64,000 bases of DNA. Source: Deltaproteobacteria bacterium (GTDB lineage: Bacteria; Myxococcota; B64-G9). The stretch is from positions 1 to 64,000 of the forward strand of contig JAFCZJ010000010.1 of NCBI GenBank assembly GCA_019314375.1. The letters run 5' to 3'. Each line of letters opens with the position of its first letter. Within the stretch, counting starts at the first letter, position 1. Below, in pieces: positions 1 to 64,000 of the stretch. The translations under genes and the position numbers were made by a program. The notes under the pieces were generated by a model. The model searched no databases. It saw nothing but the letters and a program-made list of their open reading frames with translations, and was not told the origin of the DNA.

Positions 1-113
1 TGGCGTCGAGCCCGGCCCGCCTTGACGATGGCCACGATGGGCAAAACCAGCGCCACCACGACCAGGGCCAGGCACAGCAAGCCAATCAAAATGACGCAGA
101 TAACGTCTTCCAT
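1..113 (-). CDS. Partial small membrane protein, 5' end only
   Basis: A reading frame begins at ATG 113 on the minus strand and runs off the left edge after 37 codons. A strong GGGAGGAGA ribosome site lies six bases upstream of the start. The visible peptide begins MEDVICVILIGLLCLALVVV and is a single hydrophobic segment (residues 4-30) followed by KAGRARR, which suggests an N-in or signal-anchor membrane segment with a cytoplasmic basic end. Function cannot be assigned from this stump. I am fairly sure it is a real gene because of the ribosome site and the clean membrane segment. Confidence 0.6.
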   Translation of the reverse strand, partial: MEDVICVILIGLLCLALVVVALVLPIVAIVKAGRARR

Positions 114-425
114 CGGATCTCCTCCCATTCTCTCTGTCACGGAAGCAGCAAGATATGCGCCAGAGATGGGTTTTTCCAGAAGCCCAAGAGTACCGGGATG
201 TTGAAGAAAAGCAAGGCCAAGCAACTGCGAAGACTTCGACGCAGCGCGTAAGTGGTTCCTCTGTATTTAGCTCAGCTTGCGGCCGCGGTTTCTCCTCCCC
301 CCGATTTTTTTGCGGGGGAGGTCGGGCCGACCTGTCCGCCGAAGCCGGAGGCGAAGGAGGAAGGCCCGGGAGGGGGGGCGGGCCGTAACGGAGCCTCCCG
401 AGCAATCCATCTTGAGAGGTTCACC
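114..425. other. Intergenic region, no gene seen
   Basis: This stretch lies between two divergent genes. It is locally very G- and C-rich. It holds an inverted repeat with arms CCTCCCCC (294-301) and GGGGGAGG (314-321) around a T-rich loop. No T-run follows the second arm on the plus strand, so it is not an evident terminator. The short frames here have biased composition and no convincing start. Confidence 0.5.
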
Positions 426-454
426 TTGCCAGCCTAATTCCCTTGGGTTACGAT
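426..454 (+). promoter_or_regulatory. Putative sigma-70 type promoter of the FGE-fold gene
   Basis: TTGCCA (426-431) and TACGAT (449-454) are separated by 17 bases. The predicted transcript would start near 461 and leave a leader of about 54 bases before ATG 515. This is a motif match only. Confidence 0.4.
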
Positions 455-514
455 TTTAAGCATCGACATGTAAGCGTTGCGTTCAGAATTCGCGCGGCAT
501 AAGAGGTGAATCGG

Positions 515-1879
515 ATGAGAAGGGTGATGGGTTTGCTGAGCGTGGTTTTTGTGTTGGGCATGGCCGTGATGGTGGCGGGAGCCGGTAGAAAGCGCACGGT
601 TGTGGCTGTGTTCGACATCCAAACAAAGTTCTTGAAGCTGTCTTCGGCCAAGCGGAACATGCTCACCGAGCTTTTGGGTCAGGAATTGGGCGTCGACGGA
701 ATCTACCAGGTCATGCCGCCTGGGGACGTGAAGCGGTCCCTTTTGGAGCAGTCCGCCGAATCCCACAAGAAGTGCTACGACGAGAAATGCCAGGTTGAAC
801 TCGGTAGGCAACTTCCGGCCAACAAGCTTGTTACGACCACGATCATGAAGACCGCGGGCAAGTGCAGGGTGATGGCGTCCTTGTACGACCTGAGGAGGCA
901 GACGACCGATATCGTGGCCAAGGCGAAGTGCGCTTGTACCGAGGAAGGGCTTGTACCGGCCATCGAAAAGGTAGCGGCGAAGTTGCGAGCTTTTGGGACC
1001 GGTGGCAATTCTGGGTTCGTGGAGGAGATCGTTTCGGTCGATTTGAAAGAAAAGCAGGGCGCGGTGAAAGTATCGGCGAAGGATGGAAAGGGCAATGACA
1101 TCGCGGCCGAGGTCTACGTGGACGGCCGGAAGCTTGGCAGCGCGCCGGGGACCTTCAAGGTCTCCGTTTGTGCAAAAGAGCTGGAGGTAAGGCACCGGAA
1201 GCATGGGCGTGCTAAAAAGGACCTGTCGATCATCGAGAGGAAGTTGAGTTCGATCAACGTGAAGCTACAGGGCGGCGGAGGTGGCTTGCAGTGGATATAC
1301 AGCCGCCCGGCCGGGATCGATTTCACGAAGAGCGAGGTTACGGTGGCTCAATACCGGGCTTGCGTGAAGGCGGGCAGGTGTACAAAGCCGAAGACAAAGA
1401 GTGACAGCAAATATTACAACTGGGGATACGGGGATCGAGACAAGCATCCGATTAACGGAGTGGACTGGAACCAGGCGAAGTCGTTTTGCAAGTGGGCGGG
1501 AGGAAGGCTGCCGACGGAGAAGGAATGGGAAGCCGAAGCGTCGAACAAGGGGAGCCGAGAGTACCCCTGGGGCGGGGCGAAGTCGACATGTGCTCGGGTG
1601 GTGATGAAGGAAGGCGGTTATGGTTGTGGACGTGATTCGACCTGGCCAGTGTGCTCGAAGGCGAGCGGTAACAGTGTGAGTGGGTTGTGTGACATGGGCG
1701 GGAATGTGTGGGAATGGAATTCTTCTTGGTATGACAGCACGAAAAAAACTCGCGTGGTGCGCGGGGGTTCCTGGGACTTCGACGATACGGAGTTCTTCCG
1801 CGCGTCCAACCGCGACAGGCTTAATCCGTCGTACAGGTACAACAGCATCGGCTTGCGGTGTGGTCGGTCGTCCCAGTGA
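515..1879 (+). CDS. Secreted FGE-fold (SUMF1) protein, probable DGR target
   Basis: 454 aa. ATG 515 is preferred over GTG 506 because AAGAGG (501-506) sits 8 bases ahead of it. Residues 1-23 form a signal peptide. A Cys-containing N-terminal domain of unknown role covers about 26-165. A PEGA-like beta segment (VYVDGRKLG) lies near 205. The last ~190 residues are a formylglycine-generating-enzyme/C-type-lectin fold, with TKSEVTVAQYRACV, the LPTEKEWEAEA motif, a GNVWEW motif and a terminal RGGSW...IGLRC block. I see no evidence for the catalytic cysteines of true FGE, so a binding rather than enzymatic role is likelier. FGE-fold proteins with this C-terminal block are common targets of diversity-generating retroelements, and an avd remnant follows 55 bases downstream. 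Confidence 0.85.
   Translation: MRRVMGLLSVVFVLGMAVMVAGAGRKRTVVAVFDIQTKFLKLSSAKRNMLTELLGQELGVDGIYQVMPPGDVKRSLLEQSAESHKKCYDEKCQVELGRQLPANKLVTTTIMKTAGKCRVMASLYDLRRQTTDIVAKAKCACTEEGLVPAIEKVAAKLRAFGTGGNSGFVEEIVSVDLKEKQGAVKVSAKDGKGNDIAAEVYVDGRKLGSAPGTFKVSVCAKELEVRHRKHGRAKKDLSIIERKLSSINVKLQGGGGGLQWIYSRPAGIDFTKSEVTVAQYRACVKAGRCTKPKTKSDSKYYNWGYGDRDKHPINGVDWNQAKSFCKWAGGRLPTEKEWEAEASNKGSREYPWGGAKSTCARVVMKEGGYGCGRDSTWPVCSKASGNSVSGLCDMGGNVWEWNSSWYDSTKKTRVVRGGSWDFDDTEFFRASNRDRLNPSYRYNSIGLRCGRSSQ
1750..1877 (+). other. Candidate DGR variable region (VR)
   Basis: This is the 3' end of the FGE-fold gene, encoding RVVRGGSW through IGLRCGRSSQ. Known FGE-type variable regions have Asn-rich templates at the matching positions. 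Here those positions carry Asp, Phe, Tyr, Ser and Leu, mostly in NNC or NNT codons (GAC, TTC, GAC, GAT, TTC, TTC, GAC, CTT, TAC, TAC, AGC). That is what adenine mutagenesis of AAC/AAT codons would leave. No template repeat was found in the window, so the call rests on fold position, codon pattern and the adjacent avd. Confidence 0.5.
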
Positions 1880-1933
1880 TTCTGGATTCTGGCATTCTGT
1901 TGGTCGCCGAAAATTTAAGAAGAGCTTAGAGCC

Positions 1934-2273
1934 ATGAAGCAGTCACCTATTTTTGTCAAATCCTACCACCGCATCCTTTCAGGATGCGGCACAAAAGGTT
2001 CTACTCAATTTCTCAATGATTTCGTATTTGATTCACATTACAAGATCATTCCTCATTGAGAACCTCTAAGAAATCATGGTCTGGCTGATGCAGCACACCC
2101 GGAAGTTTCCGAAGAACCAACGATTCCTCATGGCCAACCTGAAAATGTACAATCGCTTGTGCAAGGACCTGAAGCTGCTGGCGTTCAACCAATACGAGTA
2201 TCTGGCGGTCGCCCTCGACGAGATCGGCAGGCTGCTCGGCGGCTGGCAAAAGAGTCTTGGCGTGAGGTCATGA
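1934..2273 (+). pseudogene. avd: Broken avd (DGR accessory variability determinant)
   Basis: Two pieces resemble the four-helix Avd protein. Piece one starts at ATG 1934 (MKQSPIFVKSY, to 1966) and matches the usual Avd N-terminus. Its frame then enters unrelated sequence and stops at 2057-2059. Piece two (2076-2273) resumes in another frame with HTRKFPKNQRFLMA, then passes straight to NQYEYLAVALDEIGRLLGGW, the typical Avd C-terminus. About 40 residues of the central helices are absent. Intact Avd is roughly 110-130 aa and helps the DGR reverse transcriptase make mutagenic cDNA. With an insertion of about 106 bases and an internal deletion, this copy is presumably dead. The family call rests on remembered motifs. 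Confidence 0.65.
1969..1989. repeat. Perfect 9-bp palindrome inside the avd insertion
   Basis: Arms CCGCATCCT and AGGATGCGG flank the 3-base loop TTC. The palindrome lies at the left end of the extra sequence that splits avd (about 1967-2072). No T-run follows it on either strand. It may mark a small palindromic mobile element, or it may be a DGR-type hairpin displaced from the variable region. I noticed no second copy in the window. Confidence 0.5.
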
Positions 2274-2434
2274 CCCGCGTTTCCGGTCTTACCATAGCCA
2301 TCATGATCGAGGTGGGTGGTGTCAATTCAACCCGGCGTCAAACAAGCATCGAACAGGGATGGATTGCTGTCGACAAATTGCGAGAATTCAAAAATATCCA
2401 AGCCCGAGGGTCGAGACCACTGCGCTCCAGCCCG

Positions 2435-2776
2435 CTACAATTGTCCAAGTATTTTTGAGAGTTGGCTCTTCAAGGCGTGCAAATCTGTGGTAGCCGTCGT
2501 CCACACCATCCCAACGTCGACACCAAAATAGTCATGTATGAGCTTATCTCGCATTCCAGCGATATCGCGCCATGGGATCTCAGGGAATTGTTCGCAAATC
2601 TCTGGCGAGACGCGCTTCGCCGCTTCGCCGATAATCTGAATTTGGCGAATGACTCCATCTTGAAGCAAGCTGGTTGCTTGAAATGTACCCGCATCCACAC
2701 CAGACAGATACTCATCGATGGTGCTGATGGCCTCCAGCATATGTTGAAGGTAAAGCCGACTATCACGCGGCTTCAT
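2435..2776 (-). CDS. hepT: HepT-like toxin (HEPN, DUF86)
   Basis: 113 aa starting at ATG 2776 (MKPRDSR), which overlaps the end of mntA by 14 bases. The RX4HXY motif that marks HEPN RNases of this family is present as RDKLIHDY near residue 86. In characterised pairs HepT is an RNase that is neutralised when its MntA partner nucleotidylates the motif tyrosine. The length is normal for the family. It is read in the order antitoxin then toxin, from the mntA ribosome site. Confidence 0.85.
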
Positions 2777-3050
2777 AAACCACCCGCTGCGAAGCAAGGA
2801 TTTCGTCTCTTAGATGTGGGCTGATCGCATCTTCGGTCAAAAGGTCAACCCGTCGCCCCATTATCTCCGACAACTCTCGTTCCAGCTTCACGAGGGCAAG
2901 AAAACCGGTCGGACGACCAAATTCGACGAGCACATCGATATCACTATCAGGACCCGCATCGCCTCTCACAAAAGAGCCGAATAAGGCGACTTTTCGCGTC
3001 CCATGCGCCAAGCAAACAGCAACAAGCTTATCGATTGCAATTTGTTCCAT
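2763..3050 (-). CDS. mntA: MntA-like nucleotidyltransferase antitoxin
   Basis: 95 aa. ATG 3050 is chosen because AGGAGGT lies directly upstream; the longer frame to 3122 has no ribosome site. The minimal nucleotidyltransferase signature is complete: [15 protein letters not shown] fits GSX10DXD at residues ~26-40, and the later acidic region supplies a third carboxylate. The family modifies the HepT toxin encoded by the overlapping downstream gene. This reading therefore describes a self-contained type VII toxin-antitoxin pair, placed beside the decayed DGR locus. Confidence 0.85.
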
Positions 3051-3270
3051 GTCGCCACCTCCTGCCAGACCTGTTGCCCTATTAAGAATAGCAGCATACC
3101 CACACCATGTACACACAGCCATTGGAATCCAAATTTCTAACCACCATCAACCGCTCTTCCAGATCTACCTTTTCGCTAGTTTGACCCGGCCCAGCACATT
3201 CCCCTTCAGTTCCTCCGTTGAACCGGGCGCTTGCTCTTGTAATCAGGTCGGCCATTGACAAAAATTCTCT

Positions 3271-4308
3271 TTAGGCCAGCTTGCGGATGCGGCGCAGGGC
3301 ATCCGTTGCTGCGTCTTTAGGCAAGTCTAAGTGGGTGACCAAGCGGATGGTGGTGTCGCCGAGGCCGAGGCAGAGGATGCCGGCCTTTTTCCAGGTGGCT
3401 ACGGTTGTTTCGGTGCTTTTGGCTGAGTCGGTGTTGATGATGAGGATGTTGGTGTCTGGGCGCTCTACGTGGAAACGATCGTCTAAGATTTGGCTTAGGC
3501 CTTCGGCCAACTCGCTTGCCATGGCGTGATCCTCAACCAGGCGGTCGATGTGGTGATCGAGGGCATAGAGGCCGCAGGCGGCCAAGACGCCGGCCTGGCG
3601 CATGCCGCCGCCGAGCATTTTGCGTAGCCAACGGGCTCGCTGCATGTCTTCTTCGTTGCCGATGATTAGCGAACCCACGGGGCAGCCCAGGCCTTTGGAT
3701 AGACAACAGGAGAGGCTGTCGGCTTCTTGGCCCCATTCGGATAGCGCCACGCCGCTTTTGACCGAGGCATTCCAGATGCGGGCTCCGTCCAGGTGGAGCT
3801 TGAGTCCCTTTTCCTGAGTAAAGCGTCGCAAGCCGCGCAGATGATCGATGGGGACGATTTTTCCGCCGCAGAGGTTGGCCGTGTTTTCCACCACGAGCAG
3901 GCGGCTGATGGGGGCGTGTATGTCGATCGGGCGCAGGGCTCGTTTTACATCCGAAATGGAAAGATAGCCCTGGGGGTTGTCCAATTGATGGAAGAGCACC
4001 CCCAAGAGGGCGGAGCCACCCCCCACCTCGTGGGCGAAGGAATGGGTGCGGCGCTCCATGATGACTTCATGGCCTCGCTGGCAATGCAACGCCAGCCCGA
4101 TGAGGTTGGCCATGGTGCCCGATGGCACAAACAGGGCGGCCTGCCTGCCGAACAGCTCGGCCGTTCGATGTTCCAATTCGAACACGGTCGGATCTTCACC
4201 GAAGACGTCGTCGCCCACCTGGGCTTGAGCCATGGCCTGTCGCATGCCGTCGCCTGGTTTGGTGAAGGTGTCGGAACGGAAATCCAAGACCTGCTCGGAG
4301 GTGTTCAT
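3271..4308 (-). CDS. ltaE: Low-specificity L-threonine aldolase
   Basis: 345 aa, full length for the family. A PLP-dependent fold-type I enzyme that cleaves threonine/allo-threonine to glycine and acetaldehyde in the cytoplasm. Seen here: N-terminal FRSDTFTKPGDGM, then GDDVFGEDPTV, ALFVPSGTMANLIGL (phosphate-binding region), LHLDGARIWNA with the cofactor-ring aspartate, and SKGLGCPVGS carrying the Schiff-base lysine near residue 208. It starts 19 bases after the stop of the upstream receiver-domain gene and is probably co-transcribed with it. Confidence 0.93.
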   Translation of the reverse strand: MNTSEQVLDFRSDTFTKPGDGMRQAMAQAQVGDDVFGEDPTVFELEHRTAELFGRQAALFVPSGTMANLIGLALHCQRGHEVIMERRTHSFAHEVGGGSALLGVLFHQLDNPQGYLSISDVKRALRPIDIHAPISRLLVVENTANLCGGKIVPIDHLRGLRRFTQEKGLKLHLDGARIWNASVKSGVALSEWGQEADSLSCCLSKGLGCPVGSLIIGNEEDMQRARWLRKMLGGGMRQAGVLAACGLYALDHHIDRLVEDHAMASELAEGLSQILDDRFHVERPDTNILIINTDSAKSTETTVATWKKAGILCLGLGDTTIRLVTHLDLPKDAATDALRRIRKLA

Positions 4309-4326
4309 GTTTGGGCCTCGATGTTT

Positions 4327-5676
4327 TCAGGTTTCGTCTGTGGGATTCATCAGGTTGATGTTCATGACTTTCAGTTCTTCCAGCAACAAACGATAGCGGG
4401 TCATTTGCTTCTGACGGGAAATGAGTTTTTTTAGCCGAGGCAGGAAGAGTTCGCGACCCTCCAGGGGGCGCAGCAGGAAATCGCCGATGGTGGTACCCAC
4501 GGCCTCCACCAGCACCTGCAGGCGCATTTCTGTTGAAACGATGAAGATGCCTACCGTCGGTGAGATTTGGCGCAATCGGTACATGAGTTCGACGCCATCG
4601 GACTGGCCGGGCTGGTCCACGGCCACCACGATCTGCGTCATGCCCATGCGCACCATGTCTTCAATTTCCTTGCTGGTCTTGACCTCGACCACAGGATGAC
4701 CCAACTGACGCATCGCTTTGCTTAGTTGCGGGGTGCCCATGACCACAATGCGCAAATCGGGCGCATTGGTATCGTAGGAATCCAAACTGCGCTTCAAGGA
4801 CTGGAGGTAGGTCTTGTAGACATCAGGCCCTCTTTTTTTGGCCAGCTTTGCAAAACTACCGCTCAGATGCTGGATGACCGCATTGATTCGGGTTTCAAAA
4901 TCATGGCGGGCCTGGCTCAGCCTTACCTTCATGTTCAGGTAATGGGCATTGGGATAAGGCAGGGGCAGGTAGTCGGAGGCACCGGCCTGCAACATGGCCT
5001 CTGCCTGAGCCGCATCGTCCGCCGGCACGCAGACCAAGATTTCCAGCAAGGGCCAAGCAGATCGAATTTTGGCGATCAAGGCTTCGGGGTCGGCATCCGG
5101 AATGCATTGCCCCACCATCACAACCCCATAGGCCTTGTCTGATAGACGGTCTACCGCATCCTCCGCACTGTTGGCCACGTCGGCCAGTACTTCATGTTCG
5201 GCCAAGCGCTCGACCAGTAACTCCTGGTTCGACGGATCGTCTTCCACGATAAGCACCCGTGGACTGATTTTCAGATCCCTGGCAAAATTTTCCACTTGTC
5301 GGTTGATGCGCTGAAGGAACTCCTCGGCGGAGGGTTCTGTTGGATCATCCGGTCCCGAATCAGGCATCAACTCCACAAGTTGCTGGATTGGTATCTCTCC
5401 CGTGGGGACCCGAAGTTCCGGCATCATCGCATGCATGTCCCGGGACACCGGTTCTGGATTTTCCTCTTCCGGGTTTTCTTCTTCAATCTTTGGGATTTCG
5501 TCCGAATCGGTTACCACGGTGACGTATTCTACCTGGTTGGCCTGTTTTTCTAAGGCGGCCCAGGCTGTTTGAAGGTGATTCAATGCATCTTGCAGTCGAG
5601 CAGCTTGCTCTGGGGCAAGCTGGCTTGTGATTTCAGCAGCCAAGTTGCGTAGCACGACGATGGGGTGGTTGCTCAC
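4327..5676 (-). CDS. Protein with two degenerate receiver domains
   Basis: 449 aa from GTG 5676, with AGGAGG four bases upstream. Residues 1-60 are helical, followed by an acidic Glu/Pro-rich linker. A receiver-like domain begins RVLIVEDDPSNQELL at about 140. The acidic pair is present, but the usual phosphoacceptor position reads VVMVGQ, so no phosphorylatable aspartate is seen. A second receiver-like module starts RIVVMGTPQLSK at about 310 and also lacks the acidic pair. A basic helix ends the protein. It is probably a scaffold or signalling protein that does not use aspartyl phosphorylation. Confidence 0.7.
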   Translation of the reverse strand: MSNHPIVVLRNLAAEITSQLAPEQAARLQDALNHLQTAWAALEKQANQVEYVTVVTDSDEIPKIEEENPEEENPEPVSRDMHAMMPELRVPTGEIPIQQLVELMPDSGPDDPTEPSAEEFLQRINRQVENFARDLKISPRVLIVEDDPSNQELLVERLAEHEVLADVANSAEDAVDRLSDKAYGVVMVGQCIPDADPEALIAKIRSAWPLLEILVCVPADDAAQAEAMLQAGASDYLPLPYPNAHYLNMKVRLSQARHDFETRINAVIQHLSGSFAKLAKKRGPDVYKTYLQSLKRSLDSYDTNAPDLRIVVMGTPQLSKAMRQLGHPVVEVKTSKEIEDMVRMGMTQIVVAVDQPGQSDGVELMYRLRQISPTVGIFIVSTEMRLQVLVEAVGTTIGDFLLRPLEGRELFLPRLKKLISRQKQMTRYRLLLEELKVMNINLMNPTDET

Positions 5677-5732
5677 GGGTCCTCCTGGAGTTTTTCAGGC
5701 TACAATTTAGCAGACTCGTCGAGAGATGGCGA

Positions 5733-6092
5733 CTATCCATCCTCTCGGCCAGGCTTGCGTCGTTGCTCTTTGGTCTGGCCGCGTTGCTTTTTGTTTTGAA
5801 TTCGCTTGGCCCGCTGAGCGCCCGAGGGGCGGGTGGGTCTGCGCTTTTTGGGTACATGATTTCGCTTGCGCAGGGCTTCGGTCATGCGCTCATAAGCCGT
5901 CTCCAGATTTTGATGTTGAGAGCGCCTCTCGGTGGCCATGATTACCAGGCCGGAGGCCTCGTGGCTCATCCGAACCCCCGTTCGACTTCGATTGCGGTGC
6001 TGACCGCCCGGACCGCCCGCCACAATGAACTCGACCTGGCAGTCTCGCTCCAGGCTTTCACGATCCGTGGCGTATGGGGGCGGGCGGGTCAT
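5733..6092 (-). CDS. Release-factor-like GGQ domain protein
   Basis: 119 aa from ATG 6092, four bases past the stop of the upstream kinase gene, with GGGGGA ahead of the start. It is a stand-alone RF-1-type peptidyl-tRNA hydrolase domain with AGGPGGQHRNRSRTGVRM at residues ~25-42, where GGQ is the catalytic tripeptide. A highly basic tail (KKRRPTRPSGAQRAKRIQNK and onward) is like that used by ArfB to enter the mRNA channel of stalled ribosomes. There is no codon-recognition domain. A role in ribosome rescue is likely, but it could instead be a PrfH-type or uncharacterised family member. Confidence 0.8.
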   Translation of the reverse strand: MTRPPPYATDRESLERDCQVEFIVAGGPGGQHRNRSRTGVRMSHEASGLVIMATERRSQHQNLETAYERMTEALRKRNHVPKKRRPTRPSGAQRAKRIQNKKQRGQTKEQRRKPGREDG

Positions 6093-6096
6093 CAAG

Positions 6097-7689
6097 TCAT
6101 CCCCCGGAGTTGTCGGGCAGGTGCAGATCCAATCGCTGCGATTTGCCCTCTCGCTCAAGCACGAGGGTTTGGTCCCCCCAGGGCAGCTTGAGGTCGGATC
6201 GCGGTGTTTGGCCGGCAGCTTGGTCACCGATGCGGAGACGCATCCATGGGGTGGCTCGAAGGCTCAGCTTCCATCGGGCCCCGGCCTTGCCGGGTGGTTG
6301 CAAGCGCAACATGACTTCCTGGGCTTCTTCGCCCAGGGCCCGGAGCTTCACCAGTTGAGGTTTGTCGCTGCGCAGGACCAATCGATGACCTGATACGGGG
6401 TGATGGTTTACCCAGGCTCTGAAACTTTTCGGCCATTGCAATGTGGCCGCGGACTTCGCGATCACAGGAACGACACGGGGTTTGGGTTCGGGCCTACGCT
6501 TGGGCTGCTTTGTGATATCTGCTGCATGATTTGGATCGACCGGTGTCGGGGCCTGCACCGTGACCTGGTTGACCTTGAGGATCGCGGGCGGTTTGGGTCG
6601 TTCTAGCTTGGGTGGGCCTGGATCCGACTTGGATACCGGGTTGATCAACCACCAGGCGAAGCCGACTCCCCAGACCACGACAAAAAGACCGATGAGCGCC
6701 CACCTCCATGTCCGCGGTCTCGGTGGGTCATCCGCGGCCACAGGGTGTTGGGCCACTTCTGTGGGGTCGGGGCCGAGTTGGCCCATCTGCGGCAATTGGT
6801 CCGCATGGCCTCGGAGAAAGGCGGTCAGACCCTCCGGGCCACAGGGGTTCTGGATTTTCTGGATTCGCTCGACCAGGAGTTGTGCCGAAGCGGGGCGGGA
6901 TTCAGGTGCCAACTGAAGACAGTGCTCCACCAAATCGCACCAGGCTTGGGGTAGCTCAGGTCGTGCCGTTCCCAGGGGGACATGTCGGGCCTCGCGTAGA
7001 TCGTGCAAGGTGTCCGCGGGCGGATCGCGCAAGGGAAAGGCCCTGCGTCCGGCAAGCATTTCGTAGAGCACGGCACCCAAGCTAAACAGGTCGCTGGCAG
7101 GGCTGAGCGACTCGCCTCGAGATTGCTCCGGGCTCATGTAGGAGAACTTGCCGGAGACAGAGCCGTCGCCAAGCGCCGCGCTACGCAACCTGGCCAGCCC
7201 GAAGTCGGCAAGCTTGACCTGACCTTCCATGCTCAGCAGGAAATTGGCCGGGCTCACGTCTCCGTGCACCACGCCCACCGGCCTGCCGCGCAGGTCTCTG
7301 CGTTCATGGGCGTGGGCCAGTCCTCGACAGGCCTGCAGTCCGATTTCGGCCACGACATCCAAAGGCAGCCCTTCATCGAGGCAGGCGGCCAAAACGCCAT
7401 CCATGTCCGGACCTTCGACGAATTCCAGGGTCATGAAGGTTCGCCCATCCGCGCAGCCGTAGTCGAAGACGTGAACGATGTTGACGTGGTTCAGCGAGGC
7501 CGCGATGGCGGCTTCAGTTTCAAAGAGTTCGGCAAACTCTTTGCGGCAGGCCATGGCGGGGAGGATGGTCTTCAGCGCCACGGCCTTGCGAAAGCCGCCG
7601 GCGCGTCTGAGTTCGGCCAGATACACCTCACCCATGCCACCGGTGGCGATGCGACGCAACAGCTTATAATCTCCAAGAGTCTCGGCCAC
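6097..7689 (-). CDS. Membrane-anchored Ser/Thr protein kinase
   Basis: 530 aa. Hanks-type kinase domain at residues ~7-275, with glycine loop ATGGMGEVYLA, ATP-binding lysine in VALKTI, catalytic loop HGDVSPANF (Gly in place of the Arg of HRD), DFG, and activation-segment end MSPEQ. One transmembrane helix (about 330-350, WALIGLFVVVWGVGFAWWL) is followed by a Pro/Lys-rich linker and a ~100-residue periplasmic PEGA-like beta domain. The HGD change suggests control that does not depend on activation-loop phosphorylation. It is divergent from the FHA-cyclase gene and lies upstream of the GGQ gene. Confidence 0.9.
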   Translation of the reverse strand: MAETLGDYKLLRRIATGGMGEVYLAELRRAGGFRKAVALKTILPAMACRKEFAELFETEAAIAASLNHVNIVHVFDYGCADGRTFMTLEFVEGPDMDGVLAACLDEGLPLDVVAEIGLQACRGLAHAHERRDLRGRPVGVVHGDVSPANFLLSMEGQVKLADFGLARLRSAALGDGSVSGKFSYMSPEQSRGESLSPASDLFSLGAVLYEMLAGRRAFPLRDPPADTLHDLREARHVPLGTARPELPQAWCDLVEHCLQLAPESRPASAQLLVERIQKIQNPCGPEGLTAFLRGHADQLPQMGQLGPDPTEVAQHPVAADDPPRPRTWRWALIGLFVVVWGVGFAWWLINPVSKSDPGPPKLERPKPPAILKVNQVTVQAPTPVDPNHAADITKQPKRRPEPKPRVVPVIAKSAATLQWPKSFRAWVNHHPVSGHRLVLRSDKPQLVKLRALGEEAQEVMLRLQPPGKAGARWKLSLRATPWMRLRIGDQAAGQTPRSDLKLPWGDQTLVLEREGKSQRLDLHLPDNSGG

Positions 7690-7799
7690 GAGGTCATTCT
7701 AACAGGCGGACCGGCAAATCCCATTAAGGTTTTTTGAGTCATGCGCTTGAGCATCGGCCTGAGGGCGTGGTAGTTTTTGGCAACGAAGAAAGTCTTATT

Positions 7800-9500
7800 A
7801 TGCCCTTGAGCTGCCTGACTTGCAGGAATGTGCTCGATCTTGACGGCCCTTCGGTGGGGGGGACCTGTCCGCGTTGCGGTGGGCCGCTGGTCGGACAAGG
7901 GGGTGCTTGGATTGATTTCGAGGGTCCGGCGGGCAGCGGCTTGCTTCTTCTGCCCGAAGAGGGTTTGTCCATCGGCCGCCGGGAGGACAACGGCCTGGTC
8001 TTGAATGATCGGGAGGTGTCCAAGCTCCATGCCCTCATTCACCGGGAAGGTTCTGACTGGTATTTTCGGGATGCTTGTTCAGCCAATGGCAGTTTCGTCA
8101 ATGGGCAGCGGGTGGCCGAGCATGGCCTGAGGGACGGAGATGAGTTGACCCTGGGCAAGACCCGGTTGGTGTTTCACGGCGCGGGGGTGCCCCACGGCCT
8201 GGGCGGTGTGACCATCGCGCCGCAATTGGATTCCAAAGGCAGTGTGCAGGCTTGTCTCAAGGTGGAGCCTGGAGGCTTCAAGCATCAGTCGGAGATTCGT
8301 TCTGAGCAGGAGTTGAGGGAGGACTATGAACGACTGAGGCTGGCATACCTGTTCAATCGCTATGTGGGACATGAGCGGGATCCGGCTGCCTTGCTGGAAA
8401 ATATTTTGGATTTGGCTTTCGATATGCTGCCCGCCGATCGGGGTGCCATTTTGTTAAGGGAAGAAGAGGGTGCTCCTCTGACCCCGGCTTTGACCCGCTT
8501 GCGAGAGGGGTCCGCCGACGAGATCATCATTCCCGACAGCATCTTGCGTCGAGCCGTGGAGGAACGTTCGGCCGTGTTGAGCGCGGATGCCACTGTGGAT
8601 TTGCGCTTTTCAAATTCGAACAGCGTGATGCGAGAGAGCGTTCGTAGCGCCATGTGTGTTCCTCTGGTGGGCGAAGGGGAGGTTTTGGGCGTCATTCATC
8701 TGGACACCCGGGAGGAGACCGGTGCTTTCGCCGTCAAGGATCTCAGGCTCTTGAGCGTGCTGGCCAGCCAGGCAGCGGCGGTACTCGAACGTGTACGTTT
8801 GCATCAACGCCTGGAGCGAGAAAGTCAGACCCGTGAACGCTTGGCTCGTTTTTTGTCGCCTCAGGTTTTGACACAAGTGGTCGAGCAAGGTCTGGATCTG
8901 CATGCAGGAGGACGTACAGGGTTGGTCAGCGTCATGTTCTGTGACATCAGGGGCTTCACCTCCTTGTCTGAGCATTTGGAGCCGACTCAACTCGTACGTA
9001 TGCTCAACGCATATTTTGAGCGCATGGTGGATGTGGTATTCGCCCATGGCGGGTTGTTGGATAAGTTCATCGGCGATGCCCTTATGGCTGTTTGGGGTAC
9101 GCCCATTCCGCGCGGCGACGATGCCGCTCGAGCCTTGGCCGCTGGGCATGAGATGCTGGAGGCGGTCAAGCTGTTTAACGCTTCCGGGCAGGGGCAGGGT
9201 TGGCCGGTTTTGGAGATCGGGGTGGGTATCAACAGCGGTGAGGCCGTGATAGGAACAGTGGGATCTTCGCTGCGAATGGAGTATACAGTGATGGGAGACA
9301 CCGTGAATTTGGCCTCACGGATTTGTGATATGGCTCGACCGGGTCAGTTGCTCATCACGGAGGCCACGCGGCGACTGGCAGAAGATGTCTTGGGTGCGGA
9401 CCTGCGGGTCAATACCTTGGATGCCTGCGGCATTCGTGGTCGCCGTCAGCAAGTTGTGACCCATGAGGTTGTGGCCCTGCCCAGACCCGGGTCGCGTTGA
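7800..9500 (+). CDS. Zinc ribbon-FHA-GAF-class III adenylate/guanylate cyclase
   Basis: 566 aa from ATG 7800; an upstream TTG at 7734 would add 22 residues of poor quality. A short zinc ribbon (CLTC...CPRC) is followed by an FHA domain (~45-115: SIGRREDNGLVL, SKLHALI, CSANGSFVNG), then GAF (~195-345), then a class III nucleotide cyclase (~385-540). The cyclase contains VMFCDIRGFT and DKFIGDALMAVWG, with both metal-binding aspartates, and MGDTVNLASRI. It should make cAMP or cGMP under control of phosphothreonine binding and a small-molecule or redox GAF input. The divergent neighbour is a Ser/Thr kinase, a plausible source of the phospho-signal. Confidence 0.9.
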   Translation: MPLSCLTCRNVLDLDGPSVGGTCPRCGGPLVGQGGAWIDFEGPAGSGLLLLPEEGLSIGRREDNGLVLNDREVSKLHALIHREGSDWYFRDACSANGSFVNGQRVAEHGLRDGDELTLGKTRLVFHGAGVPHGLGGVTIAPQLDSKGSVQACLKVEPGGFKHQSEIRSEQELREDYERLRLAYLFNRYVGHERDPAALLENILDLAFDMLPADRGAILLREEEGAPLTPALTRLREGSADEIIIPDSILRRAVEERSAVLSADATVDLRFSNSNSVMRESVRSAMCVPLVGEGEVLGVIHLDTREETGAFAVKDLRLLSVLASQAAAVLERVRLHQRLERESQTRERLARFLSPQVLTQVVEQGLDLHAGGRTGLVSVMFCDIRGFTSLSEHLEPTQLVRMLNAYFERMVDVVFAHGGLLDKFIGDALMAVWGTPIPRGDDAARALAAGHEMLEAVKLFNASGQGQGWPVLEIGVGINSGEAVIGTVGSSLRMEYTVMGDTVNLASRICDMARPGQLLITEATRRLAEDVLGADLRVNTLDACGIRGRRQQVVTHEVVALPRPGSR

Positions 9501-9519
9501 GCGAGAAGAGACGAGCAAC

Positions 9520-10344
9520 ATGCCCAAACAACTTTGCCCAGCATGTGGAGTGACCAACGACGTGGGCATTTTTGTGAGCGGTCAGCGGGTGCGCTGTGAT
9601 GCCTGCGGTTTGCCTTTTACTGTAAGTCGCGAAGAGTCCATCCTGATCGATCCGGGCGAGCAGGCCAAGCGGCCAGGACGGAAAAACGCCCCAGCCAGCG
9701 ATGGTTTGCCCGGGGTGCATCCGGTATTGCGCAGAAAGTTCGCGGCACGTAAGCCGGATGCGGCCGCTCGACCGATTGCCCAGCCCAAGATTCCCCAGCA
9801 GGCGCGTGTGGTCCAGGCCAAGGATGCGCAGCCACCAGTCAGTCCTGAACCACAACCAGCACCAGCAGCACCGGCAGCACCGGCAGCACCGGCAGCACCG
9901 GCAGCACCGGCAGCACCGGCAGCACCGGCAGCACCGGCAGCACCGGCAGCACCGGCAGCACCGGCAGCACCGGCAGCATCTATGAGGTCATCGGCAAGGG
10001 CGGTATGGGCAAAGTCTACCGCGCCAAGCAATTGTCACTGGACCGGATCGTGGCCATCAAGGTGCTCAACGAGGATTTGGCCAGGCATCGATCTTTCATT
10101 AAGCGTTTTGAAAAAGAGACGGCTTCATTGGCCGCCATGTCTCATCCAAACATCACCGCCATCATCGATCGCGGTCATGTGGACAGCGTCTACTTTTTTG
10201 TCATGGAATTCGTTGATGGGCCGAGCATGCGTCACAAGATCAACGAAGGCCGAAAGCCAATCGATGAAGTGCTTGAGATGTTTGTCGTCCTTTGCGGGGC
10301 CATCGATCATGCCCACCAGCGAGGCGTTATCCATCGCGACATGA
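9520..10344 (+). pseudogene. N-terminal part of frameshifted zinc-ribbon Ser/Thr kinase
   Basis: ATG 9520 has AGAAGAG upstream and opens 20 bases after the cyclase stop. It encodes a zinc ribbon (CPACG...CDACG, residues ~5-30) with LPFTV, a Pro/Ala/Lys linker, and then PAA repeats encoded by twelve 9-bp copies. Beyond 9978 this frame reads non-kinase sequence to a stop at 10344, while the kinase domain continues in the -1 frame. The natural product is almost certainly one protein spanning 9520-11726. The shift may be a real 1-base loss or a sequencing error in the repeat. Confidence 0.7.
9871..9978 (+). repeat. Twelve perfect copies of a 9-bp repeat
   Basis: CCGGCAGCA is repeated twelve times without a mismatch inside the linker of the zinc-ribbon kinase gene. 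In the upstream frame it encodes Pro-Ala-Ala; in the kinase frame the same bases encode Thr-Gly-Ser. Copy-number change would lengthen or shorten the linker without shifting frame, so the observed frameshift needs a separate 1-base event. Confidence 0.95.
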
Positions 10345-11726
10345 AGCCTGAAAATGTACTGTTTTCCAAGGAGGGGGTGCTGAAGGTGGCCGACTTTGGT
10401 CTGGCCAATATCCTGGATGAAAAAGGAAGATGGGAATTGACCCGCACCAAGGTCAGTATGGGCACAGTCAACTACATGGCCCCGGAACAACGTCGTGATG
10501 CAAAGCACGTGGACGGCCGAGCCGACATCTACTCCCTCGGCGTTATGATTTATGAAATGGTGGCCGGTGAGTTGCCCTTGGGGCGCTTCGACCCGCCCAG
10601 CAAACACCGGGTCGGCAGCGATCCTGAATTGGATGAGCTGGTGTTGAAGATGCTGGATTTCGATCCGGACAGACGACCCCAGCGGGCAGGGTTGGTGGCC
10701 GCGAGTCTGGAGTCCATCCTGGGCAGCAGTCAGGCGGAACAGAACAAAGCGCCAGCGGCTGAGGCGCGACAAGGATCCGATGAGGTTGCCGCTGATTCAA
10801 ATGCGGAGGGTCCAGAGCCAGCGGCCACACCGCGAAAAATGAAAGCCCGCTTTCGAATTCCCTGGGTTGTACTGAGCTGGACTGCCGGTTTGTTGATGTT
10901 GGGGGTCATCACCGCAGCGGTTTTCTGGGTGCTGATGCATGGTGAGATTGACGAGGAGCCTGGCGATCTTGTGCTCAAGGTCGAAGGCAAGGGATTTGGC
11001 TTTGCTGTTAAGCATCCTTACCGGGTTCAGTCTTTGCACCCATCATCGATGCTGCGCAAGCCCGATCGCGTGGGGGCCAGTTTCGATTTCTCAAAGCGAT
11101 CAACTTTGCCCGCATTGCCTGTGCGTTTTATCGGTGGTCAGTGGTCTTTGGGGGAAGGGGTTTTGAAACAAGATAGCTGTAGCGAAGAGCTCACGGTCAA
11201 CCAGCGGGCGGCGCGGGCGATTTTCGGTCGGGATGCGCGGTCCCCCGAGGGATTGCATTTGTTGCTGCGCATGGATGTGGAACCCGCCATGTTCTCTGTC
11301 GCAGGTGAAGAGCGTTCCGTCGATTATTGGCTGAAGAAGCGTCTTGCGGCGACGCCCGCATTGTTGGGCGTAAATGGCAAGGCCTGGATTGGGGTTGGTG
11401 TTTTGGATGAGCAAGGCGAGGGGTTCTCGGTGCGCATGCCGATGAGTTCAGAGTCACCGGCTCGGATTGAGCGCAGCGGAGTCTGGATGGAGGGCGAGGG
11501 GGCGGACCTGGTGATGAAGCAGAAATTGGCTTCAGGAGAGCGGGTGCTGGAGTTTACGGTGCTGGATGGGCAATTCAAGATTAAGTTGGATGGTAAGCCA
11601 TTGGCTCAAGGCTGGGCCGGTTTCGGCATGGCGGCCAAGGGTTATCCGGCGGTTTTGTGTCAGAACGCCCGTTGCCGGATTAAGTCTCTTTCTTATGACT
11701 ATCCAAGAATTAATGGATCCCAATAA
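10005..11726 (+). CDS. Ser/Thr protein kinase with membrane anchor (C-terminal part of the frameshifted gene)
   Basis: 573 aa from the first in-frame ATG. The true kinase domain begins upstream in this frame (YEVIGKGGMGKVY from 9981), so this start would cut off half of the glycine loop. Visible motifs are VAIKVL (lysine), HRDMKPENVLF, KVADFGLA and MAPEQ. The kinase ends near residue 235, then an acidic linker, one transmembrane helix (~285-312) and an extracytoplasmic domain of about 260 residues resembling a beta-sandwich. No start codon exists in this frame between the TGA at 9846 and 10005. The product is therefore expected to come from the 9520 start by a corrected frame. It ends by overlapping the convergent PEGA gene by 17 bases. 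Confidence 0.85.
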   Translation: MGKVYRAKQLSLDRIVAIKVLNEDLARHRSFIKRFEKETASLAAMSHPNITAIIDRGHVDSVYFFVMEFVDGPSMRHKINEGRKPIDEVLEMFVVLCGAIDHAHQRGVIHRDMKPENVLFSKEGVLKVADFGLANILDEKGRWELTRTKVSMGTVNYMAPEQRRDAKHVDGRADIYSLGVMIYEMVAGELPLGRFDPPSKHRVGSDPELDELVLKMLDFDPDRRPQRAGLVAASLESILGSSQAEQNKAPAAEARQGSDEVAADSNAEGPEPAATPRKMKARFRIPWVVLSWTAGLLMLGVITAAVFWVLMHGEIDEEPGDLVLKVEGKGFGFAVKHPYRVQSLHPSSMLRKPDRVGASFDFSKRSTLPALPVRFIGGQWSLGEGVLKQDSCSEELTVNQRAARAIFGRDARSPEGLHLLLRMDVEPAMFSVAGEERSVDYWLKKRLAATPALLGVNGKAWIGVGVLDEQGEGFSVRMPMSSESPARIERSGVWMEGEGADLVMKQKLASGERVLEFTVLDGQFKIKLDGKPLAQGWAGFGMAAKGYPAVLCQNARCRIKSLSYDYPRINGSQ

Positions 11727-13155
11727 CCAAGCTGCCCGTATGGTCTTCGCCGGGTACCAGGGCTATTGTGGTGCCGACGGCCGCGCCGACCACCACCACA
11801 CCCACGGCTGTCCAGAACCACCACTTCTCAGGCAGGGTGGCCCAATCGAATCCGTCGTCGTCTGAGGGGGCCTTTTTGGCGTCTTCTTTGATGGAGGCGC
11901 TCAGGTCCTTTTCTCGTTGCTCTTCTGTTTTTACGTCGGTTCCGGCATCCTTCTGCGTGGCATCGGATGCGTCGGCCACAGTGTCACCACCTGTGTCACC
12001 ACCTGTGTCACCACCTGTGTCACCACCTGTGTCACCTGGTACTTCTCCGGCTAAGATGGCTGCGGCATCAGCAGCGCCTTGACCTTCCTCGCCAGCGATG
12101 AGTTTTTCGAGCAGAGCCTTGCGTTTTGCCGGGTAGTCTTCTGATGTGCTGTCTAAGGTTTCTTCGAAGCGATTTACTTGCATGCCTGTTTCCATGTTGC
12201 ACTTGTAGGCCACAACCTGAAGGCCCTCTGGTTCTCCTTCTACCGTGACAACGAAAACCAGTTCAACCTTCAAGAAAGCAGCCAGGGCCTGGGTGGCCGT
12301 ACCGGGTGGGCCTTTGAATACCTCGGCGGTCAGGGGCTTGAAGTGCTTGGAGAAGGCCCTATGCTTGGCCGCGGGTTTGAGTTTGACGGAAAAGCGTTTG
12401 AGTTTGTCGCTGGGAACCGAGATCTTGCCTCCCCAGGGTCTGTATCCGTCCTTGACGGCACGGATAAGATGGGAGCCGGTACGCAAGGTGTTGAGTTCCA
12501 AGGGGGTGCCACCCCTGTAGGTGTTGTCTACGAGGATGGCGGCACCCTGGGGGGTGGAGGTCAGTGAGACTTTGCCCTTGGCGCCTCCCATGGCCTCGGC
12601 TGCTGCTGCTTTGAAAATGTCCTGGATGTTGGGCGGAAAGGTATCGGGATCCATGGTTTTTTGTCCCGGGAGATCCGCCGCTTGCATGAAATACTGGCTG
12701 CCTTTGGCGTCTTCGCCCATCAGTACCCAACTGGCCCCCAGGTACATGAGCGTCTCAACCATTGGGCTGGTCTCGGCAAGGTAGCCGTAGCCGTATTCGA
12801 ATTTTTTCAGAGCCAGGTCGAATTTGGCCTGGGCTTCCTCCAGATCCAGTTCTTCGTATGCGCGTTTGCCTTTTTTTAGCAGTTCGAGACCTTCAGAGAT
12901 TGCGGCTTTGCGTGGCCTGCCCGCTGCGTCGAGGGTTTTGTCCAGATCCAGATTGGTCAATTCCTTGTTGATCTGGATAAGGGCTCGCAACTCGGTCTGC
13001 AAATCCACAGCCACCTTGGCCGCGACGCCCCCTCTGCCCAGGGCGAAGCCGACCACCTTTTGCTCAGCCTGGACGGCTGGAGCCAGGGTCAGAGCGATGG
13101 CAAGAATCATTGATGAGATAGCCATTTTTCCTGAAGTTTGGATGCCAAATCGCAT
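11710..13155 (-). CDS. PEGA-domain secreted protein with C-terminal membrane helix
   Basis: 481 aa. Signal peptide (~1-30, ending VQAEQ), then a helical TPR-like part (~45-165: LLKKGKRAYEELDLEEAQAKFDLALK). A PEGA domain lies at ~195-260 (GKVSLTSTPQGAAILVDNTY, GTPLELNTLRTGSHLIRA). Then comes a second globular part and a Gly-Gly-Asp-Thr repeat linker. A hydrophobic helix near the end (WFWTAVGVVVVGAAVGTTIAL) is followed by a short tail. This plan is common in Myxococcota envelope proteins and its function is unknown. It is last in the leftward operon after the kelch gene, 12 bases away. Confidence 0.8.
   Translation of the reverse strand: MRFGIQTSGKMAISSMILAIALTLAPAVQAEQKVVGFALGRGGVAAKVAVDLQTELRALIQINKELTNLDLDKTLDAAGRPRKAAISEGLELLKKGKRAYEELDLEEAQAKFDLALKKFEYGYGYLAETSPMVETLMYLGASWVLMGEDAKGSQYFMQAADLPGQKTMDPDTFPPNIQDIFKAAAAEAMGGAKGKVSLTSTPQGAAILVDNTYRGGTPLELNTLRTGSHLIRAVKDGYRPWGGKISVPSDKLKRFSVKLKPAAKHRAFSKHFKPLTAEVFKGPPGTATQALAAFLKVELVFVVTVEGEPEGLQVVAYKCNMETGMQVNRFEETLDSTSEDYPAKRKALLEKLIAGEEGQGAADAAAILAGEVPGDTGGDTGGDTGGDTGGDTVADASDATQKDAGTDVKTEEQREKDLSASIKEDAKKAPSDDDGFDWATLPEKWWFWTAVGVVVVGAAVGTTIALVPGEDHTGSLVIGIH
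11981..12036 (-). repeat. 12-bp tandem repeat in the PEGA gene
   Basis: GTGTCACCACCT (plus strand) occurs four times in succession followed by a partial copy. On the coding strand it gives Gly-Gly-Asp-Thr units in a flexible acidic linker. Being a multiple of three, copy changes keep the frame. Confidence 0.9.
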
Positions 13156-13167
13156 GATGGCCTCCGC

Positions 13168-14739
13168 CTATTCCGCGGTTTGCGCGGTGTAGATTTCGCC
13201 AGAACCCAACAAGCTTGAACCATCGGTCCCGCCCACAAGAAGAACGCGGGTGCCAGCTAAGACCAGCGAAGCATTTCCCGCCCGAGGTGTGGATAGGCGA
13301 ACAGGACCCGCCGAATGCAGTAGCCCATCGCTGGATGCAAAGAGCTCCAGGTTGTCGGTGGCCTGCGCTTGAAAATTCGTAAAGCCACCGGCAAGAAGGA
13401 TTCCCTGGCCAACAATAACCTCTGCCTTGTGCATCCAGCGGGGGCTGCCCATGCCCGACTCAAGCTCAGTCTGGCTGTCATCTTGACTGTTGTATTCGTG
13501 TATGTTGCTTGATTCGGGCGGCAGCAAGTTGTTCCCGTCGAAGCGCATGCCCCCGGAGACAAGTATGTTGTTGGGCTGCAGGGGCACGTTGGCCGCGGAA
13601 CAAAAGAAATAGTTGAGACCCGACACCGAGCGGTTGTTGAAAACATCGGCGACAGGATCGTACTCTTCGACTGCTTGGGCCGTGGGGCGGATGGCACCGC
13701 CGATGAGCAGGATAATGCCATCTTCGTTCCGCACGGCCGCGTGACCCAAGCGTGGAGTGTTCATCAGGGTGCCGGCATCCACAAAGTCACCTACCGATTC
13801 ATTTGTGGGATCGAAGATGATGGCCGTGTTCAAGGCCTCGGTGACGCCCGCGCCGCCGCCCGCCACCAAAACCCTGCCGTCGTCCAGGGCCGTTGCGCTA
13901 TGGAAAACCCGACCCTCGCCCTCAGGTAAGGGCTTTCTGATCCAAAGGTCTTCGGCCGGAAGATACACCTCAAAGCTTGGGACCAAGTCCACGGGGTCGA
14001 CGTCCACCGGCAGCTCGCCGGCTGGGTCCAACTGTACGCGACTGGCACCCCCCACCACCAGGACGCTGCCGTCCGGCAAAGGGGTGGCGGTTGCCAGGGC
14101 ACGGGGGTCATGTAAAGCAGCAACTGGGTAGATGGTGCCTGTGCCCGGATCGAAAACGTCCACCGCCGCCGTGGCTTGGCCTAGAGTGCAGCCTGGGCCG
14201 CAGCCGTCTGCCGACAATGCACTCACGCCGCCCACGATCAGAATGCGCCCGTCGCCCAGGGGGGCGGCTGTCGTGAAAGAACGAGCTTGATGCAGGGGGC
14301 GCAGGGAGCAGGACATGTCTTCCATGGTGGTCAGGAAAACGTCCGCGAAGGCATTGCGGCCCTCTATGATATTGATGTGCTGGCTGGCACCTCGCCATGC
14401 CGGTGTTCCACTTTCGACGCCCACCACCTCCAGGGTCAAATCATAGGCTGGATCGATGCCGTCGATGATGACATTGTCCCCACCGTTCAATTCGATGGAT
14501 TTTTTGAAGTGCAGCTCTCCCGTGCTTGTCAAGAGGCGGACGTCCAGTCGACTCAGGGCGGGCGGGTTCGCGTCGGCGACCCACGTTTCGGGACAGGGGC
14601 TGTCCAATGCCTGGCGCGCAAAGCTCAGATTCATGCCGCCGCCGGGTTTCGAATCGCCCAGGTCGCAGGCCAGCAATAATGAGGCCGTAGCCGCGAAAAC
14701 ACAGAATTGCCGGAAGACAGAACCCCCTTTTTGTCTCAC
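13168..14739 (-). CDS. Kelch-repeat lipoprotein
   Basis: 523 aa from GTG 14739, with AAGGAGG upstream, overlapping the stop of the preceding gene (14736-14739). The lipobox is LLLAC at residues ~21-25, so a lipid-anchored envelope protein is expected. An immunoglobulin-like N-terminal part is followed from ~145 by at least five kelch units with the pattern hxxGRhLhVGG (LGDGRILIVGG, LPDGSVLVVGG, LDDGRVLVAGG, EDGIILLIGG, VGQGILLAGG). They would form a beta-propeller, probably for binding. No catalytic motif was seen. Confidence 0.85.
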   Translation of the reverse strand: MRQKGGSVFRQFCVFAATASLLLACDLGDSKPGGGMNLSFARQALDSPCPETWVADANPPALSRLDVRLLTSTGELHFKKSIELNGGDNVIIDGIDPAYDLTLEVVGVESGTPAWRGASQHINIIEGRNAFADVFLTTMEDMSCSLRPLHQARSFTTAAPLGDGRILIVGGVSALSADGCGPGCTLGQATAAVDVFDPGTGTIYPVAALHDPRALATATPLPDGSVLVVGGASRVQLDPAGELPVDVDPVDLVPSFEVYLPAEDLWIRKPLPEGEGRVFHSATALDDGRVLVAGGGAGVTEALNTAIIFDPTNESVGDFVDAGTLMNTPRLGHAAVRNEDGIILLIGGAIRPTAQAVEEYDPVADVFNNRSVSGLNYFFCSAANVPLQPNNILVSGGMRFDGNNLLPPESSNIHEYNSQDDSQTELESGMGSPRWMHKAEVIVGQGILLAGGFTNFQAQATDNLELFASSDGLLHSAGPVRLSTPRAGNASLVLAGTRVLLVGGTDGSSLLGSGEIYTAQTAE

Positions 14740-15527
14740 GAAGCGCCTCCTTCCGTTGATGGATTTGCTGGAGTCGCAGCACCTGCGTCACTTTGGGGGG
14801 CCGGTACATCAGGGAAGCCCTCCCAGGATTGCACCACATCGTTTTTCAAGACGACCTCGCGTTTGGAGGCATAGGTCCAGTTTTCGATCCGCGCGCCCGA
14901 AATGCTCTTGCGTACGATCTTGTCCGGATAGCCCCTTGAGCGCATCAGCGCGTCGGCTCGCATGCCTCGCACGATGCTTTTTGTGTCGATGGCCTCCAAG
15001 ACCTCCGGCAGGCGGGATGCAAAAGCCCCCCTCGGATCTTTCTTGACCAGGAAAGAGGCCAGGGCCGAGTCGAATTGCGGTACGCGGCGGAATTCCTGTG
15101 TGAGCACCAGCACGTAAGGCTTGGGGGTGTCGCCTTCCGCCTTCTCCAGGTATACCCAGACGAAGTGGCGTGGGGACTTGAGCTTGCGATCGGAGATGGC
15201 GGCGGAAGTGGGGAACTCAACCCGTTTGATGAGCATGGCCGTGCCCATGGGCAGGACGTGATCTGCTTTGGATGGCAGGATGGGGTCTCCGCGTACGCCC
15301 TGGATGAGCACACGTTCGTCGAAGGCTCGCTCGGAAATGAAAAGCCTGTCGTCGTAGGCGAAGAAGGGCCCTGCAAAAAATGACTGCTTCAAGTACAAGC
15401 GCTTGTCGAAGTGGCCCTTTTCAATGGCTTGTTGGTCCGCCTGACTCAACAGGGTGTACGATTTGCAGGCGCCCAGTGCCGTGGCCAAGACCGCGAACAG
15501 CAACAAAGTAACCAACGTATGTTTCAT
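14736..15527 (-). CDS. Lipoprotein of unknown function
   Basis: 263 aa. Signal peptide with lipobox ATALGAC at residues ~15-21, and a strong GCAGGAGG ribosome site. The mature part is mixed alpha/beta, with an ADALMRSRGYPDKI segment and then a WTYASKREVVLKNDVVQSW ending. That ending recalls the SmpA/BamE-type 'RGYPD...W.Y...' layout used in envelope lipoproteins, but the match is short. The tail is Ala/Pro/Ser rich. It is co-transcribed with the kelch lipoprotein, whose start overlaps its stop. Confidence 0.75.
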   Translation of the reverse strand: MKHTLVTLLLFAVLATALGACKSYTLLSQADQQAIEKGHFDKRLYLKQSFFAGPFFAYDDRLFISERAFDERVLIQGVRGDPILPSKADHVLPMGTAMLIKRVEFPTSAAISDRKLKSPRHFVWVYLEKAEGDTPKPYVLVLTQEFRRVPQFDSALASFLVKKDPRGAFASRLPEVLEAIDTKSIVRGMRADALMRSRGYPDKIVRKSISGARIENWTYASKREVVLKNDVVQSWEGFPDVPAPQSDAGAATPANPSTEGGAS

Positions 15528-15578
15528 TCTTTCCTCCTGCTTGCAAGGACATGAAAATACACCACTTGGAGGCCCTGA

Positions 15579-16457
15579 TCAACTGCTCTTGGGCGAATCT
15601 GGCTGGCTTCGGCGTCCTTGTCGGTGGAGGGCGAGGAGGGAGCCCAAAATGAGTATGGCGCCCAGAAGGACCGGCCAATCAGGTAGGCGGTCCCAGATGG
15701 CCAGGTCCAAGAGTCCCGCGAAGACGGGGCCGATGGTCCCCACCATGGCCACCCGGCCGGCTTTCTCGCGGCGATAGGCTGCGGTCAAGAGCAATTGAGC
15801 TCCCACCGAAAGCAGGCCGACCCCGGCCAGGGCCAGCCAAGTGGCGCCATCAGGCCATTGGAAATCGGCGAGCATCAGGGGCGCGGAAATGACAGTGGAC
15901 AAGACCGCGAAGTAGAGAATGATGGTCTCGGAGGGCTCTGTGCGAGTCAGTTTACGCACGCAAACATATGCTGCGCCTGCAAAAGCGGCCGAAGCAAAAC
16001 CAGCGAGGCCATAGGGATTCAGAAGATTGAGGTCCGGCCGAATGACCAAGAGCACGCCCGCCGCCGTGAAAGGAACCACCAGGATCTGAACCAAGCGTAG
16101 TTTTTCCCCTAAAAAAGGCACAGCCAAAAAGAGAACAAACAAGGGCGAACATTGGTTGAGCAGCATGGCGTCGGCCACCGCCAATCCATCCAGCGCAAAG
16201 AAATACAAGAGCAAACCGGTCGCGCCAAAGGTCCCGCGAAGCAAGAGCAGGCCCTTTCGTTTGCCTAGCCAGGGACCCGCCTGGCGTCGACTGGCGTGGA
16301 TCGATAACAAAATCAGACTGGCCAACAGGGAACGAAAGAAGACCACCTCGGATGAAGGCACCTGTTGGGCTGCTAATTTCGCCAAAGCCGACATGCCCGC
16401 AAAGAGCAGGGCGGCGAAGGCCATGAGTAGCATGCCGTTTTGTAGGGGGCGGGGCAT
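15579..16457 (-). CDS. EamA-family (DMT superfamily) transporter
   Basis: 292 aa, ten predicted membrane helices in two EamA repeats (~5-135 and ~150-280). Typical features are the early FAGMSALAKLAAQQVPSSEVVFFR stretch (in parts), a FLGEKL motif near residue 117 and a basic cytoplasmic tail. The family exports or exchanges small metabolites such as amino acids; the substrate cannot be read from sequence. It lies 51 bases upstream of the lipoprotein gene and probably heads that operon. It is divergent from the large secreted protein gene. Confidence 0.9.
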   Translation of the reverse strand: MPRPLQNGMLLMAFAALLFAGMSALAKLAAQQVPSSEVVFFRSLLASLILLSIHASRRQAGPWLGKRKGLLLLRGTFGATGLLLYFFALDGLAVADAMLLNQCSPLFVLFLAVPFLGEKLRLVQILVVPFTAAGVLLVIRPDLNLLNPYGLAGFASAAFAGAAYVCVRKLTRTEPSETIILYFAVLSTVISAPLMLADFQWPDGATWLALAGVGLLSVGAQLLLTAAYRREKAGRVAMVGTIGPVFAGLLDLAIWDRLPDWPVLLGAILILGSLLALHRQGRRSQPDSPKSS

Positions 16458-16513
16458 GGGGCATGTCTACTCTCTTGCTGCTTCTTGTCAAGCAAGGGGA
16501 CTTTCTTGATTGA

Positions 16514-16542
16514 TTGTGGCCGAGAGCCCTTTTGGTTAGACT
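16514..16542 (+). promoter_or_regulatory. Possible promoter of the 963-aa protein gene
   Basis: TTGTGG (16514-16519) and TAGACT (16537-16542) are 17 bases apart in the divergent intergenic region. The leader to ATG 16587 would be about 38 bases. This is a weak -35 match and a motif match only. Confidence 0.25.
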
Positions 16543-16586
16543 GGCCTCCGAATTCATGGATGAAGAAGATGAAGGGAAGGTGAAAC

Positions 16587-19478
16587 ATGCGCGTGTGGGC
16601 GATTGGATGCTTGTTGGTTTTGCTTTCGGTCGATTTGGCTGCTGCAGAGAAAACCAAGAGCCCTGCCGAGGTTAAGATGCTTTCCCTGGACTTGCAGCGC
16701 GGTAAGGCGGAGAGCTATTTTCAGGTCCGACTGAGCTGGCCGGATGAGGGCGTGCCTGATCGACATGGACGCTTTGTAGAATTGTCGGGGGTCAAGTCCG
16801 GGCAGCATGATTGGCCGGTGGATGCTCTGGAGTTGGTGGCGCAGGACGAGGCCGCGGGCAGGGTTTTTCGGCTTTTGTCCGACGGGCCGGAGCCTGTGCC
16901 GGCGTGGCGTATTCGCAGTGTGCGCCCCCCGCGGGAAGTGGCTTTTGTCGGTCGTTTTGTCGGTCGTCCTAAGGTTTTGGAGTTGCGCTTGCGCTGTCCC
17001 AAAGCGGATGGTGGTTACCGATGGCTGCCTTTGCGCCTGGTGCTTGGCAAGGCCAAGCGGGGCAAGGGCCTGAGAAAGGTCTATTGGCGTGCCCAGGCGG
17101 ATTATCTATCGACTGTTCGCGTTCCTCGTGATCAGAGTTTTTACGCCTATGCCTGGGAGCGCTTGAAGGCTCGCCTGGGCAAGGACGGTCGCAAGCTGGC
17201 CTTGCCGCGTTCCATCCGTGGTGTCGGGCGCCGTGGTTTGTATGAAATTACGACCGGGGGCTTGGCCCTTCAAGAGTCCTTGCAGTTGGATCGCATGCGG
17301 GATGGGCAGCCAGACAGCGGCAAACGCAAGATCAGGGTGGACGACATCGCCGGGGTGAAGGTCCGCTCTCATCCCTGGCCGGAGATGATCGGTGCCAAGC
17401 CGCCGACCGTGGATGCCGAGGCGAGTCTGGTGCCAGAGGATCAGTACTATATTCGTTTTCGTACCAGCCGTTCTTTTCGGCGCTTTTTTGACATGGTGCA
17501 CGATTGGGGCGGTTCGCTGCTGGGCATGGTGGAGGTGGGCGGTCGCGATTTCGGCACCAAGGATAAGCTCGAACAGCAAATATGCATCCGGGCTTCCCGG
17601 CTGAGCGACATCTTGGGTCCGACCGTGGTCGAGAGCTTGGTTCTGACCGGCGGGGACCCGTATCTTCGCGAGGGAAGTGACCTCAGTATCATTTTTCACC
17701 TGAAGTCCGTGACCTTGTTCGAGGCGGCGGTGGGGAGATACTTGGACGAGGCGAGTAAGGCCAACGCGGACTTGAAAGAGAGTCGCTTTGTCCATCGGGG
17801 CATCAAGGTGCAGGTCTTGGCGACTCCGGATCGGCGCGTCTTCTGCCACCGAGCCAAGCTGGGCGATGACTATGTGGTCTACGCCAACAGTCCGATGGCC
17901 ATGAAGCGCATCATCGACACATTCAAGGGCAAGCTGCCTTCTCTGGCGAAGAGCAAGGACTTTGTCTATATGCGCAAGCTCTACCCACAGGGCGACAAGA
18001 TGGAGGATGGCTTCATCTTTTTGTCCGACCCCTGGCTGCGCTACATGGTTGGGCCACGGCTTCGTATCTCGGAAAAAAGGCGTATCGAGGCCATGACCAG
18101 CCTGGAGATGATCAAGAACGCGGCTTTGCTCTATCTCTGGGAGAACCCAGGCAAAGCCGTGCCCTCATACGCCAAGCTCATCAAGGGGGCCTATCTTGAC
18201 CCGGCCCAGTTGAGAACCGAGCGCGGGGACAAGTTTTCTTGGGATGCTGACACCTTTCAAGCCACTTCAAAGCGTTATGGGCGAATGGGCTACTTGAAAC
18301 CCAACCGAGAGTTCGAGATCAAGCTGGTGACCGAGCAGGAGAAGCAAGAGTACGAGCGTTTCAGGAATGCCTACCAAGACTATTGGCGGCGCTACTTTGA
18401 TCCCGTGGGTATTCGCATCCGGGCGGACAAAGACCTGGATATCGACATGACCATCCTGCCGCTCATCGACAACAGTGAGTACCAGCGGGTCAAGGGCAAC
18501 ATGGGCGGCAAGGTCGTCGCTTTGGAGCCCAACTTGCGGCAAGGGCCGATCATTTTTCACTGGGCTGGGCACTTGAACCCCCAGGGCAAAGACTATCGAG
18601 AGCTTCAGCAAGTCGCTGTCAGGATGCTGCCGGGCCAAGACAAGGTCACGGTCGAATGGATTGGCGAGCATGTGGAGTTCTGGGTGGAGGACCACCCGGT
18701 GTTGGCCGCGGACTGCGATCACATGAAACTGGACCGCCTTTTTCAAGTGCCCATGGTGCTGGCCGTGGAAGTGAAGAGCAAATTCGGTCTCGCGGCTTTT
18801 TTGGTGGCCTTCCAGAGCATGGTGCGTACCAGCGCCCCGGGTCTGGTGGAGTTTGTGCCGACCGAATCTTACAAGAAGACCGCTTTCACCGCCATCCGGG
18901 CTGTACCCGGGGGAGGGGCCGAACAAGAGCTTGCCGAAGCGGCCATTTATTTCGGCGCTATTGGTGACATGTTTTACCTGAGCACCCAGCTCGATGCCTT
19001 GAAGAAGGTCGTGGATGCACGGGCTCAGGGGGCTTCGCCTCAGGCGGTGGTCAAGGCTTATGGTGGCGCTGCCGAAGGACACATGGGCTTGCGTCTCCAC
19101 GTGGATCGGGCCAAGCATGCTCTGCATTTCGTCAACCTGGAACTGGGCAGAGAAGCCATCGAGGCCGAACGGGACCACTTGCTGGATTTGGCGTTGGTGG
19201 CCCGAACGGTGGGCTTGGGGCCCGAAGCATTGGCTCCCGTGGAGCGGGTTTTGGGCTATCGCATCCGTTCGGTGCTGGGCAACAGCTATCGCTGGCTGCC
19301 AGCCGAGGGAGCTGTCGAATCCAGTGGCAACGGAACTCTGTGGCGTTTCGTCGTCGACAAGGAAATTCCCTCCGACTCTCCTTTGGGAAAGCTTCTGGCC
19401 AGCATCCGATCGATCCGCGCCACGGTGGAGTTCACCGAAGAGGGACTGCATACCCAGCTTGGCCTTCGCCGGCGCTAA
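16587..19478 (+). CDS. Large secreted protein of unknown function
   Basis: 963 aa with a signal peptide (~1-20, VDLAAAEK) and GAAGGTGA upstream of the start. The rest is soluble with no membrane helix and no motif I recognise. Visible landmarks are a beta-rich N-terminal part (to ~180), RVPRDQSFYAYAWERLK, DQYYIRFRTSRSFRRFFDMV (~290) and SRLSDILGPTVVESLVLTGGDPYLREGSDL in parts (~340). There are repeated references to Tyr/Trp-rich segments near 610. The layout recalls large DUF-type periplasmic proteins of planctomycetes and myxobacteria. Function is not assigned. It is monocistronic: promoter-like sequence in front and a hairpin after it. Confidence 0.8.
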   Translation: MRVWAIGCLLVLLSVDLAAAEKTKSPAEVKMLSLDLQRGKAESYFQVRLSWPDEGVPDRHGRFVELSGVKSGQHDWPVDALELVAQDEAAGRVFRLLSDGPEPVPAWRIRSVRPPREVAFVGRFVGRPKVLELRLRCPKADGGYRWLPLRLVLGKAKRGKGLRKVYWRAQADYLSTVRVPRDQSFYAYAWERLKARLGKDGRKLALPRSIRGVGRRGLYEITTGGLALQESLQLDRMRDGQPDSGKRKIRVDDIAGVKVRSHPWPEMIGAKPPTVDAEASLVPEDQYYIRFRTSRSFRRFFDMVHDWGGSLLGMVEVGGRDFGTKDKLEQQICIRASRLSDILGPTVVESLVLTGGDPYLREGSDLSIIFHLKSVTLFEAAVGRYLDEASKANADLKESRFVHRGIKVQVLATPDRRVFCHRAKLGDDYVVYANSPMAMKRIIDTFKGKLPSLAKSKDFVYMRKLYPQGDKMEDGFIFLSDPWLRYMVGPRLRISEKRRIEAMTSLEMIKNAALLYLWENPGKAVPSYAKLIKGAYLDPAQLRTERGDKFSWDADTFQATSKRYGRMGYLKPNREFEIKLVTEQEKQEYERFRNAYQDYWRRYFDPVGIRIRADKDLDIDMTILPLIDNSEYQRVKGNMGGKVVALEPNLRQGPIIFHWAGHLNPQGKDYRELQQVAVRMLPGQDKVTVEWIGEHVEFWVEDHPVLAADCDHMKLDRLFQVPMVLAVEVKSKFGLAAFLVAFQSMVRTSAPGLVEFVPTESYKKTAFTAIRAVPGGGAEQELAEAAIYFGAIGDMFYLSTQLDALKKVVDARAQGASPQAVVKAYGGAAEGHMGLRLHVDRAKHALHFVNLELGREAIEAERDHLLDLALVARTVGLGPEALAPVERVLGYRIRSVLGNSYRWLPAEGAVESSGNGTLWRFVVDKEIPSDSPLGKLLASIRSIRATVEFTEEGLHTQLGLRRR

Positions 19479-19479
19479 C

Positions 19480-19538
19480 CCTAAAGGATAAGCTGCCCCT
19501 AATCCTAAAGGATAAGCGGCTCTACTGGGAAGGATAAG
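19480..19538 (+). repeat. Short degenerate repeat after the 963-aa gene
   Basis: CCTAAAGGATAAGC occurs at 19480-19493 and 19504-19517 (period 24), with a partial third copy AAGGATAAG at 19530-19538 that runs into the terminator-like hairpin. It is probably a local duplication; no function is evident. Confidence 0.7.
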
Positions 19539-19556
19539 GGGCTCTATTAGAGCCCC
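19538..19556 (+). terminator. Hairpin terminator-like element
   Basis: GGGGCTCTA and TAGAGCCCC form a perfect stem with a very tight loop, 60 bases after the 963-aa gene stop. Only a weak T-tract follows (ATTTTG some 12 bases on), so it is not a textbook rho-independent terminator. Confidence 0.5.
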
Positions 19557-19572
19557 TAACCCTCCAATTTTG

Positions 19573-19602
19573 TTGACATGCCCCTTGTCTCGCGGCTAAG
19601 TT
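19573..19602 (+). promoter_or_regulatory. Sigma-70 type promoter of dapF
   Basis: A consensus TTGACA (19573-19578) and TAAGTT (19597-19602) are separated by 18 bases. The start would lie near 19609, about 30 bases before ATG 19639. It should drive dapF and the two overlapping response-regulator genes. Confidence 0.5.
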
Positions 19603-19638
19603 CAGGCAGTCGAAAACCAACGATTGCGATGGCGAACT

Positions 19639-20499
19639 ATGATCCCGTTTTGGAAAATCCACGGCCTGGGCAACGATTTCATTGTGATGGATGCTACTCA
19701 GGGTGGCCTGTTGGTGGAAGCTGGGCACGCCAAGCAGATGTGTGACCGGTACATGGGCATTGGCGCAGACGGCGTGTTGACCGTATTGCCCAGTGAATCC
19801 GGTGACTATCGGATGCACATATACAATGCGGACGGCTCTCAACCGGAGATGTGCGGCAACGGCATTCGCTGTTTCGTCAAGTATCTGGTGGACCACGGCA
19901 TGGTCCAGGGTTCCGAGGTGCGGGTCGAGACCGGCCGGGGTGTGCTGACCTGCAAGCTGCAGCTGGGTGCCGACGGCAAGGTCGAAATGGTGACCGTCAA
20001 CATGAGCCCGGCACTCTTCGATTGTGAAGAGGTGCCCATGGAAGGTCGCTCTGGGACCTGCATTGAGGAAGATTTGGAGGTCGATGGCTTGCATTTTTGC
20101 CTCACGGCGGTCTCCATGGGCAATCCCCACGCAGTGCTCTTCGAGAAGGCGGATTTGGCCATGGCGCGCAAGCGCGGTCCGATGTTGGCCAACCATTCCC
20201 TCTTCCCCAACAAGACCAACGTGGAGTTCACTGAAGTCAAGAGTCGGGGCGAGATCGATTTGGTGGTCTACGAGCGGGGCTGCGGTATCACCAAGGCTTG
20301 CGGCACGGGGGCTTGTGCCGCGACTGCTGCCGCGGCTCGTATTGGCAAGGTGGATTTCGATAGAGAGATCCGCGTCAATTTGCCAGGCGGCAGTTTATTT
20401 GTGCAGGTCGAATCGGACTTCTCAGCGGTGTGGATGCGCGGACCGGCCCTTGAGGTTTTTCGTGGGGAATTCGCCGATCTGGCGGCCTGGGAGTCATGA
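19639..20499 (+). CDS. dapF: Diaminopimelate epimerase
   Basis: 286 aa. Interconverts LL- and meso-diaminopimelate for lysine and peptidoglycan synthesis, in the cytoplasm. ATG 19639 gives the family N-terminus MIPFWKIHGLGNDFIVMD. Both catalytic cysteines are present: NADGSQPEMCGNGIRCF (~70-86) and KACGTGACAA (~220-229). Length is normal. The stop overlaps the start of the following response regulator by four bases, an unusual coupling of a biosynthetic gene to signalling genes. Confidence 0.96.
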   Translation: MIPFWKIHGLGNDFIVMDATQGGLLVEAGHAKQMCDRYMGIGADGVLTVLPSESGDYRMHIYNADGSQPEMCGNGIRCFVKYLVDHGMVQGSEVRVETGRGVLTCKLQLGADGKVEMVTVNMSPALFDCEEVPMEGRSGTCIEEDLEVDGLHFCLTAVSMGNPHAVLFEKADLAMARKRGPMLANHSLFPNKTNVEFTEVKSRGEIDLVVYERGCGITKACGTGACAATAAAARIGKVDFDREIRVNLPGGSLFVQVESDFSAVWMRGPALEVFRGEFADLAAWES

Positions 20500-22445
20500 C
20501 CAGCATCCGAATTCTGCTCGTGGACGACGAGGAATTCTATCTTCGTTTGTTCTCAGATATTCTGGCCTCGCGGCGTTATGATTTACGTACAGCCAAGAGC
20601 GGTGAAGAAGCCTTGGAGATTCTCTCCAGCGATCATTTCGATATCCTGATCACCGACTTGCTGATGGAGGGCATGGATGGATTGCAGTTGACCAAACGGG
20701 TTAACGCGCTCTATCCCCAATTGGATATCGTTGTCATTACCCAGCGTGACGATGTGCGGTTGGCGGTCAAGTCCATGCGCATGGGTGTCTTCGAGTATCT
20801 CGTCAAGCCGGTGGACCGGGACGAACTTTTGTTGACGCTGGACCGTTTGCTTGAGCGCCGACGCTTGATGGATCAACAGACCAAGCTGCTTGACGAAAGC
20901 ATGCAGTATCTTCAGGCCCAGACCGTTTATCGCCGGTGCCTGGATATTCTGTCTACCCTTGATTTTGAGAACCTGGTGGAGATGATCCTCCGTCATATGT
21001 TGCAAGCCACGGGTTCGCAGGGGGGGGTCCTGTGGCTGACCTCTCCAGAGGGGCGACCCGATTCGGATGGAGTGGAAAAGCTCAACCTGACAGGTTATCG
21101 TGGTTTGGTGGATCTGCAGGACGTGCCCAGTGCCATTCAACTGGGCAATAGCGACTCAGCCGACGACTTCTGGAGCGGCCGCCCTTTTTTCGCCGATCCG
21201 GCAAGCCTTCTGGGGATGAAAAATCGCTCTAGTTATTCCAGAGAGGCTCTTTTTATCCCTTTTTTGGTTGAAGATCACCCCGTGGGGTTGTTTGCTCTGT
21301 TGGATAAATTGCGAGCTGATTTCACCGAGCGGGATGGCAACATCGCGCGGACCATGGCCGAGTTTTCGGCCATCGCCATCAAGAACGCACGGCGTTTTCA
21401 GGCCCTGGAGCGCCTGGGATTGCGCGATCATGACTCCACTGCTTACAATTTGACCTACTTCATCGACTACGCGGGCAAAGAGATATACAAGGCGCGTCGT
21501 TATGGGCGCTCATTCTCCCTGGTGACTGTGATCATTGACCGTTTCGATTTTCTGCGCCAGCACTTCAAGGCCGAAGTCTGTAACCAGATGTCCCGCAAGC
21601 TGGCCGAGAGCATCTCTCGCGTGGTTCGAGACTCGGACATTTTGGCCAGGGTCTCTGACGACGAATATTACGTGCTGCTGCCGGAGACCGATGCACTGGG
21701 CGCGCGTATGTTCATCCGTCGGTGCCACGATACCTTCCAGGCCGATGCCTTCATTAGCCAGATGAAGCGGGATTATCCGGTCAACATCACCATGGGCACC
21801 GCCACCTTTCCTTTGAATGGTCGCGACTTCGATCAACTATTGATGGTTTGTCGTCAGCGTATGGACCAGGCCCGCACCAGCATTTATCGGCGTTTGGGAC
21901 TGGATACCAAGGGCTTGTGGGACGCCAGTCGCGCTCTGATGGGGCGGCGGGAAGAACACGACATGCCTCTGGGGCAGACGTCTGAGAACTTCAGGCTGGC
22001 GGAGGACGGACCCGGTGGAAATGCGCACTTGATTTTGGACGAGGAGAGCCTGGCTGCCATTGAGTCAGCGGTAAGCACACAGGCGGTGGACGATCCGCAG
22101 AGAAGGGCCATTCTCTTTTCGGTGGGTGGTCAGTTGACCGATCGCTTGCGGCCGGTGGAGCAAATCGTGGGTGCCAGCAAGCGGGCCAGGGCCTATGTGC
22201 TCGGTAGGCGGATTGAGGGCGAGCGGGCATCGGAGCAGCCCTCGGTGACCCGGGTGGCTCTGGAAGACGAGTCAGTGGACAGCTATCGCATGTTGTTGGT
22301 TTTGGCCGAACACCTGGCTTATGCTTTTGTCGGGCAGAAGGAGGCCGAAGGGCGCATTGTGGGCTTTCATAGCTGCGACACCACTTTGGTCGAGAACATG
22401 ATCGCCAAGCTGCAAGAGCACTACAACTTCCAGAGGCAGTACTGA
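20496..22445 (+). CDS. Response regulator with GAF and degenerate GGDEF domains
   Basis: 649 aa. The receiver domain (1-120) is intact: acidic pair DDE, phosphoacceptor D54 in ITDLLMEGMDG, and KP near 108. A GAF-like domain spans ~150-310. A GGDEF-fold domain spans ~325-465, but its signature loop reads VSDDEYYVLLP instead of GG(D/E)EF, so diguanylate cyclase activity is unlikely. A further ~180-residue alpha/beta region contains RLAEDGPGGNAHLILDEES in its first part. It is likely an output module that binds rather than makes c-di-GMP, or a partner-binding scaffold. Start and stop overlap both neighbours. Confidence 0.85.
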   Translation: MTSIRILLVDDEEFYLRLFSDILASRRYDLRTAKSGEEALEILSSDHFDILITDLLMEGMDGLQLTKRVNALYPQLDIVVITQRDDVRLAVKSMRMGVFEYLVKPVDRDELLLTLDRLLERRRLMDQQTKLLDESMQYLQAQTVYRRCLDILSTLDFENLVEMILRHMLQATGSQGGVLWLTSPEGRPDSDGVEKLNLTGYRGLVDLQDVPSAIQLGNSDSADDFWSGRPFFADPASLLGMKNRSSYSREALFIPFLVEDHPVGLFALLDKLRADFTERDGNIARTMAEFSAIAIKNARRFQALERLGLRDHDSTAYNLTYFIDYAGKEIYKARRYGRSFSLVTVIIDRFDFLRQHFKAEVCNQMSRKLAESISRVVRDSDILARVSDDEYYVLLPETDALGARMFIRRCHDTFQADAFISQMKRDYPVNITMGTATFPLNGRDFDQLLMVCRQRMDQARTSIYRRLGLDTKGLWDASRALMGRREEHDMPLGQTSENFRLAEDGPGGNAHLILDEESLAAIESAVSTQAVDDPQRRAILFSVGGQLTDRLRPVEQIVGASKRARAYVLGRRIEGERASEQPSVTRVALEDESVDSYRMLLVLAEHLAYAFVGQKEAEGRIVGFHSCDTTLVENMIAKLQEHYNFQRQY

Positions 22446-23932
22446 TGCCGGAACGCAAGCTGATTCTCGTCGCTGACCCGGACCGGGAAGTGCTCAAAGT
22501 TTTGGGCAACGCTTTCCATGAGCAGGGTTATGACGTTCGGGCGGCGCGGGACGGCAGTCGAGCCCTGGAAAAGGCTATTCTGGTTCACCCGGACCTTGTG
22601 CTCTTTGATGCCGATTGTGCCTTGATTCCGCCCAAAAAGTACATCCGGATTTTGCGATCCAATCCTCGCACTGAGCACATCCCCGTCATCGTCATGGGCG
22701 TGGGAGAAGAAGACGACAGCGCTCTTTGGGGCTATCGCGAGGCATTCATCCATAAGCCTTTCCACCCTGATGAAGTCTTGGGCTTGGTGGGTACGATCTT
22801 TCGACGCATGGCGACAGCCCGGCAAGTTCGAGAGGGCGGAACTGAGATCGAGGGCCGCTTGGGCCAGATCGCCTTGGTCGATCTTTTGCAGATTTTCAAG
22901 CTCAACTCAAAGACAGGTTTGTTGGAGGTGAAATCGGATGACTTGGTCGGCCAGGTTTTTGTGGCTGACGGCAACGTGGTGCATGCCAGTATGGGGCGGC
23001 ATCGCTCGGAGAAGTCTCTTTTCCGTATGCTGCAGTGGAAAGAGGGTAGCTTTGCATTCATGCCCGAGCAGGTCACCAGCGAGCTAAACATTCGCCGCTC
23101 CACCGACATGTTGCTCATCGAGGGTGCGCGCCAGGCCGATGAACTCGAGTTGCTGCTTCAAGAGTTGCCGGCCGTCAATGTGCGCTTGGTTGCCGATCAG
23201 GAGGTGCTGGACCGCTTTGATGGTTTGCATCCGGTGACGCAACAGATATTGAGCCTGTTGGAGTTTTACAGCACAGTGGGCGAGTTGGTGGAGCACTCGC
23301 GGGTTTCTGATTATGAAACCTGCCGGGCCATTCGGACCTTATTTGAGAAGGGCGCGCTTAGGGCATTGGAGGAGGTTCATGACGAGCCCCCTGATGAGTT
23401 GCCCTTACTCAGCCATGATTTACTTTACGAGTTAAAAGTGCGCTTGGCAAGGCATCAGGGCCTTTCTGGGCGTACGACTCATGGCAAATTGGGTGTAATC
23501 TGTCCCTCCGATGTTTTTTTGAAGGCCCTGCTGACATCTTTGCGGCGCTTGCCCGGCTTTGAGTTGGGTGGACAAGTCGAAGCGCTGCGTTTTGGTTTTG
23601 GTCAGTTGGGTCAATTGGCGCTAAGTGAAAATTTGGTGCTGGATCTCATGCTCTTGCCCGCCGAAGAACACTGGACTCCCTTGTGGGCACCTCTGGCGGT
23701 AGGCCTGTCCGCTGGATTGGTCGCTTGGGCTGGCCCGAAAGAGCAGATGGCCTGGGACATGGGTCTGATGGCGGATCGTTTGCGTCGTGAATTCGACGTC
23801 CCCGTTTTCCAGGTCGCCGCAGGCGGTGCGGCCTCCGCTGACGGGGTGGCGCAACTGGACCCGGCCGACCCCGCCGCAGTACGCCAAATCATGGTGGATA
23901 TTCTGGTGCGCCTTTCCGGCCAGCCAGACTGA
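22445..23932 (+). CDS. Response regulator with DUF4388 (PATAN-type) domain
   Basis: 495 aa, start ATG 22445 overlapping the upstream stop (TGATG). Receiver domain 1-125 with D55 in LVLFDADC and HKP near 103. A DUF4388/PATAN-like domain covers ~135-230 (GRLGQIALVDLLQIFKLNSK, TGLLEV, GQVFVADGNVVHA, EGSFAF). Then a winged-helix-like segment and, from ~315, a domain resembling a degenerate small GTPase without a clear P-loop. Proteins of this plan act in motility and polarity signalling in deltaproteobacteria, so it probably works together with the preceding regulator. It ends one base before the convergent 850-aa gene. Confidence 0.82.
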   Translation: MPERKLILVADPDREVLKVLGNAFHEQGYDVRAARDGSRALEKAILVHPDLVLFDADCALIPPKKYIRILRSNPRTEHIPVIVMGVGEEDDSALWGYREAFIHKPFHPDEVLGLVGTIFRRMATARQVREGGTEIEGRLGQIALVDLLQIFKLNSKTGLLEVKSDDLVGQVFVADGNVVHASMGRHRSEKSLFRMLQWKEGSFAFMPEQVTSELNIRRSTDMLLIEGARQADELELLLQELPAVNVRLVADQEVLDRFDGLHPVTQQILSLLEFYSTVGELVEHSRVSDYETCRAIRTLFEKGALRALEEVHDEPPDELPLLSHDLLYELKVRLARHQGLSGRTTHGKLGVICPSDVFLKALLTSLRRLPGFELGGQVEALRFGFGQLGQLALSENLVLDLMLLPAEEHWTPLWAPLAVGLSAGLVAWAGPKEQMAWDMGLMADRLRREFDVPVFQVAAGGAASADGVAQLDPADPAAVRQIMVDILVRLSGQPD

Positions 23933-23933
23933 T

Positions 23934-26486
23934 TCAGCCGCCCAGCGGGCTGAAGAGCAGCCAGATCAATTCTAAGAACAGGCTGACAAGGATGAGGCCG
24001 AAAAACCCGAGGCCGACGGACAGCAAAATTCGGCTGGCACCCCAGCCCTTGGGATCCTTTTCTCGTTGGCTGAATCGTTCCGCAAGGCTGCCTGTCCAGG
24101 CGCTGATGGCTTCTGGTCCGAGGCGTAGCCACTGACGGTGGACGGCGATGATGAAAAAGCCGCCCATCATGCCCAGGAACACAGCCATTGAGCCACCCAG
24201 CCAACGAGCCAAGCACCAGCCTGCAATTACCAAAGCCAGACCGAAGAGGGGGACCATGCGTGAGGGCAGGGAGCGAAAACGCAGGGAGACCATCCACAAG
24301 CCCAGCGCCAGGAGGGTTGCCATGGCCATCCAGGCCGGGATGCGCAACCAGCCGCGGGCATAGAGAAAGGAAACGCTCACCGGCGCTTCGGCGGCTATCC
24401 AGTAGCGGCTGTGGTCAAGGCGCTTGCCTTCTTTGGGTACCTTGAAGCGTACCGGCATGGCTCCTCCGTCAGCGCTGCTGGCACCATCTGAAATCGATAG
24501 GGCTCGTACGGCCAGGTCTGCGCCGATGCCAGGATCGCCCCAGGAGGGGGCTGGCTTGTGCCAGCCTGCTTTGCCCATGTACTGCTGTTCATCCAGATCA
24601 CCCTCAAGACGGGTGTAAATGTTGCGGCCAGGTGCGTAAACGGTCCATCCCAAAGACGAGATGGGCAAGTCCAGTTGAGGGATTCTCAGCACGGGATGGC
24701 CGAAAAGCCCGAGGTCGTCCATGTTTTGTTCGATGACCACCGACAAGGTGAAGGGGCGCAGGCGCTCCCGACCGGTGGATCGCTTCAGGGGAAGCAGGAC
24801 CTGTCCATCGGCGTTGCGGCTCGGGTTGAAGGGTTGCCCATCCAAGAGGGCCGATTTGATGGAGGCCCCCTTGGGAAGGCGCATCCTCAGGTTTTGCAGA
24901 AGTCGATTGCGCAAAGTGATGCGCATGTCGGTGAGCACTTTGCCCTCGACGGTTATCTTGGAAAAGACCTTGACCCGATCGATGGAGTCCGATGCGGGTT
25001 CGATTTCGGGCAAGTGGCGAACCGCAAGACCCACCTTCGGCTTGGGCTCGTGGTAGCGATAGGCTCGCAGAATGGGGCTCACCGCGGACTGGATCATTTC
25101 GGCCGGTAGTTGGCGCACGTCGATGGCGTCGGCATTCACCGGGGGCTTGGTCTCGAGTTGTAGTTTGCCGGGCACTTCAAGGCCTAGCCATCCACTTTCT
25201 CGTTCCACCCCCAGGCAATGGGGCAGAGGAGCATCGAAGGCACCATCGGACTCCTTGGCCATCTCCCGGCGCAATCGCAAGGAGATTTCGAATTTGTTGC
25301 GAATGGGGAAGGCCGTCTCGCCGCGCAATAGCGGCTTGCCTGTTTCATCCTGGCCGAGCTCCCAGCGGAAAGCGCCCATACCTTTTGCGGACACCACCTT
25401 CATGTCCTTGGGTAGAGCGATGACGAACTCCTTGGCGCCGGCGTAGAGGATGGTGTAGCGAACCACGCTGAACAACTCCATGGCCCCTTCTTCCACCGAC
25501 AGCAGGTGCAGGCTCTCTGCATAGACCTTGGCTTGTTGCCCTGAGTCGTCGCCCATGTTCTTGAAGCCCAGCAAGTGGATGTGGGTGGTCGGTCGCAAGG
25601 TGGCCGTGAACTTCGTGCCGCCTTCTGTCTCCCGGGTGTCCGACTGGACCGCGGCGTTCATGCGGGGCTCTAGTCCTTGAAGCGGGAAGGTGCATTCGAA
25701 GCGAGTGACCGGGGTGCGAGCAACCAAGAAATCGTATTCGATGGAGCCGCGGGGTCCCCGAGAGGGTACCAAGATCTCCGCCTGGATGGTGACCTCGCCT
25801 GTCTCCTGGGTTACCCAGACGTGGTAGCCCTGGCGTCGGGAGACGGGCAGATCCCGCCCTTTGACCCGGGCTCTTACCAGGACCACATCGTCGCCAATGA
25901 TGGGTACGGTTTTCCAGGCACCTGGGCGTCCCAATGTGACCTGCAGATTCAGCTTCAAGGACAGGGCCCCATGAATGGCCTCGCCCGAATAACTGGAGGC
26001 CCCCAAGACCACCGCCGGACCCAGCCGGCGCGCGGCTTCTCGACGTACGGTTTTCAGCTTGTCGCGCAGGGCTTCATATTCGGGCAGGCTCATCTCGACT
26101 TCAGGTTCCTCGGGGCTGCGATAAGCATGTGCCGCAGCCGGTTCCGGTGCGTCCGCCGCGATGTCTTCGCCGGCTGACCTGAAGCGATTCAAGTTGCCCG
26201 GCATCTGTCGCATGCGTCTTGGGGGGGCCTTGTTCGGCTCGAGTTTGTTTTGTGGCACGACGATTGAATCGAAGTTGATTTCGGCCTGTCGGCCCCGTTC
26301 TCGTTCAGCGGCCTGGGCTTCCTCGTCTCCAGCCATCACCGTGGCGGCGAAATCACCCATGTCGAAATCATTGCTGAATGAGTTATTCATTTGTCTCAGA
26401 CGCCCACCCTGGGCTTGTGCGTCCATGGTGGGGCATAGGGTCAAGAGCATGCTCAAGCAAGCGAATGGGAGGAGGCGCTTAGACAT
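23934..26486 (-). CDS. Secreted/membrane protein, tandem paralogue B
   Basis: 850 aa from ATG 26486 with GGAGGTGGCCC upstream. Signal peptide 1-25 (MDAQAQ). A charged region is followed by the VEMSLPEYEALRDKL motif at ~130, and a long series of beta-sandwich-like segments. Three hydrophobic helices lie near the C-terminus (about 700-720, 728-775 and 815-845). The N-terminal motif and beta layout parallel those of the 826-aa upstream neighbour, so the two look like an old tandem duplication. Coding sequences overlap by eight bases. It is probably an inner-membrane protein with a large periplasmic part, function unknown. Confidence 0.78.
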   Translation of the reverse strand: MSKRLLPFACLSMLLTLCPTMDAQAQGGRLRQMNNSFSNDFDMGDFAATVMAGDEEAQAAERERGRQAEINFDSIVVPQNKLEPNKAPPRRMRQMPGNLNRFRSAGEDIAADAPEPAAAHAYRSPEEPEVEMSLPEYEALRDKLKTVRREAARRLGPAVVLGASSYSGEAIHGALSLKLNLQVTLGRPGAWKTVPIIGDDVVLVRARVKGRDLPVSRRQGYHVWVTQETGEVTIQAEILVPSRGPRGSIEYDFLVARTPVTRFECTFPLQGLEPRMNAAVQSDTRETEGGTKFTATLRPTTHIHLLGFKNMGDDSGQQAKVYAESLHLLSVEEGAMELFSVVRYTILYAGAKEFVIALPKDMKVVSAKGMGAFRWELGQDETGKPLLRGETAFPIRNKFEISLRLRREMAKESDGAFDAPLPHCLGVERESGWLGLEVPGKLQLETKPPVNADAIDVRQLPAEMIQSAVSPILRAYRYHEPKPKVGLAVRHLPEIEPASDSIDRVKVFSKITVEGKVLTDMRITLRNRLLQNLRMRLPKGASIKSALLDGQPFNPSRNADGQVLLPLKRSTGRERLRPFTLSVVIEQNMDDLGLFGHPVLRIPQLDLPISSLGWTVYAPGRNIYTRLEGDLDEQQYMGKAGWHKPAPSWGDPGIGADLAVRALSISDGASSADGGAMPVRFKVPKEGKRLDHSRYWIAAEAPVSVSFLYARGWLRIPAWMAMATLLALGLWMVSLRFRSLPSRMVPLFGLALVIAGWCLARWLGGSMAVFLGMMGGFFIIAVHRQWLRLGPEAISAWTGSLAERFSQREKDPKGWGASRILLSVGLGFFGLILVSLFLELIWLLFSPLGG

Positions 26487-28959
26487 GGGCCACCTCCTGC
26501 TGCGCCAGCTGGGATTTGCGATGCCACCAAAGGGTCATGATGACCAGGGCAAAGCTGCTCAACATCAAGGGGAAGATCAGGCCGATCCACAAGACGAAGC
26601 TCAAGCCCACCACAAAAAGCAAGTTGCGCAGGCGGACGAGTTCTGCGATGCGCCAAGGATCGCGGATGAGCTGGCGCAGGCCGTCGAGCCAGATGCGCCC
26701 TCGCAATTTAAGCAAGGCGAGCCCCATCGCGGCGTCCACGCCCCACAGGATGCGGCGGTGAGCGCCCAGGAAGTAGTGGGCGAGCCAAAGCAGCAGGCCC
26801 AGGCCGAGGGCCGCGATGAGCCAGTGTAGCCATTTGCGGCGAGATCGGAGCATCAGGCTGGCCAGAGCAAAGGCGGCCAGGAAGGCCAGCCAGCGCATGG
26901 GGCTTGCTATCCAACTTGCCACGTAGGTGACGGCAATGCGGGCGGTCTCTTGTTGCATCAGCGTGCGTTTGAATCGATAGCGCTGCCCCACCAGGGGGAA
27001 GGTGGCCAAGACCGCCTTGCCGGAGGACCGATTGTCGTAGTCGGCTTTGTAGATGGCCTTGCGCTGGGAAAGGATGGATTTGTAGGGGGAGCTGGCCCAG
27101 GCATTGCGTTCCCAAAAGGCCTGTCGCAAAAAGTCCCTCACGCGTCGGAATGGGTCATAGCGAATGGCCGTGTACTGGGTCAGGTTGGAATCAAAAGCCA
27201 GTGGCGTGAGGGCCTGGGGAAAGTACAGGTGCCAGGTGACGCGCATGACATCCACATCCACGCCAGGCAACTCCAGGGCCCGACTGCCAAGCCAACCCAA
27301 GCGAGTGTCGGGCAGACGCTTGTATGCCAGTTCGATGACGAAGGTGCTCTCTTCGACCTTTACGCCTTTTTTGGTCGGGATGCGCAGTCGTTGCCCTGCG
27401 AATAGATCCATGGCGTCGCCGAGCTGGTCGTCGTTGTTGTCGAGCAAGTGGGACCATTGGCCTGGGTCCGAGTAGTAGAAGTTGGCGATGTCGCTCAAGG
27501 TCTCCCCTGGACGCACTCGATGAAATCGTTCGCCGTCGGCGCCCAGGCGATCACTTTGGCGCAAGGGGAACTTCAAGGAAGTGCCCTTGGATTTTCCCAC
27601 ATCGGCTGGTCGAATCGGGCGGCCGTCGATGAGGGAGTGGGTGAGGATGGCACCGGCGGGCAACTGCATGGCCAGATACTGGCGGGCGTTGTTGCGGATA
27701 CGCAGCTTGAGCTTGGTGATCTCGGCCCCGTCTTCCAAGAGCACCGTCGATGCTTGCAACTCATCCACCAGTGCGGTGGCTTGTTGGCTCAGGGTTTCGT
27801 GGGCTTCAACCCGGACCCGAATTCGTGGTGGTTTGTCGAAGATGAATCCGTGTTGCAGGGGGTTGGCGGTGAGCTCGGTCAAGGCCGATGGCAAATCCCT
27901 GAGGTGGGGCTGCTTGGCGTCTTCGACGCTCTCGACCAGGATGTTCAGTCCGGCGGGGCCTAAGATGCCCAAGGCTCCTGAGAGCTCGGTGCCTTTTTCC
28001 GGCAAGGGCATGCGCAACTTGATGGCCTTGTCCGGCTCGGCTGGAAATTGGAAGCGCACGGCCAAGCGCAGGTTGTCCTCGGCCAGATAGCGAAGGAGAA
28101 CGGTGAGCTTGCTCGTGTCTTCGGCATCGGTGCGCCATTGCAAAACAGCATCTCCTTCGACGGACAGCACTTCGATGCTGGCGCCATCACCTCGAGGGGG
28201 CAGGATCAGGTCGATGCGGTCTGTCTCCCCTTCCATGACTTTCAGGTCGAAGACAGTCAAGCCCGTCACCATGGATTCGCGCACCGTAAAGAGGCTGTTG
28301 ATTTGAGCCTGCAAGCGAACCGCCTCGCCCTCCCGATGGGTCAGCCGGCGTGACCAGGTCAGGTCGAAGACACCGCTGGCGTCTAAGTGTCCTTCGATGC
28401 GAGTGCGGCCCGCTTCGGCGTGTTGACCGACCAGGGCCCCGTGGCTGAGTTTGGCCTGGATGTCGGTCTCCGGGATGTAGACAGACAAGTGGGTGGCGCC
28501 GGCCTCCGGCAACTTGAAGCGCAGGCGCCTGGCGAAGCGATCTTGTTCCTTGCCCAGGAACATCTCGACAGAGACCTTGTAGTTGCCCGGCTTGTCCACG
28601 CCCAGGGTGTACATGTTGCCTTCCCGAAGCAGGGAAGTGCGTTCTCCGTTGAGCAGGACCTTGCCTACGGAAGCAGATCCGTCCAGCAAGGGGACGCGGA
28701 TGTGACCCCGATTATCCAAGACCACGAATTCGGCACTCAAAGTGCCGTGGAACAAGCCTTTGCTGAACTGGCCTTCGATTTCCCTGCGGATGGGGCAGGT
28801 GGCCACGTTGGGCCGCTTGGGCTGTTCCGAGCGGTCCAACTCATCTTGCATAAATTGCCAATCCGAAAGGGGCATCTCCACCTTGCCCACCGGTTCGGCT
28901 GACCGGGCCCAGGTTGACCAACTCAGACTCAAGATCAGAAGAAAGAGCCATCGCCTCAT
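26479..28959 (-). CDS. Secreted/membrane protein with LysM domain, tandem paralogue A
   Basis: 826 aa from ATG 28959, chosen over the longer frame to 29067 for its GAGAGG site and the signal peptide MRRWLFLLILSLSW. The mature part begins VEMPLSDWQFMQDEL, matching the VEMSLPEYEALRDKL motif of the downstream protein. A LysM module (RFHRVRPGETLSDIANFYY) lies near 505-560 and should bind peptidoglycan glycan chains. At least three C-terminal membrane helices follow (~660-810). The two genes likely encode a cell-wall-linked membrane complex. Confidence 0.8.
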   Translation of the reverse strand: MRRWLFLLILSLSWSTWARSAEPVGKVEMPLSDWQFMQDELDRSEQPKRPNVATCPIRREIEGQFSKGLFHGTLSAEFVVLDNRGHIRVPLLDGSASVGKVLLNGERTSLLREGNMYTLGVDKPGNYKVSVEMFLGKEQDRFARRLRFKLPEAGATHLSVYIPETDIQAKLSHGALVGQHAEAGRTRIEGHLDASGVFDLTWSRRLTHREGEAVRLQAQINSLFTVRESMVTGLTVFDLKVMEGETDRIDLILPPRGDGASIEVLSVEGDAVLQWRTDAEDTSKLTVLLRYLAEDNLRLAVRFQFPAEPDKAIKLRMPLPEKGTELSGALGILGPAGLNILVESVEDAKQPHLRDLPSALTELTANPLQHGFIFDKPPRIRVRVEAHETLSQQATALVDELQASTVLLEDGAEITKLKLRIRNNARQYLAMQLPAGAILTHSLIDGRPIRPADVGKSKGTSLKFPLRQSDRLGADGERFHRVRPGETLSDIANFYYSDPGQWSHLLDNNDDQLGDAMDLFAGQRLRIPTKKGVKVEESTFVIELAYKRLPDTRLGWLGSRALELPGVDVDVMRVTWHLYFPQALTPLAFDSNLTQYTAIRYDPFRRVRDFLRQAFWERNAWASSPYKSILSQRKAIYKADYDNRSSGKAVLATFPLVGQRYRFKRTLMQQETARIAVTYVASWIASPMRWLAFLAAFALASLMLRSRRKWLHWLIAALGLGLLLWLAHYFLGAHRRILWGVDAAMGLALLKLRGRIWLDGLRQLIRDPWRIAELVRLRNLLFVVGLSFVLWIGLIFPLMLSSFALVIMTLWWHRKSQLAQQEVAHV

Positions 28960-29038
28960 GCATGCACCTCTCGGGACGCATGCCACGAAGTCGGACAGCG
29001 TCTTTGGGTTTGCTATGTCGGACGGATGAAGTGGAGGA

Positions 29039-29067
29039 ATTTTAGCAGCAACCGGGCCTGGCGACAA
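29039..29067 (-). promoter_or_regulatory. Sigma-70 type promoter of the LysM/850-aa operon
   Basis: Read on the minus strand, TTGTCG and TAAAAT are separated by 17 bases. Transcription would start near 29032, giving a leader of about 73 bases to ATG 28959. Confidence 0.4.
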
Positions 29068-29108
29068 CGCCGATTGTTGGATGCTGGATCAAAAGGAATT
29101 ACGAGGGG

Positions 29109-29492
29109 TCAGGCGACGTCTTTGTAAGCAGGGCAGCGGCGTAATCTGTTGGCTACTTTGCGATTTTTTCTGAGGATGCGGAATTCGCGTTGGCTGAGGT
29201 AGGCCACCCGGCAACAATGCATTTCCTGGTTGCGGATGGAAAGGACGATCCGCTCGTTTTTGGGTTCGTTGTTGAACTCGATGCTGAGTTCGATACAGCT
29301 TTTGTCGGTCGTATCCAAGATATCTTTTTCGAGGGCTTGCAGGTGACGATGGATGCGCAGGGCGCGCAAGGCCGTGGGATCTCTGAAGTTGTAAAATTTC
29401 TTGTTGCGAGATTTCTCCTTGGGATAACTGCGGAGTCTCTCAACGATCACGTAAAGCTTGTCTTTCTTTTTGCCCTTGATTGCTTTCGCCAT
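29109..29492 (-). CDS. Small basic protein of unknown function
   Basis: 127 aa from ATG 29492 with CAGGAGAG upstream. It has no signal peptide and is rich in Lys/Arg (MAKAIKGKKKDKLYVIVERL and a basic C-terminus). The centre holds alternating hydrophobic strands, IELSIEFNNEPKNERIVLSI, and a Cys-Cys pair (MHCCRVAYLSQREFRIL). No family is recognised. It stands alone, flanked by hairpins, behind a sigma-54 type promoter, which suggests condition-dependent expression. Confidence 0.7.
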   Translation of the reverse strand: MAKAIKGKKKDKLYVIVERLRSYPKEKSRNKKFYNFRDPTALRALRIHRHLQALEKDILDTTDKSCIELSIEFNNEPKNERIVLSIRNQEMHCCRVAYLSQREFRILRKNRKVANRLRRCPAYKDVA

Positions 29493-29559
29493 ATCATCGC
29501 TCTCCTGTCAGTGGGCCCCCAACTGACGGTTCATCGACTCTTTCTGATTGCATTCATAC

Positions 29560-29576
29560 TGCAACACGGGTGCCAA
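29560..29576 (-). promoter_or_regulatory. Sigma-54 type -24/-12 promoter
   Basis: The minus strand reads TTGGCACCCGTGTTGCA, with GG and GC elements at the canonical spacing (TGGCAC-N5-TTGC). The start would fall near 29548, about 55 bases before ATG 29492. A perfect inverted repeat ~100 bases upstream could bind an enhancer protein. Confidence 0.65.
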
Positions 29577-29675
29577 GCGGTTGTTAGCCGGGTTTTCTGC
29601 TCTGAAGGGTTTGACCTTAGGAGGAAAATGGGGATTCCAACCCATGGCTGATTTTTTTGTCAATTGGGTTGTTTT

Positions 29676-29691
29676 GCGACATTCATGTCGC
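29676..29691. promoter_or_regulatory. Inverted repeat, possible enhancer-binding site
   Basis: GCGACAT and ATGTCGC form a perfect 7-bp inverted repeat with a 2-base centre. It lies about 100 bases upstream of the sigma-54 type promoter, a typical distance for bacterial enhancer-binding protein sites. Confidence 0.35.
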
Positions 29692-29744
29692 TCTTTGATG
29701 AGGCTATGAAGATTTTTCGTGTGTGCCGATGTAGGTAGGGGGGC

Positions 29745-31469
29745 TTACTTTTTGCTTGCTCCGGTCCATGGCGAGGGCAGAATCTGGGATTTCTCCGAAA
29801 TTTTCATGGAACGCTGTAGCTCGACTTCGGTCATGAGCACGTCAGGTGCCGCGGCGGATACAGGTACATAACCGCTTTCGGCGCCGCAAAAACCGTTGAA
29901 CACGGATATGCGATCCGAGGTGGCCACGATTTTGTTGATGCTGGTCAAGGGTGTACCCACGATTTCCACCCCGCGCACCAACTCCTCCCGGCCATCCGGG
30001 AAAATGCGATAGACCAACTGGGGGATGCCTTTGTAGGCCTGGTAACCCCAGGTTGAGGTGTGGGTAGATCCACCCACGATGTTTTTGATGAGCAGACCAT
30101 AAGGCTTGTCTTGCCGTTTGACTTCTTCCAGGAGGCGTTTTTTTAGTTCCGAGATGGAGATCATTTGATCGCTCAGGACGATGGTGTTGCCCATGCGGGC
30201 CCGAGGCCTGGAGCCCGGGCTGGAGCGCCCGTGGCCGTTGGACTTTAAGAAACCCTTGATGGGCGTTCGGCTTGTCAGAAAGTTTCTTAATACGCCCTTT
30301 TCCACCAGCACGACTTTTTGGGCCTTCACGCCTTCATCATCGTAGGCGTAGGTGCCGTTGAGCTTTATCCCCTCCATCGCGACGAGGGTCGGATCGTCGA
30401 TGATGGACAAGAATGCGGGGATGATTTTTTTGCCCACTTGGCCTTTGAAGGTTTTCCCCTCGTGATCGTCGAGCTGGCGCTCGCCCTCCAATCGATGCCC
30501 TATGACCTCATGGAAGAGCACGCCTGTGGCATCTCCGTCCAGAATGGCCGGTCCGGTGTAGGGCTCCAGGACGGGGGCCTGCCTGAGGGCTTTGAGATCG
30601 GCGATGAGTTGCTTTACCTGCTTCATCAGATCCTTGTGGCTGGGCAAGTCTTTTGGACCCCTGGCGTAGAGGGTCATCTGGTTGGTCAGGAGCATGCCAT
30701 CTTTGGCCCGGGTGGCGGCGAAGACGGACAGGTTGTAGAGGATGCGTTCGCTGATCAATCGAGTGCCCTCGCTTGTCACCAGATAGCGGACTTCCTTTGA
30801 CCCATCGATGGTCATACGGGAGTCGAAGATCTCAGGGTGTTTTTCGAATACGGCGGTTGTGCTGCGGGCCAATTTTTCCCATTGCTCCTTGTCGAAATCG
30901 AGATCCTGGCTAGCCTGAACGTTTTGGGTGGTTTTTTCTTTGCTGAAGGATCCCGCCCATTCTCCGTCGTCCACCTCGGTGACTTTTTGGCTTTTGAGCT
31001 TGAGATAGGCCTTGAGGGCACCCTTGTAGGTGGCGTCGGTCAGCTGCCATAAACTGTTGCGCAGGGCTTCGGGATCTGGGTCCAAGGGTCCGTTTCTCTT
31101 GATTGTATAACCCGGACTGAAGGAAAAATCGAAGGAGCGGTTTTTCTTGCCAATGTTGTCAAACTCGTAGTTGCCCACCCGGACTTCGACTCGCAGGCGC
31201 CGGTCTTTTCCACCGCCGCTGGAATAGACGGCACCGTAACGGGCCTCAATTCGGTGGTTCTCAATGTCCTTCATCTCATAAGCCACGAAGTATGGGGTTT
31301 CAAAGCCATCCATCTTTAAATTTTTCATGGAGCGATCCATCTCGGCCGCCATGGCTTTGAGCAGCCTGGGGCGATGATCGACCTGGCTTTTTTTCTTGGC
31401 TTGGGCCGTGGGCAAACTCAAACTGGCGATGATGCAGAATGCCAAACAGGCCATGATCGTTTTTTGCAT
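29745..31469 (-). CDS. Secreted TldD/PmbA-family metalloprotease
   Basis: 574 aa from ATG 31469 (AGGGAG seven bases upstream). The longer frame to 31703 has no ribosome site and would bury the signal peptide MQKTIMACLAFCIIASLSL. The C-terminal TldD domain carries the zinc motif HEVIGHRLEGE near residue 335, preceded by ATGVLF. It also has SNGHGRSSPGSRPRARMGN and an IVGGSTH...WGYQAYKGIPQLVYRI block. Classic TldD works in the cytoplasm with TldE; this one is predicted to be exported, and no partner gene is in the window. It starts 11 bases after the upstream gene stop. Confidence 0.88.
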   Translation of the reverse strand: MQKTIMACLAFCIIASLSLPTAQAKKKSQVDHRPRLLKAMAAEMDRSMKNLKMDGFETPYFVAYEMKDIENHRIEARYGAVYSSGGGKDRRLRVEVRVGNYEFDNIGKKNRSFDFSFSPGYTIKRNGPLDPDPEALRNSLWQLTDATYKGALKAYLKLKSQKVTEVDDGEWAGSFSKEKTTQNVQASQDLDFDKEQWEKLARSTTAVFEKHPEIFDSRMTIDGSKEVRYLVTSEGTRLISERILYNLSVFAATRAKDGMLLTNQMTLYARGPKDLPSHKDLMKQVKQLIADLKALRQAPVLEPYTGPAILDGDATGVLFHEVIGHRLEGERQLDDHEGKTFKGQVGKKIIPAFLSIIDDPTLVAMEGIKLNGTYAYDDEGVKAQKVVLVEKGVLRNFLTSRTPIKGFLKSNGHGRSSPGSRPRARMGNTIVLSDQMISISELKKRLLEEVKRQDKPYGLLIKNIVGGSTHTSTWGYQAYKGIPQLVYRIFPDGREELVRGVEIVGTPLTSINKIVATSDRISVFNGFCGAESGYVPVSAAAPDVLMTEVELQRSMKISEKSQILPSPWTGASKK

Positions 31470-31480
31470 ATTGCACTCCC

Positions 31481-32173
31481 TTAATTGGCGAAAGGTTCTT
31501 GGCAGTTGGGTCGCTTGTCGCATTTGGCACAGGCTGGGCGTGCCGCCAGGTTTCTTCCCATCGAGTTGGCCGGGCCGATGCCCACGATGCCGGTGATGGT
31601 GAGCGTGGGAATCAGGACCATGCTGGGCAGCAAATGTACGCCCGCGCTTTCGAAACCAACCAATGCGTCCAGGATGGATTGTTGCTCGATCGGCCAGTCG
31701 CACATGCCCGGGGTGAGGGCATTGCTTATGCCTCGTTGCTCTTTGGCCACCAGTCGCCTGATGAAATCTTCGGCTTTTCGGTGCAGGTCTTCCAGCACCA
31801 GCTGGGCGACCACGTTGAAGAGATCCAACTCCGCCTGGCGACCTCGCTCCTGGTAATCCCGCATCAGGTTGTCGGGGCCTTTGCCCAGGGTGCTCACGTA
31901 GGCCGCCACCTGCTCACAGCGCCTGAGCAGGGCCGCCACGCCGAGGCCCTCAACGATCGTTCCCTCTTCTAAGCGGATGGCGTTCATGCGTTTTTTGACG
32001 ATGTCGATGATGGCCAGTTTGCCTTTGGGTTTGGCGCTCTGTTTTAGATCGTGGATGAACGCCTCGACCCGACCCTGGAGGTGGGCGGGCAGTTTTTTCT
32101 GTCCACCGTAGCGTTGCAGAACATCCAGCTCGTTTACTTCGATGCTCAGGGCTGGCAGGGTCACCCACCTCAA
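31481..32173 (-). CDS. B12-dependent methionine synthase activation-domain-like protein
   Basis: About 230 aa. The start is uncertain: TTG 32173 overlaps the stop of the upstream small gene (TTGA) with CGAGGTG ahead of it; GTG 32164 is an alternative. The C-terminal half, with LTPGMCDWPIEQQ, a buried LLPSMVLIPTLTITGI strand and final CAKCDKRPNC, resembles stand-alone MetH activation domains of corrinoid-using bacteria. Those domains help reduce cobalamin. The four cysteines may hold zinc or an iron-sulfur cluster. The neighbouring iron-sulfur membrane protein is a possible electron source. Family call is from motif memory. Confidence 0.6.
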   Translation of the reverse strand: MRWVTLPALSIEVNELDVLQRYGGQKKLPAHLQGRVEAFIHDLKQSAKPKGKLAIIDIVKKRMNAIRLEEGTIVEGLGVAALLRRCEQVAAYVSTLGKGPDNLMRDYQERGRQAELDLFNVVAQLVLEDLHRKAEDFIRRLVAKEQRGISNALTPGMCDWPIEQQSILDALVGFESAGVHLLPSMVLIPTLTITGIVGIGPANSMGRNLAARPACAKCDKRPNCQEPFAN

Positions 32174-32370
32174 GGAACACCTCGACCGGTGGTGACGGGA
32201 GACTGTTTTTTTTGCTCTCTGGCGATGCTCCAGCCCTCCTTGGAAAGCCACAGGTACCAAAGGAGGCCAAGAGAAAACAGAACCATCAGCGCATAGACAC
32301 TCAGCTTGAACCAGGGGGTGGGCCGATGTTTATCCTTAGGATTTTTCTTTCCTTTTAGTCGTGAGCCCAA
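32170..32370 (-). CDS. Small single-pass membrane protein
   Basis: 66 aa from TTG 32370 with GGGAG nine bases upstream. A basic N-terminus (GSRLKGKKNPKDKHRPTP) precedes one hydrophobic helix (~24-43, SVYALMVLFSLGLLWYLWL). The stop overlaps the TTG start of the next gene, which argues for translational coupling. No homologue is recognised. Confidence 0.55.
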   Translation of the reverse strand: MGSRLKGKKNPKDKHRPTPWFKLSVYALMVLFSLGLLWYLWLSKEGWSIAREQKKQSPVTTGRGVP

Positions 32371-32443
32371 CTCAAGATGCTCCCTTCATGATGGAGCGAA
32401 TTCTAACCCAAGTGGCCTGCGAGTTCCAGCTTCGTGGATTGTT

Positions 32444-32472
32444 TTGACCTGGCTTCTTCGATGAAATAAGTT
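32444..32472 (+). promoter_or_regulatory. Promoter placed for a leaderless transcript
   Basis: TTGACC (32444-32449) and TAAGTT (32467-32472) lie 17 bases apart. The -10 box ends only six bases before ATG 32479, and no Shine-Dalgarno sequence precedes that ATG. Transcription and translation would start at nearly the same base. Confidence 0.45.
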
Positions 32473-32478
32473 TTCTCC

Positions 32479-34263
32479 ATGCAAAATCCTTCTATTTTCC
32501 ATCCCGCCTTTGTTTTGGTCTGCCTTGGGATATTGCTGAGCGGCCTGCTTGCCTGGCGTCGCGGCTTGCGTCGTGGCTCGCAGAGTTTTTCTTTGTTTTT
32601 GTTCTTTTCCTTGTTTTGGCTGGCTGCCTTTGGCGGGCGCCCTGATTGGCCGGTGGGCCTCTATCTGGGTGCCGATCCGCTGGTGGCCCTGGTGAGCAAC
32701 CTGGCGGGCCGGGTGCTCATTCCCTTCACCCTCATCTCTTTGGCTTTCGTGGCCCTGGCCGCGGTCATGGGGCGCTTGTTTTGTAGCCATATGTGTCCCA
32801 TGGGTGCCCTGATCGACTTTGCGGATCTCTTTTTTTGCAAGCGACAGAAGGCCGAGGCCAACCGAGGGACTTTTCGATCGGTCCGTAAGGCCAAATACGT
32901 CATCTTACTGAGTTTGGTGGCGGGGGCCTTGGCCGGTTTTCACTGGTTGGGTTGGTGTGATCCCATCGTCTTGTTTACTCGCTTCGCCGCCATCGTCTTT
33001 TATCCCTTCGTGGTCATGCTACAGGACTTGGGCTTGGATCTCGTTCGACCGGTGGCCGATGGGCTGGATTGGACCGGTTTGAGTTATCTGGAAGTGCAGG
33101 TGCCGGTCTTCGCCGGTGTTTTGACCACCCTTCTGCTCATGTTGGTTCTTCTTTTGCTTGGCCGCCTGCAGCCTCGATTCTGGTGTCGTCACCTTTGTCC
33201 TCTGGGTGGCATGTTGGGCTGGATCGGCCATGTCGCTCCTTATCGGCGTCGGGTTTCGGATGCCTGCACGGCCTGCAATCTTTGCGTACGGCAATGCCCC
33301 ACCGGCGCCATCCACAAGGGTGGTCTGGCCGTGGACCGGCATGAGTGCATCGTCTGTTTGCAATGCGTCCGTATCTGTCCGGAAAACGCGGTGCGGTTCA
33401 CGTTCACGGCCAAGCAGGCCGAGGTGGACCAGGCAGGGCCAGGTTTGTCCCGTCGCGGTTTCATAGGTGGCCTGGGCGTGGGCCTGGTGGCTTCCGCGGG
33501 GCTGCGTGCGGATCTTCTCCACCCCCACGCCGGCCACAATCCCTTGGCTTTGCGTTCCGGTGGTCTCATTCGCCCCCCGGGTGCCTTGCCCGAGCCCGAT
33601 CTCATGGCTCGTTGTCTGCGCTGCGGTGAGTGCATGCGCGCCTGTCTGACCAATGTCTTGCAACCCGACTGGCATCGGGCTGGCCTGGAGGGCCTGTGGG
33701 CACCCGTGATGAATCTCAGGCACGCGCACTGCGAGTACGAATGCAACGTCTGCGGGCAGGTCTGTCCCACCAAGGCCATCCGGCCCTTGAGCCTTGAAGA
33801 AAAGCAGCACGCCAAAGTGGGCACGGCGATCATCAGCAAGGAACTATGCGTGGCTTGGGCCGAGAATCGCCACTGCCTCATGTGCGATGAGGCCTGTCCC
33901 TACAACGCCATTTTCACGGCCAGGGATGCCGATCACAAGGTAGGCCTGCCGGTGGTGGATCCCATGCGTTGCGCCGGCTGCGGCACTTGCGAGGACAAGT
34001 GTCCCGTCATCGGCGATGCGGCCATTTTCGTCGTGCCCCATGGAGAGATTCGGCTGAGCGAGGGCTCCTACGTAGAGGAGGCGGAGGTCTTGGGCTTCGA
34101 CTTCAAATCCAAGACCCATCTGCCGGACCAGATTTTCGATGGGCCCACCAAGCCCGCAGATAAGCAACCGGCAGTCCCCGCAAAACAACCGGACCTGCCG
34201 CCCGGCATCGGCCCGGCCGACGAAGACGAGGACGAAGATATCCCCGAGCTGCCTGAGGAGTAG
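32479..34263 (+). CDS. NapH/NapG-like fused polyferredoxin membrane protein
   Basis: 594 aa. Residues 1-250 form about five membrane helices with two cytoplasmic-type CxxxCP motifs, CSHMCPMGALIDF (~102) and CRHLCPLGGMLGW (~236), as in NapH/NosR/CcoG-type electron transfer proteins. Two 4Fe-4S motifs follow (CTACNLCVRQCPTGAI ~263, CIVCLQCVRICPENAV ~290). Then SRRGFIGGLGVG at ~324, a twin-arginine-like signal in mid-protein, and four further clusters (~373, ~417, ~470, ~500). This is the order expected from fusing NapH to the Tat-exported NapG. Likely role: moving electrons from quinol to an exported acceptor. Confidence 0.85.
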   Translation: MQNPSIFHPAFVLVCLGILLSGLLAWRRGLRRGSQSFSLFLFFSLFWLAAFGGRPDWPVGLYLGADPLVALVSNLAGRVLIPFTLISLAFVALAAVMGRLFCSHMCPMGALIDFADLFFCKRQKAEANRGTFRSVRKAKYVILLSLVAGALAGFHWLGWCDPIVLFTRFAAIVFYPFVVMLQDLGLDLVRPVADGLDWTGLSYLEVQVPVFAGVLTTLLLMLVLLLLGRLQPRFWCRHLCPLGGMLGWIGHVAPYRRRVSDACTACNLCVRQCPTGAIHKGGLAVDRHECIVCLQCVRICPENAVRFTFTAKQAEVDQAGPGLSRRGFIGGLGVGLVASAGLRADLLHPHAGHNPLALRSGGLIRPPGALPEPDLMARCLRCGECMRACLTNVLQPDWHRAGLEGLWAPVMNLRHAHCEYECNVCGQVCPTKAIRPLSLEEKQHAKVGTAIISKELCVAWAENRHCLMCDEACPYNAIFTARDADHKVGLPVVDPMRCAGCGTCEDKCPVIGDAAIFVVPHGEIRLSEGSYVEEAEVLGFDFKSKTHLPDQIFDGPTKPADKQPAVPAKQPDLPPGIGPADEDEDEDIPELPEE

Positions 34264-34350
34264 ACAGATGTCTTGGGCTCGGACTATTCTGCTGTCGAAG
34301 AGATTTTTTATGAATCTGATGCGTCTTTGAAGCTTTGAGGGGTGAATGCC

Positions 34351-35505
34351 ATGAATCGAAATTGCCTGCTCTCGTCATTGGTTTTTGTGAGCCTTGCGTT
34401 GATCTTGGGCTGTAGCCAGCCGGCCAATGGTGAAGACAAGGTTGTGACCCGGGCGGACAAGGTCAGCGATGGTCCGGCCAGGCTGGCCGGCTTGATGGGC
34501 GATGTGCGGATTGAGAATGCAAAGAGAGTTAACTTCGCCGGCCGGTCGGGTATGTGGTTGACGGCCGACGATACCATCAAGGTGCCCAGTGGTGGTTTGG
34601 CTGTGGTTTGGCTGAAAAATAGTAATTACCTTGTACGCATTGCCGATGAAGTGGAGATGCGCATTGATGATATTTTCTTGCTCAATGCCCCACCCACCGA
34701 GCGCAGCATGGCGGAGCAGATTGCCGATTTGCTGACGCCCGACGAACAGAAGAACGCCGAGCGCATCGTGGGCTGGCGGGCCGGCATGCGCGGGGCGGAG
34801 ACCGTTGGGCACAAGCGGGAGAAGCGCAAAGAGGAAAAGGAGGAAAAGGTCGCCCTGCTGGAGGTGGCTTCGGAAGAGAGCATGGCGCCGCCGGAGCCCA
34901 GGGAGGCAGCTCCAATGTCTACGCCCCCGTCCAAGCCCAAGGCCAAGGCCAAGCAGGTAGCCCCTCCACCAGTCGGGTCTGCCGGTGGCCCTGGTGCTGG
35001 GGCTGTGGCCGGTATGGAATCGGCTAAACTGGCTGCCAAGTCTTCAAAGTCAAAGAAGGAAAATAGGCGTCGCAGCGTGAGCAAAGTTGCCCCGAGAAAG
35101 CGAAGCCGGGCAAAGTTGGATGACGGTTTCAAGGATGCAGAGGGCGTGCAGGATAAGGATGCCCTGGATGATGCCGCGCCCAAGCCGGCTAAAACAAGGG
35201 CCGTGGTCTGGATGAGGGTGGTTTCGCGCAAGCTTGTGACTCAGGAGGGCCCCGCCCCGGAAGTGTTGCAACTGATGGCCGAGGACCAGAAATTGAAGCA
35301 AATGCTGCGCAAGCTGTTGAATGATATGAGCCAGAAACATATTCCCGCCTTGGAAATCAGACTGCGTTTGCGCTCGGGCAAGGTGACGGGTGTCTGGATA
35401 CAAGGGGGCTTGCCTGTGCCGAAGTATTTGAGAGAGATGGTTATCGACAAGTCCGTCTCTGGCCAGCCTGATGGTTGGGTGGTCTTGGAGCTGGGTCTCC
35501 GTTGA
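34351..35505 (+). CDS. Lipoprotein with basic, Ala/Lys-rich middle
   Basis: 384 aa from ATG 34351, with GAGGGG eight bases upstream. Lipobox LALILGC near residue 20. Residues ~40-110 look like a FecR-type beta domain (GDVRIENAKRV...VPSGGLAVVWL). The middle is long, charged and low in complexity. The last ~110 residues form a compact alpha/beta domain (LRLRSGKVTGVWIQGGLPVPKYLREMV in parts). It is coupled to the following CHASE2 cyclase, whose start overlaps its stop, so it may be a periplasmic partner of that sensor. Confidence 0.72.
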   Translation: MNRNCLLSSLVFVSLALILGCSQPANGEDKVVTRADKVSDGPARLAGLMGDVRIENAKRVNFAGRSGMWLTADDTIKVPSGGLAVVWLKNSNYLVRIADEVEMRIDDIFLLNAPPTERSMAEQIADLLTPDEQKNAERIVGWRAGMRGAETVGHKREKRKEEKEEKVALLEVASEESMAPPEPREAAPMSTPPSKPKAKAKQVAPPPVGSAGGPGAGAVAGMESAKLAAKSSKSKKENRRRSVSKVAPRKRSRAKLDDGFKDAEGVQDKDALDDAAPKPAKTRAVVWMRVVSRKLVTQEGPAPEVLQLMAEDQKLKQMLRKLLNDMSQKHIPALEIRLRLRSGKVTGVWIQGGLPVPKYLREMVIDKSVSGQPDGWVVLELGLR

Positions 35506-37724
35506 GGTGGATCAGACACCCCCTGTTTATCGGTGGCCTGGTGAGTCTGCTGCTGGCCGCGGGTACTGCCTTCTGGCGAGCCCGGCGTTTGCCTGATGCC
35601 CTGCAGGGGTTCTTGGACAAGCTGGAGAGTAAGACCTTGGACCTGCGTTTTGAATTGCGTGGGTCACAGCCGGTGGGCGACGAAATAGCCATCCTGGCTT
35701 TCGACGACAAAACCATGGCGGCTGACGCGGATCTGTTCGCCCGCAGGGATGGTTGGGCGCGGGTTTTTTCCGCCCTGGACGCGGCCGGACCCAAGGTGGT
35801 GGGCGTCGATGCTTTTTTTTCCGAACCCGAGTCCTTGCTGAATCCCAAGCTGCAAGACGACCTGAATGCGTATTACAGGGCCGCCCCAGACGAGACGGGC
35901 CCCGCTCATGCTTTGCTGGCCCGCGTGCATCATGAAACCCTGGCCGATGTGCGCCTGGCCGCGGCCATCGCAAAGGCCGGCAACCTGGTTTTGGCTTTGC
36001 ACCTGGGTATGGGGCGAGAGGACCCTGTTCTTGGGGATCCGGCCTTGTCCAAGGGCAAGGTGGGCCAAAGCATGGCCGGTGGGCATCCGCCTCCGGAGGC
36101 AAGCTGGGTGCTGGCCTCGCTGCCGGCCTTCAACGCCGCGGCCAAGGCTTTGGGTGTGACGACGGCCCAGCAAGATGACAGTGGTGTGTTGCGTGAACTC
36201 ATCATGGCGAGGGCGTACGGCCGAGGGGTTTTCGTGCCCATGGCCGTGCAATTGGTTGCGCTTTTTCGGGACTTGGACAAGGGGCGCTTGGCCTATTTGG
36301 GGGTGGGGGCCAAAGCCGAGCTTCGCATCGGCTCACAAAGGCTTGAACTAGAGCCGGGTGCCACCATGTTGTTGAACTGGCGTGGACCGGCGGAGCACTT
36401 CCCCACCTATTCGGTGGTGGACCTGGTGGGGGGCAAGCTGGACTCCGCACTGTTGAGGGATCGCATCGTGCTCTTGGGCATCACCTACTTTGGCCATGAT
36501 CGCACGTCCACTTCCCTTTCAGATAGCTTTCCTGGGGTCGAAGTCCACGCCACGGCAGTGGATAACTTGCTTAGGGGAGATCCCTTGCGCCGGCCGACTT
36601 GGCTTTGGGACTGCCTGCTGGTGTTCATCCTTGGTCTTTTGGTTTCTCTTATTTTTCATCCGGCCTGGAATCTGGCTCCGGCTTGGCGTCTTTTGGCCGT
36701 GGCGCTGTTGACCGGTGGCGTGCTTGTCGGCCTGCAGATGGTCTTCGCATCCCATCAGATCTGGATGGCGATGATTCCCGCGATCTCCACGGCCCTGTTC
36801 GTGAGCTTGGTGGGTTTGGCGGCGGCTTACTTGACCGAAGGTTTGGCTCGCAGACGGTTGCGGCACGCTTTCGCCCACTATCTGGCCGGGGACGTCATCG
36901 ACGATCTGGTCCAGAACCCCAAGGCCTTGAAGTTGGGCGGCGAGCGTCGTGAATTGACGGTGCTTTTCTCCGACATTCGCGGCTTCACAAGCGTCAGCGA
37001 AGGCCTGGAGCCTGGGGCCTTGAGCGATTTGCTCAACGAATATCTGACGCCCATGACCCAGGTGGTCTTGGCGCATCGGGGCATGTTGGATAAGTACATG
37101 GGCGATGCCGTCATGGCTGTTTTCGGGGCGCCCGTGCCCTATGAGGACCACCCGGCCGAGGCCTGCCGAACCGCTCTGGTCATGCTGGAAGAGCTGGCCA
37201 AACTTCAGACGGCATGGCGCGCTCGTGGCATGACCGCCCTGGAGATCGGCATTGGGGTGAACACGGGTCTGATGTCGGTGGGGAACATGGGCTCAGCTGA
37301 GCGTTTTGACTACACGGTGCTGGGTGACCAGGTCAATCTGGGCAGTCGCCTGGAGGGCTTAAATAAGACCTATGGCACCCGCATCATCGTAAGCGAGATC
37401 ACCCGCCAGGCCGTGGGGGATGCGTTTGCCTTTCGGGAGTTGGATTTTGTGGCGGTCAAGGGCAAGCAGGAACCCGTGCGCATTTACGAGTTGCTGCATG
37501 TTGGCGCATCAGATCCAGAAGGAGACGCCTGGGTTTGTCGCTTCGAGCAGGCCTTGCAAGCCTACCGGGGACGCCATTGGTCCGAAGCCCATCGGCTTTT
37601 CACCGAACTGGTCACGGAAAGGGCCGATGCCCCGGCCGCCGTTTATGTAGAGCGCTGCAAGGGCTTTGTCGAGCAGGCTCCGCCTGAAAATTGGGATGGG
37701 GTTTATCGGATGCTTAGCAAGTAG
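35502..37724 (+). CDS. CHASE2 sensor adenylate/guanylate cyclase
   Basis: About 740 aa. The start is placed at TTG 35502, overlapping the preceding stop; other in-frame starts further upstream are possible. One N-terminal helix, an extracytoplasmic CHASE2 domain (~30-335, DEIAILAFDDKTM...VVGVDAFF), then three membrane helices (~345-430). A class III cyclase domain follows (~470-650) with VLFSDIRGFT and DKYMGDAVMAVFG, including both metal aspartates, plus GDQVNLGSRLEGL. A short TPR-like tail ends the protein. It should sense an envelope signal and make cAMP. Confidence 0.9.
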   Translation: MRWIRHPLFIGGLVSLLLAAGTAFWRARRLPDALQGFLDKLESKTLDLRFELRGSQPVGDEIAILAFDDKTMAADADLFARRDGWARVFSALDAAGPKVVGVDAFFSEPESLLNPKLQDDLNAYYRAAPDETGPAHALLARVHHETLADVRLAAAIAKAGNLVLALHLGMGREDPVLGDPALSKGKVGQSMAGGHPPPEASWVLASLPAFNAAAKALGVTTAQQDDSGVLRELIMARAYGRGVFVPMAVQLVALFRDLDKGRLAYLGVGAKAELRIGSQRLELEPGATMLLNWRGPAEHFPTYSVVDLVGGKLDSALLRDRIVLLGITYFGHDRTSTSLSDSFPGVEVHATAVDNLLRGDPLRRPTWLWDCLLVFILGLLVSLIFHPAWNLAPAWRLLAVALLTGGVLVGLQMVFASHQIWMAMIPAISTALFVSLVGLAAAYLTEGLARRRLRHAFAHYLAGDVIDDLVQNPKALKLGGERRELTVLFSDIRGFTSVSEGLEPGALSDLLNEYLTPMTQVVLAHRGMLDKYMGDAVMAVFGAPVPYEDHPAEACRTALVMLEELAKLQTAWRARGMTALEIGIGVNTGLMSVGNMGSAERFDYTVLGDQVNLGSRLEGLNKTYGTRIIVSEITRQAVGDAFAFRELDFVAVKGKQEPVRIYELLHVGASDPEGDAWVCRFEQALQAYRGRHWSEAHRLFTELVTERADAPAAVYVERCKGFVEQAPPENWDGVYRMLSK

Positions 37725-37730
37725 AGTGAC

Positions 37731-39968
37731 TCAGGGGGTCCAGACCACCGGGGGCGTACGCGCGCAACGGAAGCCCACGTTGTCCATTCGGTTCAAGCGG
37801 GGTGTGGCGTCGCGGTAGGTTGTCTCCAGGTGGTAGTCCACGTTGTTCCAGGCACCGCCTCGGAACACTTTGCTTGTACCGTTCGCGGGTCCTGTCGGGT
37901 TGTCCGACGGAGAGATGGCCTCGGCATAGTAGTTGGTCTGGTACCAATCCAAGACCCACTCACTCACGTTGCCCGCCATGTTGAATGCGCCGAAAGGGCT
38001 AACCCCGCCTGGGTATTCGTCCACCGCGGCCACATCCCCTACGCAAGGCACGCTGGTGCAAAGGTCGGCATGGTTGGCGATGTCGCAGTCCAGGGGATCG
38101 CGTACCGGCATGCTGGCGTCCGGCGGGGTGGAGAAGTTGGGCTCTCCCCAGGGGAAGCTGCGTTCGTCCGGGGACAGGCCCCGGGCCGTCATTTCCCACT
38201 GGGCCTCGGTGGGCAACTGCTTGCCAACCCATTGGCAGTATGCTTGGGCCTGATTCCAGTCCAGGTTGATGGCGGGGTGCAGGCCCTTTTCTTGGTTGTA
38301 CCAATACGACACGTCGGTGGCCGATTCGATCAGGTCCGCGCCTGTGAATTCACAGTGGTTGGCCGCCACGCAGCGCCAGTACTGAGAGATGGTCACTTCG
38401 TATTTGTCGATGAAAAAGGCGTCCATGCTGATGGCCCGTGGCGGATCCTGGTTTGACTGGGCGGCTTCGTCCGCGTTGCGCCCGCGGATGAAGGTTCCGG
38501 CGGCGATGGCCAGGTCTTCGTCAAAGCCCGCGCCGCAGTTTTCATTGGCCGTGCCGTCGCAGTTGTTGTCCCCCGGATCCAGGCAGTCTTCGGCGTGGCC
38601 CGGGTAGGCCTCCGGGTTGTTGTCGTCACAGTCGGTTCCGCCCTCAATCAACACCGAGTCGAAGCCATCTCCGTCCACGTCGGTCAGATCCGCGCCGGAG
38701 CAGTCTTGATCAATGCCGTCATAGGGGATTTCAGCAAAAGCAAACTCGCCGCCTGAAATCGAATCTGCGGTGAGGGGGGTGCAGCCGGGTACGGAGGCTT
38801 CGTTGCCCGTGTCACAGCAGTCCGGGGCCAGACCTTGATCGTCACCGCCTTGTCTGGCGTCGTTGTCGATGTCCAGTTCGTCCGTATAGCCGTCGCAGTC
38901 GTCGTCCGCATCGTTGTCAGGCATCTCGAGGTTGCCGGGGCGGATGGACGCGTCGTTGGGTGCGCAATCCATGCAGTCCTTGACTAGATCTCCGTCCGAA
39001 TCGACGTCCGCAAAACCTTCGTCGATATTGCCGTCGCAGTTGTCGTCGATGTTGTTGCAAATTTCTGCGGCGAGCGGGTGAATGTCCGGGTTGTTGTCGT
39101 TGCAGTCGTCACCGCCCGCGTTGGTGCTGATGTGATCGTCCCCATCCACGTCCTGCAGGTCGGCACCCGAGCAATCCTCGTCGATGCCGTTGTATGGGAT
39201 GTCCGACCAGGGGTTGTGATCGCCGAGATCGGGGCGTACGGCTGGATCCCAGTCGTCGCAGTCGACGCAGGCCGCGGCCCCGTCGGCGTCCCAATCCAAC
39301 AGACCCTCATCGATGTCGCCGTCGCAGTCGTCGTCCAGGCCGTTGCAGCGTTCTATGGCACCAGGGTAAATCTCAGGATCCGTGTCGTCGCAGTCCAAGC
39401 CCTCGTTGAGGGCGGCCGAGGCGTAGCCGTCACCATCGGCGTCTCCATCCACCACGAAGCTGTCTTCGCCGTCGCAGTCCTGGTCGATGCCGTCGCCGGG
39501 GATTTCGGTGGCACCCGGATATACCTGGGCGTCGCGGTCGTCGCAGTCATCGCCCCCGGCTTCCTCGCCGTCGTGGGTGTCGCCGTCCACATCCGTCAGA
39601 TCCGTGCCGTCGCAGTCCTGGTCGATGCCGTCGTAAGGGATTTCAGGATTGCCCGGGGCCCGACGGGCGTCGCCGTCGTCGCAGTCGGTGCCGCCGGCTT
39701 CCAGGCCATCATAGCCGTCCCGGTCCACGTCCGTCAGATCGGCACCGTCGCAGTCCTGATCGATGCCGTCGTAGGGGATTTCCTGGGCCAGCGGGTGGAT
39801 GCTCGGGTCCGCGTCGTTGCAGTCGGCCTCGGGTGACCAGCCGTCTCCGTCCCCGTCGGTGAAGTCGCTGGATGTGCCGCCGCATGCCGCCAGGACCAGC
39901 GCCGTTAGAATGGCCAGGGTCGGCCTCCACCAGGAATGTTTTTTCGTCCGCTCAATTCGTGTCTTCAT
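37731..39968 (-). CDS. Lipoprotein with metal-binding DxDxDG repeats and FGE-fold domain
   Basis: 745 aa from ATG 39968 with GAGGAG upstream. Signal/lipobox LTALVLAAC near residue 30. Residues ~35-480 hold about nine copies of a repeat of the form DCxDxDPxhxPxAxExxYDGIDQDCDGxD, the 'putative metal-binding' motif common in Myxococcota and expected to bind calcium. The C-terminal ~240 residues are an FGE/SUMF1 fold (FIDKYEVTISQYWRCV, LPTEAQWEMTA, GNVSEWV, FRGGAWNN, VGFRCAR). The catalytic cysteines of true FGE were not identified. It is likely a calcium-stabilised surface binding protein. Confidence 0.88.
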   Translation of the reverse strand: MKTRIERTKKHSWWRPTLAILTALVLAACGGTSSDFTDGDGDGWSPEADCNDADPSIHPLAQEIPYDGIDQDCDGADLTDVDRDGYDGLEAGGTDCDDGDARRAPGNPEIPYDGIDQDCDGTDLTDVDGDTHDGEEAGGDDCDDRDAQVYPGATEIPGDGIDQDCDGEDSFVVDGDADGDGYASAALNEGLDCDDTDPEIYPGAIERCNGLDDDCDGDIDEGLLDWDADGAAACVDCDDWDPAVRPDLGDHNPWSDIPYNGIDEDCSGADLQDVDGDDHISTNAGGDDCNDNNPDIHPLAAEICNNIDDNCDGNIDEGFADVDSDGDLVKDCMDCAPNDASIRPGNLEMPDNDADDDCDGYTDELDIDNDARQGGDDQGLAPDCCDTGNEASVPGCTPLTADSISGGEFAFAEIPYDGIDQDCSGADLTDVDGDGFDSVLIEGGTDCDDNNPEAYPGHAEDCLDPGDNNCDGTANENCGAGFDEDLAIAAGTFIRGRNADEAAQSNQDPPRAISMDAFFIDKYEVTISQYWRCVAANHCEFTGADLIESATDVSYWYNQEKGLHPAINLDWNQAQAYCQWVGKQLPTEAQWEMTARGLSPDERSFPWGEPNFSTPPDASMPVRDPLDCDIANHADLCTSVPCVGDVAAVDEYPGGVSPFGAFNMAGNVSEWVLDWYQTNYYAEAISPSDNPTGPANGTSKVFRGGAWNNVDYHLETTYRDATPRLNRMDNVGFRCARTPPVVWTP

Positions 39969-40018
39969 CGACGTGGCTCCTCGCTGCAAATCGTCGGGGT
40001 ACACTACTCAATCGACCC

Positions 40019-40048
40019 ATTATGGATGTCCGAGGTCAGGCTTGTCAA
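40019..40048 (-). promoter_or_regulatory. Sigma-70 type promoter of the metal-repeat FGE gene
   Basis: On the minus strand a consensus TTGACA is followed after 18 bases by CATAAT. The -35 box overlaps the stop codon of the upstream lipoprotein gene. The start would lie near 40012, about 44 bases before ATG 39968. Confidence 0.5.
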
Positions 40049-40518
40049 TCTCGCTCGAAGACCACATCTTCAACCCGGCCTTCCAGAAAATGGACTCGGG
40101 TTGTGACCACGCGGTGATCGGGGCCGGGTCGCTGAAAGATCCAGCAGGCCAATTCCACGCCGTCTTTGCTCTTGCGTTCGATGCGCTCCGGACGGCCCCA
40201 GCTCAAGAGTACGGCCTCGCTGCCCATGCCCGGTACAACCCGCCCGCCCAGGATGGCTTCTTGTTCGTGGGGGGGGAATTTGCTCAGACGTTCCGGGATC
40301 TTCAGGTCTTTCACAAAGCCTGTTCGCGTTTCGCCGTCGGGGAGGTTAAGAAAGGCCTCCTGCTGCCGATCCGTCATGAATTGCTTGCTTCGAGCGTAGA
40401 GCTCCTGATCGGCATCGGGCAGGCGGGCGAAGCGTTCGGCCAAGCTGGGGCCGCAGGCGGAGAACACGGCGAGAATCAACAAAATTGTAAGAAGGCTAAA
40501 ATAGCGTCTGAATTCCAT
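40045..40518 (-). CDS. Small lipoprotein of unknown function
   Basis: 157 aa. Signal peptide with lipobox AVFSAC near residue 22. A helical, charged N-terminal half (QFMTDRQQEAFLNLP) precedes a short beta domain with GMGSEAVLLSWGRPERI and a final RVHFLEGRVEDVVF. The latter resembles the 'G.s...v...wG.P' pattern of SmpA/BamE-type lipoproteins. Probably outer-membrane anchored; function not assigned. Confidence 0.72.
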   Translation of the reverse strand: MEFRRYFSLLTILLILAVFSACGPSLAERFARLPDADQELYARSKQFMTDRQQEAFLNLPDGETRTGFVKDLKIPERLSKFPPHEQEAILGGRVVPGMGSEAVLLSWGRPERIERKSKDGVELACWIFQRPGPDHRVVTTRVHFLEGRVEDVVFERD

Positions 40519-40625
40519 GTTTCCTTCGCTTTCAGGGTCGGAAAGGGGGTTTCCTTTTTGTCGGCTCGGTGTATGATAACGCAGGTTCCTATCAGCTGAC
40601 AGTTTTTGGTTCCGGAGGCGGGCAC

Positions 40626-40859
40626 ATGGACTCCGTGGTGATTGCGGGTTTGACCTTAAAGCAGATTTTGATTTATGCGGGCATCGGGGTGGGGGCTTTG
40701 TTCGTTCTGGGTTTTATCGGCCGTATGTTCCGTTCCGGCAAGCCCAGCCCCATGCACGAGGTGGCGCGCTGCAGCAATTGTAGTTGGACGGGTCAGGTCA
40801 GTCGACACGCCCCGCGGTGCCCCCGTTGCAATCATTCAATTCAACTTGGTGGCGACTGA
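40626..40859 (+). CDS. Small membrane protein with zinc ribbon
   Basis: 77 aa from ATG 40626, with CGGAGG seven bases upstream. One membrane helix (~13-32, LIYAGIGVGALFVLGFIG) is followed by a cytoplasmic zinc ribbon CSNCSWTG...CPRCNHSIQL. It precedes the first GlgC paralogue by seven bases and is probably co-transcribed with it. Function unknown. Confidence 0.75.
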   Translation: MDSVVIAGLTLKQILIYAGIGVGALFVLGFIGRMFRSGKPSPMHEVARCSNCSWTGQVSRHAPRCPRCNHSIQLGGD

Positions 40860-40866
40860 GGTCTGT

Positions 40867-42153
40867 ATGAGGGATATCATCGGTATGGTGTTGGCGGGTG
40901 GACGGGTGGCCGAGCTGAGCGTGCTCACCCTGGCCCGTCCCAAGGCTGCGGTGCCCTTTGCCGGGCAATACCGCATCATCGATTTTGCCCTGTCCAATCT
41001 CATGAGGGCGGGTATCGAGCGGGTGGGTGTTTTGAGCATGTATCGCTCATCCTCGTTGATCGATCATTTGGGGGTGGGTCAACCCTGGGACATGATGGGG
41101 CGGGGACGGGGATTGAAGATTTTGCCGCCCTTCACCGATCATGCTTCCAGTCAGTGGTATCGAGGCACAGCCGACGCAGTTCATCAGAACCTCGGTTATG
41201 TGAGGCACCACAAACCCCGTGATGTAATGATTCTGTCCGGTGACCACATCTACAACATGGACTTCCGTCCCTTCATTGAGCGGCACAGGGATTGCAATGC
41301 GGATATGACCATGGTGGTCAAATCGGTGGATACCGAAAAGGGAAGTGGGCGCTTCGGCTTCGCCGAGGTGGATGCGGACATGCGCGTGCGTGGCTATGAG
41401 GAAAAACCAGCGAAACCACGCAGCCCTTGGGCCTCCTTGACCATCTATTTGTTCAAGACCGAGGTGCTCAAGGCGCGCCTGGAGGAGAACGCCCGTACGG
41501 GCAGATCCTTGCAGCTTTACGACGAGGTGCTGCCATCCATGGTGGCTTCGGATAAGGTTTATGCTCACCCCCTCGAGGGGTATTGGAGTTATGCACGCAC
41601 GGTGGACGCTTATCATGAAGCCCACATGGATCTTCTGGGTGATGAGCCGGCCATTTCTTTGGGCGACTGGGGTGTGCGCAGTCGGGCCTGGATGAGGGGC
41701 TTGGGTGATCAGCCGCCATGCCGAATTGAGGCCGGAGGCACATGCAAGGAATCAGTGGTCAGCCAGGGTGTCACCTTGGCGGGTCGGGTGGAGCGAAGCG
41801 TCCTGAGTCCAGGTGTCGTGGTGGAGGCCGGGGCGATCGTGAAAGATAGCGTATTATTGCATGACGTATATGTTCGGGCCGGCGCTGTGCTGGATAGGGT
41901 GGTGCTGGACAAGGGCGTGGTGGTGGGTGCAGGCGCCAAATTGGGTCATGGTGAAGTCCTCGGGCCCAACGAGGCCTTGCCCGAAGCCTTGGCCTCGGGC
42001 TTGAGCCTGGTGGGCAAAAGGGCGCGCCTGCCCGATGGCGCGGTGATGGGTCGCAACTGCGTGGTGGAGCCGAAAGTGAAAGAGGAAAGCTGGCCTTCGG
42101 GAGGGCTTGCCTCGGGTACGTGCTTGGGTCGTTGCCGCGGAGGTGAGGCATGA
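40867..42153 (+). CDS. GlgC-like nucleotidyltransferase, degenerate (GlgD-type)
   Basis: 428 aa from ATG 40867 with GAGG upstream. Fold of glucose-1-phosphate adenylyltransferase: a nucleotidyltransferase domain (PFAGQYRIIDFALSN, SGDHIYNMD, EEKP) and a left-handed beta-helix C-terminus. The nucleotide loop is altered: LAGGRVAELSVLT replaces the usual GGxGxRLxxLT. The catalytic-domain stretch GYWRDVGT reads GYWSYART. This suggests weak or no catalysis, with a regulatory role beside the intact downstream paralogue, as GlgD does for GlgC in Firmicutes. Its stop overlaps the next start. Confidence 0.85.
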   Translation: MRDIIGMVLAGGRVAELSVLTLARPKAAVPFAGQYRIIDFALSNLMRAGIERVGVLSMYRSSSLIDHLGVGQPWDMMGRGRGLKILPPFTDHASSQWYRGTADAVHQNLGYVRHHKPRDVMILSGDHIYNMDFRPFIERHRDCNADMTMVVKSVDTEKGSGRFGFAEVDADMRVRGYEEKPAKPRSPWASLTIYLFKTEVLKARLEENARTGRSLQLYDEVLPSMVASDKVYAHPLEGYWSYARTVDAYHEAHMDLLGDEPAISLGDWGVRSRAWMRGLGDQPPCRIEAGGTCKESVVSQGVTLAGRVERSVLSPGVVVEAGAIVKDSVLLHDVYVRAGAVLDRVVLDKGVVVGAGAKLGHGEVLGPNEALPEALASGLSLVGKRARLPDGAVMGRNCVVEPKVKEESWPSGGLASGTCLGRCRGGEA

Positions 42154-43418
42154 AAAAACCCCTGGTTATGTTGTTGGCGGGCGGTGGCGGCACGAGATTG
42201 AGCGTGTTGGTCAAGCATCGCGCCAAGCCGGCCGTGCCTTTCGGTGGCGCTTACCGCATCATCGATTTCGCGTTGAGCAACGTGATGCACGCAGAGTTGG
42301 ACCATGTGGGGATTCTTACCCAGTATAAGCCTCTGTCCATGATGGAGCACGTCGGGGTGGGCGAGGCCTGGAATCTGAATGGTCATCTTCGTGGTGCGCA
42401 CATCTTGCCGCCGCGTACCGGAGAGGCTGATTCGGATTGGTACCAGGGCACCGCGGACGCCATCTGGCAGAACATGGATTTTATGTCTTCCTTGAAACCC
42501 GAACGGGTGCTCATCCTGTCCGGCGATCACATTTACCATATGGACTATCGACGCATGCTGGAAGAACATCTGGCCAAGAAGGCCGACGTAAGCATCGCGG
42601 TGATGGAGGTGGCGGCCGAGGACGTTTCCCGCTTCGGCATGATCTGGAGCGATGAGGAGGGTTTGATTTCTCGTTTCGAGGAGAAACCGGCCGAGGCGGA
42701 CACGCGGCTGGCCTCCATGGGTATCTATTTGTTCGAGTGGTCTTGCCTGGAAGAGGCCCTGCAACAGATCGTGGCCACCCGTGTTGGCAATGATTTCGGC
42801 CACGACGTATTGCCCCACTTGCTCGGCAAGAAGCGCATGATCACGCATCGCTTCGACGGGTACTGGCGCGACGTGGGTACCATTTCGTCTTATTTCCAGG
42901 CGAGCATGGATGCTTTGGATAGAGCCAGCGGCTTGGATTTGGACGCCTGGCAGATCAGCACCCAGGATGTCACACATCAGGAGGGGGATCGCACACCGGC
43001 TTGTTTCCTGTCGACTTCTGATTGCCAAGACGTACTGGTGTCCGCCGGTTGTCGCATCGCAGGCGATGTGCGGCGTTCGCTTCTGTCACCCGACGTGGTG
43101 GTGGAGGCCGGGGCGCTTGTGGAGGATTCCATCTTGATGCACGGAGTGCATGTGGGTGCCGGAGCCGTAGTGCGCCGGGCCGTGTTGGACAAGGGAGTAC
43201 GGGTGGGGGCGGGGGCTCGTATTGAGGCAGGTGATGCCCAGGTGAAAAACGTTCAATACGAAAAATGCAGTCTGGCCGGCATGACGGTGGTGGCCAAGGA
43301 TGTAAGCTTGCCGGCAGGCTTGAGCCTGGGCTCGGCGGTGGTGGTGGAGGCGGGGGTCAAGGAATCGGATTTCCCGTCCTCGGTACCGCCAGGCGCGACC
43401 ATCTCGCCAGGTCGCTGA
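42150..43418 (+). CDS. glgC: Glucose-1-phosphate adenylyltransferase
   Basis: 422 aa. Makes ADP-glucose from ATP and glucose-1-phosphate for glycogen synthesis. Active-site sequences are intact: LAGGGGTRLSVL, RAKPAVPFGGAYRIIDFALSN, SGDHIYHMDY, FEEKP and GYWRDVGTI. A beta-helix domain follows (~285-420). It overlaps the degenerate paralogue by four bases (ATGA), so the two are likely made in equal amounts and may form a hetero-oligomer. No glycogen synthase or branching enzyme is in the window. Confidence 0.92.
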   Translation: MKKPLVMLLAGGGGTRLSVLVKHRAKPAVPFGGAYRIIDFALSNVMHAELDHVGILTQYKPLSMMEHVGVGEAWNLNGHLRGAHILPPRTGEADSDWYQGTADAIWQNMDFMSSLKPERVLILSGDHIYHMDYRRMLEEHLAKKADVSIAVMEVAAEDVSRFGMIWSDEEGLISRFEEKPAEADTRLASMGIYLFEWSCLEEALQQIVATRVGNDFGHDVLPHLLGKKRMITHRFDGYWRDVGTISSYFQASMDALDRASGLDLDAWQISTQDVTHQEGDRTPACFLSTSDCQDVLVSAGCRIAGDVRRSLLSPDVVVEAGALVEDSILMHGVHVGAGAVVRRAVLDKGVRVGAGARIEAGDAQVKNVQYEKCSLAGMTVVAKDVSLPAGLSLGSAVVVEAGVKESDFPSSVPPGATISPGR

Positions 43419-43467
43419 TTTCTTAGAAAGCTTGCTCGTAATGGCTATTTTTACTAGGGTAGCAAAG

Positions 43468-43497
43468 TTGACAGCTTCCTTTAAGTGCTGATATATT
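43468..43497 (+). promoter_or_regulatory. Sigma-70 type promoter of the FHA protein gene
   Basis: Consensus TTGACA (43468-43473) and TATATT (43492-43497), 18 bases apart. Transcription would start near 43504, about 48 bases before ATG 43552, which has GAGGAGG upstream. Confidence 0.6.
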
Positions 43498-43551
43498 CGG
43501 CACGTTTTGAACAACCTTTGGACAGACCTCGGTTTTTAGCGAGGAGGCGAA

Positions 43552-44202
43552 ATGGCTGGTCCCCCAGGCAGGCCGCGGCAGGTAGCCATCACCGACGAGA
43601 TGTGGGATGTCTTCGGTGCGTTGGCGGAAGAGTCGGGCCTGGAAGTGGAAGTTCTGATTAATCAAGCAATGTTTGAGATGGCTGTCCGCTTGGGTTACGT
43701 AACCCCAGAGCCGGTGGGCATGGAAGCGCCGTCGGGCGAGGATGAGTTTGAAGCATCCCCTCCGCCTCGGTCCAAACCACCCAAGGCCAAGCCGTCCAAA
43801 CCCAAAGGGCAGAAATTCGCCAAGGGTCGCACGCGGGAAGCCGGAGCTCGGTCTTCTTCTTCTGGCTCTCCCAAACGGCCACCGCGTCCAGCACCTCGTC
43901 CGCCCAAAGAGCCCCCGCAGAAAAAGGGTCTGTTCGTCGTGAACGAGGACGGCGATACAGAGAAGATCGACAAGGACATCTACATCATCGGTCGCTCTTC
44001 AAAGTGCGACCTGGTCATCAATTCAGTCAAGGTCTCTCGTGAACATGCCATCATCACCCGCGAGCGAGGCGACTATTTCATCGAAGATTTGGGCTCGGCC
44101 AACGGCACTTGGTACAAGGGCGAGCGTATCGAGAAGATGAAGATTCGGGATGGTGACGAGATTTTCATCTGTGATGAGAAGTTTAAGTTTGTAGTAAGAT
44201 AG
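43552..44202 (+). CDS. FHA domain protein
   Basis: 216 aa. An N-terminal helical segment (~1-45) resembles a small DNA-binding or dimer module (ITDEMWDVFGALAEESGLEVEVLINQ in parts). A Pro/Lys/Ser-rich basic linker (~65-122) follows. A C-terminal FHA domain (~125-215) has IIGRSSKCDLVI, SREHAII and LGSANGTWYKG, the residues that bind phosphothreonine. It is probably a reader of the Ser/Thr kinases in this genome. It is monocistronic, with its own promoter and a terminator. Confidence 0.88.
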   Translation: MAGPPGRPRQVAITDEMWDVFGALAEESGLEVEVLINQAMFEMAVRLGYVTPEPVGMEAPSGEDEFEASPPPRSKPPKAKPSKPKGQKFAKGRTREAGARSSSSGSPKRPPRPAPRPPKEPPQKKGLFVVNEDGDTEKIDKDIYIIGRSSKCDLVINSVKVSREHAIITRERGDYFIEDLGSANGTWYKGERIEKMKIRDGDEIFICDEKFKFVVR

Positions 44203-44230
44203 TTTCTTGTTGAACTGTGATATCGGATTC

Positions 44231-44257
44231 AAGGCACCCTTTGGGGTGCCTTTTTTT
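44231..44257. terminator. Rho-independent terminator, bidirectional
   Basis: AAGGCACCC and GGGTGCCTT pair around the loop TTTG and are followed by a run of seven T on the plus strand. It ends the FHA gene. It also lies one base past the gspN stop on the other strand, where an A-run before the stem can serve the convergent T2SS transcript less well. Confidence 0.85.
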
Positions 44258-44258
44258 C

Positions 44259-45167
44259 TTACTGCTTGATGCTGCGAAATTGGGGGTGATCCAGGCGGCC
44301 GATGAGGCTGTAGTGGAAGGAGCCGTCTTTGCCTTTGGCTCGGTTGACCTGGGTTGTGGCCATGGACTGTAGCTCGGGGGGGATCTTGCTTAAGAACTCT
44401 TGAAACTTGGCATCCGAGAGCTTGAAGTGCACCTTGGTTTTGGCTGTCATTTTTGATAGCTGCTTTTGTAAGAGGAAATAGCCTTCCATGTCGGCTTCCG
44501 CATCATCCGAGCTGATTTTGAAGGTTTTGATTTCCGCTTTTCCTTTATCCAGCAGTAGTTCGAGCTGGGGCTTGCCCAGGGCGATGCTTGGTGAGTTGAA
44601 GCCCTTGATCTTCCCTTCGCCGAGTGAGGCTTGCTCCAGGTTGAGTTGAATCTTGCCTTGGGTTTTTTTGACGTCTTTGTTCAGCGCCAAGTCGATTACG
44701 CCACCGAGCTTGCCCGCAAGCGGCAGACCCAAAAGATCTTGCCAAATGGGCAGCTTGCCGAGGTCCAGGGCGGTCAGTTTGAGATTGATGGACGGCTGCT
44801 CTTCATCCAGGCTGATATCGCCCGTGATGCGGCCCGATAGCAGCTCCAGATCGATGCTCAGGTCGCGATCCCCGAAAAGGAGGCCAAGCAAAGAGATGCT
44901 GGCTTCGGCTCGATCCAGAAGGAGTGAAAACCCCGGATCTCCTTCCTCCTCGGAGGGTTTCATGAGTCGGACAGAGGAGGCCTTGATGCCATTGGGGAAA
45001 GATGTCTCCAAGGTGGCGTAGCTTAGCTTCATGCCCATCCGGGTTTCTGCTTGCTGCTTGATGCGTTCGCCGATCATCTCAATCGGAAAGCCTTGGATCA
45101 GAAAGAAGACCGTTGCGAGCAGGAAGAACAAAGGATAGACCAGCGCTTTAACCAATGTGCTCTGCAT
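44259..45167 (-). CDS. gspN: Type II secretion protein GspN
   Basis: 302 aa. One N-terminal membrane helix (~8-26) followed by a periplasmic beta-rich domain typical of GspN in deltaproteobacteria (FPIEMIGERIKQQAETRMGM, then LSYATLETSFPNGIKASSVRL). Last gene of the gspC-N operon, seven bases after gspM. It is thought to belong to the inner-membrane platform, and its exact role is not settled. Confidence 0.85.
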   Translation of the reverse strand: MQSTLVKALVYPLFFLLATVFFLIQGFPIEMIGERIKQQAETRMGMKLSYATLETSFPNGIKASSVRLMKPSEEEGDPGFSLLLDRAEASISLLGLLFGDRDLSIDLELLSGRITGDISLDEEQPSINLKLTALDLGKLPIWQDLLGLPLAGKLGGVIDLALNKDVKKTQGKIQLNLEQASLGEGKIKGFNSPSIALGKPQLELLLDKGKAEIKTFKISSDDAEADMEGYFLLQKQLSKMTAKTKVHFKLSDAKFQEFLSKIPPELQSMATTQVNRAKGKDGSFHYSLIGRLDHPQFRSIKQ

Positions 45168-45173
45168 GGCGCT

Positions 45174-45785
45174 TCACTTCACTTTCTTCGCCGGCTTGCC
45201 TTTGGCCGGTTTGGTTTCTTTGGCTTTGGCTTCCGTGAGTTGGAAGTTGGAGACCGAGAAACTCACTTCGAGGTGGTCCGGTTGCTTGAAGCTCTTTTTG
45301 ACGCGCAACTTGCGTACGGCCACGGTTTGACTCGATTGCTCAATGCCGCTCAAGAAGTCCACAAGGCGATCCAGGGTGATGAGCTCGATGTTGACGGCGA
45401 CTTTGTTTTCCTGAATTCCGGACTCGACATCCACGCTCGGGGGGTTGGACTTCATATCCTGAATGGCCACGCCCAACTTCTCGGCCTGCTGTTCGATGGT
45501 GGCCTTGAGGTCGATGCCCGCACCGCGTCGCATGCGTTCCTGGGACAGGCGTTGGCCTTGTTTGGCGTCTTCGAAGTCCTTTCTGAGTTCGATGATCTGG
45601 ATTAGCTTTTTTGTCTTGTTGTCGATGCGGCTGCTCATGGAGTTCAAGGATGAGGCAAAGCCCATGTGGATGAAGAAGCCGATGAAGAGTACGAGGGCCG
45701 CGCCCACGCCGCCCACCATTAGCTTCTCGCGTTGGGAAAGGCGCTGGAATGCCGCCATCAGTGTTTCGATCCGCTTGCCCAGCAT
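45174..45785 (-). CDS. gspM: Type II secretion protein GspM
   Basis: 203 aa. Short cytoplasmic N-terminus (RLSQREKLMVGG), one membrane helix (~26-44), a coiled-coil (~50-95) and a ferredoxin-like periplasmic domain. A basic Lys/Ala/Pro tail (AKAKETKPAKGKPAKKVK) is extra. GspM partners GspL in the inner-membrane platform. The gene lies between gspL and gspN, as expected. Confidence 0.88.
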   Translation of the reverse strand: MLGKRIETLMAAFQRLSQREKLMVGGVGAALVLFIGFFIHMGFASSLNSMSSRIDNKTKKLIQIIELRKDFEDAKQGQRLSQERMRRGAGIDLKATIEQQAEKLGVAIQDMKSNPPSVDVESGIQENKVAVNIELITLDRLVDFLSGIEQSSQTVAVRKLRVKKSFKQPDHLEVSFSVSNFQLTEAKAKETKPAKGKPAKKVK

Positions 45786-45803
45786 GATCTCTTCGCCTTC
45801 CCG

Positions 45804-47381
45804 TCAACAACCGTTGACGATGTTGAGTTCAAACTCCACTTCACCTTCTCTGGTGCGACGGCTTTTTCCTTCTTGGATTTCTTTGAAGCACTTGTTTTTC
45901 TCAAGGGATGTCTTGATCGTCGTGATGGATTCGAAATTGTCGGCGAAGCCCTCAACACGAATTTTGGTGGGTGCAATGTTGATGGTCTTCAACCTGAGCT
46001 GCAGATCCTCGGGCAAAAGTTCGTGGATCTGTCGGAAAACGTCCAATGCGGTGTGGGTGGGCAAGGTGTCGCCCTCGGGTGAAACCTTTTCCTTGATGAT
46101 GGCGATGGCCTTGTCCGGATTGTCGTATGACTTGCCCAGCACGGCCTTGGTGACTTCCTGGATGCGCTTGTTGAGGGTCTTGTCGGTTGAGCGGAGACTG
46201 AAGTAGCTCACGAGGCCGTTGCCCAGGGCCAAGATGGCCAGGATGACGAAGGCCACTGCAATGTGAAGGATTTTTCCACGCCACTGAGACATGTCGCCCT
46301 TGAAGGCGAAGTCGTCCCGACGCAAGTTGATCCAACCCTGTCGTCCACCCTGGTGGGCATGCAGGGCCAGGCCCAGGGCCTTGGCCCAGGCGTTGGGTGC
46401 CTCCACCAGGCAGGTCAATTTCTCCATCCCGGGCAAGTTGAAGTGCTCCAGTTCCAGCCGCTCAACCTCCAGGTTCAGCTTTTCGGCCAGGTAGGCGTCC
46501 AGGTTGTCGATGTTGGAGCCCCCTCCGCAGAGCCAAATCTTGCCCACCGGGCGTTGAACCAGGTTGCGATGCGTGGAGAGTGTCTGCCGCAGCTCGCGCA
46601 CCAGGGCGTCGAGCCAATTCGCCAGGGCATCCGAGATTTTGGTCTGTTCGGGGCTTTGGGCGGGCAGATCCTCAGATTCCACGAAAGCACCCTTGTGCTT
46701 GCCTTGCCGGGCTTTCTCCAGGTTGACGCCGAAGGCTTTGGCCAGTTGGGCCGTTGCATCGCAGCCGCCGCTGGACAGGGTGCGCCCGAACTCCAGGCCG
46801 CCTGGCCCGAAGCTGCAAACGGCGGTTAAGCGATGGCCGATGTCCACCACCGCGGCCGACATGCCTTCTTCCGGAGGGGGGAGATGTTCCGCCAGGCTGG
46901 CGTAGGCCAGGCAGTCGGCACCCAAGAGTCTGGGGTCCATCTTGTTGGATTCCAGGATTTCCAGCCAATGTTCCAAGCGGTTGCGGCGGCACAGACCGAG
47001 CAACAAACGGCTGCCGGAGGGTCCCTTGTGGACAGGCAGGTAGTCGAAGACGATGTCGTCCAAAGAAAAGGGGATCTGTCCTTCCAGTTCAAAGCCGATG
47101 GTTTGGGAGATGCGCTTGTTGTCGGAGAAAGGCATCGACAAAGAGCGCAAGGACACCTCGTCTCCCGGCAGGGCCGCCGCCAGCAGGTCCGTTTGGCGGG
47201 TTTGGCTTTGCTCGGCCAAGATTTTCAGTGCATCGGCGGCTCGCTCGGCATAGGGCCTGTCGTCCTGGGGGACGGGAACGCTCGAGCAGCCTTCGACTTC
47301 CACCGTGCGGAAGGTGCTGCGCAGGCGGACCTGCTTGATGGTTTCGCTGCCCAAATCCAAGCCGATGGTCGTTTGTGCCAT
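45804..47381 (-). CDS. gspL: Type II secretion protein GspL
   Basis: 525 aa, longer than the common ~400. A cytoplasmic actin-like (PilM/ASKHA) domain (~1-350, beginning TTIGLDLGSETIKQVRL) would bind GspE. One membrane helix (~376-400) is followed by a periplasmic domain of ~110 residues. It links the ATPase to GspM and GspC. It starts ten bases after gspK. Confidence 0.92.
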   Translation of the reverse strand: MAQTTIGLDLGSETIKQVRLRSTFRTVEVEGCSSVPVPQDDRPYAERAADALKILAEQSQTRQTDLLAAALPGDEVSLRSLSMPFSDNKRISQTIGFELEGQIPFSLDDIVFDYLPVHKGPSGSRLLLGLCRRNRLEHWLEILESNKMDPRLLGADCLAYASLAEHLPPPEEGMSAAVVDIGHRLTAVCSFGPGGLEFGRTLSSGGCDATAQLAKAFGVNLEKARQGKHKGAFVESEDLPAQSPEQTKISDALANWLDALVRELRQTLSTHRNLVQRPVGKIWLCGGGSNIDNLDAYLAEKLNLEVERLELEHFNLPGMEKLTCLVEAPNAWAKALGLALHAHQGGRQGWINLRRDDFAFKGDMSQWRGKILHIAVAFVILAILALGNGLVSYFSLRSTDKTLNKRIQEVTKAVLGKSYDNPDKAIAIIKEKVSPEGDTLPTHTALDVFRQIHELLPEDLQLRLKTINIAPTKIRVEGFADNFESITTIKTSLEKNKCFKEIQEGKSRRTREGEVEFELNIVNGC

Positions 47382-47391
47382 GGCCTCTCCT

Positions 47392-48606
47392 CTACATCAC
47401 CCGCCAGTACATGATTTCCTGGCCGGAGTTGGTGTTTTTTACCACCGAGCGTATTTCCACGCTCACCTCGCCGACTGTGCCCGTGGCGGTAATGGAGAAA
47501 GTGTCGGAAAAAGGGGCCAGGTTCTTCATGAAATAGGGGCTCAAACTGGGGCCCATGCTGCTGAAGAATCCGGCGATGGCTTCATTGTTGGGCACCATGA
47601 AGGAACTAAACTGCATCATGTTGCGAAACTCAAAAAACATGGCAAGCACTTCCATTAACTGGGGCAAGCCTTGTTCGGTGCATAGCGGCAAGTTTTCCGG
47701 CTGCATGCACAAAATAGACAGCATCATGACCGGATCGTTGACCGAGGTCAGATTCATCAGCAGGGCCGGATCCGTGTACACGGTGAACCTCTCGGAGAAC
47801 TCCTGCATGAAGTCATCTCCGACGCCTCGTACCATGTGCAGCTCTTCAATCGTCAGCATGGGGTTGTTTTTTGCTTTGTAAGGTCGCTCCAGCATGTCGT
47901 AGAGCGCGTCTTCACTGCCCGTGCCCGGCTCGAAAATGGAGGGCTGGGAGAAAGGGTCCATGGCCACCAGTTCCGGCCGGAAATTGTCTGTGGAGTTGTC
48001 GGCGTCTATCCAGTCATGCATGGCCATGATGACTTCCGCGGGCGTGGTGTGGCGACCTTCCGGGTCGTCTTCTTCCCACATGGTCCGGTAGCGAGGACTG
48101 TTGATCAGAGACAGGATTTGGGCGGAAACCGGCGAGGCAATGGAGGGCAGGGAGTCCAGCGCGTTGATGTTGATCTTGGCGTACTCGTCTTCAATCTCGG
48201 CGTGAAAGTTTCCATCGAAGGTTCCGAAGCCTCGCCCCGTGTCCAGGTTGAAGCCCTTGAGCCCGAAGGCCTCCCCCATTTCTCCGGAGGTCATGGCCTT
48301 GGCCAAATCGCTCTCGATGGGTACCAATTGATAAAGTTTGATGGTGCCACCGGTCATGGTGTCCACCTGACCCTGGAAAAAGAGGATCAGCCTGGCAAAG
48401 TTGTTGGCCGAGCGGGCCAAGTAATAGGCCTTGGTTCGGTCCCGCACGTTGGCGGCGATCTGGACGTTGATTCGGGTTTGGTAGGCGAACTCCACAATCA
48501 CGGCCGCCAACACGGCCACGGTGATAAGCACCATGAGCAAGGCCATGCCGGATTCTTGACCTGCTCGTAGCGATTGCGGTCCGTGTTGTCGTTTGCACTG
48601 AATCAT
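47392..48606 (-). CDS. gspK: Type II secretion minor pseudopilin GspK
   Basis: 404 aa. Prepilin segment ESGMALLMVLITVAVLAAVIVEFAYQ at ~18-43 (given in parts in the family). The residue after the cleavage glycine is Met, and the usual Glu5 is absent, as is normal for GspK. The large globular part (~60-400) carries the helix-hairpin-rich insert seen in GspK tip subunits. It overlaps the stop of gspJ by four bases. It forms the tip of the pseudopilus with GspI and GspJ. Confidence 0.93.
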   Translation of the reverse strand: MIQCKRQHGPQSLRAGQESGMALLMVLITVAVLAAVIVEFAYQTRINVQIAANVRDRTKAYYLARSANNFARLILFFQGQVDTMTGGTIKLYQLVPIESDLAKAMTSGEMGEAFGLKGFNLDTGRGFGTFDGNFHAEIEDEYAKININALDSLPSIASPVSAQILSLINSPRYRTMWEEDDPEGRHTTPAEVIMAMHDWIDADNSTDNFRPELVAMDPFSQPSIFEPGTGSEDALYDMLERPYKAKNNPMLTIEELHMVRGVGDDFMQEFSERFTVYTDPALLMNLTSVNDPVMMLSILCMQPENLPLCTEQGLPQLMEVLAMFFEFRNMMQFSSFMVPNNEAIAGFFSSMGPSLSPYFMKNLAPFSDTFSITATGTVGEVSVEIRSVVKNTNSGQEIMYWRVM

Positions 48607-49307
48607 TGAGATTTTTTCATCCAGTTGCCAAGTGGTTTGTTGGTGAAAATTCGGGAGATCGTGCTGAAAGGGACTTCCTCTCCGTACTCGTCGGTCACCG
48701 TCAGGGTGATGCGGACCAAACGCGGTAATTGGTTAAGTCGTTCGGTCTGGGTGCAATCCCACTCTTCAACCCAATCCTGATCTTCGGCATCCCAAAGCTC
48801 GAAACGCAGGGATTCGATGTCGTGGCAGAGGATGAGCTCTACGCCGCCCTCACCCGGGCGACCGTCGATGATGGTTTTTTCCCTGCGAATGAGGTCGGTC
48901 TTTGAGCTGTCGTCGGGATCGGACTGGCCGAAGTAGGTGAGTTCGTTTTGATCGGATTCGTTGGCGTCTCGCGTCAGCCGAAGGTGGGAGAATGACGTGA
49001 AGGTCATCTCGTTGACCTTGCCGCTGCGTTGCACCTTGAAGGTGGTCCAGAAGGTTCGTTCGCCGGTCGTGGTTTCCAATTCGCGACAGTCGTAGATGAA
49101 GGCCATGGAGATTTCTCGTCCCATGCGCTCCATGGCCACGCGCACACCGTGGTAGCGCTCTTGTGCTTTGGTGACGAACTCCCGAGCTTCGAAGGTGCGC
49201 GAGAAACTGCCATAGACAAGCGTGGAGACCATGGCGAGCATGCTGATGGCGATCATGACCTCAATCAAGGTGAAACCTTGATTCTTTGTCTGTGTCCACT
49301 CGCGCAA
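48603..49307 (-). CDS. gspJ: Type II secretion minor pseudopilin GspJ
   Basis: 234 aa from TTG 49307, with GGAGGA upstream. Class III prepilin signal KNQGFTLIEVMIAISMLAMV, cleaved before Phe, with Glu5 present. The globular domain has the length and charged beta segments typical of GspJ. It forms part of the pseudopilus tip. Confidence 0.93.
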   Translation of the reverse strand: MREWTQTKNQGFTLIEVMIAISMLAMVSTLVYGSFSRTFEAREFVTKAQERYHGVRVAMERMGREISMAFIYDCRELETTTGERTFWTTFKVQRSGKVNEMTFTSFSHLRLTRDANESDQNELTYFGQSDPDDSSKTDLIRREKTIIDGRPGEGGVELILCHDIESLRFELWDAEDQDWVEEWDCTQTERLNQLPRLVRITLTVTDEYGEEVPFSTISRIFTNKPLGNWMKKSQ

Positions 49308-49324
49308 GATAAATATCCTCCAAG

Positions 49325-50185
49325 CTACTTGGTGTATCGGGGGCGAGCCCCCGTTTTGGAAAAGCCCAACTTGCCAGCCATGCCGGGCATCTTGCCGCCG
49401 CCGGTTCCCGGCATCGGCCTTCCGCCTATGCCGGGCTTGCCGCCTATGCCGGGCTTGCCGCCCATGCCGGGCTGGGCCACGCCCGGGGCCGAACCGGCCC
49501 CTGCCGCAGCCGAACCCTCCGGTACTTTCACCAGATGGGTGGTCAACACCAGTTCGTTGCCTGGCCCGCCTTCGCCCCAGTACACGGTCAGGCTGATCTC
49601 ACGAAGGGCTTGTTCGATCATCATGGACAGCATCTCCACGTTGTTCCGCAGCATGTCGGGGTTGAGCATGCCGCTCATGCCTCCACCAATCCCGCCCTTG
49701 CCGCCCATGGCGCTCATGCCGCCAAGTTGATTCTTGATGTTGTCCGGCAGCTTGGAACCGATCATACCCTCCAACTGCCCGGGGTCGAAGCCGCCCCCCA
49801 GCCCACCCAGCATGCCCGAGGCACCACCCTCCCCGCCGCCGGAGCCAAGCATTTGGGTCATGGCTTCGCCCAAGGGCAACTCCACCTTGCGGATTTCCAA
49901 GTCCCACTTGAACGAGGGGTAGCCCATGTCATCGAAGTCGCCCTCATCCGAATCGTCCATGTCCGGAAAACCCTCTTTGAACAGGGTCTCTTCGACTTCT
50001 TCCATCTTGGCCTGGGCCAGCAGGGTGGCCACGGTGATGCGTTTGCCATAGGTGCTCAGGCGGATGGATGCGCTTTGGGTCTCCATCAGGGTGATGTAGG
50101 CGGCACCCAAAACCGCCAAAGCGATCATCATTTCGAGCAGGGTAAAGCCGGTCTGAGGACCAAGTTTTCGGCGGCACCTATTCAT
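49325..50185 (-). CDS. gspI: Type II secretion minor pseudopilin GspI with Gly/Met-rich extensions
   Basis: 286 aa, more than twice the usual ~125. The prepilin signal QTGFTLLEMMIALAVLGAAY and the GspI core (LAQAKMEEVE) are normal. A Gly/Met-rich insert follows at ~115-185 (MLGGLGGGFDPGQ, GGMSAMGGKGGIGGGMSG), then the core beta strands (ISLTVYWGEG). The C-terminal tail repeats GIGGKP. The extensions make this an unusual GspI. It overlaps gspH by eight bases. Confidence 0.9.
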   Translation of the reverse strand: MNRCRRKLGPQTGFTLLEMMIALAVLGAAYITLMETQSASIRLSTYGKRITVATLLAQAKMEEVEETLFKEGFPDMDDSDEGDFDDMGYPSFKWDLEIRKVELPLGEAMTQMLGSGGGEGGASGMLGGLGGGFDPGQLEGMIGSKLPDNIKNQLGGMSAMGGKGGIGGGMSGMLNPDMLRNNVEMLSMMIEQALREISLTVYWGEGGPGNELVLTTHLVKVPEGSAAAGAGSAPGVAQPGMGGKPGIGGKPGIGGRPMPGTGGGKMPGMAGKLGFSKTGARPRYTK

Positions 50186-50825
50186 CAGGGGCCTCTCGGT
50201 ACTCGGGGAATACCTTCACCCTGCCGGTCAGGGCGTGCACCCATAGGGTATAGATGTTTTCATCTTCGTCCATCAAATGTACAACCGCCCGCTCGGTCAT
50301 GCCCGAGGGAAAACAATACAAGTAGGCTTGACCCGTTCGGACTTCGCTTTCTTGATGGGCCACCCAAACGGAACGAAAGAACACGCCGTCGGGCAGGACC
50401 ACCGGTTTGCTCATGGGGCCGGCGAATTTGGAGAAGGCGGCTGGCGCTTTGGGCTGCCACATCTGCTCGCTCTCGATGAAGGAACGGGTGACGAATCGTC
50501 TGGATCTTTTGTTGCTGTCTAAGTCCAGGGCACCGTCGCTGACTTCCATCTTTTCTTTGTCCATCAAGAATTTGGCGTTGGCACTTTCAAACCAATAGGC
50601 CCCTTTGTCCAGATCGAAGACCATGCGAAAGGTGGCATTCTTGCGGGCGGCCAAGTCGTAACCATAGCGGATCGAGCCGGAGACCTTCCGCGCCGAAGCG
50701 CGCAAGTTGGCGGCCGTGATGTTGGTCACCGCCGGGATGGCCATGGTCATCGATATGCCGATGACCAGCATCACCACGGTGGTCTCGATCAGGGTCATGC
50801 CCCGTTGAGCGCGCCAACAATTCAA
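50178..50825 (-). CDS. gspH: Type II secretion minor pseudopilin GspH
   Basis: About 215 aa. TTG 50825 is chosen because GGGAGG lies seven bases ahead; GTG 50840 would put the ribosome site inside the gene. Prepilin signal QRGMTLIETTVVMLVIGIS, with Met at +1 and Glu5 present. The GspH-type globular domain follows. It connects the pseudopilus tip to the GspG shaft. Confidence 0.9.
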   Translation of the reverse strand: MNCWRAQRGMTLIETTVVMLVIGISMTMAIPAVTNITAANLRASARKVSGSIRYGYDLAARKNATFRMVFDLDKGAYWFESANAKFLMDKEKMEVSDGALDLDSNKRSRRFVTRSFIESEQMWQPKAPAAFSKFAGPMSKPVVLPDGVFFRSVWVAHQESEVRTGQAYLYCFPSGMTERAVVHLMDEDENIYTLWVHALTGRVKVFPEYREAPDE

Positions 50826-50849
50826 AGCCAGTCCTCCCACTGCAAAACA

Positions 50850-51257
50850 TCACTGTTCGTTGAGGATGTCCTCGTCGAATCCTTCGCCGCCGGCTGCGGC
50901 ATCCGCTCCTAAGGACTTGATGCTGTAAGAAGTGGAGCTGTTGCGGATGTACTCCAGCTCGTTCTCCCACTTATCCGTGGGGAGTCCTTTCATGACGCCT
51001 TTGGTCACCAGTTCTTGCAAGCCTTGTTCGGTGGTGGGGTAGTTGCCGTACTGGATCTTGTAGGCATCCAGGGCCTGTTCCACGTTGGCCATCTGGATTT
51101 TGGTGCCGTCGACTTTGCTTTGGTCCAGATAGCGAACGTAGGCCACGGTGATGATGGTCATCATCATGCCCAGGATCGCCACAACCACCATGATTTCGAT
51201 CAGGGTCATGCCGCGCTGGTCGGTGACCAGCCTGCTGTTTTTAAGAAAACGATTCAT
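50850..51257 (-). CDS. gspG: Type II secretion major pseudopilin GspG
   Basis: 135 aa. Prepilin signal DQRGMTLIEIMVVVAILGMM with Glu5 present. The conserved GspG helix (ALDAYKIQYGNYPTTEQGLQELV) and C-terminal calcium-site region follow (SLGADAAAGGEGFDEDI). It forms the pseudopilus shaft that pushes substrates through the secretin. Eighty-one bases separate it from gspF. Confidence 0.95.
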   Translation of the reverse strand: MNRFLKNSRLVTDQRGMTLIEIMVVVAILGMMMTIITVAYVRYLDQSKVDGTKIQMANVEQALDAYKIQYGNYPTTEQGLQELVTKGVMKGLPTDKWENELEYIRNSSTSYSIKSLGADAAAGGEGFDEDILNEQ

Positions 51258-51338
51258 CCTATTTTCCTCCTCGGCTGGGTGCTGTCGGTTCCGCGTTATG
51301 GATCGCCAAGTGATATGTTTTTTCGTAACGCAATGACA

Positions 51339-52556
51339 TCACCGGGCGAACTCGTTTAGTTGCAAAATGGGCAAGATGATCGACAAGACCATGAAGCCGA
51401 CCGCGCCACCCATGAATACGATCATCAAAGGCTCTAAGAGAGCCGTCAGAGCATTGATGCGGTTTTCTGCTTGGCTCTCGTAGGAGATCGCCACATGTTC
51501 GAGCATGCTCTCCAATTGACCTGTTCGTTCGCCGACCGCGATCATGTGAATGACCAGGGGCGGGAACTCCCCGCTTCGCTTCAGGGGGGCGGCGATGCTA
51601 TCGCCTTCGGTGATGCTCTCGCGGGCATCGTCTAGGGCCTGGGCCAAAATTTGGTTGTTCACGATGTTGCGCACGATGGTCAAAGAGCCCAACAAGGGCA
51701 CGCCGCTGGTCAGAAGAGTCGAGAGGGTGCGGGTGAAGCGCGAGATGGCCAACATGCGCACGATGGAGCCGAAGATAGGCATGTTCAGCTTGAAGCGGTC
51801 CCAGCGCAATTGTCCCTTTTCCGTTTTGATGTAGGCGCTATGGGCAAAGCCCAGGAGCACCAGCAAAATCAGTACCGCCCACCAGTAGGCGGCCAGGAAA
51901 TCACTGATGCCCAAGAGTATCCTGGTGGGCAAGGGCAAGGTGGCCTTCATGTCTTCGAATATCTTCGTGATTTTCGGGATGACCACCACGATCAACAGAA
52001 TCATAATACCCAGGCCCATGACGATCATGATGGCCGGATAGGTCAAGGTTCCGATGATTTTTGAGCGCAGCCGGGCTTGGCCCTCGGTGAAATCCGCCAG
52101 ACGGTTCAAGACCACATCCAAGGCACCTGAAGACTCGCCGGCCTGGATCATGTTGCAATAGAGCAAGGGGAAGACCTTGGGGTGCTGCCCCATGGCGTCG
52201 GCCAAGGTAGTGCCTTCATTGACCCGCTGTTTGACCTGACTCAAGACCAGTTTGAGGTACTCGTTATCAACCTGGTCCACCATGGCAGTGAGGCTCTCGA
52301 CCAGGGTCACGCCGGCAGCGAGCAGCGTGGAAAGCTGTCGCGTCAGTACCGAGAGTTCTAAGGCGTTGACCTTGCGTCGCCGGGTGGAGAGGCTGCCCTG
52401 AGCGCTATCCGCGCGACTTTTTTGCTGTTCGACATCGGTTAAAAAAATGTTTTCCTTGCGTAGCAGACTCCGCAAGGCGCGTGGGTTGTCGGCGTTGCGG
52501 ATGCCGTTGACCGACTTGCCATCGGCGTTCATGCCTTTGTATTTGTAAACGGGCAT
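51339..52556 (-). CDS. gspF: Type II secretion platform protein GspF
   Basis: 405 aa. N-terminal MPVYKYKGMNADGKSVNG. Two GspF/PilC repeats (~70-195 and ~270-395), each with a conserved cytoplasmic helix bundle (FPLLYCNMIQAGESSGALD; FPPLVIHMIAVGERTGQLE). Three membrane helices. It forms the core of the inner-membrane platform and couples GspE rotation to pseudopilus growth. Confidence 0.95.
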   Translation of the reverse strand: MPVYKYKGMNADGKSVNGIRNADNPRALRSLLRKENIFLTDVEQQKSRADSAQGSLSTRRRKVNALELSVLTRQLSTLLAAGVTLVESLTAMVDQVDNEYLKLVLSQVKQRVNEGTTLADAMGQHPKVFPLLYCNMIQAGESSGALDVVLNRLADFTEGQARLRSKIIGTLTYPAIMIVMGLGIMILLIVVVIPKITKIFEDMKATLPLPTRILLGISDFLAAYWWAVLILLVLLGFAHSAYIKTEKGQLRWDRFKLNMPIFGSIVRMLAISRFTRTLSTLLTSGVPLLGSLTIVRNIVNNQILAQALDDARESITEGDSIAAPLKRSGEFPPLVIHMIAVGERTGQLESMLEHVAISYESQAENRINALTALLEPLMIVFMGGAVGFMVLSIILPILQLNEFAR

Positions 52557-52571
52557 GGGTGTTACGCCTCC

Positions 52572-54281
52572 TTAGAGCGCGTCTTCCTGGGTGACCCTGA
52601 GCACTTCTTCCATGCTCGTGACGCAGCGGGCGATTTTGTCCGCGCCGTCTTCCCGCAAGGTCAACATGCCATGGTCGCGGGCCATCTTTTTGATTTGGCC
52701 GGAGTCGACATTTTTGAGCACCAGACCCCGCAGGTCGTCGTCCACCACCAAGAGCTCGTAGATGCCGGTTCGTCCCAGGTATCCGGTGTTGAAGCACTTC
52801 TCGCATCCCACCGCTCGAAAAATTTGTTCGGGCAGTTCCAGGAGGCCGGGTTTGATGGCCAACTGGTCCCACTCCTTTTGGCTGACGGGCACAGCCTCGC
52901 GGCAAGCGGGGCATAAAGTTCGCACCAGACGCTGGGCGAGGATGGCCACCAGGGACGAGGCCACCAGAAAAGGCTCGACGCCCATGTCCACCAGTCGGGT
53001 CACGGCACCGGATGAGTCGTTGGTGTGCACCGTGGAGAAGACCAGGTGGCCGGTCAGGGAGGCCTGGATGGCTATTTCCGCCGTGGATAAGTCGCGAATC
53101 TCACCCACCATGATCACGTCCGGATCCTGGCGCAAGAAGGAGCGCAGGACGTTTGAGAAGGACAGATCGATTTTATCGTTGACGTGGATCTGACCGATGC
53201 CCGGCAGCTGGTACTCGACCGGATCTTCGACCGTCAAGATGTTGATCTTCGGCGAGTTGATCTTGTTCAATGACGCATAAAGGGTGGTGGTTTTGCCTGA
53301 TCCGGTGGGCCCTGTGACCAGCAGGATGCCGTGGGGGCGGTGGATGAGCTGGTTCATCTTGCTCAAATTGTATTCGCTCATGCCGATTTCATCGAGATCA
53401 TGCAGCACGGCCGAGCGATCCAGCAGGCGCATGACCACGCGCTCGCCGTGCACCGTCGGTACCGTGCTCAAGCGGATGTCGATGTCTTTGCCCGCTATCT
53501 TGATGCGGATGCGGCCATCCTGCGGCAGGCGCTTCTCGGCGATGTTCAGGCCGCCCATGATTTTGACGCGTGAGATGATGCTGGCCTGGAATCGTTTTTG
53601 GGTCCGTAAGATTTGATGCAGCACACCGTCGCGACGGAAACGTACGGCGATATCTCGCTCCATGGGTTCGATGTGCACGTCGCTACAGCGCTCTTTGACG
53701 GCCTGGAAGAGCAGGGAGTTGACCAGACGAATGATTGGCGCCTCGTCCGAGGCATCCAGGAGATCCTCGGGCTCTTCCAATTCGTGGGCTACGCTGTCTA
53801 AGTCCGCGCCTTCCAGATCATCGACCAAAGACTCGGCCTCGCCGGCCGTGCGATCGTAGATGCGGTTGATGCCGTCTAAGATGAGTTGCGCCTCCGCCAG
53901 CATGGGGCGGATGGGTCGGCCAAGCAGCACACGCACGTCATCCAGGGCAAAGGTGTTGAGCGGGTCGGCCACGGCGACCAAGACCTCTTCGCCATTTTCG
54001 CCCAGGGGGATGACCAGCTGTTGTTTGGCGAAGTTGATGGGGATGGCGCGGATGAGATCGACGTCCACATCGTCGGTTTTGATTTCATCGAGCACGAGCA
54101 TGTCCAATTGGGCACCCAGGGCCGAAACGACGTCCTTGGGCTTGGCCGCCTTCATGGACACCAGGATTTCCCCGATGCGTCCCCCTCGCTCGGCTTGATG
54201 AGCCAGGGCCTCTTCGATCTTTTCGTGATCGAAGCCTACGATTTCGGCGAGGATCTCGCCCAATTTGCGGCTGTCGGCCAT
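52572..54281 (-). CDS. gspE: Type II secretion ATPase GspE
   Basis: 569 aa. N-terminal MshEN-like domain (~1-145), then the ATPase core. Walker A GPTGSGKT at 324-331, Asp box, Walker B region VIMVGEIRD, and His box STVHTNDSS are all present. A tetracysteine zinc site (CPACREA...CEKCFNTG) lies near 465-510. It is the cytoplasmic motor of the T2SS and starts eight bases after gspD. Confidence 0.96.
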   Translation of the reverse strand: MADSRKLGEILAEIVGFDHEKIEEALAHQAERGGRIGEILVSMKAAKPKDVVSALGAQLDMLVLDEIKTDDVDVDLIRAIPINFAKQQLVIPLGENGEEVLVAVADPLNTFALDDVRVLLGRPIRPMLAEAQLILDGINRIYDRTAGEAESLVDDLEGADLDSVAHELEEPEDLLDASDEAPIIRLVNSLLFQAVKERCSDVHIEPMERDIAVRFRRDGVLHQILRTQKRFQASIISRVKIMGGLNIAEKRLPQDGRIRIKIAGKDIDIRLSTVPTVHGERVVMRLLDRSAVLHDLDEIGMSEYNLSKMNQLIHRPHGILLVTGPTGSGKTTTLYASLNKINSPKINILTVEDPVEYQLPGIGQIHVNDKIDLSFSNVLRSFLRQDPDVIMVGEIRDLSTAEIAIQASLTGHLVFSTVHTNDSSGAVTRLVDMGVEPFLVASSLVAILAQRLVRTLCPACREAVPVSQKEWDQLAIKPGLLELPEQIFRAVGCEKCFNTGYLGRTGIYELLVVDDDLRGLVLKNVDSGQIKKMARDHGMLTLREDGADKIARCVTSMEEVLRVTQEDAL

Positions 54282-54288
54282 GCCGGGC

Positions 54289-57087
54289 TCACTCTACTTC
54301 CAGGTGGTTGTCTTTCGACTCTGCCGAATCCGAGGCGCCATCGTCCGGGGCGTCATCCGCCGAGTCGGCGGTCGGTGTTTTGGCTTCGGGTTTCAACGTG
54401 CCTGCCTCGTCGTTTTTGGTTTCGATTTTGCCGCTGCCGTCGGGGGTGATGAGGAGCTCGGCGTTGCCTGAGCCACCGTTTTCCACTTTGCGCATCTCTT
54501 CCGACAGAACCTTGTGGATGTCCCCCAAAGGACCGCGCTTGCGCCGGAAGTCGATGAAGGCCTGGTAGTCCGATCCGGCTTCGTAGAATCGCTCCATGAA
54601 CTCCTTGCGCTCGCGTATTTTGCGCTCAAAGATGGTGCGGAAGTCGGCTTGGCTCTCGATGACGTAGGGCGTGAGAAAAAGCAAAAGATTGGTCTTGGTT
54701 TTCTGCGTGCGTTTGGTGCGGAAGAGCCAGCCAAGCACCGGGATGTCGCCCAGGATGGGGATCTTGGTCTCACCCACGTCCAGCTTCTCTCGCATCAAGC
54801 CGCCGATGACCACGGTTTGCTGATCTTTGACCACGACCACGGTCTTGGCCGATCGCTTGGTGGTCGTCGGGCCCAGGGGGTTGGAGGAGTCCTTGACCTC
54901 GCTTAGCTCTTCTTCCAGCTCGATGCGGATGTAGTCGCCCTCGTTGATTTGGGGTTTGAGCTTCAAGGTCAGGCCCACTTCTTGTCGATTGATGCCGCCC
55001 ATGCCCATCATGCCCATCATGCCGCCCAGTCCGCCCATGCCGCCCAGCATGGAGCTTGCGCCGGAAATGCCGGAGCGAGAGGCCATGGAGGCCAGACCGC
55101 TCATGCTGTTCATGCCGCCGCCGCCGCCGTAACCTGCCGGGATGGGGATGTTTTCGCCCACCATGATCTCGGCTTCTTCGTTGTCCGAGGTGAGGATGTG
55201 GGGTGTGCTGAGCACGTTGACGTTGGAGTCGGTCTGCAATGCGTGCAAGGCCACGCCAAAAGAGGGCATGGCGATGGAGCCCAGGATGCTATCCGAAGCA
55301 TTGAGCTCGGGGCCCTGCAGGCCGCTCATGAAGCCCAGCAGGCTGATGTTCGGCACCAGGGAGTTGATGTTCGAGCCCTGGGTTTTGAACTGGGTGCCGA
55401 AGAACAAAGGAACCGTCTCGCCGCTGATCTCCGCTGCCGTGCCGCCGTGAAAGGCCAGGCCCACGTCCCGGCTGGTGTCCATGTTGACTTCCATGATCAC
55501 GGCCTCGACGAAGACCTGTCGTCGCAGGATGTCCAATTTTTTTATGACCTTGTGCATGCTTTTGAAGTCGCTTTGGCTCGCTACGATGACCAAGGAGTTG
55601 GTGGCGATGTCGGCGGTTACCTTGACCTCGCCCTGGAAGAGTTCGGCGGCTTTGGTCGGACCCGATTTTCTGGAAGAAGACCGCTTTCCCGATCCGCCCT
55701 TGCGGATTCCAGAGCTGGTCCCCTGGGCTAAAGAAGTCAAAGTCTGGGCCAATTCTTCGGCGTCGGCGTGTTTCAAGTAGATTACCTGGATTTGGCCCTC
55801 GCCGGGGATGGGCACGTCGAGTTTGTCGATGAGCTCTTGGATCCGAGGGAAGGAGCGGGCCGTGGCCATCACGATGAGCTGGTTGGTGCGCTCGTCGGAG
55901 ATGATCTTTGAGACGCTCACGCCGTCTTCATCGGGGCCGCCTCCGCCTGCCGGCGGGGCCTTCTTGATACCCTTCTTGCCGCGAACCGGTTTGATTCGAT
56001 GGCTTTTGCCTGCTTTGCTTTTGCCCTTGCCCTTGGTGCCGAAGATTTCCTCCAGGGTGGTCGCCAGTTCCGTGGCCATGGCGAAGTTGACCTGAAGCAC
56101 CCGAATCTCTTCCTGACCCAGCGGGGTGTCCAGTTGGTCCAAGATGCGCATGATTCGGTGCATGTTGGAACCCGTGTCCGAGATGATTAGGCTGTTGGTG
56201 GGGGCGTATGGATAGCTGTCGCCATCTTTGGTTGTCAACTGCTTGACCGTGGCGTTGACCGTGTTCGCGTCGATGTACTTGAGCTGAAGCAAGCGGGTGA
56301 CCATCATGTCGAGTTCCGGGATGTCGACCTCTTCACCGATGTAGGTGGGGATGGTGTCTTTGGCGGCTTCACGCTTCATTTGGACTTTGTAAAAGCGCCC
56401 CACTTTGACCACCGTCATGTTGTTTACGTTCAGCGCGGAGAGAAAAGCCCGATAGGCTTCGCCGGGCGATACAGGGGTGTTGGACAAGATGGTGATCTTG
56501 CCTCCGCGGATGCCGTCGCCAATGATAAAGTTCTTGCAGGTTTGTTCACTGATCCACTGGACGATTTCCAGCACTTCGGCTTCGTTGAAATTCATGCGCA
56601 CTTTGACATGGGCGGGCAGCGGGCGACAGCGCTTGTCTTTGTCCTTGAGGGCAGCCGAGCCGTCCTTCTTCGGTGTGGCCTCGGCATCCACCGGGCTGGA
56701 GGGGCCTTTGAGCTTTCTCGTGGCTTTGCTTCCCTTGCGGCGATCCTGGGGTTTTCGCCCGCTGGGTTTGCGATCGCGATCTTGAGGTCGCCAGCTGCGT
56801 GGCCCTTTGACCTGCTGGCCGGCGCGGCCACCGCGGGAGCGCAAATTGGGTTTGGCTGGGTTCATGCGCGGCCCGGGCTTGAAACCACCTCGGCGGGCCG
56901 GAGCCAGGCCCGGGCGGCTGAGTTTCTTGACGTTGCCCAGGTTGGGTCCCGCGGGTCGCTTCGGCGGTTTCTTCTCTGTCTTTTGCACCAGAAGTTGTTC
57001 CGCGCGATCCTTTTTGGCCATACCCGCTTGCGGGTTGGCCAGCAAGCCCAGGGTCACGAGACTCGACAAAAGCAAGGTTGTGATCAT
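54289..57087 (-). CDS. gspD: Type II secretion secretin GspD with Gly/Met-rich insert
   Basis: 932 aa, above the usual 650-750. Signal peptide 1-24, then a ~130-residue Lys/Arg/Pro-rich region (~25-160) that is not typical. N0-N3 domains run from ~160 (VRMNFNEAEVLEIVQWI...). The secretin domain begins near 545 (VFVEAVIMEVNMDTSRDVGL) and ends with VGETKIPILGDIPVLGWLF. A Gly/Met/Ser-rich insert (~655-700) sits in the pore-forming region just before QEVGLTLKLKPQIN. It forms the outer-membrane channel. Confidence 0.95.
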   Translation of the reverse strand: MITTLLLSSLVTLGLLANPQAGMAKKDRAEQLLVQKTEKKPPKRPAGPNLGNVKKLSRPGLAPARRGGFKPGPRMNPAKPNLRSRGGRAGQQVKGPRSWRPQDRDRKPSGRKPQDRRKGSKATRKLKGPSSPVDAEATPKKDGSAALKDKDKRCRPLPAHVKVRMNFNEAEVLEIVQWISEQTCKNFIIGDGIRGGKITILSNTPVSPGEAYRAFLSALNVNNMTVVKVGRFYKVQMKREAAKDTIPTYIGEEVDIPELDMMVTRLLQLKYIDANTVNATVKQLTTKDGDSYPYAPTNSLIISDTGSNMHRIMRILDQLDTPLGQEEIRVLQVNFAMATELATTLEEIFGTKGKGKSKAGKSHRIKPVRGKKGIKKAPPAGGGGPDEDGVSVSKIISDERTNQLIVMATARSFPRIQELIDKLDVPIPGEGQIQVIYLKHADAEELAQTLTSLAQGTSSGIRKGGSGKRSSSRKSGPTKAAELFQGEVKVTADIATNSLVIVASQSDFKSMHKVIKKLDILRRQVFVEAVIMEVNMDTSRDVGLAFHGGTAAEISGETVPLFFGTQFKTQGSNINSLVPNISLLGFMSGLQGPELNASDSILGSIAMPSFGVALHALQTDSNVNVLSTPHILTSDNEEAEIMVGENIPIPAGYGGGGGMNSMSGLASMASRSGISGASSMLGGMGGLGGMMGMMGMGGINRQEVGLTLKLKPQINEGDYIRIELEEELSEVKDSSNPLGPTTTKRSAKTVVVVKDQQTVVIGGLMREKLDVGETKIPILGDIPVLGWLFRTKRTQKTKTNLLLFLTPYVIESQADFRTIFERKIRERKEFMERFYEAGSDYQAFIDFRRKRGPLGDIHKVLSEEMRKVENGGSGNAELLITPDGSGKIETKNDEAGTLKPEAKTPTADSADDAPDDGASDSAESKDNHLEVE

Positions 57088-57108
57088 GATGGCTTTCTCC
57101 TCGGCTGC

Positions 57109-58029
57109 CTATTCGATGCCGTAGCTCATTTTCTGGCTCTTTCCCCTGCGGGTCAGTTCCACGTCGACGGAGCGAGCAGTCTTAAGTTTTTGGTAGATCT
57201 CTAAGGCCTTGTCCGGGCTGTCGATGGCGTAACCATTGATCTTGTGCACGATGTCGCCGTTTTGGATGCCCAACTTGCTGTATAGCGAGCCTGGGCGAAT
57301 GGCGAACAGTTTGAACCCATTGGATTTTCCGTCCTTGAACGAGGGCACGATGCGGGCCTGCATGGCGATGGAGTTCAGGTTGGACAGGGTTTTGTCGATC
57401 TCCGCTCGCTCGATGGAGTACTTATTCTTACCCAATTTCTTGATGCCCTCGCCGCCTTTGCCGCCTTTGGCTACCTTGGGTTTCTTGCCCGGTTTTCTCT
57501 TGGGTTGAGCCTTTTCTTGCAGCATCAGGTATTCTCGGTTGCCGTTGTGATTGATGACCACCCGATCGGTGAGGATCAGCAAGATGGTGGCTTCTTCCAT
57601 GAGGCTGCCGCCGGTGCGATAAGCGCCTGTTTCCGATGAGGTTTGGTCCGTGATCATGGCCATGGACCACTTGACGTCGTCGGCCACGATGGTTCCCACC
57701 AGTGTTGCGCGCAGCTCGCTCTCGCTACCATAATCGCCGAGCAGCTCATTCGCTCGAGTTTCGTCGAGGCCGACGCCATCTTCGGTGGTCTCGACCGGCA
57801 AGGCCACGGCCGAGCCGAAGTAGTTGCGTTCGACGATCACCCGGTTGTTTTGGCGCTTGGCGTGGTCACGTCGTCCCTTTCCTCTGTGACTGCGGACCTT
57901 GGGTAGGCTCGGGATGCCGCGGAGTTTGTGGGCGATGACCTCGTTGGCACCACCGGCCAGCAACCAAGCCGAAAGGGCCAAGAAAAGCAAATTGACCGCC
58001 CAGAAGTGTTTCTTGATCATCGCTTCCAT
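57109..58029 (-). CDS. gspC: Type II secretion protein GspC with PDZ domain
   Basis: 306 aa from ATG 58029; the longer frame to 58137 would cover the sigma-54 promoter. One N-terminal membrane helix (MIKKHFWAVNLLFLALSAWLL in parts), an HR domain (~75-160, VERNYFGSAVALP...LRATLVGTIV), then a PDZ domain (~215-305, IRPGSLYSKLGIQNGDIVHKINGY in parts). GspC links the inner platform to GspD and helps recruit substrates. First gene of the operon. Confidence 0.93.
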   Translation of the reverse strand: MEAMIKKHFWAVNLLFLALSAWLLAGGANEVIAHKLRGIPSLPKVRSHRGKGRRDHAKRQNNRVIVERNYFGSAVALPVETTEDGVGLDETRANELLGDYGSESELRATLVGTIVADDVKWSMAMITDQTSSETGAYRTGGSLMEEATILLILTDRVVINHNGNREYLMLQEKAQPKRKPGKKPKVAKGGKGGEGIKKLGKNKYSIERAEIDKTLSNLNSIAMQARIVPSFKDGKSNGFKLFAIRPGSLYSKLGIQNGDIVHKINGYAIDSPDKALEIYQKLKTARSVDVELTRRGKSQKMSYGIE

Positions 58030-58075
58030 ATTTATTCGCTCTTTCCCTTTTGGGAGACTACCGACTCGGGAATTG

Positions 58076-58092
58076 AGCAATTGCCGTGCCAA
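58076..58092 (-). promoter_or_regulatory. Sigma-54 promoter of the gspC-N operon
   Basis: The minus strand reads TTGGCACGGCAATTGCT, matching the consensus TGGCACG-N4-TTGCW at both the GG and GC elements. The start would lie near 58065, giving a leader of about 36 bases with GGGAAAGAG before ATG 58029. This implies that an enhancer-binding ATPase controls type II secretion here. Confidence 0.75.
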
Positions 58093-58234
58093 AAGCCTCG
58101 TTCCCAAGGCCAGCCTTTCTCCCCGCCAAGTCCTCAAATATCAAGGGAATTTTCTCGAGCCCGGCCACACCTCGGGTGCCAGGTGATTCGAGCCAAGACA
58201 ATTTGGCAAGGCGGGTCTCGGTAGATCCGAGGCG

Positions 58235-58249
58235 ATGACATTTTGTCAT
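58235..58249. promoter_or_regulatory. Inverted repeat, possible enhancer-binding site
   Basis: ATGACA and TGTCAT are separated by TTT. The site lies about 145 bases upstream of the sigma-54 promoter of gspC, in the range used by enhancer-binding proteins. It shares GACA/TGTC half-sites with the palindrome upstream of the other sigma-54 promoter (29676-29691), with a 3-base rather than 4-base gap. Confidence 0.35.
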
Positions 58250-58262
58250 GAGATTTTAAATA

Positions 58263-58434
58263 CCCGGGGTGTTGCCCGAGGGGTGTTTCCCCGGGTGTTG
58301 CCGTACCCGGGACGTTGCCCCGTGACCCGGGACGTTGCCCCGTGACCCGGGACGTTGCCCCGTGACGTTGCCCCGTGACGTTGCCGTACCCAGGGCGTTG
58401 CCCTGGGCTTTTGTATTGCGCCCCTTTGGGGCTT
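58263..58434. repeat. GC-rich palindromic repeat array (REP-like)
   Basis: A unit CCCGGGACGTTGCCCCGTGA occurs three times in a row (58306-58365), flanked by variants built around GTTGCC. The array ends in a hairpin CCCAGGGC/GCCCTGGG (58389-58407, followed by CTTTT) and a second one GCCCC/GGGGC (58420-58432). Each unit can fold back. Translating it on the minus strand gives an Arg/Pro/Gly-rich frame of 73 codons that I take as spurious. Together with its flanks it fills the ~500-base gap between gspC and the oxidoreductase gene. Confidence 0.85.
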
Positions 58435-58536
58435 GGATGACTTCGTCCTCTTGCTTGCCCTGAACACGGCCCTGTGCTAGAAATTCAGCGCCGTCGGCAT
58501 TTTGCCTTCGGCTTGGTGAGTTACGGAGGGTTGGTT

Positions 58537-59460
58537 TTGCAGCCTGAGCCCATTCGCATTGCGGTGGTTGGTGTCGGTCGATTCGGCAGCTTTCACTGTG
58601 GCAAGATCAAGAGTCTTCCTGGGGTTAGCCTGGATGCCGTGGTGGATCTGGACCCGGCTCGGGCGGGCGAGGCGGCGCGGCGTTTCGGCACGAGGGCTTT
58701 GACGCGACCTGGTGAGTTGGCTGGGCGGGTGCAGGCCGCGGTGGTGGCGGTGCCCACCCCGGAACACCACGCGGTGGCGAGTGAATTGCTGCGGGCGGGC
58801 CTGGATCTTTTGGTGGAGAAACCCCTGGCGGCCACGTCGGCGCAGGCCGCCGAGTTGGTGCATTTGGCCGAGACGGGTAAACGTTTTTTGCAGGTGGGAC
58901 ACCTTGAGCGTTTTAATCCCATTGTGCGCGCGGCATTGCCCCGCATAGGGACGCCCCGTTACGTTCGCTATGAACGCCTGGGGCCATGGCCGGAACAGGA
59001 CGTGCGGACGGATGTGGTCTTGGAGCTTATGACCCACGATTTGGACCTTTTGCTTCAATTGACTCAGGCACCCTTGGTCTCCATTTCCGCAACGGGACAT
59101 TGCGTGGCCAGCCCTTATCTGGATCTGGTCAACGCCAGGTTGGAATTCGCCGACGGTCTGATAGCGGACTTGTCGGCATCTCGTGTGCATCACCGTCGCT
59201 CCAGGGTGATGACGGTGCTGGACGAAGACGGTTTGATCGAGGTGGATCTGGAGGGTCAGCAGCTTTGGCGGAGCCGGGCTTTGCACGGAGACCTGCATTG
59301 CGAGAACCTGAGCCTGGAACCCGGCGACGCCCTGATGGATCAAGATCGAGCCTTTGTTGAAGCCCTCGAGATGAGTCGGGTGCCCGCGGTCTGCGGGTCG
59401 GCTGGAGAAGCCGCGGTGCGTTTGGCTGAACAAATTCTTTCGTCTATCCAAAAGCCATAA
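58537..59460 (+). CDS. Gfo/Idh/MocA-family oxidoreductase, possibly GnnA-like
   Basis: 307 aa from TTG 58537, with GGAGGG six bases upstream; the longer frame from GTG 58474 has no ribosome site. NAD(P)-binding motif VGVGRFGSFH (~9-18) and catalytic EKPLA near 94. HDLDLLLQL (~165) fits the family. It sits directly before lpxB, the place where GnnA occurs in bacteria making UDP-3-amino-GlcNAc for lipid A. The GnnB aminotransferase is not visible here, so the specific role is inference. Confidence 0.85.
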   Translation: MQPEPIRIAVVGVGRFGSFHCGKIKSLPGVSLDAVVDLDPARAGEAARRFGTRALTRPGELAGRVQAAVVAVPTPEHHAVASELLRAGLDLLVEKPLAATSAQAAELVHLAETGKRFLQVGHLERFNPIVRAALPRIGTPRYVRYERLGPWPEQDVRTDVVLELMTHDLDLLLQLTQAPLVSISATGHCVASPYLDLVNARLEFADGLIADLSASRVHHRRSRVMTVLDEDGLIEVDLEGQQLWRSRALHGDLHCENLSLEPGDALMDQDRAFVEALEMSRVPAVCGSAGEAAVRLAEQILSSIQKP

Positions 59461-59474
59461 GCGGGGTAAGCGAA

Positions 59475-60584
59475 GTGAGTCTTCTGGTGGTGGCGGGGGA
59501 GGCCTCCGGTGATGGCCATGCCGCCAGGGTCGTGGCTGAGTTGCGCCGTCGCCATGGGGACGTGGAAGTGTTTGGGCTTGGGCGGCAAGAGCTCTTGGCC
59601 CAGGGCTTGGACCCGATTGGTTCAAGCGAAGTGCTCAACCTGGTGGGTCTGACCGAAGTGCTGAGGCGCTTGCCTGCGATTTTTCGCTTGCGCAATCGCT
59701 TGCTGGAAGAAGTGCGCAGGAGAAAACCCACGGCGGCTTTGTTGGTCGACCTGCCGGGTTTCAACCTGCATTTAGCGGGCAAGCTGAAAAAGATGGGTGT
59801 GCCCGTGACTTACTATGTGGCACCCCAGGCCTGGGCTTGGCGCAAGGGGCGGGTGAAGAAGATCCGGCGGCGCGTGGACAAGCTCTGCGCCATTTTTCCT
59901 TTTGAGAAACTCTTTTTTGGGCAGGCCGGGGTGCCGGTGGAGTACGTGGGCCATCCCCTGAGCGAGAAGGCATGGGGAAATCCGCCGTTAGACGAGCGAC
60001 TGGTGGCCATCGTGCCGGGCTCCAGGCCGGGCGAGATCGAGCGACTGCTTCCCATGCTTGCGGTATCGGCGCGTTTGTTGTCTGAGCGGATGGGCCGTCT
60101 GCGTTTTCGTCTTCCGGTGGCGCCAGGCTTGGACCCAACGCGGATCCGGCAGATTTTGGACCAGGCCGAAGTGGAGGTTGAGTTGGTCGACGGCGGGGCG
60201 CCGGCCGCCCTCCGAGGTGCTCGACTTGCCTTGGTGACTTCGGGGACTGCCTCCTTGGAGGCCGCTTTTTCCAAGGTGCCCATGGTCGTCGTGTACAAAA
60301 TGGGGCGCTTGTCATATTTATTGGGTCGCGCCATGTTCCGCTTGCGTCATTTCTGCATTGTCAACATACTGGCGGGTAAAACCGTGGTGCCCGAGTTGCT
60401 GCAAGGCCGGGCGCGGCCGGCCGCCGTTGTGGAGCAGGCCATGCGCATGCTTGAAGAAGGCGAAGCGCGACGGCGAGCTTTGGCGGGCATGCAAGAGGTG
60501 GTTTCTGCCCTGGGCGAAGCCAAGCCCAGTCAACGGGTGGCCGAAGTCTTGGGTGAGTGGCTGCCCGGTCGGGAGGTCTCATGA
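59475..60584 (+). CDS. lpxB: Lipid-A-disaccharide synthase
   Basis: 369 aa from GTG 59475, with GGGGTAAG upstream. GT19 glycosyltransferase that joins UDP-2,3-diacylglucosamine and lipid X to form the lipid A disaccharide at the inner membrane. Family motifs: LLVVAGEASGDGHAA (2-16), LVDLPGFNLHLA, YYVAPQAWAWRKGR, FPFEKLFF, YVGHPL, and VTSGTASLEAA. Length is normal. It indicates an outer membrane with lipopolysaccharide. Confidence 0.95.
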   Translation: MSLLVVAGEASGDGHAARVVAELRRRHGDVEVFGLGRQELLAQGLDPIGSSEVLNLVGLTEVLRRLPAIFRLRNRLLEEVRRRKPTAALLVDLPGFNLHLAGKLKKMGVPVTYYVAPQAWAWRKGRVKKIRRRVDKLCAIFPFEKLFFGQAGVPVEYVGHPLSEKAWGNPPLDERLVAIVPGSRPGEIERLLPMLAVSARLLSERMGRLRFRLPVAPGLDPTRIRQILDQAEVEVELVDGGAPAALRGARLALVTSGTASLEAAFSKVPMVVVYKMGRLSYLLGRAMFRLRHFCIVNILAGKTVVPELLQGRARPAAVVEQAMRMLEEGEARRRALAGMQEVVSALGEAKPSQRVAEVLGEWLPGREVS

Positions 60585-61303
60585 AGAAGGTAAAGCACGA
60601 CACCGCAATCGTCATTCCGACATACAACGAGCGAGAGAACGTTCTGGCCATTTGCGAGGCCGTACTGGCCCAAATGGATGCACGGATTTGGATCGTGGAC
60701 GACGACAGCCCGGACGGCACCGGGGAGTTGGCTGACGAGCTGGCAAGCAAGGAGGCTCGCGTTCGCGTTTTGCACCGGCGAGGTCGCCCTCGTGGACTGG
60801 GTCCCGCCTATCGTGATGGCTTCGTACAAGCCCTGTCCGAAGACGTGGACTTTGTTATGCAGATGGACGCCGATTTTTCTCACGACCCGGCCATGGTGCC
60901 TGTTTTGAGGCAAGCGGCCGAAGAGGCTGATTTGGTTCTCGGTTCGCGTTATGTGGAAGGCGGCGGCACCCAGGACTGGAGCCTGTTGCGGCGTTTCATC
61001 AGCCAGGGGGGCTCCACTTATGCTCGCCTGATTTTGGGCATGCCCATCAAGGATGTCACAGGGGGGTTCAAGTGTTGGCGGGCCAGCGCCTTGCGTGATC
61101 TTCATCCAGAACGTGTTGCCTCCACCGGCTTCGCTTTCCAGATCGAAATGAATCACCTGGCCTTGAAATCCGGCATGCGAGTCGTCGAGCATCCCATCCT
61201 TTTCGCGGACCGCCTGCGGGGTGATTCCAAAATGTCTTTTGGGATTTTCCTCGAGGGACTTTTGGCTGTCTGGCGCATTCGTTATCGCCACGGCAGGCGT
61301 TGA
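60581..61303 (+). CDS. Polyprenyl-phosphate sugar transferase (Dpm1-like, GT2)
   Basis: 240 aa from ATG 60581, overlapping the lpxB stop by four bases, with GGGAGG upstream. GT2 fold: AIVIPTYNERENV (~9), WIVDDDSPDGTGELA (~39), GLGPAYRDGFVQA (~70), and the metal-binding QMDADFSHDP (~92). The short form ends without membrane helices, as in soluble dolichol-phosphate-mannose-synthase-like enzymes. It should load a sugar onto undecaprenyl phosphate, possibly as donor for the GT39 enzyme encoded next. Confidence 0.9.
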   Translation: MKKVKHDTAIVIPTYNERENVLAICEAVLAQMDARIWIVDDDSPDGTGELADELASKEARVRVLHRRGRPRGLGPAYRDGFVQALSEDVDFVMQMDADFSHDPAMVPVLRQAAEEADLVLGSRYVEGGGTQDWSLLRRFISQGGSTYARLILGMPIKDVTGGFKCWRASALRDLHPERVASTGFAFQIEMNHLALKSGMRVVEHPILFADRLRGDSKMSFGIFLEGLLAVWRIRYRHGRR

Positions 61304-61315
61304 GGCCATGGCGAT

Positions 61316-62761
61316 ATGACGAGCGAAAAAGCCGGTCGGTGGACTCCCGCTTGGACCTTGGGTTTGGTCTTGTTCCTTGCGACCCTCGTGCGCGGGGTGG
61401 TGGCGGCCAAGCTTGATTTGAGTCCGGACGAAGCCTACTACTGGACATGGTCCCAACAGTGGCTTCTCGGTTATTTCGATCATCCGCCCATGGTGGCCTG
61501 GCTCATCGGGATCAGCACGACTTTGTTCGGGCACAACGAGTTGGCGGTTCGTCTGCCTGCCCTGCTTCTGAGTGTGGTTAGCGTTTGGGCCTTGTTCCGC
61601 ATTACAGAACGCCTGGTGGAAGATGCCAAAGTGGCCATGTGGGTGGCCTTGCTTGCTTGCAGCACGCCTTTGATGGCCGTGGGCTCCATCATCCATACAC
61701 CGGATGCGGCTTTGTCCGCGGCCTGGGCCTGGGCGCTGGTTTTCGCCATGGACGCCATGCGCAAAAATCGCTGGCGCGATTGGTTGGGACTTGGCTTGGC
61801 TTTGGGCTTGGGCTTGTTGGCCAAGGCCAGCGCCTGGTTGTTGTTGCCCGGGCTGGGGCTCTTCGTTCTCACCAGCAAGGCCGGCCGTGATCGGTTGATG
61901 GGGGTTGGGCCGGTTCTTGCCGTGTTCGTGGCCCTCCTCCTGGCTGCACCCAACCTGTGGTGGGAGCTTGGTCACGGGGGTCAGAGTTTGGGATTTCAAT
62001 GGGCGCATGTCTTTGGGGAACTCCGATTCAGACCCTTGGGGGTGCTTGATTTTCTTGGGGCGCAGGCCGGCGTGATCAGCCCCTTGATTTTTGTCGCCTG
62101 CATCGTGTTTTGGTTTACCGGCTGGCGTCGTGGCGTCCGTTTCGGTCGGCCCGAGGCCTATTTGCTTTGGTGTACTTCGGGGCCTTGGATCATTGGCTTT
62201 TTGCTTCTTTCTTCGCTGCAGCGGGTTGAGGCCAATTGGCCGGCGCCCGTCTATTTGGCGGCGCTGCCTGGCATGGCCTGGGCCCTGCTCGGCGGCGGCA
62301 CTTATTTGCGGCGCCGGAAACTTTGGGTGAGTTTGGCCTTGGGCCTTTCCTTGGTGACCACCTTGATCGTGCACGCGCATGCGCTGTCGCCCTTTTTGCC
62401 TTTGCCCGCGGATCGAGATCCGACCGCCCGCTTGCGGGGCTGGAAGGAACTGAGCATCCAGGCCGTAGCCGACGCCGATGCCCTGGGTGTTTGTATGGCT
62501 TCCGAGGGGTACGGACCCGTGAGCGAACTGGCTTTTTACAGCCAGCGGTCTGTCGCCTATGAGCCCAACTCCACCAGGCGTTCGCAGTTTGATCTCAATC
62601 CAGAATCGGATCGATGTTCGGGTTGGTTGGTCTTACAGCCCGTCACCAGCCAGCATAAGCCCAGGCGCTGCCAGGGAAATCAAGAACGCTTGCGCCTGAG
62701 CCCCAGGGATTCGCGATTTGTATGGTGGGTTTGTGGCCATGCAGAAGAGGCCAAACCATGA
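61316..62761 (+). CDS. GT39/ArnT-like membrane glycosyltransferase
   Basis: 481 aa, about ten membrane helices. The first periplasmic loop has DLSPDEAYYWTWSQQWLLGYFDHPP (in parts), with the Asp-Glu pair used by GT-C enzymes, then MVAWLIG and LAVRLPALL. The family transfers sugars from polyprenyl phosphate to lipid A or proteins in the periplasm. Placed after lpxB and the polyprenyl-phosphate transferase, a lipid A or glycan modification role is likely. The stop overlaps the next start. Confidence 0.88.
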   Translation: MTSEKAGRWTPAWTLGLVLFLATLVRGVVAAKLDLSPDEAYYWTWSQQWLLGYFDHPPMVAWLIGISTTLFGHNELAVRLPALLLSVVSVWALFRITERLVEDAKVAMWVALLACSTPLMAVGSIIHTPDAALSAAWAWALVFAMDAMRKNRWRDWLGLGLALGLGLLAKASAWLLLPGLGLFVLTSKAGRDRLMGVGPVLAVFVALLLAAPNLWWELGHGGQSLGFQWAHVFGELRFRPLGVLDFLGAQAGVISPLIFVACIVFWFTGWRRGVRFGRPEAYLLWCTSGPWIIGFLLLSSLQRVEANWPAPVYLAALPGMAWALLGGGTYLRRRKLWVSLALGLSLVTTLIVHAHALSPFLPLPADRDPTARLRGWKELSIQAVADADALGVCMASEGYGPVSELAFYSQRSVAYEPNSTRRSQFDLNPESDRCSGWLVLQPVTSQHKPRRCQGNQERLRLSPRDSRFVWWVCGHAEEAKP

Positions 62762-63186
62762 ACATGGAGCCCAGGGAATCCGAAGATCAACTTGAAGAGA
62801 TCCCCGAGATTCCTGAAAACGAGCGTTTCGGTTGGGCCGCCTATTTCGGTGTCATCACCGGCTTGGTTCTTGGGATTCTTGCCGCGGCCTTAGGCGCGGA
62901 ATTGTTATTGGCGCTGTGGCCGGAGCGGGACTACGCCGAGGTGTTATGGCATGTGGCAAGCCCCCTGCTTGCCCTGCTCGGGCTGGTCTTCGGTGGATTT
63001 GGTTTTCATCAGGCTTTCCGCGGACAGAAGGTTCTCCCGGGGATGATTTTCGTTGTGGTTTTGGCCGTGAGCATGATGCTGCTGTTTCGTCCCGCGGCCT
63101 TTGGGTGGATTCAGCGTCCGTCCGAACAGTCCCAGTCCGCTTCCGTCGGACAGGACCAAAATGCACCAAACCCGCCAGGGGATTGA
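62758..63186 (+). CDS. Small membrane protein of unknown function
   Basis: 142 aa from ATG 62758, overlapping the GT39 stop (ATGA), with AGAGG upstream. An acidic N-terminus (RESEDQLEEIPEIPENE) precedes three hydrophobic helices (~24-52, ~62-82, ~95-113) and a Ser/Gln-rich tail. No family is recognised. Its place at the end of the lipid A operon suggests an envelope role. Confidence 0.75.
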   Translation: MNMEPRESEDQLEEIPEIPENERFGWAAYFGVITGLVLGILAAALGAELLLALWPERDYAEVLWHVASPLLALLGLVFGGFGFHQAFRGQKVLPGMIFVVVLAVSMMLLFRPAAFGWIQRPSEQSQSASVGQDQNAPNPPGD

Positions 63187-63211
63187 CTTAGCGCGGAATT
63201 TCAGTGATAAT
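63183..63211 (+). promoter_or_regulatory. Sigma-70 type promoter of the PilZ-like gene
   Basis: TTGACT (63183-63188, overlapping the preceding stop codon) and GATAAT (63206-63211) are separated by 17 bases. The start would fall near 63218, about 19 bases before ATG 63237. Confidence 0.55.
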
Positions 63212-63236
63212 GTAATTGGGGGCCGAGGGGCAGGCC

Positions 63237-64000
63237 ATGGATGAGGAAGCCTCACAGTACCCCGCATGGGTAGACCGGCGTCGCTCGGCGCGACTGTTGG
63301 TAGCCAAAGACGGGGTCCACGTCAAAATTCGAGGGGGAAGAAGACGGATTCGCGTTCGGGATCTGAGCGCCGATGGCCTGCGTGGCGTTTGGCTCCCTGG
63401 CACCGAAGGGGAGGATTTGCAGGGAAGGCAGCGCTTGCTCTTGCCGGCGGGTTCTGAGTTGGGGATTGTTTTGCGACCCGTCACGGGAGAGGATGCTGGG
63501 CTTGTTCGGGCTTCTTTTCAAATTGAAAACAGGGACGACTATGGAGAGTTGAGCCACTTTTTGGCTGAGGGTTTTGTCGAACAAGCCTTGCGCTGGGACG
63601 ACTTGTCCAAGGCCTGGCCCGAAGGACTTGGGGCCTCCAGCCGGGATTGGGTCCGGCAGACAATTGAGCACTTCACGCTTCGACTGGGTCGGGAAGTGAG
63701 GGTCTTTGCGGGCGGGACGCCCTTGCCGATTCTGCTTCGGGTGAAGGAATTGGCCACCATCGCCGGTCGTCAGGTCTTGGTCTGCCGGTTGCGAGACGGG
63801 GCGCTGCATGGTTTGGCCAACTGTGGGGAAATGACCTTCGGTTTTGCCGGCGGTCATTCCGTGTACATGTTTCAGTCTTCCTTCTGGCAGGTCGAAGGCG
63901 ATGAGGTCTTGTTGCTCATGCCGGGGCGGCTTCGGCAAACCGCCTTCCGTCGGTCCAGGCGTAGCGCTCCTTTGGGAGACGGGGTGGAGGTCTGGATTCG
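63237..64000 (+). CDS. PilZ-like protein, 3' end beyond the window
   Basis: An open frame from ATG 63237 (GAGGGG upstream) to the right edge, 254 codons visible. Residues ~13-110 look like a PilZ domain: RRRSARLLV, then RVRDLSADGLRG, matching RxxxR and (D/N)xSxxG, the c-di-GMP-binding signature. The middle (~120-215) resembles a YcgR-N-type beta barrel. A new basic motif, RRSRRSAPLGDGVEV, begins just before the edge and may start a second PilZ domain. It would be a c-di-GMP receptor, perhaps acting on surface structures. The C-terminus is not seen. Confidence 0.7.
   Translation, partial: MDEEASQYPAWVDRRRSARLLVAKDGVHVKIRGGRRRIRVRDLSADGLRGVWLPGTEGEDLQGRQRLLLPAGSELGIVLRPVTGEDAGLVRASFQIENRDDYGELSHFLAEGFVEQALRWDDLSKAWPEGLGASSRDWVRQTIEHFTLRLGREVRVFAGGTPLPILLRVKELATIAGRQVLVCRLRDGALHGLANCGEMTFGFAGGHSVYMFQSSFWQVEGDEVLLLMPGRLRQTAFRRSRRSAPLGDGVEVWI

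Follow-up and report, generated by a model that had tools for sequence, protein, structure and literature searches.

A probably dead diversity-generating retroelement and its two persisting FGE-domain targets in a genome of the Myxococcota

Introduction

Diversity-generating retroelements (DGRs) allow bacteria to alter the binding surface of a protein that they encode themselves. The variable protein TvpA of Treponema denticola belongs to a DGR system that has been described as functional. Loci that have lost parts of such a system are also on record. In Thiohalocapsa PB-PSB1, degenerate DGR loci occur together with MITE-like damage, the shuffling of lectin domains between N-termini, and targets that are served in trans (PMC10907252, PNAS 2024). 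Dispersed variable proteins of cyanobacteria, such as all3226, retain remnant TR-VR homology with no reverse transcriptase (RT) nearby, and the authors of that study propose that components are removed once a good variant exists (PMC7517822). Multiple variable regions are, in addition, common in DGRs (PMC6642488).

The locus described here lies near the start of a 64,000-nucleotide stretch of DNA, referred to as the window, from a genome assembly of 6.66 Mb in 370 contigs (97.6% complete, with a contamination estimate of 5.8%). As in Thiohalocapsa PB-PSB1, its machinery is missing or pseudogenised, MITE-like elements stand in place of components, lectin-fold domains have been duplicated behind different N-termini, and targets are remote from any RT; unlike that organism, which keeps one complete locus per DGR class, no RT or template was found anywhere in the window assembly. 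As with cyanobacterial all3226, target homologues persist without diversification machinery, yet here an avd remnant marks the locus, and past mutagenesis is read from two copies rather than from a surviving template. Published work thus already covers decayed DGR loci that mobile elements have damaged and whose targets lie far off, and the window locus is a well-supported further case.

Results

The target gene

The features of the locus, in window coordinates, are as follows.

515 to 1879, forward strand: DGR target gene, with a signal peptide, a TolB-like N-terminal domain, a PEGA-like domain and a C-terminal FGE (C-type-lectin-fold) domain
1290 to 1901, forward strand: 612-bp block with a duplicate on contig C283, where another N-terminus precedes it (89% identity; similarity stops at both borders)
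1774 to 1852, forward strand: variable region VR1, defined by difference clustering, template adenines and dN
1934 to 1966, forward strand: avd fragment 1, residues 1-11 (MKQSPIFVKSY), found by tblastn with the Avd of G020
1967 to 2069, forward strand: 103-bp hairpin, a MITE-like insertion that shifts the avd frame (fold z -5.6; further copies on C67 and, weaker, C308)
2070 to 2273, forward strand: avd fragment 2, residues 12-32 joined to about 70-107, up to the stop codon (PF22296, 3.6e-8; NF033474, 5.2e-13; alignment)
2435 to 3122, reverse strand: HepT/MntA-type toxin-antitoxin pair, a neighbour and not a part of the DGR (PF01934, 2.9e-27; PF01909, 2.5e-17)

The target reading frame begins at ATG 515 or GTG 506, ends with the TGA at 1877-1879 and encodes 454 residues. 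In profile searches, residues 274-452 match FGE-sulfatase (PF03781) at 7e-35 and the PEGA match is weak (0.023), while the signal peptide and the TolB-like label were assigned by inspection. The variable region is carried by the FGE-sulfatase domain at the C-terminus, which is the C-type-lectin-fold arrangement expected of a DGR target. The predicted structure of this domain has a mean pLDDT of only 65.7, falling below 50 at variable-region residues 169-180, so that the fold is not confidently modelled, and given this low-confidence model the comparison with the PDB was made by sequence profile and not by fold search. The profile matches TvpA and FGE structures; the match to TvpA (PDB 2y3c), a DGR variable protein, reaches 1e-18 and includes the variable region.

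Where at least three known FGE-type templates carry Asn codons, all 11 codons of the target are of the form NNC or NNT (GAC, TTC, GAT, TTC, AAC, GAC, CTT, TAC, TAC, AAC and AGC). No hairpin was detected 3' of the variable region (fold z 0.08). Short ATTCTGGATTCTGG-like repeats are found just past the stop codon of several targets, namely in the window (1877-1901), on C283, and in G005:C205 and G020:C271. The window genome (G000) contains 35 FGE-sulfatase domain matches, an unusually large family.

A broken avd gene behind the target

The avd gene starts 54 bp past the target stop and has suffered two kinds of damage, a 103-bp hairpin element after residue 11 and an in-frame deletion of 35 residues. 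Residues 12-32 and about 70-107 lie at 2070-2252, in a different frame from fragment 1, and the corresponding reading frame (2076-2270) matches both bAvd (PF22296, 3.6e-8) and DivGenRetAVD (NF033474, 5.2e-13), each under the curated whole-protein cut-off, as is expected for a fragment. The exact borders of the insertion were inferred from the avd alignment. The element has its hairpin and an adjoining motif in common with a site on C67, the copy on C308 being weaker; because of the strong hairpins and these copies elsewhere in the genome, the insert is read as a small MITE-like element. A transposase was considered as the cause of the insertion, and only the non-coding hairpin element and its two other copies were found. 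Beyond the avd remnant, the HepT/MntA-type pair, which also matches NF047752 at 2.4e-15, just under its cut-off, occupies on the opposite strand the place expected for the template and RT.

A sequence-only reading of the window had proposed a secreted FGE target with a DGR-type C-terminal block, followed shortly by pieces of avd, with mostly NNC or NNT codons at template Asn positions; the profile matches and the 11 of 11 codons bear out these points.

A second copy with a different variable region

A search of the genome with the FGE part of the target returned one close match, on contig C283. The gene there is intact, its separate short N-terminus appears to include a signal peptide, and no avd was found near it. 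Of the 66 differences between the copies of the duplicated block, 26 fall within 79 bp (1774-1852) and 40 in the remaining 533 bp (p 5e-9). In the C-terminal 25-codon variable region dN is 0.53, as against 0.055 outside, whereas dS is 0.205 outside and the same inside; the copy pair is thus under purifying selection outside the variable region. Both target genes remain open reading frames.

Differences fall on template adenines

Because the window genome lacks a template of its own for these variable regions, the adenine test rests on five FGE-type templates from other genomes, four of which have a paired template and variable region, the fifth being the template of G020:C271. Judged by these foreign templates, the variation lies at template adenines, as expected of a DGR target: 21 of the 27 copy differences coincide with consensus adenines and 6 lie outside them. 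Taken singly (n=5), the templates have 25-32 adenines in 90-93 bases and, of 26-27 differences, 17-21 coincide with these adenines (p values from 1e-6 to 3e-9); a register shift of 1-9 bases abolishes the signal. The G041 and L173 templates are one codon shorter than the other three, and a one-codon gap was introduced after the lengths were known; in the ungapped first alignment these two gave p of about 0.1, and with the gap both agree with the other templates.

Several codons keep their third base while positions 1 and 2 are both changed (TTC/GGC, TTC/GAC, TAC/GTC, AGC/GTC and AAC/TCC), and where the template codon is only partly adenine (GAC, AGG or ACG), the copies differ mainly at that base (GAC/GTC, AGG/GGG and TCG/CCG). 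The FGE pairs that served as controls, with comparable identity and taken from other lineages (Anaerolineales, Latescibacteria, Poribacteria and others), have conserved C-termini, and their changes fall mostly on the third position. Changes at positions 1 and 2 versus position 3 number 20 versus 84 in the pooled controls, whose pairs are not all independent, and 22 versus 3 in the window and C283 variable regions.

Three FGE paralogs of the window genome, on C289, C156 and C168 (L100, L102 and L103), are 71-76% identical upstream in pairs, with C-termini in which most differences lie at the first two codon positions. They had been considered as a negative control and, since they show the same pattern, were replaced by the pairs from other phyla; their C-termini are possibly older frozen variable regions.

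The machinery is missing from the assembly

An RVT_1 profile search gave zero matches across the whole assembly of the window genome, while the same search found RTs in 31 of the 58 genomes of the phylum set, the known DGR ones included. With a DGR RT as query, no match was obtained in the assembly at E up to 10, and no Avd was found in it other than the broken one of the window. A query built as the inferred template matched only the two variable regions, and a search for remnants of a template or RT beside the window locus or on C283 yielded nothing above chance, the template search being compared with shuffles. Among viral contigs, a single distant FGE relative was found, with no sign of a phage carrier.

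Consequently, of what characterises a functional DGR, namely a DGR-type RT, a template repeat and an intact Avd or equivalent, the assembly contains none, and what it does contain corresponds to a degenerate DGR locus: a target, an avd that is interrupted and partly deleted, and neither template nor RT. The absence of RT, of any other Avd and of a template means that the DGR is dead in this assembly, which leaves room for one unassembled cassette.

DGR parts in relatives

Complete DGRs are present elsewhere in the phylum, in G051:C6 with an FGE target, and in G020:C70, G034:C208 and G041:C82 with other targets. The PEGA and FGE part of the window target is 39% identical to the target of the G051 system, which like the window has an avd and whose FGE-type template carries Asn codons at the same places; unlike the window locus, all four of these systems have a template and an RT. 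In G051:C6 (L076:2689-7299) the RT of the complete DGR is encoded on the strand opposite the one that carries the target, the avd and the template. At G020:C271, the target, avd and template stand in the order expected at the window, and the RT is without its N-terminal half.

Within the family of the window genome, the TolB-like part of the target is 39% identical to that of a G007 target which adjoins a DGR-type RT. In that locus (C209, L074:131-2690) about 60 bp separate a TolB-like and FGE target from the DGR-type RT behind it, which is truncated at its C-terminus; neither template nor avd was found there. The second copy of the G007 target (C440) differs from the first in the C-terminal part by 14, 7 and 4 changes at codon positions 1, 2 and 3, as against 13, 6 and 22 upstream. 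Two further members of the family, G001 and G005, have related FGE genes with divergent C-termini and gave neither RT nor Avd matches. Another decayed DGR in the phylum is that of G014:C12 (L017:675-1957), where the initial 41 residues of an avd stand behind an FGE gene and run into an unrelated frame. Decay of DGRs seems to have occurred repeatedly.

A shortened FGE copy in G034:C174 (L016:1156-1677) ends in an all-Asn, template-like state (RGGSFNNNNTNNLRTSNRNNNNPDNRNNNNGFRCAQ*). In that genome a single RT was found, on C208, where it accompanies another template. The shortened copy may be a template that was born from, or stranded in, a copy of a target gene.

Discussion

Taken together, the avd remnant, the two variable regions that differ at template adenines, the failure to find an RT or template in the assembly, and the relatives' DGR components next to homologous targets make it probable that the DGR at this locus is dead and that its targets survive in frozen form. 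The original order would have been target, avd, template and RT. In copying the template, the RT would have put random bases in place of adenines; the 3' end of the FGE target gene would then have been exchanged for the resulting cDNA, which would have altered the putative ligand-binding face of a secreted, receptor-like protein. A copy of the FGE cassette would also have come to stand behind another N-terminus, on C283, after which the copies would have acquired different variable sequences. Later, avd would have been broken by the small hairpin element and the internal deletion, and template and RT would have been lost, such that both targets would now hold fixed, inherited variants.

The decayed DGR with an FGE target and broken avd that the sequence-only reading proposed is therefore strengthened by the discovery of another diversified copy, by the adenine test against foreign templates and by the DGR components that adjoin homologous targets in relatives, and the lack of RT and template repeat that it reported for the neighbourhood extends to the whole assembly. 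Its suggested genome search for a near-identical repeat differing at adenines succeeded in part, recovering a second variable region and no template, while the search for a DGR-type RT came back empty. It had also left undecided whether the target is frozen or diversified in trans. The latter, in which an intact DGR that is unassembled or unbinned, or is carried by other strains of the population, still diversifies both targets, is unlikely on present evidence. In its favour are the fragmented state and 97.6% completeness of the assembly, the open reading frames of both variable regions, and the example of Thiohalocapsa, where trans diversification reaches degenerate loci and where some structural variants keep an intact RT alongside others that are broken (PMC10907252). 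However, no RT, template or intact Avd is present in the assembly, and G001 and G005 of the same family are likewise without RT and Avd. Furthermore, the non-adenine sites of the two variable regions differ about as often as the flanks (6 of 63 versus 40 of 533; p 0.6, in a test with little power), which favours the absence of recent shared retrohoming, as repeated copying from one template would equalise these sites. The assembly thus favours frozen targets, with an unassembled DGR as the possible exception.

It is highly improbable that positive selection on point mutations drove apart the binding surfaces of two ordinary FGE paralogs, and that the adjacent avd relic is unrelated and came to lie there by chance. 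FGE-type templates do place adenines at surface codons, so that selection on that surface would partly mimic the pattern, and the paralogs on C289, C156 and C168 share it at lower identity. Yet point mutation would have to account for codons altered in both of their first two bases but not in the third, and for partly adenine template codons altered at the adenine only (GAC/GTC and AGG/GGG), when other FGE pairs of equal identity keep conserved C-termini; moreover, the avd relic directly follows the target, in the order seen in G020. Scarcely credible, finally, is an artefact of assembly, binning or contamination, by which the copies would derive from different organisms or the avd damage from misassembly. 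The contamination estimate of 5.8% and the positions of the target near the start of its contig and of the C283 variable region (VR2) near one end of C283 would allow for it, but the window and C283 have equal G+C (0.583), C67 and C308 of this assembly carry further copies of the inserted element, and the avd deletion is clean and in frame.

The preferred reading, a dead DGR with frozen targets, adds to the published cases in that the comparison of two copies would give statistical proof of past mutagenic retrohoming with no template in the genome. The same two-copy adenine test could reveal frozen DGR targets that are missed by searches based on RT or template. The locus, probably a DGR caught after its death while its products persist, also offers a way to test whether useful variants are retained by cells after diversification has ended. 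On a wider scale, it is possible, though we put this forward tentatively, that the whole family has made DGR output a fixed, inherited repertoire: many FGE receptor-like genes that bear the variable-region footprint would persist in G000, G001, G005 and G007, which represent several genera, after loss of the machinery, and the fossils would differ by genus, an avd remnant here and a truncated RT in G007.
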